From Actinomycetota bacterium (GTDB lineage Bacteria; Actinomycetota; Thermoleophilia; Gaiellales; F1-60-MAGs149): a DNA stretch of 34,388 bases. Every line of letters starts with the position of its first letter. Positions within the stretch are counted from its first letter, which is position 1. The DNA is taken from assembly GCA_009885805.1 (NCBI GenBank), contig VFJZ01000056.1:1-34388 (forward strand). The letters are read 5' to 3'. The notes beneath the pieces are model-generated. The model was not told where the DNA came from. It saw only the letters and a list, made by a program, of their open reading frames with translations, and made no database searches. The translations under genes were made by a program, and so were the position numbers. Positions 1-34,388 of the stretch are shown here, one piece after another.

Positions 1-180
1 CGCATCTCCAACGCGCTGCGGCGACCGTCTGCTGCGCCGCAAGCGGCGCCGCCGCGGGCTTCGCGGGTGACCCGCCCGCCGCTTGAACTTGCTCCGGCAA
101 GCCCAGCGCGACGGGCGAGCCCCCCGCTCGCTCCAGGAACCTCGACCACAACACCATTTCCGTGTCGAACCACTAGGCCG
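1..180. other. gene-free left edge
   Basis: No gene is supported here. The stretch is the 3' side of the leftward kinase gene that stops at 181. It holds short GC-rich palindromes: a GCGGGT/ACCCGC pair at 63-75, CTTGC/GCAAG at 89-102, and GCGAGC/GCTCGC around a run of C just after 110. One of them may help end the leftward transcript, but none has a T tract. Long open frames crossing this region are by-products of high GC. Confidence 0.5.
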
Positions 181-1188
181 TCAGCCGTGGGTGGCGAGGT
201 AACGCCTGGCGACGGCGCACGTCGTCGACGCGAAGTCGTCGCCGAACTCGGCTGCGGTGTCGGTGTTCGGGTGGGAGCCGAGCCATGCCAGCAGGGTCAT
301 CCGCCGGTACAGGACGAACGTCGGGATCTCGAAGACGTCCTCCTCGGGCAGCTCGCAGACCCGTCGGTAGCCGTGCAACCACGAGGTGATCATGCCGTCG
401 ACGTCCGGATGATTCTCGAGGAAGCCGAGCGCGCCGCCGAGGTCGTAGAGGTACCAGGAGAACCCCGAGTCGTCGAAGTCGATCACGGTTGTCGTGTCGC
501 CATCGACGATCAGGTTCGCCAGACGCAGATCCGTGTGGACGAGTCCGTACCGGTCGGAGCCCTTCCCGAACGCCGTGAGCCGGCGACCGAGCGTCTGCTC
601 GGTTGCGAGAAGGACCTCGTGTTCGCCAGGGCCGACGCCCGGGGCGTCTTGCCAGCGCCCCCAGCGAGGACTGGCGCCGAATGCGGCGTTGGCGTCCCAG
701 TGGTGGCGCGTGAACCAGTCGGGGCGCGGCCACGCCCGCGTGTGCGTGTGCATCCGCGCGGTGATCTCGCCGATCTCGGCGAACGATTCGACGAGTCGAT
801 CATCCGGCGGCTGCACTCCCGCGACGAACTCGAACATCACGCAGCGGCGCGGTTCGCCGCCGCCGGGCTCTGGCACGGTGACGATCTGCTCGCCGTCGGT
901 CGTCGGGATCACGCTCGGCGTACGGATCGCCCCAGCCGCGCGTAGCGACTCCTGCCACAGCAGCTCGGAGGCGATCGCGTCGAAGCTGTGATAGCCGAGG
1001 CGGTGGACTCGCATCACGGTCCGGCGTCCGGTCGCGGGATCATCGACGCGGAACGTCGCGTTCTCGGAGACGTTCAGCAGCGTCACCGTAGCGGCCGGTG
1101 ACAGCCCGTAGCGCGGCAGCGTCCCGCGCGCGACGTCGGCGAGGCGCGCGAGGACCGCCGCGCCGCCGGACAGATCATGCAGCGCCAT
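181..1188 (-). CDS. APH-family small-molecule kinase (hydroxylysine kinase/SrkA-like)
   Basis: A 335-aa protein of the aminoglycoside phosphotransferase/choline kinase fold. The catalytic loop HTDLRLANL is at residues 218-226 (Asp220 as base, Asn225 as Mg ligand). The metal-binding Asp of the DFG-equivalent motif VIDFDD is Asp237. The N-lobe has the expected glycine-poor ATP strand (VSENATFRV, about 40-48). Its start overlaps the end of the class III aminotransferase gene by 14 bases, so the two are co-translated. In animals and many bacteria an APH-type kinase works with a class III PLP phospholyase on 5-hydroxylysine or ethanolamine phosphate. By that precedent this enzyme would phosphorylate a hydroxy-amine that the partner then eliminates or transaminates. 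The substrate is inference; homoserine kinase-like or spectinomycin kinase-like roles are possible. No membrane segment is seen. Confidence 0.88.
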   Translation of the reverse strand: MALHDLSGGAAVLARLADVARGTLPRYGLSPAATVTLLNVSENATFRVDDPATGRRTVMRVHRLGYHSFDAIASELLWQESLRAAGAIRTPSVIPTTDGEQIVTVPEPGGGEPRRCVMFEFVAGVQPPDDRLVESFAEIGEITARMHTHTRAWPRPDWFTRHHWDANAAFGASPRWGRWQDAPGVGPGEHEVLLATEQTLGRRLTAFGKGSDRYGLVHTDLRLANLIVDGDTTTVIDFDDSGFSWYLYDLGGALGFLENHPDVDGMITSWLHGYRRVCELPEEDVFEIPTFVLYRRMTLLAWLGSHPNTDTAAEFGDDFASTTCAVARRYLATHG

Positions 1189-2467
1189 CGTGAACGGCGA
1201 GCGTCGCCGCCTCCGCCTCGGCGCGAGCGATCGCCTCGGCCATGATCGCCAGCAGTTCGTCCCCCAGCGCCTCGTCGATCAGTGTCCCCGGTTTGCACTG
1301 CAGCACCCGCGGGTCGAGGGTCGAGAAGATCGCCCACACGCCCAGGTCGTAGAGGTGGCGCATCACGATCTTGGCGCCCTCCGGGTGGTCGAAGACGAGG
1401 CCCATCACGAGGCCGTCCTGGCGCAGTTCGGTGAACCACTCGGGATGGCGCGCCTGGATCGCACGCAGGCCGGTGCCGAGCTGCTCGGCTGCGCGATGCA
1501 CGTTCGCGCGCGTCGCGTCCGAGTTCGAGAGTCGCAGCGCCGCGAGGGCGACGACGCAGCCGAGCTCGGCACCCCCGAACGTCGACATGTGGCCGAAGCC
1601 ATCCTCGGTCAACCAGCGTGCGCAGCGGTCGGAGACGAGGACGCAGGCGATCGGGTACAGGCCGCCGGAGATGCCCTTCGCGGTGACGAGGATGTCCGGC
1701 GAGATGCCGCGCTTCGTGATCGCCCACAGCTCGCCGGTCCGCATCAGACCCGTCTGCACCTCGTCGGCGATGTAGAGCGTTCCGTGCTGCTCGCAGAGTT
1801 CCCTGACGCCTTCGAGGTAGCCCGGCGCCGGGAGCGGGAAGCCGTACGTGGCCGGAATCGTCTCGAGCAGGACCGCTGCGATATCGCCGGCGGCGAGTGC
1901 CGCTTCCATCGCAGGCAGGTCGTTGAAGGGAACGTGGGGAAACTCGTCGGCGTGGTCGGCGAGGAACAGCCGCGAGAAGCGCTCGTCGCCGGTCTCGACG
2001 GCGAGCCCCGTGTGTCCGTGGTACGCCTTGTGGATCGAGACGATCTTGCGGCGGCCAGTCGTGTGACGCGCGGTTTTCAGTGCGATGTCGACCGCCTCGC
2101 CGCCGCCGGAGGCGTAGATGACCTTGGCGAGACCGGGTGGCCCGGTCTCGATCAACTCCTGCGCGAGAGCGGCGCGGGCGACGGACGGGAAGTGGTGGTT
2201 CCCGATGTCGAAGTGGTCGAGCGCCCGTCGCAGCACCTCGATCAGCTCGGGGTTGCGGTGGCCGAGGCTGAACGTCCCGCCGTTCAGGTGGACATCGATC
2301 AGACGCTTGCCGGACAGGTCGTAGAGCAGGTAGCCCTCGCGACGGTCGATCACGAGCGGGATGCCGGCGTCGATCCAGAACTGCGTCTTGCCCGGGTTCC
2401 AGTAGCGCTTCGACGCCTCGAGCACGTCGTCCTTCGAGGCGAACGAGAACGAGTCGTAGTCGTGCAT
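1175..2467 (-). CDS. class III PLP aminotransferase / phospholyase-like enzyme
   Basis: A 430-aa fold-type I PLP enzyme of the ornithine/acetylornithine aminotransferase class. The PLP Schiff-base lysine is Lys264 in VTAKGISGGLYP. Asp235 in IADEVQTG should contact the pyridine nitrogen, and the phosphate-binding motif SGGGEAVDIALK lies near 120-131. Length is normal. The ATG at 2467 is preceded by a strong ribosome-binding site (GGGAGGA, then CGCG). It is first of a two-gene leftward unit with the APH-type kinase, an arrangement matching hydroxylysine/phosphoethanolamine breakdown in which the PLP partner is a phospholyase. Sequence alone cannot separate transaminase from phospholyase activity. 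The protein is cytosolic and all key residues are present. Confidence 0.9.
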   Translation of the reverse strand: MHDYDSFSFASKDDVLEASKRYWNPGKTQFWIDAGIPLVIDRREGYLLYDLSGKRLIDVHLNGGTFSLGHRNPELIEVLRRALDHFDIGNHHFPSVARAALAQELIETGPPGLAKVIYASGGGEAVDIALKTARHTTGRRKIVSIHKAYHGHTGLAVETGDERFSRLFLADHADEFPHVPFNDLPAMEAALAAGDIAAVLLETIPATYGFPLPAPGYLEGVRELCEQHGTLYIADEVQTGLMRTGELWAITKRGISPDILVTAKGISGGLYPIACVLVSDRCARWLTEDGFGHMSTFGGAELGCVVALAALRLSNSDATRANVHRAAEQLGTGLRAIQARHPEWFTELRQDGLVMGLVFDHPEGAKIVMRHLYDLGVWAIFSTLDPRVLQCKPGTLIDEALGDELLAIMAEAIARAEAEAATLAVHDGAA

Positions 2468-2504
2468 CGCGTCCTCCCTGCCGGGCCTGCGCCGACGATC
2501 GGCC

Positions 2505-2510
2505 TACGGT
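2505..2510 (+). promoter_or_regulatory. -10 box TACGGT, probably leaderless start of the MBL gene
   Basis: TACGGT fits the actinobacterial TAnnnT -10 pattern and ends nine bases before the ATG at 2520. No Shine-Dalgarno sequence precedes that ATG, which suggests leaderless or nearly leaderless translation. It lies in the 52-bp gap shared with the divergent aminotransferase gene, so promoters in both directions must sit within it. No convincing -35 element is visible. Confidence 0.35.
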
Positions 2511-2519
2511 ACCAGCATC

Positions 2520-3401
2520 ATGCGTCAGCTACGGGTCGGCGACGTCACGGTCACCAGCATCATCGAGCGGGACGGCCCCTGGCGGACACCGGCGGCGATG
2601 TTCCCGACCTGGGACGCCGATCTCGGCGCCGAGCACATCGCGGCGCTCGAGCCGGAGATGTTCGACCACGCCTCGGGCCGGATGGTGATGACGTACCAGA
2701 CGTTCGTCGTCCGCACCCCGCGGCACATGATTCTGGTCGACACCTGTACCGGCGAGGACAAGGAACTGCCACCGCCGCTCGACTTCGACCGGCAGCCGTG
2801 GCGGGACGGCTTCGACGCGCTCGGGCTGCGGTTCGCCGACATCGATTACGTCTTCTGCACGCACCTGCACTTCGACCACACGGGCTGGAACACAAGCATC
2901 GTCGACGGTCGCTGGATCCCCACGTTCCCGAACGCGACCTACATCTTCCACCGCCGCGAGTACGAGGCGTGGGAGCGCGCCGCGCTCGACCCGTCCGACC
3001 CGCAGGCGCGGATCTTCGCTATGAATTGCGAGCCCGTCGTCGCGGCCGGGCAGGCTCTGCTCGTCGACGACGACTACGCGCTCGACGACACGATCACCCT
3101 GACGCCGACTCCTGGCCACTCGCCCGGGCACTGCTGCGTAGAGATCTCGTCACGAGGGCAGCGCGCCATCGTCACCGGCGACCTCATCCACCACGCGCTG
3201 CAGGTCAGCGACCCGTCGCTCCACACCATCTTCTGCTGGGATCCGGCGCAGGCGGTCACGAGCCGGCGGCGGTGGCTCCGGGACGTCGTCGATCGCGACA
3301 TCGACGTGCTGCCGGTGCACTTCCCGCACCCCGTCGTCGGGCGGATCGTCGCCGACGGCGACGCTTTCGCGTTCCGCTATCGGCGCGGTGGGCATGACTG
3401 A
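2520..3401 (+). CDS. metallo-beta-lactamase-fold hydrolase (AHL-lactonase-like group)
   Basis: A 293-aa metallo-hydrolase with a complete dinuclear zinc site: HLHFDH at residues 115-120 (His115, His117, Asp119, His120), His200 in TPGHSPGH, Asp221 in TGDLIHH, and a terminal His near 267-270 in PVHFPHP. The wide first-motif region and the size match the group that includes quorum-quenching N-acyl-homoserine lactonases and other lactonases/esterases. The stop lies 14 bases inside the following flavin monooxygenase gene, so the two are translationally coupled. A Baeyer-Villiger-type enzyme makes esters or lactones, so a hydrolase opening that product is a natural partner; this is inference from context. 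It is probably cytosolic because no signal peptide is seen. Confidence 0.88.
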   Translation: MRQLRVGDVTVTSIIERDGPWRTPAAMFPTWDADLGAEHIAALEPEMFDHASGRMVMTYQTFVVRTPRHMILVDTCTGEDKELPPPLDFDRQPWRDGFDALGLRFADIDYVFCTHLHFDHTGWNTSIVDGRWIPTFPNATYIFHRREYEAWERAALDPSDPQARIFAMNCEPVVAAGQALLVDDDYALDDTITLTPTPGHSPGHCCVEISSRGQRAIVTGDLIHHALQVSDPSLHTIFCWDPAQAVTSRRRWLRDVVDRDIDVLPVHFPHPVVGRIVADGDAFAFRYRRGGHD

Positions 3402-4992
3402 GGCGGCGACGGAGGTCGACGCGGTCGTCGTCGGCGCGGGATTCTCGGGGCTCTACATGCTCCACCGGCTGCGCGGGCTTGGCCTGTCGGTGCGCGTCCT
3501 CGAGCGCGCCGACGGCGTCGGCGGCACCTGGTTCTGGAACCGGTATCCCGGCGCTCGCTGCGACATCGAGAGCACGGACTACGCCTACTCCTTCTCGGAG
3601 GACCTCGTCCGCGACTTCCAGTGGAGCGAGCGCTATGCAGCCCAGCCGGAGATCCTCCGCTACCTGGAGCACGTCGCCGACCGCTTCGATCTGCGTCGCG
3701 ACATCGAGTTCGGGACGCGTGTGGTGACGGCCGATTTCGACGACGAGGCGAGTCGCTGGACACTCGTCACCGACGGCGGCGCGCGGTACCGCGCGCGGTT
3801 CTGCGTGATGGCGACCGGGTGCCTGTCGAGCGTGCGGGAGCCGGACGTCCCCGGACTCGAGCGCTTCGAGGGCACCTGGCTTCTGACCGGGCGTTGGCCG
3901 GACGGCGTGGATCTGACCGGTCGGCGCGTGGCCGTCGTCGGCACCGGTTCGACGGGCATCCAGGCGATCCCGGTCATCGCCCGGCAGGCCGAGCGCCTCT
4001 ACGTCTTCCAGCGGACGCCGAACTACTCGGTGCCGGCCCGGAACCGCCGGCTCACCGATGCGGAGGCCGAGGAGCTGCGGCGCGGGTTCGCCGACCGTCG
4101 CCGACTGGCGTGCGCGTCGGCCGCGGGAATGCCGGTGGAGGCGCCAGATCGATCGGCGCTGGCGATCCCGCCGGCAGAGCTCGCGGAGCTGTTCGAGGCG
4201 GGTTGGGAGCGCGGCGGCATCGATGCGCTGTCCCACGCCGCCACCGACATCGTCACCGAGGAGGCCGCGAACCGCATCGCGCAGGAGTTCGCCCGCGCGA
4301 AGATCCGGGCGATCGTCCGGGACCCGGCCGTCGCCGAGCGTCTCTGCCCACGGCACTTCATCGGGACGAAGCGCACCTGCGTCGACACCGACTACTACGA
4401 CACCTTCAACCGGGACAACGTCGAGCTCATCGATGCCCGCACCGACCCGATCGAGGAGATCACCGCGGACGGCGTGCGGACGGGCAGCGCGTTCTACGCC
4501 GTCGACACGATCGTCTTCGCGCTCGGCTTCGACGCGATGACCGGTGCGCTGCGCGACATCGCGATCCGCGGCGCCGGGGGCGTCGAGTTGCGCGAGCGGT
4601 GGGCGGCGGGGCCGCGCACCGTGCTCGGGCTCGCGGTCGCCGGCTTCCCGAACATGTTCCTCGTCACAGGTCCGGGCAGCCCGTCCGTCCTCAGCAACAT
4701 GGCGGTGTCGATCGAGCAGCACGTCGACTTCATCGCGGCTGCGATCGCCTACCTGGACACGAACGGGTTCGACCGGATCGAGGCGACCGAGGCGGCGGAG
4801 GCGGCGTGGGTGACGCACGTCAACGACCTTGCCGACGCGACCCTCTACCCGGCGACGGCGTCCTGGTACACCGGCGCGAACGTCCCCGGCAAACCCCGCG
4901 TCTTCATGCCGTACGTCGGCGGCTGCGGCCCGTTCCGGCGGGCGTGCGACGAGGTCGCGGCGCACGGCTATGAGGGCTTCGCTCTGTCCTGA
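3388..4992 (+). CDS. Baeyer-Villiger-type flavin-containing monooxygenase
   Basis: A 534-aa flavoprotein. The FAD-binding GAGFSG is at residues 16-21, GGTWFWNRYPGARCD at about 45-59 is typical of class B monooxygenases, and the NADPH-binding GTGSTG is at 185-190, followed by QRTPNYSVPAR. The family fingerprint FxGxxxHxxxWP is at 160-171, but its histidine is Leu166 here (FEGTWLLTGRWP). Known Baeyer-Villiger enzymes use FAD, NADPH and O2 to insert oxygen beside a ketone; how the missing histidine changes this is unknown. The frame opens with GTG at 3388, and an ATG at 3394 is an equally good start. It overlaps the upstream hydrolase gene, suggesting a two-step ketone to ester to acid route. 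The gene ends in a palindrome shared with the convergent remnant. Confidence 0.9.
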   Translation: MGMTEAATEVDAVVVGAGFSGLYMLHRLRGLGLSVRVLERADGVGGTWFWNRYPGARCDIESTDYAYSFSEDLVRDFQWSERYAAQPEILRYLEHVADRFDLRRDIEFGTRVVTADFDDEASRWTLVTDGGARYRARFCVMATGCLSSVREPDVPGLERFEGTWLLTGRWPDGVDLTGRRVAVVGTGSTGIQAIPVIARQAERLYVFQRTPNYSVPARNRRLTDAEAEELRRGFADRRRLACASAAGMPVEAPDRSALAIPPAELAELFEAGWERGGIDALSHAATDIVTEEAANRIAQEFARAKIRAIVRDPAVAERLCPRHFIGTKRTCVDTDYYDTFNRDNVELIDARTDPIEEITADGVRTGSAFYAVDTIVFALGFDAMTGALRDIAIRGAGGVELRERWAAGPRTVLGLAVAGFPNMFLVTGPGSPSVLSNMAVSIEQHVDFIAAAIAYLDTNGFDRIEATEAAEAAWVTHVNDLADATLYPATASWYTGANVPGKPRVFMPYVGGCGPFRRACDEVAAHGYEGFALS

Positions 4993-5003
4993 CCCCGGGT
5001 CAG
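4989..5003. terminator. palindrome covering two convergent stop codons
   Basis: CTGACCC-C-GGGTCAG forms a perfect 7-bp inverted repeat. The TGA of the rightward monooxygenase (4990-4992) and the TGA of the leftward remnant (5000-5002) both fall inside it. It may act as a short bidirectional terminator, though no T tract follows and the loop would have to open by a pair or two. Confidence 0.35.
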
Positions 5004-5215
5004 CCGCACTCGATCTCGTCGCCCTCGACCCCGCTGACCGCGACCTGATGGCGGAGGGGGAGGCGCTGGGGCACGATGTCGCGCACCGCGATCTCGAACA
5101 CGATCGCCCGTTCGCCGATCGCCGCGAGGAGACCGTAGACGGGGGCGGTCGTGCAGTCGGCGAGCTCGCGCAGGAACGTCGGCCCGAAGCGACCGAGATG
5201 CTCGGCGTGTTGGGG
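5000..5215 (-). pseudogene. unidentified C-terminal coding fragment
   Basis: A leftward open stretch of about 70 codons ending with TGA at 5000 looks protein-like (segments such as VYGLLAAIGERAIVFEIAVRD and a tail GVEGDEIECG). It is in a different frame from the heme-domain remnant that precedes it. I do not recognise the family. It may be the tail of another gene joined by deletion, or the real end of the gamma-subunit remnant after a frameshift. No independent start codon or ribosome-binding site is apparent. Confidence 0.3.
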
Positions 5216-5490
5216 TAGACCTTGAGGACGTTGTCGGCGACCTCGCCGGCGTTGTCGACGTCCGACTGCCAGGTCGCCCGCCACTGCAGGATGTGCACCG
5301 GCTGTCCGGGCGCCCCCATCATGATCGGCGGCTGATCGGCGGTGCGCGCGGGAAGCTGGATCGCGGCGGCATCGCGGAACCGCATCAGCCCGTCGAGGTC
5401 CGACTTCTGCGCCGACGGCCAGCTCAGACGGAACGCGAGCCGGGCGCCGTCGTGCAGGGCGTCGACGCGGAGGCTCGCGAATAGTCGCGA
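5216..5490 (-). pseudogene. remnant of a type II DMSO-reductase-family gamma (heme b) subunit
   Basis: Read leftward from about 5490, the frame gives LRVDALHDGARLAFRLSWP, then a segment with FRDAAAIQLP, MMGAPGQPVHILQW and VADNVLKVYPNT. This resembles the ethylbenzene dehydrogenase-type gamma subunit, the heme-b domain of type II DMSO-reductase family enzymes, including its MGAPGQPVxIxxW signature. Only about 90 codons survive. It has no start of its own and is joined directly, in another frame, to the middle of the catalytic subunit remnant. The rest of the catalytic subunit, the whole iron-sulfur beta subunit and the start of gamma are gone. The family call rests on recognised motifs, not a search. 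Confidence 0.55.
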
Positions 5491-6690
5491 AGCAGCGAGA
5501 ACACGGTACGGGCCTCGATGGTGGTGCCGTCATTCAGCGCCACCTGGTAGGTGCCCTCGAGCGCCGCACTCGTCTGCATCCTGGCGCCGACCTCGTCGCG
5601 GGAGACGGCGGCCGGCGCGTTCGCTGCGGGGTCCCAGACGACGTAGTCGCCCCACGCCTCGCGCAACTCGGCCGGCACGACCTGCGCACCCGCCGTCCAC
5701 GGTGGTATCGGCGGGGTCGAGGCGATGTCCGCCTGTGGTCGCACCACGACGGCGTTCTCGAGGGTCGCGAGGGCGTGGCCGGCGATCGCGTCGCGCGCGT
5801 CGAGCAGCTTCCCCGTGTCGCTCCGGACGAGGAGGGGAAGATCGGTGCGCTCGACGACCGCGTCCCGGTCGAAGAGGTCGTTCGCGATCATCTCGCGTGC
5901 GACGCCGAGCAGGAACGCGACGTCGGAGCCGGGCCGGAGGATGACGATCTCGTCGGCCTTGTTCGCCGTCGGCATGTAGTCGGCCGAGATCACGATCACG
6001 CGGCTTCCGCGCAGGCGCGCCTCGGCGAGCCAGTGGGCGTCGGGCATCTTCGTGCAGATCCAGTTCATTCCGATCAGGACGATCAGCTTCGAGTGCTCGA
6101 CGCCGAACAGGTCGAAATCGACGGTCTGCGAGCCCGTCACCAGCGGGTGGCCCGGCGGCAGGTCGGTGTGCCCCAGGCGTAGTTGTCGAACGCCCGGCTG
6201 CCGACGCGCTCGGCGGGCTCGGCGTCGGGGCGGAACTTCGCGTCGAGCAGGGCGAGCATGTTCGCGAACCGGTAGAACCCGAACACGCGGCCGACCCCGA
6301 GCAGCGGCATGCCGCCGCGCATCTTGATCGCCTGGACGCCGGCGCCGTGCATCGCCTCGATCATCGCCGGGTCGTAGTGACCCTGGGCCGTGAGGCGCTC
6401 GGCGCCTTGTGCGCCGTCGTAGGTGCGAGCGACGTTCTCGATGGTCTTCGCGGCGAGGTCGACCGCCTCGTCCCACGAGACCCGCACGAACCGGTCGTAG
6501 CCTCGCTGCGTCGTATCCATCGTGGGGGGTGCCATCGGCGTTGCGCGGGAAGCCGGCGTCGGCCCACTCCTTGAAGCCCCGTCGCACCATCGGCGCCTTC
6601 ACGCGGCGGTCGCCGTAGAGGCGACGTCCGAGAATCAGCCCTTTCTGGCAGACGCGCGGGTCCCAGCGGTGTGAGGCCTTGTTGCCCGCG
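5480..6690 (-). pseudogene. remnant of a molybdopterin oxidoreductase catalytic subunit (type II DMSO reductase family)
   Basis: About 400 codons of a NarG/EbdA-like alpha subunit can be followed in two frames. It begins near 6690 at the last cluster cysteine (DPRVCQKGL), continues through LYGDRRVKAPMVRRGFKEW, changes frame at a run of six C (6524-6529 on the plus strand) and continues with RFVRVSWDEAVDLAAKTI. It changes back near 6171-6180 at a run of four G, then reads HTDLPPGHPLVTG, GMNWICTKMPDAHWLAEAR and DIPLLVRSDTG-like blocks. The frame ends abruptly near 5480 where the gamma-subunit piece starts. The N-terminal Cys motif and C-terminal half are missing, so it cannot be functional even if the two homopolymer shifts were sequencing errors. 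Intact relatives oxidise or reduce hydrocarbons, nitrate or oxyanions in the periplasm. Confidence 0.75.
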
Positions 6691-6752
6691 AGGTCGCTGG
6701 AGCGTGCCGCGGCCTCATCGGCGACTCTACCTCGAACCCGGCCAAGGACACC

Positions 6753-7238
6753 ATGAGCTCCGACCGTTTCACCATCGCCACGGGACGCGCGTCCACCACG
6801 TTCTCGGGGACGCTGGATGCCGTCTCGTCCCACGCCAGGAAGCTGAGCGAGGTATCCGCTGCAGAGATCGAGGTCCGCGACTCGGCGGGGACGACGATCG
6901 CCTGTTTCCGTGGCGGGGTCGAGGTGGCGGTCCGGCGGGTTCCCCGTGTGGCCGCGCCGGTGGCGGAGCGACCGCCAACGCCTCGCCCGTGGCCGACCGG
7001 CGCGAAGTTCGCCCTCGTGCGTCGCGGTGGCGTCGTGCGCGCCGAGTCATCGTCGGCGCGGCTCTGCGAGGAGGCGCTCGCAGCCAGTGTCACGTTCCCG
7101 GGCGATATCGTCACGGTCTACGACGCGCGGGGGAAGATCGTAAGCTCGTTCCTGCACGGCGCGCCCTACCAGGGTCCGCCGCTCGAGCCGGTGCCGCCGA
7201 CGTGGTTCGCGGCGCCGAAGCCGAAGAAGCGGCGGTAG
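6753..7238 (+). CDS. unknown 161-aa protein
   Basis: I do not recognise this family. The ATG at 6753 follows AAGGA at a good distance. The protein starts MSSDRFTIATGRASTTFSG. It contains two similar strand-rich halves, about residues 5-60 and 85-135: EIEVRDSAGTTIACFRGG in the first and IVTVYDARGKIVSSFLHG in the second. They are separated by a proline- and arginine-rich linker (PRVAAPVAERPPTPRPWP). The tail is basic (APKPKKRR). The duplicated pattern VxDxxGxxIxxF suggests a small beta domain present twice. It has no signal peptide or membrane segment. It starts beside the truncated 5' end of the molybdoenzyme remnant and precedes the GNAT gene by 32 bases. Confidence 0.7.
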   Translation: MSSDRFTIATGRASTTFSGTLDAVSSHARKLSEVSAAEIEVRDSAGTTIACFRGGVEVAVRRVPRVAAPVAERPPTPRPWPTGAKFALVRRGGVVRAESSSARLCEEALAASVTFPGDIVTVYDARGKIVSSFLHGAPYQGPPLEPVPPTWFAAPKPKKRR

Positions 7239-7257
7239 CCGCCGCCCGCCGCAGTGA

Positions 7258-7263
7258 TAGCGT
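7258..7263 (+). promoter_or_regulatory. -10 box TAGCGT, leaderless start of the GNAT gene
   Basis: TAGCGT (TAnnnT) ends exactly seven bases before the GTG at 7271. A transcript started by this box would begin at or next to the start codon. No ribosome-binding site precedes the GTG, consistent with leaderless translation. This spacing is the main reason to choose 7271 over the in-frame GTG at 7262, which lies within the box. Confidence 0.4.
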
Positions 7264-7270
7264 GTGCGCC

Positions 7271-8032
7271 GTGGCCGATCCGGGACGGCTCTCACTCGAG
7301 GCGTATCGCTCGTTCTGCGCGCCCGGGGACCTTGTCGAGGTCGGTGGGTCGTTGTGCCTGCGAACGCCGAGTGCCCCCGCCGTGCCGATGCTGAACCGGG
7401 TGGTCGGCCTCGGCGTCGACCGGCCCGCGACCGAGGAGCAACTCGACGAGGTGATCGCGGTCATGGCCGGGACGACGTACTACGTCGCCGTCGAGCCGGG
7501 CGCCGAGCCGGCCACGATCGAGGCGTGGCTCGTCGCGCGAGGATTCGAGCCCGGCTGGGGTTGGATGCGCTTCGCCCGCGATGCGAGCCCGGCGCCCGCC
7601 GTCGAGACGTCGCTCGACGTCCGCCGGATCGGCGCCGGCGACGGTCACGCCTTCGCCGAGGTCGTGCGCTCGGCGTACGGTCTGCCGGCCGAGGTCGCGG
7701 CGCTCCTGTGCGATCTGCCCGGGCGGGAGGGCTGGGCCTGCTGGCTCGCCACGGCAGCGGGTGAGCCGGCCGCCGCGGGCGCCCTGGTCGTCCGCGGCTC
7801 GGCCGCCTACCTGGGCCTCGGCGCGACCGTTTCGGAGCATCGCGGCAAGGGCGGGCAGGGTGCGATCTTCGCGGCGCGGATCGAACACGCACGCACCCTC
7901 GGCTGCACGATGCTCTGCACGGAGACGGGCGAGTTGCGTGACGGGCTCCCGAACGCGTCGTACCGGAACATCCAGCGGTTCGGGTTCGCGGAGCACACCG
8001 TGCTGCGCAACTGGGTTCGGCAGCCGGCGTAG
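7271..8032 (+). CDS. GNAT-family N-acetyltransferase
   Basis: A 253-aa protein. The C-terminal half carries the GNAT fold: beta4 segment AYLGLGATVSEH, then the acetyl-CoA pyrophosphate loop RGKGGQGAI (about 193-201), helix IFAARIEHARTLGC and the terminal NIQRFGF-E motif typical of these enzymes. The N-terminal half (about 1-115) looks like a degenerate second GNAT-like domain (LDEVIAVMAG, EAWLVARGFEPGWGWMRF), as in many bacterial two-domain acetyltransferases. The reading frame stays open far upstream to 6671, but that part is antisense to the remnant and the neighbouring gene. The GTG at 7271 is chosen from the -10 box spacing. The substrate is unknown. It converges with the deacetylase-like gene, with only three bases between the stops. 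Confidence 0.82.
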   Translation: MADPGRLSLEAYRSFCAPGDLVEVGGSLCLRTPSAPAVPMLNRVVGLGVDRPATEEQLDEVIAVMAGTTYYVAVEPGAEPATIEAWLVARGFEPGWGWMRFARDASPAPAVETSLDVRRIGAGDGHAFAEVVRSAYGLPAEVAALLCDLPGREGWACWLATAAGEPAAAGALVVRGSAAYLGLGATVSEHRGKGGQGAIFAARIEHARTLGCTMLCTETGELRDGLPNASYRNIQRFGFAEHTVLRNWVRQPA

Positions 8033-8035
8033 CGG

Positions 8036-8983
8036 CTACAGCCAGCGCTCGCTCGGTTGCTGCTCGATGAAGTTCGTCGCGATGTCGAGTCGCCGCGCGA
8101 ACCAGACGTCGCCGAGCGACTGGGCGTAGTCGATGAAGCGCGCCAGCGCGTCCGCTCGCGCGGGGTTGCCGGTGATGCGCGGATGCAGGCCGATCGACAT
8201 CATCCGCGACACGTCGTCGCCGTCGTTGCGAAGCCGGTCGACGTGCGCCTTCGCCGTCGCGAAGAAGTCGTCCGGGCTCGAGTATCCCTGGGCGAGGACG
8301 TACCGCGCGTCGTTCACGACGAGCCCGTACGGGACGACGAGGTGCGGCTTGCCCGAGACCCGCGTCCAGTACGGCAGGTCGTCGCTGTAGCAGTCCGAGT
8401 CGTAGACGAACCCGCCCTCCTCGACGACGAGCTCGCGCGTATTGACGCTCATCTCGCGGCAGTACCAGCCGAGCGGGCGAGTGCCGACAGTGCGCTCGAT
8501 CGAGGTGATCGCACGCGCGATCGCCTCGCGCTCCTCCTCGCGCGTCATCTCGAAGTGGTTCGACCAGCGGAAGCCGTGGCTCGCGGCCTCGTCGCCGCGC
8601 GCCGAGAGCTTCTTCGCAACCTCGATGTTCCGCTCGAGCGCGACCGCGGCGGCGAAGAAGGTGACGGGGATCCCGGCGGCGTCGAACACCCGGAACATCC
8701 GCCAGATGCCGGCGCGGGTGCCGTACTCGTACATCGACTCGACGGCGAGATCGCGCTGATCGTCGAGCTTGAACGGCAGCTCGTAGAGGATGTCGTTCTC
8801 GCCGTCACCCATCGCGAACGTCTTCTCGGAGCCCTCCTCGTAGTTCACCACGATCTGCACGGCGACGCGCGCGCCGTTCGGCCAGCGCACCTTCGGCGGA
8901 TGCTCGCCGTAGCCGACGAGCTCTCGGGGCGGGCCGGGGACGGGCTGGTCATCGGTGGCGAAGAACTTCGGGTCGAGCGTCAT
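8036..8983 (-). CDS. polysaccharide deacetylase-fold hydrolase, PuuE allantoinase-like
   Basis: A 315-aa NodB/PuuE-type enzyme. Visible landmarks are VQIVVNYEEGSE near the N-terminus, the metal/His motif HGFRWSNH, WYCREMSVNTRELV, DSDCYSDDLPYW, and near the C-terminus SIGLHPRITGNPARADAL followed by VWFARRLDIA. This pattern is closer to cofactor-independent allantoinase (PuuE) and related amidohydrolases than to cell-wall deacetylases, and there is no signal peptide. The start is the ATG at 8983, not the longer frame reaching 9235. It has a good AGGAG site and its ATGA overlaps the stop of the upstream aminotransferase. It is third of a three-gene unit with an amidase and an aminotransferase, suggesting hydrolysis of a cyclic ureide or similar amide. 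The exact substrate is not determined. Confidence 0.85.
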   Translation of the reverse strand: MTLDPKFFATDDQPVPGPPRELVGYGEHPPKVRWPNGARVAVQIVVNYEEGSEKTFAMGDGENDILYELPFKLDDQRDLAVESMYEYGTRAGIWRMFRVFDAAGIPVTFFAAAVALERNIEVAKKLSARGDEAASHGFRWSNHFEMTREEEREAIARAITSIERTVGTRPLGWYCREMSVNTRELVVEEGGFVYDSDCYSDDLPYWTRVSGKPHLVVPYGLVVNDARYVLAQGYSSPDDFFATAKAHVDRLRNDGDDVSRMMSIGLHPRITGNPARADALARFIDYAQSLGDVWFARRLDIATNFIEQQPSERWL

Positions 8984-10119
8984 CGGGCTTCTCCTCGGTC
9001 GACGATGCAGTCGCGGATCAGATTGACAAGGCGCGCGGCGCCGGCCTCGATCTCGGCCACGGACGGATAGCTGAACGCGAGACGGGCCGTCGCGCGCCGC
9101 GGCTCGGCCGCGAAGAAGCCGGCGCCCGCCGAGAACGTCACGCCGACGGCGACAGCGCGTTCGGCGAGCGCTTCGCCGTCGAGTCCGCCGGGCAGCTCTA
9201 GCCAGAGAAAGTAGCCGCCCTCCGGACGCGTCCACGTCGCGTCCGGCGGCAACCCCTCGAGCGCCGCGAGGAGGGCGTCACGGCGCGGCTTCAGAAACGC
9301 GGCGAGCGTCGTCAGGTGTGGTTCGAGGTCGCCGGCGGCGAGGAAGGCGTGGAGCTGCGCCTGCGGGAGCAGCGGCGGCGAGACGTACAGCCGGGAGGCG
9401 GCCTCCGTCAGCTGCGCGACCAGGCCGGGCGGAAGCACCAGGTAGCCGGCGCGCAGGCCCGGCGCCACCGACTTCGAGAACGACGACGCGAAGATCGCCA
9501 GGTCGGGCCGGCCCTGCTCGCGGAAGAGGTCGTGCAGGTACGGCTGCGGCGTGCCGTCGATCCGCACCAGCCCGTACGGGTCGTCCTCGAAGACGGTGAG
9601 GTCGTGCTCGATCGCGATTGCGACGAGCGCGCGGCGCTGCTCGAGGTCGAGGGTGGTGCCCGTCGGGTTGTGGAACGTCGGCAGCACGTAGAGGAGCGCC
9701 GGCCGGTCGGCGCCCGAGGCGAGCGTGGCCAGGCGGTCGAGGTCGAGTCCGGCGCCGCTTCGCGGCACGGTCAGGACCGCTGCGTTCGCGTCGGCGAGGG
9801 CGTGGAGCATCCGGTCGTAGGTCGGCGCCTCGACCGCGGCCGAGCGGCCGGCGCAGAGCGTGCGCACGACCAGGTTCAGGCCGATCAGCGAACCGGGAGT
9901 GACGAGCACCTGGGAGGCGGCGACGCCGTGCCGGGCCGCGATCCACTCCCGCAGCGGCTCGTAGCCGGCCGGCGCGCCGTAGTTCAGCGCCACGCGCCCG
10001 TGGTCGAGCACCGCCTGCCGGGCGCACTCGGCGAGCCGTTCGAGCGGGAACATGTCCGGCGACGGGACGCCGCGGGCGAACGAGATCGTGCCGGCCGCGG
10101 GCAGGACCGAGAGTGTCAT
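8980..10119 (-). CDS. class I/II PLP aminotransferase (2-aminoadipate aminotransferase/MocR-catalytic-domain type)
   Basis: A 379-aa fold-type I aminotransferase. The PLP lysine is in ASSFSKSVAPGLRAGY, YVLPTFHNPTG carries the conserved Asn-Pro, FEDDPYGLVR holds the Asp/Tyr that contact PLP, and ARLAFSYPS contains the carboxylate-binding Arg region. It lacks the N-terminal winged helix of MocR regulators, so it is an enzyme rather than a regulator; the closest known type is the LysN/2-aminoadipate group with broad amino-acid specificity. It begins seven bases after the amidase gene and ends in a 4-bp overlap with the deacetylase-like gene. In this operon it probably moves the amino group released or exposed by the other two enzymes; that role is inference. 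Confidence 0.9.
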   Translation of the reverse strand: MTLSVLPAAGTISFARGVPSPDMFPLERLAECARQAVLDHGRVALNYGAPAGYEPLREWIAARHGVAASQVLVTPGSLIGLNLVVRTLCAGRSAAVEAPTYDRMLHALADANAAVLTVPRSGAGLDLDRLATLASGADRPALLYVLPTFHNPTGTTLDLEQRRALVAIAIEHDLTVFEDDPYGLVRIDGTPQPYLHDLFREQGRPDLAIFASSFSKSVAPGLRAGYLVLPPGLVAQLTEAASRLYVSPPLLPQAQLHAFLAAGDLEPHLTTLAAFLKPRRDALLAALEGLPPDATWTRPEGGYFLWLELPGGLDGEALAERAVAVGVTFSAGAGFFAAEPRRATARLAFSYPSVAEIEAGAARLVNLIRDCIVDRGEAR

Positions 10120-10126
10120 CGGCGGC

Positions 10127-10795
10127 TCACGCGCTCCAGATTCGCAGCACGTCGTCCGAGGAGGCGATGTCGAAGCGGTGCCGCATCAGCAGCATCGACG
10201 CGTCGTGTTGCGCCCGATCGTCGCTCGCGACACAGTCGTCGGCGATGACGACGTAGTAGTCGTTGAACATCGCGTCGCGCGCGGTCGACTCGACGCAGCC
10301 CTCGGTGGTGCAGCCGCTCACGACCACGGTGGCGACGCCGTTGCTCCGCAGGAGCAGATCCAGGTTCGTGCCCCAGAACCCGCTCGAGCGGTACTTCTTG
10401 ACGACGAGGTCGCCCGGCGCCGGCGCGAGCTCGGGGAGAATCTCCTGGCCGGGCGATCCGTCCAGCGTGTAGCCGAGCGGCTCGCCCGAGCGCTGGCTAG
10501 CGAGATGCAGGCGCAGGTTGAAGCGGATCTGCGCGGGCGAGTCGCTCAGGCGCCCCGGCAGCACGGTCATCTGGACGAAGACCACGAGCACGCCGGCGGC
10601 ACGGGCGCCCTCGACCAGTCCGGCGATCCGCGGGATGACCGGCGGGTACATCGACAGGTCGACGCCGAGCCGGTCGAAGCTGCCGCCCGGCTCGCAGAAG
10701 TCGCGCTGCATGTCGATCACGAGGAGCGCGGCGTGCCGCGGATCGACGAGCTCAGACAGCTCGGTGAACACCTGCTTGCCCTCGATCTCGATCAC
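10127..10795 (-). CDS. isochorismatase-fold amidohydrolase (ureidoacrylate/N-carbamoylsarcosine amidase-like)
   Basis: A cysteine hydrolase of about 222 aa. The catalytic triad is visible: Asp in LLVIDMQRDF, Lys in LVVKKYRSSGF, and Cys in SGCTTEGCVEST, preceded by the usual cis-peptide region. The insertion GSFDRLGVDLSMYPPVIPRI near the N-terminus resembles RutB and N-carbamoylsarcosine amidohydrolase, which split carbamoyl groups to ammonia and CO2. The frame is open to 10852, but the GTG at 10795 is preceded by GGTGGAA and keeps the family's normal length, so I chose it. It heads a unit with the aminotransferase (7-bp gap) and the allantoinase-like gene. True isochorismatase activity is unlikely because no siderophore genes are nearby. 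Confidence 0.87.
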   Translation of the reverse strand: MIEIEGKQVFTELSELVDPRHAALLVIDMQRDFCEPGGSFDRLGVDLSMYPPVIPRIAGLVEGARAAGVLVVFVQMTVLPGRLSDSPAQIRFNLRLHLASQRSGEPLGYTLDGSPGQEILPELAPAPGDLVVKKYRSSGFWGTNLDLLLRSNGVATVVVSGCTTEGCVESTARDAMFNDYYVVIADDCVASDDRAQHDASMLLMRHRFDIASSDDVLRIWSA

Positions 10796-10874
10796 AGTTC
10801 CACCCCGCGTCGAAGTGGGGGAATCATGCACGGCAAGCGACCGGAGCGGCAACGCGCCGCCGATCGCGGATGCG

Positions 10875-13109
10875 TCAGGCCGACTTCGGCAGCGTCCAGG
10901 CGACCGGGTCGGCCACGAGTCGGCTGATCTCGTCCGCCAGGACCGGGCGACAGAACAGGAACCCTTGCGCGAGCCGACAGCCGAGTGACTGGAGGGCTAA
11001 GCACTGCGCCTTCGTTTCGACACCCTCGGCGATGAGGTCGATCGAGAGCGCGTTGGCGAGCGTCGATACGGCGGCGACGATGCTCGTGGTTGTCGTTGTG
11101 GGCGTCTCGTGGAGGCCCGCCACGAACGTGCGATCCAGCTTCAGGGCGTCGAGTGGGAAGCGCTGGATGTACGCGAGAGACGAGTATCCGGTGCCGAAAT
11201 CGTCGAGCAGCAGCCGGATGCCTAGCGCCTTGATGTCCTCGATCCGCCCGGCGTGTCCGGGGTCATCGTCGAGCAGGATTGACTCGGTGATCTCCAGCCC
11301 GAGGAGCTCCCCGGGGAGTCCCGACTGCTCGAGGCTCGCACGGAGATGGTCGACGAGTCCGGCATCGCTCAGCTGCCGCGGCGAGACGTTGACGCTGACG
11401 CCGATCGGAGGAGCGCCGGCCCGTCCCCGGTTCCAGCGCACCGCATCCTGTGTGGCGCAGATGATCACGTTTCGACCGATCGCCGTGATCAGCCCGGTGT
11501 CTTCGGCGACGCTGATGAAGGCGTCCGGAGAGATGAGGCCGAGGGTCGGGTGGCGCCAGCGCACCAGTGCTTCGACCGCTGTGATGGCGCCGGACTGGAG
11601 CTCGACGATCGGCTGGTAGTGCACCTCGAACTCGTCCCGTTCGATCGCCACACGCAGGTCGTCCTGCTTCCTCACCCGCGCAAGCATTCGATTGCGCATC
11701 GCGTCGTCGAACACCTCGACCCGGCCGCGGCCTGCGCTCTTGGCCGCGTACATCGCCGTATCGGCGTCGCGGAGTGCCTCGTCCGGGCCGACGAGGTCCG
11801 GGCCGAACGCGATGCCTATGCTTGCGCTGAGGGTGACGTTGCCGGCGTCCCGGATCGTGAGCGGCTCGCCCAGATGCCGGAGTATGCGCAGCGCGATCTC
11901 GCGGACATCCGCCGCGTCGCCGACAGCCTGGCAGACGACCACGAACTCGTCGCCGCCGAAGCGCGCCACGACGTCGTTCGGGCGTAGGGCGTTCTGGATC
12001 CGCTCGGCGACCTCAACGAGGACACGGTCTCCCAGGCCGTGGCCGTACGTATCGTTCACGTCCTTGAAGTTGTCGAGATCGATGAAGAGCGCCGCTGTCT
12101 GCAGACCCTCATCGCGCCCACGCGCCAGCGCGAGTCGCAGGCAGTCGCCCAGGAGGGCGCGGTTCGGGAGTCCGGTGAGGGCGTCGTAGGTTCCCTGGTA
12201 GCGGATCGCTGCGTCTGCCCGATCCCGTGCGACTGCGGCCGAGATCGTCGTCACGACCGACGTCAGAAATCCCACGTCGTCGGTGTCGAAGTGGCCGGCA
12301 TCCCGTGAGAGCGCCTCGATGAAGCCCCAGACACCTGACTCGCCTGCGATCGGCACGGCAATGGCGCTTCGCGCTCCGAACCGCGCAATCCGATCCCGCC
12401 GGGCGGTCGTTGCGGTCTCGAGGTCGTCGACGACGACGGGCGCATCTCGTTCGGTCGTCGCCGCCACGATGCCCGGGCGCTGCGGCAGCCCCTCCGGCGT
12501 GACGGCCGAGGCGACGATGCCGACGCCCGCCCGGAGGAGCCCCTCGCCGGCCTCGGTGGTCTGCCAGATACCCACGCCGTCGCAGGCGAAGGCGGCGGCG
12601 ACGGCGCCGGCGGTCTCGTGGAGCGCCTCGGGAAGCAGCATGCCCAGGATCCGTTCGCCGATCGGTCGCAGCGTCCCCTGCCGCTCTGCCCGACCGATCG
12701 CGAGTTTCTCGGTACGCGCAAGTTCGTCCGTCGCACGCCTGCGCTCGGTGATGTCGACCACAACGCCGGTGACGAGGAGCCCCGTGTCGGACCGTACCGG
12801 ATGCATCTGGTCCCACACCCACCGCACCCGGCCATCGAAGCCCACCAGCCGGTACTCCAGTTCGGTCGGGACGGCGCGGAGGAGCTGTCCGAAGCTCGCG
12901 TCGTACGCCTCCCGGTCGTCCGGGTGGATCGCCTTGTCGTACGCCTCCTCGGGCGACAGTTCGGGAGGGTGGTTGCCTATCAGAGCCTCCAGACCAACGA
13001 ACTCATTGCAGACGTACGTCTCGTCGGGGAAGATCTCCAACTCGTAGAGCATGATCGCGACGACGCCTGCGATTCGGCGGATGACGCTGCTGTCGCTGTC
13101 GTAGCCCAC
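10875..13109 (-). CDS. PAS-GAF-GGDEF-EAL cyclic-di-GMP turnover protein
   Basis: A 744-aa multidomain protein. A PAS domain with PAC tail (about 20-125, ending VTGVVVDITERR) precedes a GAF domain (about 155-298). GGDEF (about 305-470) has an intact GGDEF at 385-389 and an RxxD inhibitory site (RPND) exactly five residues before it. EAL (about 485-735) has intact EAL at 513-515, NVSPRQL, EITES, the DDFGTGYSSL loop at 636-645 and EGVET. Both synthase and phosphodiesterase sites look competent, so it may switch direction by sensing through PAS and GAF. No transmembrane segment is present. A run of five Thr (671-675) lies between EAL helices. The GTG at 13109 is used, but the frame remains open to about 13215 with no ATG, and a decayed IS1380 lies just upstream. 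The N-terminus may therefore be truncated. Confidence 0.9.
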   Translation of the reverse strand: MGYDSDSSVIRRIAGVVAIMLYELEIFPDETYVCNEFVGLEALIGNHPPELSPEEAYDKAIHPDDREAYDASFGQLLRAVPTELEYRLVGFDGRVRWVWDQMHPVRSDTGLLVTGVVVDITERRRATDELARTEKLAIGRAERQGTLRPIGERILGMLLPEALHETAGAVAAAFACDGVGIWQTTEAGEGLLRAGVGIVASAVTPEGLPQRPGIVAATTERDAPVVVDDLETATTARRDRIARFGARSAIAVPIAGESGVWGFIEALSRDAGHFDTDDVGFLTSVVTTISAAVARDRADAAIRYQGTYDALTGLPNRALLGDCLRLALARGRDEGLQTAALFIDLDNFKDVNDTYGHGLGDRVLVEVAERIQNALRPNDVVARFGGDEFVVVCQAVGDAADVREIALRILRHLGEPLTIRDAGNVTLSASIGIAFGPDLVGPDEALRDADTAMYAAKSAGRGRVEVFDDAMRNRMLARVRKQDDLRVAIERDEFEVHYQPIVELQSGAITAVEALVRWRHPTLGLISPDAFISVAEDTGLITAIGRNVIICATQDAVRWNRGRAGAPPIGVSVNVSPRQLSDAGLVDHLRASLEQSGLPGELLGLEITESILLDDDPGHAGRIEDIKALGIRLLLDDFGTGYSSLAYIQRFPLDALKLDRTFVAGLHETPTTTTTSIVAAVSTLANALSIDLIAEGVETKAQCLALQSLGCRLAQGFLFCRPVLADEISRLVADPVAWTLPKSA

Positions 13110-13298
13110 ACCACGATCGGTATCGGCGAGATTGCGTAGCCGCTCAAGCCCGGATTCGTCAGCAAGGGTTGTCGCGGGTGGTCTCGGGGTAGCGGGTGAT
13201 GTCCGCCTGAGCAGGGATTATTCGGGTTGTCGAAACTCGAATGCCCAGCCCAGGAGGACTCACCTTGCGGGTGAACGCTACAGCGCGGATCGGGCGTA

Positions 13299-13848
13299 TG
13301 AAACTGGTCGCCGACGGCGACGGGTTGACAGTGCCGGCACCGCCGCGGTCGCCGAGTTGGCGGACCGCGTCGGGTTGACGGCGGAATTGTCGGCCGCGTT
13401 GGCGGGTCGCACGCAGCGGCGCTCGTCGGTCGATGGCGGCAGGGTGCTGCGTGATCTGGTGGTGATGCTGGTCGATGGCGGCGACGCGGTCTCTGACCTG
13501 GCGGCGTTGCGTGACCAGCCGGAGTTGTTCGGCCGGGTCGCGTCTTCGTCGAGCGTCGCGCGGGTCGTGGCGGCGGTCGGTGCGGATGAGCTGGAGGCGA
13601 TCCGTGAGGCGCGCGGCGCCGCCAGGAGGCGGGCCTGGCGGCTCGGTGCGGCGCCGGAGCGGATCACGATCGACGTCGACGCGTCGCTGGTGACGAGCCA
13701 TTCGGACAAAGGAGGGCGCCGCGCCGACCTACAAGCGCGGCTTCGGGTTCCATCCGATGCTCGCCTTCTGCGCGGAGACGCGCGAGGCGGTGGCCGGGAT
13801 CCTGCGGCCCGGCAACGCCGGCGCGAACACCGCCCCGTCGACTCAAAT
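13299..13848 (+). pseudogene. decayed IS1380-family transposase, N-terminal half
   Basis: Blocks typical of actinobacterial IS1380 transposases appear in order but in different frames: MKLVADGDGLT (from 13299), then AVAELADRVGLTAELSAAL, GGRVLRDLVVMLVDGGDAV, ITIDVDASLVTSHSDK, and after a one-base insertion near 13708 TYKRGFGFHPMLAFCAETR and GILRPGNAGANTA. One frameshift lies near 13325 and another near 13708. Homology stops near 13848, so the catalytic C-terminal half is lost. The flank 13166-13260 looks like the element's left end, but I cannot define inverted repeats. From 13849 to 13981 there is no gene. The remnant lies between the 5' end of the GGDEF-EAL gene and the 3' end of the six-gene operon. 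Confidence 0.75.
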
Positions 13849-13981
13849 CGAACACCCCGACGACGTCACCGACCGCTCGCGAGCGCCGAACACGAGGATG
13901 CACACCCGGGCGAAGCCCGAGACCGCCACTCATGCCTCTCTTATGACGCTTCCTGGGGAATCCGGACAAGTGGGCGCGAGT

Positions 13982-14416
13982 TCATCCCGGCGGCGTCCGG
14001 CGGTAGATCGGGCCCCGTTCGAGCACCCGCTCGAGTTGGCCCTCGTGGGCGTAGTCCGGGTACGCGTCGACGCTGACGGCCGCCGCGACCTGACCCGGAT
14101 ACCCGAGCCGACGCTTGACGTCGCCATGCAGGTAGTAGCCGGCGACGACAACGGTGACGAGTGCGTCGTGCGCTGCCGGGTCGACCGCGGCGAGCCGCGA
14201 CACCAGCTCGATCGGGTCGGCGGCCTCGCCGGCCCCGTCGAGCGCGCGCCGCAGGTCGTCTGCGAGGTCGGGCCGCGACACGAGTACGACGTCGAGTTGG
14301 CGTCCGGCGATGTCGATCTCGCCGGGCCACGGTATCTCGGCGGTACCGGGGATCAGGCCGTCGGCGATGCCGCGGAGGCGGGCGCGCAGCTCCGCACTGA
14401 ACGCGGTCGCGGTCAC
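13982..14416 (-). CDS. gluconate 2-dehydrogenase subunit 3-like small subunit
   Basis: A 144-aa protein matching the small third subunit of membrane sugar/alcohol dehydrogenases. It shows LRGIADGLIPGTAEIPWPG near the start, DIAGRQLDVVLVSRPDLADDL, a middle LVSRLAAVDPAAHDALVTVV, and the family's tail GYYLHGDVKRRLGYPGQ. The GTG start at 14416 overlaps the stop of the GMC oxidoreductase as GTGA, so expression is tightly coupled. In characterised systems this subunit assists export or assembly of the flavin subunit and carries a Tat signal; here no Tat signal is seen. The usual cytochrome c subunit gene is absent. It is the last gene of the six-gene operon, its stop about 130 bases from the IS1380 scrap. 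Confidence 0.82.
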   Translation of the reverse strand: MTATAFSAELRARLRGIADGLIPGTAEIPWPGEIDIAGRQLDVVLVSRPDLADDLRRALDGAGEAADPIELVSRLAAVDPAAHDALVTVVVAGYYLHGDVKRRLGYPGQVAAAVSVDAYPDYAHEGQLERVLERGPIYRRTPPG

Positions 14417-16053
14417 GCCGGCACCGGCTGGTGGGCGCGGTTCTCGATCAGGCGATCCGCGAACCGCAGCGCCAGCGCACAGATCGTGTTCGTCGGGTTG
14501 ACGCCCCCGGCGGTGATGAACACGCTGCCGTCCGCGACGTAGAGGTTGGCGATGTCGTGCGCCCGACCCCACTCGTCGACGACCGACGTCTCCCGATCCG
14601 TGCCCATGCGGGCGGTGCCGAGCAGGTGCCAGCCGGCGCTGCGCATCTGGGTAAGCGTGTCGACGGTGTGCGCGCCGGCCTCCGCCAGCGACTCCCGAGC
14701 CCGGTCGACGTGGAAGTCGAGCAGCCGCCGCGAGTTCGCCGACGTGCGGTAGCTGACGCGCGGCGCGGCCACGCCGGAGGTGTCGACGAGCGTTTCGTCG
14801 AGCGTGACGCGGTTCTCCTCGTCGGGGAGGTCCTCGCCGAAGATGCCCCAGCTCAGGCAGTGACCGAAGCGTTCCCGCACCCGAGCGTGGTGGTCCGGTC
14901 CCCACACGGCAGCGCCGGCGCGCGCCGGCATCGCGGCGTTGATCGGCCCGCCCGTCGAGGGCGCGAGGCTCCACTTGGCGCCCCGCACGAAGCCGCGGCT
15001 GTCGTCGGTCTCGTAGAACTGCAGCGAGTGGATGCGCGAGCCGACGTTCCCGCGCCAGGTCTCGAGCGCGTCGTCGAACACGCCGGTGACGACGGCAAAC
15101 GGGTGCATCATCAGCCGTCGCCCGACGAGGCCGCTCGTGTTCGCGAGCCCGTCGGGGAACGCAGGGCAGGCTGAGAGCAGGAGCAGCCGTGCCGTTCCGA
15201 CCGCGTTCGCGGCGAGTACCACGACGTCGGCCTCGGCGCGGTCGGTCCTGCCCTCGGCGTCCACGTACTCGGCGCCGGTGAGCAGTCCGTCTGGGCCGAG
15301 CAGGAGCCGCGTCACGCGCGCGCCGGTGACGACGCGCGCCCCGAGCGCGATCGCCTGCGGCCAGTGGGTGACGTCGGTCGACGCCTTCGCGCCCTCGGGA
15401 CAGCCCTGCATGCACGCGCCCCACTGTGCGCAGGGTTGGCGTCCGGCGTACGGCGCTGAGAGGATCGCGCTCGGAGCCGGCCACCAGTGCCAGCCGAGCC
15501 GGTCGTGGGCGCGTACGACATCCATCACGCCGCGGCCGAGCGGCAGCGGCGGCAGCGGCAGTTCGGCGCCGCCCGGGTAGGCCGGGTCGCCCGCGAGGCC
15601 CGCGACCCCAACTGCCCGTGCGATCCGGTCGTAGAACGGCTCGAGGTCCTCGTACGTCAGCGGCCAGTCGTCGGCCACACCGTCGAGCGTGCGGACGCGG
15701 AAGTCGGACGGCGTCAGGCGCGGCCAGTCCCCGGCGTAGAGGACGGTCGAGCCACCGACGCCGTTGTACATCAGCGGCACGATGTCCGACTCCGAGGCGT
15801 CGATCGGGTAGTCGGCCCACCTCCCCCGTACAGTCGGATCGGCCGCCCACCGCCTCATCGCCTGCAGTTCCCAGTCGGGCTTCGGCCCGGGGTAGTCGGC
15901 GCGGTCGGGCCAGTCGCCCTGCTCCAGGCAGAGGACGCTCATGCCCGCCTCGGCGAGGCGGCGCCCGACGACGCCGCCGGCGGCGCCGCCACCGATGATC
16001 AGGACGTCGGCCCGGCCGTCTACGCGAGGAACAGGAACTGTCCGCGCTCCCAC
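14413..16053 (-). CDS. GMC-family FAD oxidoreductase
   Basis: A 546-aa flavin enzyme. The dinucleotide fold ADVLIIGGGAAGGVVGRRLAE begins near residue 15, NGVGGSTVLYAGDWPR lies near 95-110, and a cysteine cluster AQWGACMQGCPEGAK sits near 212-226. The C-terminal catalytic region has GWHLLGTARMG (active-site His) and GVNPTNTICALALR. This layout matches the large subunits of gluconate/sorbitol/glucose-fructose dehydrogenases, and the small subunit gene follows with a 4-bp overlap. It would oxidise a sugar, polyol or amino-alcohol hydroxyl and pass electrons to an acceptor not encoded here. The GTG at 16053 is the only plausible start and overlaps the glutamine-synthetase-like gene by 34 bases. 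No Tat signal is seen, so a cytosolic place is likely. Confidence 0.88.
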   Translation of the reverse strand: MGARTVPVPRVDGRADVLIIGGGAAGGVVGRRLAEAGMSVLCLEQGDWPDRADYPGPKPDWELQAMRRWAADPTVRGRWADYPIDASESDIVPLMYNGVGGSTVLYAGDWPRLTPSDFRVRTLDGVADDWPLTYEDLEPFYDRIARAVGVAGLAGDPAYPGGAELPLPPLPLGRGVMDVVRAHDRLGWHWWPAPSAILSAPYAGRQPCAQWGACMQGCPEGAKASTDVTHWPQAIALGARVVTGARVTRLLLGPDGLLTGAEYVDAEGRTDRAEADVVVLAANAVGTARLLLLSACPAFPDGLANTSGLVGRRLMMHPFAVVTGVFDDALETWRGNVGSRIHSLQFYETDDSRGFVRGAKWSLAPSTGGPINAAMPARAGAAVWGPDHHARVRERFGHCLSWGIFGEDLPDEENRVTLDETLVDTSGVAAPRVSYRTSANSRRLLDFHVDRARESLAEAGAHTVDTLTQMRSAGWHLLGTARMGTDRETSVVDEWGRAHDIANLYVADGSVFITAGGVNPTNTICALALRFADRLIENRAHQPVPA

Positions 16054-17378
16054 TCGGTCACCTCGTCGTGCCAGCCGTCGCTGTCGTGGCCGGGGTTCGC
16101 CGCGGCGGCCTTGGCGATCTCGTGGCGCTTCAGTCCGACGAAGGCCCGGACGAACTCGGGGTCGAGCGCCGTCCGCAGGGCCTCGTCGGCCTCGAACGCG
16201 GCGAGCGACTCGGTCAGCGTGCGCGGCAGGAGCGGGAGATCATCGCGGCGGTAGGCGTTGGTCTGGAGCGGTGGCGGCGGGTCGAGCTTGCGCGCGATGC
16301 CGTCGAGCATCGAAATCAGCACCCCCGCGAACGCGAGGTACGGGTTCGAGGCGGCCGAGCCGAGACGGTTCTCGATGTGGGTCGCATCGCCGCGTCCGGC
16401 CTTGACGCGGATCGCTACCGACCGGTTCTCGAAGCCCCACGTCACGCTCGCTGGCGCGTACGTGTCCTTGCGGTAGCGCTTGGCGCAATTGACCGTCGGA
16501 CCGAGGAAGGCGTTCAGCGCAGCAGCGTGGTCGAGCAGGCCGCCGATCGCCCACGAGAACTCCGGCGTCAGTTCCTCCTGCGCGTCGTTCCAGAAGATGT
16601 TGCGGACACCGTCGAACAGGCTCACGTGCAGGTGGCTGCTCGACCCGCTCGCAGCGATGAAGGGCTTCGTCATGAAGCTGGCGAGCAGGCCGTGCTGGAC
16701 GGCGATCTCCTTCGCGTAGGTCTTGTAGGTGAAGTTGTCGTCGCCGACCGCGAGGCCGTCCACGGGCGAGAACGTCAGCTCGTACTGGGTCGGGCCCCAC
16801 TCCTGGTTCAGGGTGCGTGGCCGCAGGCCGAGTGCCTGCAGGTGGCGGACGATCTCCGGCAGCACCGCCACGCGCTGGTTCGTCAACGTCGTGGTGATGT
16901 CGGTGCCGCCGAACAACGGCTGTCGGGTGTCCGCGCCGAGAAGGTAGAACTCGTACTCGGCCTGCATCCGCGCGGTCAGGCCGAGCGCCGCGGCGCGCTC
17001 GACCTGGCGTTGCAGCACACGGCGCGGGCTCGCCTCGACCGGCCGCCCGTCGGCGTACTCCATGTCGCAGATCACGCGCGCCTGGCCCGCAACGTGCGGC
17101 AGCACGCGGAACGTCGCCAGGTCCGGCCGCATCACGAGGTCGGCGAACGTCAGGTCCTCGCCGAAGCCGGTCCCGGTCGCGACGAAGCACTCGTGGTCCC
17201 AGCAGTAGATGTCGCTGACCAGCGCGAGGCCGTCGTCGACGAAGCCCCAGAAGTGGTCGGCGGTGACGGTCTTGCCGCGAGATACGCCGTTCAGGTCGGG
17301 CGTCTCGAACCGGACCAACTCGATCTCGTGGTCGCGCAGCAGGCGCTCGATGGTCTCGTGGTCGGGGTGGTCGCTCAT
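16020..17378 (-). CDS. glutamine-synthetase-like gamma-glutamyl ligase (GS type I-related, PuuA-like)
   Basis: A 452-aa ligase of the glutamine synthetase superfamily. The active site is complete: EYEF at 141-144, NQEWGPTQYE at 191-200, HLHVSLF at 249-255 (ATP/Glu contacts), AIRVKAGRGDATHIENR at 322-338. The N-terminal beta-grasp region (RFETPDLNGVSRGKTV) resembles the gamma-glutamylpolyamine synthetase and GlnA3/GlnA4 relatives rather than housekeeping GlnA, and the adenylylation-site loop of GlnA is not evident. Such enzymes join glutamate to amines using ATP. The ATG at 17378 overlaps the DapA-family gene as ATGA. The longer frame to 17501 is rejected because the upstream gene occupies it. 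The amine substrate is unknown; its place among a lyase, an epimerase and a GMC enzyme suggests an aminated sugar or amino alcohol. Confidence 0.88.
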   Translation of the reverse strand: MSDHPDHETIERLLRDHEIELVRFETPDLNGVSRGKTVTADHFWGFVDDGLALVSDIYCWDHECFVATGTGFGEDLTFADLVMRPDLATFRVLPHVAGQARVICDMEYADGRPVEASPRRVLQRQVERAAALGLTARMQAEYEFYLLGADTRQPLFGGTDITTTLTNQRVAVLPEIVRHLQALGLRPRTLNQEWGPTQYELTFSPVDGLAVGDDNFTYKTYAKEIAVQHGLLASFMTKPFIAASGSSSHLHVSLFDGVRNIFWNDAQEELTPEFSWAIGGLLDHAAALNAFLGPTVNCAKRYRKDTYAPASVTWGFENRSVAIRVKAGRGDATHIENRLGSAASNPYLAFAGVLISMLDGIARKLDPPPPLQTNAYRRDDLPLLPRTLTESLAAFEADEALRTALDPEFVRAFVGLKRHEIAKAAAANPGHDSDGWHDEVTEWERGQFLFLA

Positions 17379-18418
17379 GCCAGCCAGCGGTCGATGTTCT
17401 CGGCGACGAAGGCATCGTCGGCGAGTTCCGGGTAGAGCCGGTAGACGCGGTCGATCGCCGCCGACTGCCCGGGGCTGAGGTCCTCGCCGGGATCGAGGCA
17501 CCAGCGGCCGGCGAGCAGTCCCTGCCGGCGCAACACCTCGTGGCAGCCGGCGATGACGCCGCGGAAGTCGTTGGCGACGTCGAAGAAGGCGGCATTGCAG
17601 TCGGTGACGGCACTGTCGAGGGCGAGCAGGTCGACGGGGGCGGCGTCCTGGCTGCGAACGGCGCGGCAGCGTTCAAGGATCTCGACGGCCGTCCGCGTCC
17701 AGACTGACCAGTGCCCGAGCAGCCCGCCGACGAAGCGGGCCTCGCCCGCCGCCGTGCGGAACGGCACCGTCAGGTCGAGCACGATGTGGTCGTCGTTGCC
17801 CGTGTAGAGGGAGATCCGCTCCTGCGCGCCCGCGGCGGCGACGCCGTGGACGACGTCCAGCGTGCGGTAGCGGTTGAACGGCGCGACCTTGATCCCGATC
17901 ACGTTCTCGATCGCGGCGAAGCGCTCCCAGAACGCCCGTGAGAGCACGACGCCGCCCACCGCGGGCTGCAGGTAGAACCCGATCACCGGAAGTTCGTCGG
18001 CGATGGCGCGACAGTGGCCCAGCATTTCATCCTCGCTGGCGTCGCCGAACGCGGCCAGGCTGACGAGGGCGGCGTGGTAGCCGAGGTCGCGGGCGGTGCA
18101 CGCCTCCATGAGCGCCTGATCGGTGCGACCGGCGACGCCGGCGACGAGGAAGATCGGCCGCGTGGCCCACGACTGAACCGTCTCGGCTGCCAACTCGAGG
18201 ACCGGGCGGTAGAGCCCGACGTCGCGGATCGCGAACTGCGTGGTGTGGACGCCGACGGCGAGCCCGCCCGCGCCGGCGTCGAGGTAGTAGCGGGTGAGGG
18301 CGCGTTGGCGCCGCTCGTCCAGGTCGCGGGCGGCGTCAAGGGCGAGCGGGTGCGCGGGGATGACCGTGCCGGAGCGGAACGTCGCCAGTGTCTCGACGGG
18401 AATGTCCGTGAAGCGCAT
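17375..18418 (-). CDS. DapA-family (dihydrodipicolinate synthase-like) lyase
   Basis: A 347-aa class I aldolase-type TIM barrel. The Schiff-base lysine is Lys177 in VIGIKVAPFNRY and the phenol partner is Tyr149 in VIGFYLQP. Their spacing of 28 residues equals that of classic DapA (Tyr133/Lys161). The GTTGE loop of DapA is replaced by GVHTTQF (56-62). The protein is about 50 residues longer than DapA, with a helical C-terminal extension. Members of this superfamily split or form keto-acids such as 2-keto-3-deoxy sugars, N-acetylneuraminate or hydroxy-oxo acids; the altered loop argues against lysine biosynthesis. It overlaps its upstream neighbour by one base (TGATG) and its downstream neighbour by four, and is central to the operon. 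Confidence 0.86.
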   Translation of the reverse strand: MRFTDIPVETLATFRSGTVIPAHPLALDAARDLDERRQRALTRYYLDAGAGGLAVGVHTTQFAIRDVGLYRPVLELAAETVQSWATRPIFLVAGVAGRTDQALMEACTARDLGYHAALVSLAAFGDASEDEMLGHCRAIADELPVIGFYLQPAVGGVVLSRAFWERFAAIENVIGIKVAPFNRYRTLDVVHGVAAAGAQERISLYTGNDDHIVLDLTVPFRTAAGEARFVGGLLGHWSVWTRTAVEILERCRAVRSQDAAPVDLLALDSAVTDCNAAFFDVANDFRGVIAGCHEVLRRQGLLAGRWCLDPGEDLSPGQSAAIDRVYRLYPELADDAFVAENIDRWLA

Positions 18419-19251
18419 CAGCCGAGCTCCGGTCCGGCGATCGCGTGGATCAGTGCCGGCGTACCGGAGATTGCGTCCCGGTCGAGAGCCATCCGCACGT
18501 ATGGCCGCTCGGGCACGAACCCGCGACCGGCGAGGTGTGCGGCGACGGCAGCCGCCTCCTCAGGGACGTCGACGACGGCGGCGCCGGCGATGCCGTCGAG
18601 TCCTCGTGCGAGGAGTGACAGCGCCATCGCCTCGTTGCGGGCCACGAGTGGCCCGAGCTGGGTGGCGGTGCGCCCGGCCCGTGACAGCAGGTAGCCAGCG
18701 CCGGAGGGCGCGATCACCGCGACGGGCGCGGGGCGGCCGGCCAGGTCGTCGAGGATGGCGGCCCGATCAGCGCCGAACGCCTCGGTGTCGAGGTCGCGGA
18801 CGCGGTCGGTGATCGCCGGTGCCGGCGCGCCCGCGAATCGCCCGCCGCAGCTGCCGCGCCAGCGGACGAGGTTCCCGACAGGCCTGAAACCCATCCGGCC
18901 GTACACCTCCGCCCCGGCGGGCGTCGCGTCGAGGACGGGGACGATGCCGGCGGCCGTCAGTGCGGTCGTCGCCCGCTCCACCAGTCGGGTCGCCAGCCCG
19001 CGCCGACGGTACGGTCCGTTGACGAGGACCATGCTCACCCAGCCGAACGCGGGCCGGTAGGGGAGGACGATCGCCGTCGCAACAAGGCGATCGCCGTCCC
19101 GCGCTGCGAAGCCCGTGCCGAGGCGGAGCATGAGTCGCCAGTCCGCCGCGACCTGGTTCCAGCCGGCCTCCGCGGAGAGAGCCAGAGCCGCATCGAGGTC
19201 GTCCACGCCGAGTGCGCCGATCGGGACGGCGGCCGTGTCAGAACGAGCCAT
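18418..19251 (-). CDS. two-domain GNAT acetyltransferase
   Basis: A 277-aa protein. The N-terminal GNAT domain (about 8-135) contains WVSMVLVNGPYRRRGLATRLV with the acetyl-CoA loop RRRGLA, and ends GAEVYGRMGFRPV. The C-terminal part (about 145-270) resembles the YitH/Acetyltransf_18 domain found in many two-domain GNATs (RVRDLDTEAFGADRAAIL, GPLVARNEAMALSLLARGL). The ATG at 19251 follows GAGGT and overlaps the epimerase gene by 14 bases; the stop and next start share a base. Within a catabolic operon it may acetylate an amino intermediate or protect against a toxic amine. The substrate is not known. Confidence 0.87.
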   Translation of the reverse strand: MARSDTAAVPIGALGVDDLDAALALSAEAGWNQVAADWRLMLRLGTGFAARDGDRLVATAIVLPYRPAFGWVSMVLVNGPYRRRGLATRLVERATTALTAAGIVPVLDATPAGAEVYGRMGFRPVGNLVRWRGSCGGRFAGAPAPAITDRVRDLDTEAFGADRAAILDDLAGRPAPVAVIAPSGAGYLLSRAGRTATQLGPLVARNEAMALSLLARGLDGIAGAAVVDVPEEAAAVAAHLAGRGFVPERPYVRMALDRDAISGTPALIHAIAGPELG

Positions 19252-20275
19252 CGCGGACCTCGAAGCCGGTCGGCTTGGCGAGTGTCGGCATGCGCCGCGC
19301 GAGCCAGTCCGCCTGCCAGGCGATCAGCGTCGCGACCGATACGGTCGGTGGCCCGAACCGCTCCAGCGCGCGACTGGCATCGCTCAGCAGCGCCGTCGGC
19401 GCCTCCTCGCCGGTGATGATCGCGCGGGTGCCGAAATGCTCCGCGAAGGCGTGGGCGGCCGCCCGCACCGACGTCGTCTCGGGGCCCGTCACGTTGAGCG
19501 GTTCCGTCGGGGTCGTGCAGTGCCGCAGGCAGCGCAGCGCGACGGCATTGGCGTCGCCCTGCCAGATGACGTTGACGTGGCCCATCGTCACGTCGATCGG
19601 CTCGCCATCGCGCACCCTGCGCCCGATGTCGTGGAGCACCCCGTAGCGCAGATCGATCGCGTAGTTGAGTCGGTAGATGAGGCCCGGCGTGCCGCGGGTC
19701 TCGGAGTACCAGCGGAGCACCCGCTCCCGGCCGATGCAGCTGGCGGCGTAGTCTCCGGGCGCCGGCAGGAGCGGCTCGTCCTCGGTCGCGCCGCCGGCGG
19801 CAACCGGGAGGAACGGGTAGACGTTGCCGGTGGAGAAGGCCACGATCCGGCTCTCCGCCATCGCCTCGGCGACGAACACCGGCAGGATGGTGTTCGTCGC
19901 CCATGTGTGCGACGGTGCGTCGCTGGTGCCGAACTTGTGGCCGGCCATCAGGATCACATTGGGCACGCGCGGGAGGCGGGCGATCGCGGCACGGTCGAGC
20001 AGGTCGGCGCGAATCGGCTCGACGCCGTGCGTCTCGAGGGCTGCTGCAACCGCGGGATCGCTGAAGCGAGCAACGGCGATGATGCGACGATCGGGAGCCG
20101 CCCGGCGCGCCATCCTCGCGAGTGTCGGTCCCATCTTGCCGCCGACGCCGAGCAGCATGATGTCGCCGTCCACGGCCGCCAGGTCGGCCACGACCGCCGC
20201 CGTGGGTCGCGACAGCAGCTCTTCGAGATCGTCGACCGTGCGCGGGGCGGAGCGGCTCGTCTCGGCGGTCGCCAT
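19238..20275 (-). CDS. NAD-dependent epimerase/dehydratase-like (atypical extended SDR)
   Basis: A 345-aa extended short-chain dehydrogenase. The Rossmann motif is LLGVGGKMGPTLA (41-53). Catalytic Ser lies in VAFSTGNVYPF near 148, and Tyr176 is in GDYAASCIGRERVL. The usual YxxxK lysine is replaced by Cys180, with Arg183 nearby. The substrate region contains LIYRLNYAIDLRYGVLHDI and GHVNVIWQGDANAVALR. The family normally oxidises or epimerises nucleotide sugars or free sugar acids using bound NAD. It is the first gene of the six-gene operon; a -10 box lies nine bases before its ATG and no ribosome-binding site is visible. The N-terminal 30 residues before the Rossmann fold are longer than usual. 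Confidence 0.86.
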   Translation of the reverse strand: MATAETSRSAPRTVDDLEELLSRPTAAVVADLAAVDGDIMLLGVGGKMGPTLARMARRAAPDRRIIAVARFSDPAVAAALETHGVEPIRADLLDRAAIARLPRVPNVILMAGHKFGTSDAPSHTWATNTILPVFVAEAMAESRIVAFSTGNVYPFLPVAAGGATEDEPLLPAPGDYAASCIGRERVLRWYSETRGTPGLIYRLNYAIDLRYGVLHDIGRRVRDGEPIDVTMGHVNVIWQGDANAVALRCLRHCTTPTEPLNVTGPETTSVRAAAHAFAEHFGTRAIITGEEAPTALLSDASRALERFGPPTVSVATLIAWQADWLARRMPTLAKPTGFEVRDGSF

Positions 20276-20284
20276 CGGCTGCCG

Positions 20285-20290
20285 AGTCTA
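20285..20290 (-). promoter_or_regulatory. -10 box TAGACT for the six-gene operon
   Basis: On the minus strand TAGACT ends nine bases before the ATG of the SDR gene. It fits TAnnnT, and no Shine-Dalgarno sequence lies between. It would give a leaderless or very short leader for the whole operon. A -35 match is not evident. Confidence 0.35.
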
Positions 20291-20387
20291 TCGAACGACG
20301 CAGGCACCCGGATCGGCGCATCGCTCGCTGTGCAAGGCTGCGGGCGGTGGGACGGCGGGCGTCCCTTCTTCACCGAACGGTGGGAGT

Positions 20388-20567
20388 ATGACCGAGCTGG
20401 ATGGGCCGGCCCGATCGCTGGCCAGTGCGATGCACCACCTGCACGGGGCCGACCACGAGCTGCGGATGTGCCTGACCCTGTTGCGGCAGGAGGGCCGGGA
20501 CGTGCCTGAGACGATCGACGAGGCGCTCGGTCTGCTGGCTGACGCGATCACGACGCTCGAGTCGTAA
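20388..20567 (+). CDS. unknown 59-aa helical protein
   Basis: A short gene beginning MTELDGPARSLASAMHHLHG. The ATG at 20388 is preceded by GGTGGGAG, close but plausible as a ribosome-binding site. The protein reads as two amphipathic helices (SLASAMHHLHGADHELRMCL and DEALGLLADAITTLES), with no membrane segment or Cys pair. I do not recognise a family. It is oriented away from the six-gene operon, ending 46 bases before a strong hairpin shared with the convergent creatininase gene. Confidence 0.5.
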   Translation: MTELDGPARSLASAMHHLHGADHELRMCLTLLRQEGRDVPETIDEALGLLADAITTLES

Positions 20568-20612
20568 GCGGCGCCGCGGTCGTTCCGCCGAGTCGTTCGC
20601 GCCGCTGGACCG

Positions 20613-20643
20613 TGAAAGAAAGGGATCAGATCCCGCTCTTTCA
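20613..20643. terminator. hairpin between convergent genes
   Basis: TGAAAG (20613-20618) pairs with CTTTCA (20638-20643), and inside it GGGATC pairs with GATCCC; a 3-base internal loop separates the two stems. The position between the stops of the 59-aa gene and the creatininase gene fits a bidirectional terminator. There is only a weak T/A tract. Confidence 0.5.
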
Positions 20644-20654
20644 GGGTCGAACCA

Positions 20655-21416
20655 CTAACGGATCGGCTCGTCCTGCGGGTCGTAGACGAGCCCGCGCTGC
20701 TCGAAGCGCTGCATGTACGGGATCATGTAGTCGAGCACGGCGGCGACGATCTTCTCGCCCTTCTCGACGGTGCCTCGCCTGGGGGCGCCGGACGCGCCGT
20801 AGGCGGTGATCTCCTCGAAGAGCCAGATCTCCTTCACGAACGGGTCGACGGTCGGGACCTGGCCGCGCGCCTCGGCCATGTTCATGAGTTCCGGAAAGAG
20901 CGTCAGGCCGAGCGACGTCTCGACCTCGCCCGCGTGGCCCCAGCCGCTCCAGACCTCGAACGTGTCCTTCGGCAGCATCTGGTTCAGGATCACCCACCAG
21001 TCGATCGCGGCGATGCTCATCTCGGGATGCGCGATCTTGATGTCGCGGGCCCCGATCTCGGCCGACGGGATGTTGCCGTCGTGGCCGTTCAGGAGCAGCA
21101 CCCGTTCGATCCCCCAGTGGTGGAGCGACTCGAGCACGTCGCGGATGATCCTGATGTGCGTGTCGGCGCTGACCGTCACGCACATCGGCTTGTGCCGGTA
21201 GTGCCCGCTCATGCCGAGATAGTTCGGCGGCAGCACGACAGTCTGCTCGAGCTGCTCGGCGATCCGCACTGCGAGCGCATGCGAGGCGATCGCGTCGGTG
21301 CCGAACGGCATGTGGTCGCCGTGGCTTTCACATGATCCGATGGGGACGATCGCGGCCTTGAAGCCCGCCGCTTCGAACTCCTTCGTGGTCAGCTCCTCAA
21401 GCTGTACGCGCTTCAT
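20655..21416 (-). CDS. creatininase-family amidohydrolase
   Basis: A 253-aa metal-dependent amidase. The family signature is complete: PIGSCESHGDHMPFGTD at about 25-41 (Glu30, His32, Asp41 as metal ligands), LLLNGHDGN near 108-116, and SGWGHAGEVETS with the third-ligand Glu. The ATG at 21416 follows AGGAGAGG; the longer open frame to 21503 is not needed. Known members hydrolyse creatinine, or open lactam/amide rings as in mycofactocin MftE, riboflavin (ArfB) and 3-dehydro-scyllo-inosose type reactions; no mycofactocin or flavin genes are near. It is divergent from an isochorismatase-fold amidase across a 142-bp gap, so the two may share control. The substrate is not determined. Confidence 0.9.
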   Translation of the reverse strand: MKRVQLEELTTKEFEAAGFKAAIVPIGSCESHGDHMPFGTDAIASHALAVRIAEQLEQTVVLPPNYLGMSGHYRHKPMCVTVSADTHIRIIRDVLESLHHWGIERVLLLNGHDGNIPSAEIGARDIKIAHPEMSIAAIDWWVILNQMLPKDTFEVWSGWGHAGEVETSLGLTLFPELMNMAEARGQVPTVDPFVKEIWLFEEITAYGASGAPRRGTVEKGEKIVAAVLDYMIPYMQRFEQRGLVYDPQDEPIR

Positions 21417-21510
21417 CGCGCCCTCTCCTGTCGGCTGGGGCTGGAGGGTAGGCGATCGTCCGACGTACCGCCGGTTTGGAACTGGCGAGCGACCGAACGA
21501 CATCAGGCGC

Positions 21511-21516
21511 TAGGAT
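21511..21516 (+). promoter_or_regulatory. -10 box TAGGAT in the divergent creatininase/amidase region
   Basis: TAGGAT lies in the 142-bp region (21417-21558) between the two divergent genes and points toward the amidase. A transcript from it would have a leader of about 40 bases. No clear -35 or operator is visible apart from AT-poor spacer; the call is weak. Confidence 0.25.
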
Positions 21517-21558
21517 CGGCGCATCGACGGCCCCCCCGTACCGCGCGTCGCCTCGGCG

Positions 21559-22185
21559 GTGCCTATGATCGAACGGCTCGAGGCGCCGGCACTCGTCGTC
21601 GTCGACATGCAGAACGACTTCGTGCGCGCGGGGGCGCCGCTCGAGGTGGCCGAAGCGCGGGCGACGATCGCCGCCCAGCGTCGCCTGCTGGCCGCCTTCC
21701 GCGCCCGCGGCCTGCCGGTCGTCTTCACGCGGTTCCTGTCCCTCGAGACCGACAACCTCCTCTGGCGATGGTCGCCGGAGTGTCACCCCGCAACGCGTGC
21801 CTGCTGGCCGGATCACGTTCGCGCGTACAGCGACGCACCTACACCGCTCCGGTGCGCCGACGTCATCGACGAACTTGCGCCCGCGCCCGGCGAGGAGGTG
21901 ATCGACAAGCTCGGGTACGGCGCCTTTCACGGCACCGACCTCGACGAGCGTCTGCGCGCTCGCGGCGTCCGTTCGCTCGTGGTGACCGGCACGGTGACCC
22001 AGATCTGCGTCGAGGAGGCCGCGCGCGAGGCATTCCATCATGGGTACGCGACGACCATCGTGTCGGATGCCGTCTCGAGCTTCGCGCCGGACCTGCACGT
22101 CGCGACGCTGCGCAACTTCGCGATGAAGTTCGGCTGGGTCGCCGCGGCCCACGAGGTGATCGCGGCGCTCGGCCGCCCTGCTTGA
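21559..22185 (+). CDS. isochorismatase-fold cysteine hydrolase
   Basis: A hydrolase of about 208 aa, complete triad: Asp in ALVVVDMQNDF, Lys in EEVIDKLGYGAFHGTDL, Cys in TGTVTQICVEEAAREAF. The compact size and the single ICVE nucleophile motif match nicotinamidase/biuret/carbamoyl-hydrolase relatives. The GTG at 21559 and ATG at 21565 are both usable. It lies 58 bases before the YhfX-like gene in the same direction and diverges from the creatininase gene. The creatinine route through N-methylhydantoin ends with N-carbamoylsarcosine amidohydrolase, a member of this fold, so a ring-opening plus amide-cleaving pair is plausible; this is inference. Confidence 0.88.
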   Translation: MPMIERLEAPALVVVDMQNDFVRAGAPLEVAEARATIAAQRRLLAAFRARGLPVVFTRFLSLETDNLLWRWSPECHPATRACWPDHVRAYSDAPTPLRCADVIDELAPAPGEEVIDKLGYGAFHGTDLDERLRARGVRSLVVTGTVTQICVEEAAREAFHHGYATTIVSDAVSSFAPDLHVATLRNFAMKFGWVAAAHEVIAALGRPA

Positions 22186-22243
22186 CAGCCCTCGCGGCGT
22201 CTGGTACGACGGCAGCAGGCGCGGGGACGACGAGGAGGACGGC

Positions 22244-23512
22244 ATGCTGTTCGACCGGATCGAGCGACAGAATCCGAACCTGCTGGACGCGGCGTTCTCG
22301 TTGCACCAGTCGGGTGCGATCCCCGCGGCGACGCACGTCCTCGACCTGGACGCGATAACCGGGAACACGCGGCTGATGGCTGCCGAGGCGAAGCGGCTCG
22401 GCCTGCGGGCGTACGCGATGACGAAGCAGGATGGCCACAACCCGTACGTCGGCGCGATCGCCCTCGAGCAGGGGTTCGACGGCATCGTCGCGGTCGAGGC
22501 GATCCAGGCGCACGTCGTCCACCGCTACGGGCAGCGACTCGGCCACGTCGGGCACCTGTCGAACATCCCGCGCGGCCAGGTCGAGCAGGTGCTGTCCTAC
22601 TCGCCCGACGCCGTCACCGTCCATACGGTCGCCGCCGCCCGGCACCTGTCGGACGCGGCGCGGGCCATCGGGCGCGTCCAGGACGTGTACGTCCGCGTGA
22701 ACCGCCTCGACGACGCGCACTACGCCGGCATGGTCGGTGGCTGGACGATCGACGAGTGCGTCGAGGCGATCCGGCCGATCCTGGCGCTGCCGGGCGTCCG
22801 TCTGGCCGGGCTGACCACGCATCCCGTGATCGCCTACAGCGACAGCCCTGCGGCCGAGGCGGTGCCGGTCGACGGGTTCTTCACGATGCTCCACGCGAAG
22901 GAGTTGCTTGAGGCCGCCTACGGGATCTCGGGCCTGCGCGTGAATTGCGCGGCGAACTGCAACACGCGCACGTTCTCGACCCTCGCCTCGCACGGCGCGA
23001 CGGACATGGAGCCCGGTGGGGCGATCGCAGGCTCGACGTTCTTCCCGGATCTACTCGAGGTCCCCGCCCAGGTGTACGTCAGCGAGGTGATGCACGAGTG
23101 GGACGGCCAGGTCTACACGCTCGGCGGCGGTCTGTCGTTCATCTTCTCGCCGGATGACCGCAAGCCGCTGTGCATGGTCGGCGCGAGTGTCGATGAGGCT
23201 CGTGGCCGGTTCATGGAGCTGACCGAGCGTGGCGTGATCGACTACTTCGGCGTCAACACCCCGCCCCCCGGGCCGCGGCCGCGGGTCGGCGACACTGCCG
23301 TCTACGCGATCGAGGGCCCGCAGATCTACGTGACGCGCTGCTATGTCGCCGCGGTGACGGGGATCGCCGCCGGCACCCCGGTCGTCGCGGGCCTGTTCGA
23401 CTGCGCGACGAACGAGCTCGACGATCGGTTCCAGCCCGTCGGGATCGAGGAGACACGTCGTCGCGTCTCGGCCCTGGTGGCGGATCGTTACGCCGCGCAG
23501 GCCGTGGTGTGA
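22244..23512 (+). CDS. YhfX-like PLP-dependent alanine-racemase-fold enzyme
   Basis: A 422-aa fold-type III PLP enzyme. The PLP lysine is Lys61 in AYAMTKQDGHNPYVG. The barrel continues with GIVAVEAIQA, YVRVNRLDD, LAGLTTHPVIAY and RVNCAANCNTRTF, ending in a beta domain with GGGLSFIFSPDD and GPQIYVTRCYV. The TKQxGxNP motif and length point to the YhfX subgroup rather than true alanine racemase. The YhfX function is unsettled, perhaps amino acid racemisation or deamination in the yhf cluster. The ATG at 22244 follows GAGGAGGAC. It probably forms an operon with the upstream amidase. Confidence 0.82.
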   Translation: MLFDRIERQNPNLLDAAFSLHQSGAIPAATHVLDLDAITGNTRLMAAEAKRLGLRAYAMTKQDGHNPYVGAIALEQGFDGIVAVEAIQAHVVHRYGQRLGHVGHLSNIPRGQVEQVLSYSPDAVTVHTVAAARHLSDAARAIGRVQDVYVRVNRLDDAHYAGMVGGWTIDECVEAIRPILALPGVRLAGLTTHPVIAYSDSPAAEAVPVDGFFTMLHAKELLEAAYGISGLRVNCAANCNTRTFSTLASHGATDMEPGGAIAGSTFFPDLLEVPAQVYVSEVMHEWDGQVYTLGGGLSFIFSPDDRKPLCMVGASVDEARGRFMELTERGVIDYFGVNTPPPGPRPRVGDTAVYAIEGPQIYVTRCYVAAVTGIAAGTPVVAGLFDCATNELDDRFQPVGIEETRRRVSALVADRYAAQAVV

Positions 23513-23556
23513 TCCGGGCCCTCGATCCCGGCCGGCTGACGTGAAGCCGAGATCCA

Positions 23557-23916
23557 TCAGACCGGTCTGACCCCGTCTGCCCTCGTGCGGAACGGCCGCG
23601 TCATCTCGGCGGCGAGCCCCAGCGCGGCCCCGCCCACGACGATCCCGATGAAGATCCTCGGCACCCCGCCGTCGACGCCGAGCATCATGAGCCCGACGAT
23701 CATCGTCGAGATGCGGACGATGACGGCTGCCGCACCGTGCATCACGCCCCCGGCGACGGCGAGGATCGTCAGCATCAGGTAGGCGGCGATCGCCGGGCCG
23801 CGCCATTCGAGCTCGATGGTCGCCGCCAACGCCGTACCGATGACGACGATGTGGAACATCCTCGAGAGTCGTCCGAGACCATCGGCGAGGCTCTGCCTTG
23901 TGTAGCGCGCGGCCAC
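23557..23916 (-). CDS. small four-helix membrane protein, unknown
   Basis: A 119-aa protein with about four hydrophobic segments: FHIVVIGTALAATI (near 22-35), AAYLMLTILAVAGGVMH, AVIVRISTMIVGLMML, and FIGIVVGGAALGLAA. Short charged ends face the cytosol (N-terminus MAARYTRQSLADGLGRLSR). The GTG at 23916 is used; the internal ATG at 23859 is a possible shorter start. No family is recognised. Its stop codon lies at the edge of a 12-bp palindrome CAGACCGGTCTG (23558-23569), which may end the convergent transcripts from the YhfX-like gene and this one. It follows the secreted protease gene by six bases and so may be its downstream operon partner. Confidence 0.6.
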   Translation of the reverse strand: MAARYTRQSLADGLGRLSRMFHIVVIGTALAATIELEWRGPAIAAYLMLTILAVAGGVMHGAAAVIVRISTMIVGLMMLGVDGGVPRIFIGIVVGGAALGLAAEMTRPFRTRADGVRPV

Positions 23917-23922
23917 TGTCCA

Positions 23923-25590
23923 TCAGGCGGTGCGGAACTGCCACCAGGAGCCGCCGTTGGCGTTCGTGGTGCCGGTCACGTTCCTCGCCCGCACCTGCCA
24001 GAAGTACCGGCGGCTCGCCGCGAGGCTCGTCAGGGAGACGGAGGTGCCGCTCGTTGACGTCCAGCTGGCACAGGATCCGCTACTCGTCGAGACGCACCAC
24101 TCGTACGACGTCGCGCCGGCGCTCGTCGCCCAGCGCAAGGTGACGGGCCGGGCCAGGTTGCGCTGGTCGTTCGACGGGGAGAGCTTGGCGAACGCGCCGG
24201 GCGGCAGGGCCGGCTGGCTGCCGGTCGAGCGGGCGACCGCTGCGGCGGCGTTGAGGATGCCAGAGCCGCACGTCGACGTCGTGCACGAGCTGCCGGCCGG
24301 GAACGGCGTCACGCTCGCCTGTAGGATCGCTGTCACCTGTCCGGGGGTCAGCGACGGGTTGACGGAGAGCATCAGCGAGACGACGCCGGCGACGTGGGGC
24401 GTCGCCATGCTCGTCCCCTGGTAGTTCGAATAGCTGTCGGCGCCTGGGGTCGTCGTGCCGGCGTTGAGCGTCGAGAGGATGGTCCGGCCGAGCTGGGAGT
24501 CGCCGCCCGGCGCGGCGATCTCGACGGTCGGGCCGAAGTTCGAGTAGAACGCGCGGCCGCCGGTGTGGCCCGTGGCGGCGACGGTGATGACATTGGTGCA
24601 GCTTGCGGGCTGGTAGCTGGCCGCGTTGGCGTTGTTGTTGCCGGCGGCGACGACGACCACCGTCCCGGCACCGACCGCGGCGTCGATCGCGCTCTGGAAC
24701 GTCGCCGAGCAGGTGCCGGCGCCGCCGAGGCTGAGGTTGAGGACGTCGTTCGGCGTCGGATTGGCCGGCACGCCAGCTACGGCCAGCCCGGCGCCCCAGC
24801 GGATCGCATCGGCGATGTCACTCGTGTAGCCGCCGCACTTGCCGAGCACCCGCAGCGGCTGGATCTTCGAGACCCAGTTGATGCCGGCGACGCCGAGCGC
24901 GTTGTTGGAGGCGGCGCCGATCGTGCCCGCCACGTGCGTGCCGTGCCAGGAGCTCGAACGTGTGCCGCAGCCCGCGAAGAAGCCGCTCGCGTTCTCCGTG
25001 CTCGTGATCCAGTCGCCCGGGTCGGCGGGGTCGGCGTCGCGTCCGCCGCCGTCGTTCGCGATCAGCGTGTCGGTGATGAAGTCGTACCCGGCAGCGAATC
25101 GCCCGGTGAGGTCGGCGTGTGGTCGGTAGCCGGTGTCGATCACGCCCACGACGACGTCGGCGGCGCCCGTCGTGACGTCCCACGCACCCGGCAGGGCGGC
25201 GCCGTAGGAGCCGCCGGCCGGCGCGAGCAGGTTCCACTGATCTGGCCAGCGCGTGTCGTTCGGGATCGCGACCGGCTGCATCAGCAGGTCGGTCTCGGCG
25301 AGCACGACATCGGCACGCGCGGCGAGGCGGGCGGCCATCGCGTCGACGGCGGCGACGCCTCGGCGGCCCGAGAGGCGCAGGACATACGATCCGTCACCGA
25401 GCCGTCGGAGCATCCGCAGGTCGGCGCCGGCGGTGGCGCCCAGCGCGGCCGCGTCGAGGGTTGCGCCAGGGGTGAGGCGGACGACGATGCGGTCAGTCGG
25501 TGCGCCCGTCCGTGCGGCCAGCGCCGGCGCCGCGACGCACAGCCCGAGCGCGAACGCGAACAGATAGGTGAACATGCGGCGCGCCGACAT
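23923..25590 (-). CDS. secreted S8 subtilisin-like serine protease with C-terminal FnIII-like domain
   Basis: A 555-aa preproprotease. A Sec signal peptide (MSARRMFTYLFAFALGLCVA, with cleavage likely after APALAA) precedes a propeptide (about 30-110). The S8 catalytic domain (about 140-455) has Asp152 in VVVGVIDTGYRPH, His216 in WHGTHVAGTIG, oxyanion Asn318 in AAGNNN and Ser394 in GTSMATPHVAG. A linker with paired cysteines (SSCTTSTCGSG) leads to a fibronectin-III-like domain (about 468-555) rich in Ser/Thr with a paired Cys (EWCVSTSSGSCASW). The ATG at 25590 follows GGGGAG; the longer frame to 25779 is rejected because it runs through the promoter region. The architecture resembles extracellular proteases of Xanthomonas or myxobacteria, so transfer is possible. 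It diverges from an exported phosphoesterase. Confidence 0.93.
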   Translation of the reverse strand: MSARRMFTYLFAFALGLCVAAPALAARTGAPTDRIVVRLTPGATLDAAALGATAGADLRMLRRLGDGSYVLRLSGRRGVAAVDAMAARLAARADVVLAETDLLMQPVAIPNDTRWPDQWNLLAPAGGSYGAALPGAWDVTTGAADVVVGVIDTGYRPHADLTGRFAAGYDFITDTLIANDGGGRDADPADPGDWITSTENASGFFAGCGTRSSSWHGTHVAGTIGAASNNALGVAGINWVSKIQPLRVLGKCGGYTSDIADAIRWGAGLAVAGVPANPTPNDVLNLSLGGAGTCSATFQSAIDAAVGAGTVVVVAAGNNNANAASYQPASCTNVITVAATGHTGGRAFYSNFGPTVEIAAPGGDSQLGRTILSTLNAGTTTPGADSYSNYQGTSMATPHVAGVVSLMLSVNPSLTPGQVTAILQASVTPFPAGSSCTTSTCGSGILNAAAAVARSTGSQPALPPGAFAKLSPSNDQRNLARPVTLRWATSAGATSYEWCVSTSSGSCASWTSTSGTSVSLTSLAASRRYFWQVRARNVTGTTNANGGSWWQFRTA

Positions 25591-25684
25591 GGCTGACTCC
25601 CCGTCGCTCGAGTACCGTCCTGCATTCGAGTATCCGGCGGGCGCTGCACGGCGGCAACCTCCCCGAACGGCCAGGATGTGACAC
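25591..25684. promoter_or_regulatory. divergent promoter region with repeated TCGAGTA
   Basis: The gap between the protease and phosphoesterase genes contains two copies of TCGAGTA, at 25608-25614 and 25626-25632, spaced 18 bases apart (TACTCGA on the other strand). Direct repeats about two helical turns apart could be an operator for both exported enzymes. No -10/-35 pair is convincing. Confidence 0.3.
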
Positions 25685-26959
25685 ATGCCGGATGCGCCGC
25701 GACCGCACCACGCACTCTCGCGCCGGAGGTTCCTCGAGCGAGGCGCCGCGGCCGCGGGCGTTTCGATCCTCGGCGGCACGCTCTGGGCGACGGGGCCGGG
25801 GGCGCGACGCGCGCAGCGCGCCGGGGGAAGCGACGGCCTTGTTCGCCATGTCGTCGTCTCCTGCCAGGAGAACCGGTCGTTCGACCACTATTTCGGGTTC
25901 GCGCCGGAGGTCCAGGCCGCCGGCTTCGGGCCTGGTTCCGGCTACACGCAGCCGGACGCGGCCGGCGGCATCCACGCGCCGTTCGAGCTCAGGACGTTGA
26001 GCAGTGGCGATCCGCCGCATTCGTGGAACGCCGTGCACCGGCAGGTGAGCGGCGGCAAGATGGACGGGTTCTTCACGACCGCGGCGCGCGACAACGGCGA
26101 CGGCAACCAGGCGTTGGGCTTCTACACGGCGCGCCAACTGCCGTTCTATCACGCGCTGCTGGAGAGCTCTTCACTGTGCGCGAACTACTTCTGCTCGGTC
26201 CTCGGCCCGACCCTGCCGAATCGGTACTACCTGATGTCCGGCACGTCCGGCGGTGTGACGACCAACCGCGTCCGGGGCTACGGCGTGTTCGATTCGGACC
26301 GCTGGCCGATGATCCTCGATCTGCTCGAGGACGCCGGCGTGACGTGGAAGATCTACAACCACTACCCCGAGGACGTCCCGGCTGGCGACACCAACAACGT
26401 CGCCGTCTTCTGGAGTCGGTGGGCGCACGACCCGCGCACGACGGCGAGGAAGGAGGACTACCTGCGCGACCTCGCGAGCAACCGGCTGCCGCAGGTGTCG
26501 TGGGTGGTGCCGAGCTACACGCTCGGATCGGACGAGCACGCGTCGGCCGATGTCTCCGTCGGCATGGACTTCCAGCAGGAGATGGTCACCGCCCTGCGCC
26601 GGTCGAGCGCCTGGCCGCACGCGGCGTTCCTGCTCACGTACGACGAGCACGGCGGCTTCTTTGACCACGTGACGCCGCCACGGGTCGACGCGTACGGTCT
26701 CGGCGTACGCGTCCCGCTGTGGGTGATCTCGCCGTACGCGCGCCGAGGCGTGGTCACGTCGAGACTGCCCGCGGATCACGCCTCGACGCTCAAGTTCATC
26801 GAGCGCACTTTCGATCTGCCGACCCTCGCGTCGCGGAACCAGCGGTTCGATCTCGCGACACCCACCGGCGACGACTACGACGCGAACGGCGCGGCGGCGC
26901 CGCCTCGCGACGCCTACCGCGGCCTCAGTGACCTGTACGACCTGTTCCGCTTCCCGTGA
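25685..26959 (+). CDS. Tat-exported phosphoesterase (phospholipase C/acid phosphatase AcpA type)
   Basis: A 424-aa enzyme. A twin-arginine signal (LSRRRFLERG at 11-20, then AAAAGVSILGG) directs export of a folded protein. The phosphoesterase domain starts HVVVSCQENRSFDHYFG (metal-binding Glu/Asn), followed by GPTLPNRYYLMSGTSGG with the nucleophile region, YNHYPEDVPAGDTNN, and the metal-site block LLTYDEHGGFFDHVTPP near 315-331, then PADHASTLKFIERTF. This is the PF04185 group, covering non-hemolytic phospholipase C and acid phosphatase AcpA; either phospholipid or phosphate-ester hydrolysis is possible. AGGA precedes the ATG at a suitable distance. It stops nine bases before the convergent amine oxidase gene ends. 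Confidence 0.92.
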   Translation: MPDAPRPHHALSRRRFLERGAAAAGVSILGGTLWATGPGARRAQRAGGSDGLVRHVVVSCQENRSFDHYFGFAPEVQAAGFGPGSGYTQPDAAGGIHAPFELRTLSSGDPPHSWNAVHRQVSGGKMDGFFTTAARDNGDGNQALGFYTARQLPFYHALLESSSLCANYFCSVLGPTLPNRYYLMSGTSGGVTTNRVRGYGVFDSDRWPMILDLLEDAGVTWKIYNHYPEDVPAGDTNNVAVFWSRWAHDPRTTARKEDYLRDLASNRLPQVSWVVPSYTLGSDEHASADVSVGMDFQQEMVTALRRSSAWPHAAFLLTYDEHGGFFDHVTPPRVDAYGLGVRVPLWVISPYARRGVVTSRLPADHASTLKFIERTFDLPTLASRNQRFDLATPTGDDYDANGAAAPPRDAYRGLSDLYDLFRFP

Positions 26960-26968
26960 CGCGTTTCG

Positions 26969-28181
26969 CTACGACGCGCGCAGCACCTGGCGCACGGTGC
27001 GCGCGGCCGCGAATCCGCTTTCGATCGCGCCGTCGATGAAGCCGTTCCAGCCGGTGGCGACGTCCGAGCCGGCCAGGATCACGCGGCCCTCGGGCTCCTG
27101 CAGTGCAGGAAGGGCGCCGGTGAGCTGGCCCGGGTGGTACATCGACCAGGTGCCGCGCGCGAACTCGTCCGCGTCCCAGTCGTGTCCGTGCGAGCTCGTG
27201 ACGTCGGCCTCGGGAAGCAGGCTGCGGACGGCGGCGACGACGGCCGCGTGATCGGTGACGTCGAGCGCTCCTGCGTTCGGCCCGAACCCGACGAGCAGGG
27301 TGTCGTCACCGACGCGGTACTCGGGCTGCATGTACGTCACGGGACCGCCGGGCGCACCGAGTACCAGGCGGCCGACCTCGCCCCTGGCGCGCACCCAGAT
27401 CTTGACGCCGTGCGATGCCTGCCCGGCCTCGATCGCGGGCCGTTTCGCGTCGCTGAGCGGCGGCGAGAAGGAGATGGTCGCCAGTACGTTCAACGGCACC
27501 GCCACCACGACGATCCGCGCCTCGAGTTGCGATCCGTCGCGGAGGCGCACGGCGGCGCTGGTGGCGGTCTGCTCGACGCTTGCGACCGGCGAGTCGAGGT
27601 GCGTCGCGAACGCACCGTCGGCGCCCATCGCCTCGATCAGCGCCCGCGTGCCGGCGGCGAGTTACCTCGTCGGTGTAGGCGCTGCCGATGGTCTCCCACT
27701 GTCCGCGGGTGATCGCGGCGACGTGCGGGTCGAGGTCGAGAGCATCGAGCCGGTCAGCGATGGTCTGCCGGTCGACCGCTGCGATGTCCCCGTACAGCGG
27801 GTCGTGCGGACGCTCGAACACGGTCTGCGCGTCGGCGCACAGCTGATCGCTGCCCTCTGCCATCATCTCCCAGACGGTCGCGAGATCGGCGTCGTGGCGC
27901 TCGCCGTCGACGCACCAGCGTGCGAAAGCCGGCGCCGGCGACTCGGTCAAGGCGAGGTCGTACCTGCACAACTCGGCCCAGACGTGCGGCTGGTGCCAGT
28001 GCACCCACGTGCCGCCGAGTTCGACTGGGTGGCCTTCGAACTCGCCGGTCCATGTTCGTCCACCAAGGCGGTCGCGTGCCTCGAGCAGCAGCACCCGGTC
28101 ACCTCGCAGCGACGACTCGCGGGCGCACGCGACGCCGGCGAAGCCGCCTCCTACCACGATCACGTCCCAGTCTGCGGCCAT
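26969..28181 (-). pseudogene. flavin monoamine oxidase interrupted by a frameshift
   Basis: An amine oxidase split into two frames. The N-terminal part (28181 down to about 27664) has VIVVGGGFAGVACARE, LLLEARDRLGGRTW and ELGGTWVHWHQPHVW, all typical of the FAD site, and runs to GSAYTDEV. At about 27662 one extra base (TTA on the plus strand) shifts the frame. The continuing part reads LAAGTRALIEAMGADG, then RIVVVAVPLNVL and ends VILAGSDVATGWNGFIDGAIESG, the canonical FAD-binding C-terminus. Removing one base restores a single protein of about 400 aa, slightly shorter than usual relatives (about 450). Intact members oxidise primary amines to aldehydes with release of ammonia and peroxide. The lesion is either a recent inactivating mutation or a sequence error. 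Confidence 0.85.
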
Positions 28182-28244
28182 GGCCGAGGCTCTCGCGTAC
28201 GTCGTCCGGTGTCAATCGCGGCCTGGACGACGAGACCACGCGGA

Positions 28245-28269
28245 TGGGCCGGCAGGGAGTCGAACCCTG
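28245..28269 (-). other. tRNA 3'-end fragment (T arm plus acceptor strand)
   Basis: On the minus strand CAGGGTTCGACTCCCTG forms a perfect T arm (5-bp stem, TTCGACT loop). It is followed by CCGGCCC and A, like the 3' acceptor strand and discriminator base. No matching 5' half (GGGCCGG, D arm) is found upstream within 100 bases, so it is not a tRNA gene. Such fragments often mark integration sites. It lies 64 bases from the start of the amine oxidase gene. Confidence 0.5.
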
Positions 28270-28373
28270 ACCGGAGGATTACTGTAACTAAGCAGGTCAC
28301 CATGTCTTCGGAAACCCCGAGCTCCCACGGAACTCGTCCGCGGCGATGCGAGGCGGGAGCGGCACGGGCGCGC

Positions 28374-28655
28374 CTACGCCGGGCTGGGCGGTGGGTCGCC
28401 TCGACGCGTGTCCATTACGGAGAATGCGATCAGCGCGATGGCGAGGAGCCCGCCGATGACCGTCCACACCAGCGTCATGGCGCCGATCAGCGCGCCGCCG
28501 ATGACGAGCGTGGTCGCCAGCCACGGCGGCATCGAACGCGGCGCGGCAAGACCGGCTCCGACCAGCGACGCCGCGCCGACCAGGAACAGTCCGATCCAGC
28601 CGTTTCCGATGACAAGCTCGGCGGCTGCGAGCACGGCGCAGACGACCAGGAACAC
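28374..28655 (-). CDS. small membrane protein or fragment, unknown
   Basis: About 93 codons starting from GTG at 28655 encode three or four hydrophobic segments: VFLVVCAVLAAAELVIG, GLFLVGAASLVGAGLAA, TTLVIGGALIGAMTLVW and GGLLAIALIAFSVM, with a polar tail GDPPPSPA. No ribosome-binding site is clear. The 5' side runs straight into an IS630 scrap, so the protein may have lost its start. The family is not recognised. The reading frame stays open to 28919 upstream, but that part is antisense to the IS scrap and looks unlike protein. Confidence 0.45.
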   Translation of the reverse strand: MFLVVCAVLAAAELVIGNGWIGLFLVGAASLVGAGLAAPRSMPPWLATTLVIGGALIGAMTLVWTVIGGLLAIALIAFSVMDTRRGDPPPSPA

Positions 28656-28681
28656 GCGTGCGACGAGCGTCGTGCGTCTGG

Positions 28682-28796
28682 GTGGAGGAGATCGTGCGGA
28701 CGCCGAAGGACGCGACGCACTGGTCGACGCGGTCCGATGGCCGCCCAGGTCGGGTTGTCGCAGACCACGGTGTCGCTGATCTGGCGCGCGTTCGGG
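28682..28796 (+). pseudogene. IS630-family transposase fragment
   Basis: Two short pieces of the helix-turn-helix region of an IS630 transposase: VEEIVRTPKDATHWSTRS in one frame, then after a one-base insertion near 28735 MAAQVGLSQTTVSLIWRAFG in another. Together they match the conserved DATHWSTRSMA-SQ-V-IWRAFGL block. Nothing before or after it is preserved. It belongs to a different subgroup from the larger IS630 copy at 32002-32904. Confidence 0.65.
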
Positions 28797-28929
28797 AGCG
28801 CAAGCAGCAGCGACGTGCGGCAGCGCCGGCCGTCGCGGTCCGTGATGTTCCAGCCCTCGACGGCGGGTTCGCGAGATCCGCGTTTCGGCGCGGTCGGAGC
28901 TCGCCGTGTCGGGCCGCACGTCACCCGGC

Positions 28930-28966
28930 GCTTCGTAGGGGCCGGCTGGGCCGGCCCCTACGAAGC
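28930..28966 (-). terminator. strong 16-bp hairpin terminator of the LVIVD gene
   Basis: A perfect 16-bp inverted repeat (GCTTCGTAGGGGCCGG at 28930-28945 pairs with CCGGCCCCTACGAAGC at 28951-28966) with the five-base loop CTGGG starts six bases after the stop of the leftward LVIVD gene. No T tract follows, as is common for actinobacterial hairpin terminators. It also separates this gene from the IS scrap. Confidence 0.75.
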
Positions 28967-28972
28967 TCGATG

Positions 28973-30847
28973 TCAGGCTGATCCGGTGTACTTGAAGATG
29001 TAGAGGCCGAAGTCGCGGTCGCTTGCTGCGACGTACTCCTGGCCGCCGCTCTGGAAGACCTGCACACCCCAGAAGTTATTGCCGCCGACGTCGATGAAGT
29101 GCCCGACCTCGACCAGCTTGTTGCTCCGGATCTTCGCGACGCGGAAGCCGCCGGAGTAGTAGGAGAAGTACGCCAGGTCGGCCCGTCGAGCCGAGGTGGC
29201 GACCTCATGTACCGAGAGGTCTCCGAATCCTCGGGCGAAGGCCGGGTCGTGCGCCTGCGGGATGGCGTAGGTGTCGAGCTCGGCCATCTTGCCGTTCTGG
29301 TTGCGGAACAGGTGGACGTAGCCCCAGCCGTCGAAGGTCGACGCAAAGCGGAGCGTGTCGCCGCGCTTCCCGATCGCGATTGGTGCGAGTTGGGATCCGG
29401 CGGGCAGCGCGAGGCACGTGGCGTCGTCGTATGAGCCTTGAGCACCGAAGAGCGCGAAGCCTTGCTCGCGCGGTGCCACGCCGAAGGTCGGGATGTCGCC
29501 CTCGACGCTCATGCCGAGCGACTGGTTGCAGGCATCCGAGCCGACCCGGTTGAAGACCAGCACGGCGTCGTACCCGCCGGCGGTGAGGACGCTGGCGACC
29601 TTCTCCGTGAAGGTGCAGACGCCGCGCTCGACGACCGCGATGTCGACGGTGTCTGCGGAACCGGCCGGGACCGGTTGGTCGCTGAGACAGGCACGACCGA
29701 CGAACACCGACTGACCCTCGATTGTCTGTCCCTCGGCGAGCTGGCGGGTATCGCTGCCCTGGCTGGCGGCCAGGTCGGTGCTGTCGGTGACGTTCCGCGC
29801 CTGCAGCGAGAACGGGTCGAAGTCCTCATCGGCCCCGATCACGTAGTTGTTGTCGCTGGTGAACTCCGCCTGGTGGCCGTTGCCCTCCGGCGGGACGATC
29901 AAGCCGCTCTCCGCGGCCTCCGGGTCGGGGTTCGTAAAGTCCGTATCACCGAGATAGGTGATGTTCGTCGGGTCGGTGACGTCGACCTTCACGTAGCCGG
30001 CGTCCCAGTACGACAGCAGCATCACCTGCCGCCCGGCGATCTGCTTGACGACCATGTCGTGCAGGAAGACCGAACGGAGGTTCGCGGGCGCGGCCTGGAG
30101 GATCTGCGGGAACCTCTGGTCGAGGTCGTACTCGGCGATCAGCACGGGCTTTCGCGGGTCGGTGATCTCGACGATGTCGACGTCGAAGCCCTCCTCGTTG
30201 TCGACCATCACCGCGAACGCCCGGTCGCCGGCGTCCCAGGCGAACGCGCTGTGGATCTCGTGCGCGTCCTTCTTGCCCGCGCCGGGCACGAGCGAGTCGC
30301 CGAAGCCCTCGGTGAGCGGCGTCGGCGCGGTCGGCTTCGTGATGTCGTAGATGTTCATGCCGCCGAAGCCGGCCGGCTCCTTGCACTTCTCGTTGTTGGT
30401 GACGAGGACGTCGCCGACGAACGAGGGCGTGTCGATGTGCAGCGCCTGCACCCCCTCGCCCGGGTAGCTCCCTTCCTTGGAGCCGATGAACGCCACCTCT
30501 TTGGGGGTCGACGGATTCCGGATGTCGACGACGTGCACGCCGTTGTACTTGCAGGTCACGACTCCCCATGCCGCAAGGTAGGCGTACCCGTTGAAGATGC
30601 CGACATCGCCGATCTTCTCCGGAACGACGTTCTTCAGCTTCAGCTTGCTGATGAGATTGACATTGGCCCTCGTCCCCGACGGCTCCAGATGACCTGCCGT
30701 CACCCCGTGCTGGTGTGCGTCCCGGGCACCGTCAGCGACGGTGACGCCGCCATCCGGCTCGCCGGACGCTGCCGCCGCCACTCCCACGGCGATCAGTATT
30801 CCCGCGGCCGCGATTGCGAGCCGCGCCAGAACAGGACGTCGAGACAT
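28973..30847 (-). CDS. secreted LVIVD-repeat protein with inserted PA domain
   Basis: A 624-aa exported protein. The N-terminus is a signal peptide (MSRRPVLARLAIAAAGILIA, then VGVAAAASG). Repeated strands of the LVIVD type follow, such as GVHVVDIRNPSTP (about 103-115), MNIYDITKPTAPTPL (164-178), VDIVEITDPRKPVLIAEY (223-240) and VKVDVTDPTNITYLGD (286-301), suggesting a beta-propeller. A PA domain is inserted at about 375-475 (DIAVVERGVCTFTEKV, AVLVFNRVGSDACNQ) and the propeller then resumes (WGYVHLFRNQNGKMAELD, WGVQVFQSGGQEYVAASD). The ATG at 30847 is preceded by GGGAGGAA. PA domains usually mediate protein contact in secreted proteases and receptors; no protease motif is present, so it is probably a binding protein. 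The function is unknown. Confidence 0.88.
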   Translation of the reverse strand: MSRRPVLARLAIAAAGILIAVGVAAAASGEPDGGVTVADGARDAHQHGVTAGHLEPSGTRANVNLISKLKLKNVVPEKIGDVGIFNGYAYLAAWGVVTCKYNGVHVVDIRNPSTPKEVAFIGSKEGSYPGEGVQALHIDTPSFVGDVLVTNNEKCKEPAGFGGMNIYDITKPTAPTPLTEGFGDSLVPGAGKKDAHEIHSAFAWDAGDRAFAVMVDNEEGFDVDIVEITDPRKPVLIAEYDLDQRFPQILQAAPANLRSVFLHDMVVKQIAGRQVMLLSYWDAGYVKVDVTDPTNITYLGDTDFTNPDPEAAESGLIVPPEGNGHQAEFTSDNNYVIGADEDFDPFSLQARNVTDSTDLAASQGSDTRQLAEGQTIEGQSVFVGRACLSDQPVPAGSADTVDIAVVERGVCTFTEKVASVLTAGGYDAVLVFNRVGSDACNQSLGMSVEGDIPTFGVAPREQGFALFGAQGSYDDATCLALPAGSQLAPIAIGKRGDTLRFASTFDGWGYVHLFRNQNGKMAELDTYAIPQAHDPAFARGFGDLSVHEVATSARRADLAYFSYYSGGFRVAKIRSNKLVEVGHFIDVGGNNFWGVQVFQSGGQEYVAASDRDFGLYIFKYTGSA

Positions 30848-30908
30848 AGCTTCCTCCCGTTGCCCCCCGGGCACGGGGCCGGCCCCGGCCGGAGGCGTTG
30901 CCGCGGCC

Positions 30909-30914
30909 ACTATA
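30909..30914 (-). promoter_or_regulatory. possible -10 box TATAGT upstream of the LVIVD gene
   Basis: On the minus strand TATAGT lies about 60 bases before the ATG at 30847. It sits in a small AT-rich island (CACTATAAACCTTTGACG on the plus strand) that stands out from its GC-rich flanks. No -35 match at 16-18 bases. Confidence 0.3.
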
Positions 30915-30944
30915 AACCTTTGACGCCAGCGCGCACGGCAGGAG

Positions 30945-31079
30945 TTGCCGGGTCGGTGGCCGGCGATCACCGACGACCGCCGGCTCAAGCCCAGCCGATC
31001 TCACACCGACGCGATCCGCCAACTGGAGCGCTCGGCCGGCACGCGGCTCGACCAGTGGATCGTCACGGCGCTATGCGGG
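30945..31079 (+). pseudogene. C-terminal scrap of an HD-GYP-type protein
   Basis: Forty-five codons read ITDDRRLKPSRSHTDAIRQL followed by ERSAGTRLDQWIVTAL. This closely resembles the last helices of HD-GYP phosphodiesterase domains (family form: D-RPYR-A-S---A---L-R-AGTQFDP-VV-A). No HD or GYP motif precedes it and no start exists, so it is a fragment left after deletion or insertion. Downstream the frame continues without similarity until 31253. Confidence 0.45.
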
Positions 31080-31137
31080 TGTTCGAGCGCGAAGACGGGT
31101 GCGTCGCCGCAAGCCCGCTGCGCGGCATCGCCTGCGC

Positions 31138-31192
31138 CCGCGGCTCGATGCCGGGCAACCCGCCGCGATTCACGGAAGCGAATCGAGGGCGC
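31138..31192. repeat. 55-bp direct repeat, left copy
   Basis: Identical at 54 of 55 positions to 31892-31946 in the same orientation (begins CCGCGGCTCGATGCCGGGCA, ends GCGAATCGAGGGCGC; the one difference is G here for T in the other copy). Sequence similarity stops abruptly at both ends. The two copies bound about 700 bases of lower-GC DNA with a DNA-glycosylase-like gene. Confidence 0.9.
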
Positions 31193-31365
31193 GTCGGCAG
31201 CTGTTGCGGCGGCAGGCGCAGCTTGCATCGCGGGCAGTGCATTTTTGACGTGATAATGAGTGGTTTTCGTCGTCTGTGACGAGTGTTCGCCATCTAATAC
31301 ATCATCAGCTGGAACACAGTCGCCTGAAATAGTTCAAGATGACCGTGTGAGTTGAGGACGGAGGG

Positions 31366-31371
31366 TATAAT
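31366..31371 (+). promoter_or_regulatory. perfect TATAAT -10 box before the glycosylase-like gene
   Basis: TATAAT matches the bacterial -10 consensus at all six positions and sits in the most AT-rich part of the window (roughly 45% GC over 31321-31380). It ends six bases before an ATC codon at 31378 that corresponds to the family's N-terminal Met position, suggesting a leaderless transcript. No -35 at the usual distance is evident. Confidence 0.45.
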
Positions 31372-31389
31372 GACACAATCCAAACCTTC

Positions 31390-31881
31390 TTGCCATTCTC
31401 GGACTTCACAGAATCCGCAAGATGCCTCGACCGGCTACGCCTGGGGAAGCAGCGGGTCGAGGTGGTGCAAATCGCCAATGCGCTGTCTGGTACGCGTCCC
31501 GGCTGGAAGTCACATCCAGCTGTGCGGATGTGGGAGGGCCACACTTTCTCTCTACTGGACTATGGCGAGGCGATGTGCATCGAGTGGATCTCGCGTGGTT
31601 ATCGGGACTCCTGCAGAGCCCGCATAGCCGAGATCCGCTGCAGCGTCGATCCCGACTCGGAGCACGTCGTAGCCATTCTTGCTGAAGGATCCTACGGGGA
31701 GGGGAAGGGCCTACCAGCTCTCGGGCCCGCGCCGTGGTGGTTGGGAAACGCAGCGTTCCATTTTGCACATCGTTGCAACCTTGTTCGCAAGCACCCCAGC
31801 CACTACGGAGCGCTGTTTCCTGACGTTCTACCAGAACACATCAATACGCCATACCTATGGCCAGGAGGCCCACGTGGCTAA
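31390..31881 (+). CDS. MSMEG_6728-like / pyrimidine-dimer DNA glycosylase-type protein
   Basis: A protein of about 163-167 aa. From 31378 the frame reads IQTFLPFSDFTESARCLDRL, then RLGKQRVEVVQIANAL, HPAVRMWEGHTFSLLDYGEA, CIEWISRGYRD and NLVRKHPSHYGALFP. This is the pattern of the MSMEG_6728 family, related to phage T4 endonuclease V-type pyrimidine-dimer glycosylases. Relatives begin with MQTFLP or MRTFLP, so the natural start would be 31378, where the codon is ATC. The first canonical start in frame is TTG at 31390, used here, which cuts the first four residues. An out-of-frame ATG lies at 31370. The gene has lower GC than its surroundings and sits between two 55-bp repeats; it was probably acquired. 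Its stop TAA immediately precedes the open frame of the IS630 transposase. Confidence 0.72.
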   Translation: MPFSDFTESARCLDRLRLGKQRVEVVQIANALSGTRPGWKSHPAVRMWEGHTFSLLDYGEAMCIEWISRGYRDSCRARIAEIRCSVDPDSEHVVAILAEGSYGEGKGLPALGPAPWWLGNAAFHFAHRCNLVRKHPSHYGALFPDVLPEHINTPYLWPGGPRG

Positions 31882-31891
31882 GAAGAGCGAG

Positions 31892-31946
31892 CCGCGGCTC
31901 GATGCCGGGCAACCCTCCGCGATTCACGGAAGCGAATCGAGGGCGC
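31892..31946. repeat. 55-bp direct repeat, right copy
   Basis: Partner of 31138-31192, with a spacing of 754 bases. This copy lies within the 5' part of the IS630 transposase frame, reading RDSRKRIEGA there. Its left border is ten bases past the stop of the glycosylase-like gene. Confidence 0.9.
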
Positions 31947-32001
31947 AGAGCCGGCCCTACAGCGCGACGCGGCGCGGCTCTACGGGATCCATGAGAACAC
32001 C

Positions 32002-32904
32002 GTGTCGAAGTGGATGCGGGCGTTCCGCGAGCAGGGCCAGGCGGCGCTTGAGCCGGCCCGTCGCGGTCGTCGGCCGGTGGAGCAGTTGGCGCTGTCGCCG
32101 CTTGAGCAGGCGCAGATTGTGAGAACGATCCGGGACAAGAACCCGGACCAGCTGCGGTTGCCGTTCGCGCTCTGGACGCGCGAGGCGGTCAGGGATCTGA
32201 TCGTGCAGCGCTTCGCGGTTCGGCTCGCGATCCGGACGGTCGGGGACTATCTCAGGCGGTGGGGGTTCACGCCGCAGAAGCCGGTGCAGCGCGCCTACGA
32301 GCAGAACCCGGTCGCCGTCGAGGCCTGGTTGAAGGACACCTACCCGGCGCTTCGCGCCCGCGCGAAGCGCGAGGGCGCGGTCGTGCTGTGGGGAGATGAG
32401 ATGGGGATCCGCTCCGACCATGCTCGGGGCCGCAGCTTCGCGCCGGCCGGCGCCACGCCGGTCGTGAAGAAGGCCGGGCGGCGTTTCGGCTGCAACGTGA
32501 TCCAGGCGGTCGGCAACCGCGGAGAGCTCTGGTTCCGGGTCTTTCAGGGCCGCTTCAGCCAGGACGTCTTTATCGATTTCTTGCGCCGCCTGATCAAGAC
32601 CGCCGCGGGCCGCAAGGTGATCCTCGTCGTCGACGGCCATCCCGCCCACCGCGGCGGCCGGGCACGCGCGTACGCCGCTGCCAACGCCGCCGTGTTGGAG
32701 GTCGTCTACCTGCCCGGCTACAGCCCCGACCTGAACCCTGCCGAGTATCTCAACAACGACACCAAACACGGCGTCCTCGCCAAGCGGCCGGCGACACCCG
32801 ACGGCCTCCTCAGCGCGACCCGTCGGCACCTGCACCGCCGCCAGAAGCAGCCCGCCGTCGTCCGCAACTTCTTCCGCCACCCGGCCGTCGCCTACGCGGC
32901 ATGA
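32002..32904 (+). CDS. IS630-family transposase (DDE), N-terminus uncertain
   Basis: A DDE transposase of the winged-helix IS630 subgroup. Numbered from the ATG at 32002 (300 aa), the catalytic residues are Asp132 in LWGDEMGIRSDH, Asp211 in ILVVDGHPAHR and Glu248 in GYSPDLNPAEYLNND. The DNA-binding region includes LRLPFALWTREAVRDLI and RTVGDYLRRWGFTPQKP. The helix-turn-helix continues upstream in the same frame (LQRDAARLYGIHENTVSKWM from about 31955), so the true protein begins before 32002. The frame is open back to 31882, about 340 codons, the family's normal size, but no start codon in that frame is convincing. The catalytic core is intact; the N-terminus may have been altered by the repeat-linked rearrangement. 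From 32905 to 33083 no gene is seen. Confidence 0.85.
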   Translation: MSKWMRAFREQGQAALEPARRGRRPVEQLALSPLEQAQIVRTIRDKNPDQLRLPFALWTREAVRDLIVQRFAVRLAIRTVGDYLRRWGFTPQKPVQRAYEQNPVAVEAWLKDTYPALRARAKREGAVVLWGDEMGIRSDHARGRSFAPAGATPVVKKAGRRFGCNVIQAVGNRGELWFRVFQGRFSQDVFIDFLRRLIKTAAGRKVILVVDGHPAHRGGRARAYAAANAAVLEVVYLPGYSPDLNPAEYLNNDTKHGVLAKRPATPDGLLSATRRHLHRRQKQPAVVRNFFRHPAVAYAA

Positions 32905-33083
32905 CACTCACTCTGTTTGCCCGCCGCCATAGTATCTCGGCCTGTCTCGCTGACCTCTCACTTACCCGGGAGTTGGATGCAGGTCGGACCTCTGTGATCT
33001 CCGCGATGCTTGCCGGCTGCGATCGGCGTAGTCGACTGCGAGTCGCGCGTCGGACACCGTCGCCGCGGGAGCCACCCGGCAGG

Positions 33084-34196
33084 TCACGCGCTGACTACCC
33101 GCGCCGGTGCCGGCACCTGCTGGGTGATGCAGTGGATGTTGCCGCCTCCGAGGAGGATCTCGCGGGAGGGGAGACCGACCACGCGCCGGTCGGGGAAAGC
33201 CTCCGCGATGACCTCCAGCGCGGCCTCGTCTGTTCGTTCGTCGAACAGTGGCACTGCGATCAGGTCGTTCGCGATGTAGAAGTTCACGTAGGTCGCCGTC
33301 AGGCGGTCACCGGCGGCGGCCGAGAGTGTGCTCTCCGCCGCGCGATCGACGCCCGCGGCCTCGTCGGAGGTTCGGTACTGGGCGGGCGGCATCGGGACGA
33401 GTCGCACCTCCAGCGACCGTCCGCGCGCGTCCGTGGCGGCTTCCAGGCGCCGCCGCGCGTCGAGACAGACATCCGACATCGGATCGCCTGGATCATCGGT
33501 CCAGGCGAGGAGAACGACGCCCGGTCGGGCGAAGCAGCAGAGATTGTCGACGTGGCCGCTCGTGATGTCGTCGATGGCGCCGCGGCCGAGCCAAATCACG
33601 ACCTCGCTTGCGGTGTACGCCCGGAGCGCAGTCTCGATCTGGAGCCGTGTCAGATCGCCGTTGCGGTTCGGGTTCAGCAGGCAGTCCTCCGTCGTGATCA
33701 TCGTGCCCTCGCCGTCGACGTGGATCGACCCGCCTTCCAGGACGATCGGCGCTTTGTAGCGGTCGAGGCGTTCGTACTCGAGGATCTTCCGAGCGACGGC
33801 GTCGTCGTGTGTTGCGCTGTAGTAGCGCTCCCGTGCGAGGCCGTAGCCATTGAAACGCCAGTCGACGCCACGACGCCGACCGTGCGCGTCGATCACGAAC
33901 GTCGGGCCGTGATCGCGTACCCACGACGAGTTCGTCGTCAACTCCACGAGCCGGACGTCGTCCGGTAGCGCCACTCGCGCGTTCTCCCACTGCCGCTCCG
34001 AGACCCCGACGCTCACTTCCTCCGACGCCGCTATCGCACGCGCCACCTCGACGAAGGCGCGTTGCGCGGGTCGAGCCCCGTCCCGCCAGTTCGTGCCCGA
34101 CTCGGGCCAGACGATCCACGTCCCATCGTGCCGCTCGAACTCGCCTGGCATCCGAAAACCGTCCTCAGCAGGCGTAGTCGGCAGCGGTACTCCCAT
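33084..34196 (-). CDS. aguA: agmatine deiminase (peptidyl-arginine deiminase fold)
   Basis: A 370-aa guanidino hydrolase. The substrate motifs are present: WPESGTNWRDG near the N-terminus, NSSWVRDHGPTFVID, DWRFNGYG, the LEGGSIHVDGEGT block with LLNPNRN, GRGAIDDITSGHVDNLCCF with the catalytic His, and the nucleophile Cys356 in LGGGNIHCITQQ. This matches agmatine deiminase, which makes N-carbamoylputrescine and ammonia; no carbamoylputrescine amidase gene is adjacent. The ATG at 34196 is chosen because a -10 box TAGAAT ends seven bases before it; the frame is open to 34271. The enzyme is cytosolic. Confidence 0.92.
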   Translation of the reverse strand: MGVPLPTTPAEDGFRMPGEFERHDGTWIVWPESGTNWRDGARPAQRAFVEVARAIAASEEVSVGVSERQWENARVALPDDVRLVELTTNSSWVRDHGPTFVIDAHGRRRGVDWRFNGYGLARERYYSATHDDAVARKILEYERLDRYKAPIVLEGGSIHVDGEGTMITTEDCLLNPNRNGDLTRLQIETALRAYTASEVVIWLGRGAIDDITSGHVDNLCCFARPGVVLLAWTDDPGDPMSDVCLDARRRLEAATDARGRSLEVRLVPMPPAQYRTSDEAAGVDRAAESTLSAAAGDRLTATYVNFYIANDLIAVPLFDERTDEAALEVIAEAFPDRRVVGLPSREILLGGGNIHCITQQVPAPARVVSA

Positions 34197-34203
34197 GACC
34201 ACG

Positions 34204-34209
34204 ATTCTA
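34204..34209 (-). promoter_or_regulatory. -10 box TAGAAT, leaderless start of agmatine deiminase
   Basis: On the minus strand TAGAAT (five of six to TATAAT) ends exactly seven bases before the ATG at 34196. No Shine-Dalgarno lies between, so the message probably begins at the start codon. The rest of the right edge (34210-34388) holds no gene that I can support. Confidence 0.45.
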
Positions 34210-34388
34210 GCGGCTGCCGCGTCGAGGCGAGGTAGGGGCCCCAAGCGCATCACACCCTGATCGGGACTCATCAGGCCGCGTCGTGCACGGTCTGATCGGA
34301 TCTGGACGGAACGGTCGTGTTTTGCTGCGCGTCGCGCTCGGACCCCCCTATCGGCACGGCGTAGATTTGCGCGGTTCGTCGAGCAAGC

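Follow-up and report, generated by a model that had tools for sequence, protein, structure and literature searches.

Gamma-glutamylation is a known handle in amine catabolism, where putrescine, ethanolamine, isopropylamine, and anilines are among the compounds handled in this way. In the Puu pathway for putrescine (PuuA-PuuB-PuuC-PuuD), the logic is to glutamylate, oxidise, and hydrolyse. In the ethanolamine route of Streptomyces, the GlnA4 ligase is accompanied by a short-chain dehydrogenase, an aldehyde dehydrogenase, and a glutamine amidotransferase (PMC6529630). The amine-glutamylating GoaS enzymes, organic-amine ligases such as NpaA1 (PDB 8wwu), IpuC, and AtdA1, have the glutamine synthetase (GS) fold and have lost the Glu-flap residue (PMC11335346). 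Here, a stretch of 34,388 nucleotides from an Actinomycetota bacterium (the window) was analysed, and it carries a gene set that is best read, by analogy, as akin to the GlnA4 route for ethanolamine and to the Puu route. The set is real, conserved, and partly mobile, and it is probably catabolic, a variation on amine breakdown through glutamylation and not a system of a new kind.

The core of the set is six genes on the reverse strand at positions 13982-20275, whose successive overlaps of 14, 1, 4, 34, and 4 bases, read directly from the open reading frames, match exactly those given in a preliminary description of this DNA. Pfam also agrees with the families named there (Epimerase, GNAT, DHDPS, Gln-synt_C, and GMC_oxred N/C). 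Reading leftward, the genes encode an epimerase-like extended SDR (20275-19238; 345 aa; PF01370, 3e-10), a two-domain GNAT N-acetyltransferase (19251-18418; 277 aa; PF18014, 1.8e-15, and PF00583, 1.5e-8), a Schiff-base enzyme of the DapA/N-acetylneuraminate-lyase superfamily (18418-17375; 347 aa; DHDPS), a GS-like ligase (17378-16020; 452 aa; Gln-synt_C, 1e-84), a GMC dehydrogenase (16053-14413; 546 aa; GMC_oxred N/C), and the small subunit of the latter (14416-13982; 144 aa), which had no Pfam match above threshold and no PDB match and is assigned by its pairing with the GMC gene. The 34-base GS/GMC overlap stands, since the GMC gene starts at a GTG (16053) and has no later in-frame ATG, GTG, or TTG ahead of the Rossmann motif. 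The single -10 box from which the run had been said to start holds up only in part: a TAGACT does lie at 20290-20285, 9 bases before the SDR ATG, but it is a weak candidate, and a sigma-70 scan found no promoter in 13000-22300. Within the gap that precedes the SDR gene there is also a possible small gene of 59 aa on the opposite strand (20388-20567, +). Farther out, a creatininase-family hydrolase gene (20655-21503, -; PF02633, 4.3e-55) stands between the run and a gene for an isochorismatase-fold cysteine hydrolase, a probable amidase (21559-22185, +; PF00857, 5.7e-45), and 58 bases beyond the latter comes a YhfX-like gene of the alanine-racemase fold, the two together spanning 21559-23512 (+).

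A first point of comparison with the described systems is the ligase. Over its catalytic domain it aligns with true glutamine synthetases, but it carries a Tyr in place of the flap Glu (RKDTYAP versus PGYEAP in true GS), and the flap reads GTYAP in the orthologues from two other genomes, G059 and G419, which are described below. The combination of a GS fold and a lost Glu flap is shared with the GoaS ligases, and the NpaA1 structure 8wwu is among the ligase's best PDB matches (6e-51), whereas the catabolic partners differ, the window set having no dioxygenase or P450. It is extremely improbable that the enzyme works on ammonia as an ordinary glutamine synthetase does, or that it belongs to a known equivalog (PuuA or type III GS), despite its strong Gln-synt_C match: in addition to the flap Tyr, it scores 238.9 bits against PuuA (NF045547; cut-off 650), 237.9 bits against GlnA (TIGR00653; cut-off 429), and 225.8 bits against type III GS (cut-off 470), and the window's own genome, G000, carries a separate true GS with the flap PGYEAP (C68, L006). 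On these grounds a housekeeping GS is ruled out, as the preliminary description had anticipated. Its proposal of gamma-glutamylation is also retained, and the best reading is that the ligase putatively gamma-glutamylates an organic amine, because the flap Glu is replaced, a Peptidase_C26 gene lies beside the G059 copy, and an aldehyde dehydrogenase gene lies beside the G419 copy.

A second point of comparison is the oxidising enzyme. The GMC protein possesses a C-x5-C-x3-C motif, as in the alpha subunit of FAD-glucose dehydrogenase, with a small-subunit gene alongside, and its nearest PDB entry is the FAD-glucose dehydrogenase 6a2u (1.3e-68), in which this motif holds a 3Fe-4S cluster. The small subunit adjoins the GMC genes of this group in nearly every copy examined, and such pairs also occur in Agrobacterium, Sinorhizobium, and Roseovarius, with three more in G000 (52-55% identity; C67:113666-117269, two in tandem, and C55:2877-4484). 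The likeness to the FAD-dependent glucose and fructose dehydrogenases (6a2u, 7w2j) thus extends to a GMC large subunit with the cysteine motif and a small partner, but the window set differs in that no Tat signal was seen by eye on the 144-aa small subunit and no cytochrome c gene was found among the neighbouring genes examined. The dehydrogenase and its small subunit are probably cytoplasmic.

Three lineages were found to carry the set, complete or for the most part, each in its own arrangement. In G059, from another family of the same order, the six genes are all contained in 8 kb, as two divergent units. One holds the lyase (78% identical to that of the window), GNAT (53%), and SDR (71%) genes, while the other holds the isochorismatase-fold hydrolase (75.5%), GS (77-78%), GMC (77%), and small-subunit (58%) genes, the last of them cut by the contig end, with an added Peptidase_C26 gene of the gamma-glutamyl-hydrolase type between GS and GMC. 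In G419, from the same phylum and another class, a LacI regulator gene comes first and is followed by GS (71%) and an aldehyde dehydrogenase; next are the hydrolase (54%), a branched-chain/urea-type ABC importer, a DapA-family gene, and an LLM flavoprotein, with GMC (73%) and then the small subunit (49%) last. The SDR and GNAT genes are absent from this cluster, and its DapA-family gene is a distant paralogue (33%) of the window lyase. The co-occurrence is beyond chance: the six genes are together, though rearranged, in G059, and GS, GMC, small subunit, hydrolase, and a distant DapA-family gene are together in G419.

The preliminary description had proposed looking for the genes together in other genomes, and they were found together in this form, but two of its particulars did not survive. 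The six families in a fixed order are not a conserved unit, which is contradicted by the divergent split in G059, by the gene content of G419, which has neither SDR nor GNAT, and by the survey below, where the SDR-GNAT-lyase triad usually occurs without ligase or GMC. The six-gene boundary also omitted the isochorismatase-fold hydrolase, which all three clusters have kept; as far as sequence comparison goes, this gene belongs with the set, because its 75.5% orthologue sits in the G059 cluster. The creatininase-family and YhfX-like genes were considered as members as well and were rejected, neither having a match in any related locus.

These comparisons also bear on how the set came to the window. 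Orthologues of the GS-like ligase were found in 2 of 399 genomes of the class and 2 of 396 of the phylum, each count including the window's own genome, and the G059 enzymes are as similar to those of the window (77-78%) as is RpoB (69-80% over the aligned pieces). An IS1380-type transposase fragment (13132-14076, +) borders the six-gene run. The RpoB-level similarity, the rarity, and the adjoining fragment together suggest that the cluster is horizontally moving or acquired. The window run itself reads as a mosaic of one unit comprising SDR, GNAT, and lyase and a second comprising GS, GMC, and small subunit, the latter paired with the hydrolase.

The first of these units is widespread. When genome contigs were searched with the DapA-like protein, 584 candidate relatives emerged; the 80 best, most of them from Alpha- and Betaproteobacteria, were retained, with core-gene counts based on tblastn. 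Among these 80 loci, an epimerase-like gene occurs in 73 and a GNAT gene in 59, and there are 55 same-strand SDR-GNAT-lyase triads. A GS-like gene was found by tblastn in none of the same 80, and the sole GMC match was a weak one (30%), with no close GMC partner in any. Neighbouring genes, whose clustering into families was disturbed by antisense shadow frames and partly corrected with GC3, include importers, TetR/LacI regulators, Gfo/Idh/MocA oxidoreductases, xylose-isomerase-like barrels, enolase-superfamily enzymes, and amidases. In several phyla, importers, sugar-acid enzymes, and LacI/IclR/TetR regulators lie around the SDR-lyase core, which fits a catabolic role, and plasmid records show the SDR-lyase pair in Rhodococcus, Paenibacillus, Mesobacillus, Aquisphaera, Streptomyces, and others, often near sugar importers. 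From these neighbours and plasmid records, SDR-GNAT-lyase is a widespread and old catabolic unit whose substrates are probably sugar-acid-like. The closest likenesses are in Bradyrhizobium, Tistrella, and Devosia, where the unit, known from annotation only, has the same three genes in identical order and a lyase 61-75% identical to that of the window, but is coupled to importers and has no GS or GMC. In the literature searched, which covered few subscription papers, no described function was found for the unit or for the SDR-lyase pair.

The survey raises the possibility that the window holds two independent catabolic modules joined by transfer, one for sugar acids (SDR-GNAT-DapA-like) and one for amines (GS-GMC-small subunit-hydrolase), with different substrates and a shared promoter or insertion site. 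The triads lacking GS and GMC in the 80 loci, the amine module without SDR and GNAT in G419, the divergent strands in G059, and the transposase fragment at the border of the run would all be expected if this were so. Nevertheless, two organisms from separate families have all seven genes side by side even though the arrangement has changed, and in the window overlaps of 1-34 bases span the module border. The hydrolase, moreover, is not confined to the amine side: it is next to GS in G059 and within the GS cluster of G419, yet it also lies near the triad in Devosia (L021; 68%) and in a Mesorhizobium MAG (L084; 60%). A DapA-family gene also lies within the G419 cluster. On balance, two separate modules are possible but doubtful.

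The active sites of the DapA-like enzyme and the SDR bear on the chemistry of the first unit. Lys177 and Tyr149 of the former, proposed earlier as Schiff-base lyase residues, are conserved in an alignment of relatives, and the predicted model (pLDDT 90.6) shows a full DapA/sialate-lyase fold (sialate lyase 5c54/5c55, TMt 0.82). The enzyme accordingly has the TIM barrel, Schiff-base Lys, and catalytic Tyr of the superfamily, and it scores only 22.4 bits against DapA proper (TIGR00674; cut-off 206). The SDR keeps GxxGxxG and the Ser and Tyr of the S/T-Y-K triad, but its YxxxK motif has become YAASC, with Cys at residue 180 in the window. Among relatives, in a family that spans several phyla, the Tyr is present in 83 of 83 and Cys replaces the Lys in 81 of 83. 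With the catalytic Lys replaced by Cys, epimerisation, which had been included as a step in the pathway first proposed, is doubtful, and "epimerase" is here a family name for a putative function.

The nearest solved structure to the SDR, by both sequence and fold (model pLDDT 90.6), is TerB of terfestatin biosynthesis (6d2v, TMt 0.83), and extended SDRs, GNATs, and GS-like ligases are found in natural-product clusters too. It is conceivable, then, that the genes form a biosynthetic cluster for a glutamylated, acetylated sugar-like natural product, but this is improbable: what the related clusters possess is importers, regulators of a catabolic type, an aldehyde dehydrogenase, and hydrolases, not exporters or carrier proteins, and ligation would be undone by the C26 hydrolase. 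The same neighbours favour the catabolic role that had been assigned to the set from the outset.

The preferred reading, to which we give about an even chance, is a horizontally acquired cluster that catabolises a hydroxylated amine, in which ligase, GMC dehydrogenase, hydrolase, and the SDR/GNAT/lyase unit would act together. The GS-like ligase would join L-glutamate to the amine at the expense of ATP, and a hydroxyl on the glutamyl-tagged compound would then be oxidised by the Fe-S GMC dehydrogenase, acting in the cytoplasm together with its small subunit. The isochorismatase-fold amide hydrolase, together with C26 in G059, may cut the amide of an imported substrate or that of the glutamyl tag. 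The carbon skeleton would be left to the SDR/GNAT/DapA-like unit, in which the DapA-like enzyme would cleave or dehydrate a 2-oxo acid via a Lys177 Schiff base. Counting against this catabolic reading, the window cluster has no aldehyde dehydrogenase, C26 gene, or transporter (in the rest of G000 no C26 homologue exceeds 43% identity), and G419 has no SDR or GNAT and a lyase of only 33% identity.

Compared with the GlnA4 cluster (PMC6529630), an amine ligase and an alcohol-oxidising enzyme are shared, as are aldehyde dehydrogenase and an amidotransferase-type hydrolase across the related clusters, and when the window, G059, and G419 are taken together all roles of the GlnA4 route are present, with GMC in place of the alcohol dehydrogenase. 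The window set differs in having a GMC Fe-S dehydrogenase and small subunit where the Streptomyces route has an SDR, in its additional DapA-like lyase, SDR, and GNAT, and in the missing aldehyde dehydrogenase and C26. The Puu pathway shares the glutamylate, oxidise, hydrolyse logic, with C26 in G059, but the ligase falls far under the PuuA cut-off, there is no PuuB amine oxidase, and the GMC enzyme would act on C-OH. The enzyme types are known and their combination appears to be undescribed, the full set being missing from the literature searched, although the few subscription papers covered make this weak evidence of absence.

A more specific and tentative proposal, which we regard as rather unlikely, is that amino sugars or amino polyols are handled by a new route that depends on glutamylation: the ligase would tag the amine, the soluble Fe-S GMC enzyme would oxidise the polyol, and the Lys-less SDR and DapA-family lyase would split the tagged or freed skeleton to a 2-oxo acid. 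On the preferred reading, too, the set would carry gamma-glutamylation over to a hydroxylated amine, handled by an Fe-S GMC dehydrogenase along with a Schiff-base lyase. Moreover, the window connects the widespread SDR-GNAT-DapA-like unit, with its 584 candidate lyase relatives, to amine chemistry, and the unit's substrate is therefore directly testable.

The window's own lineage seems to be rich in glutamylation enzymes. G000 carries about 16 GS-like genes in 3.6 Mb, with the true flap in just one among those aligned, the GS noted above, and two other GS-like genes (C28 and C71) adjoin C26 hydrolases. Lastly, an IS630-type transposase gene (32002-32904, +) lies near the end of the window.
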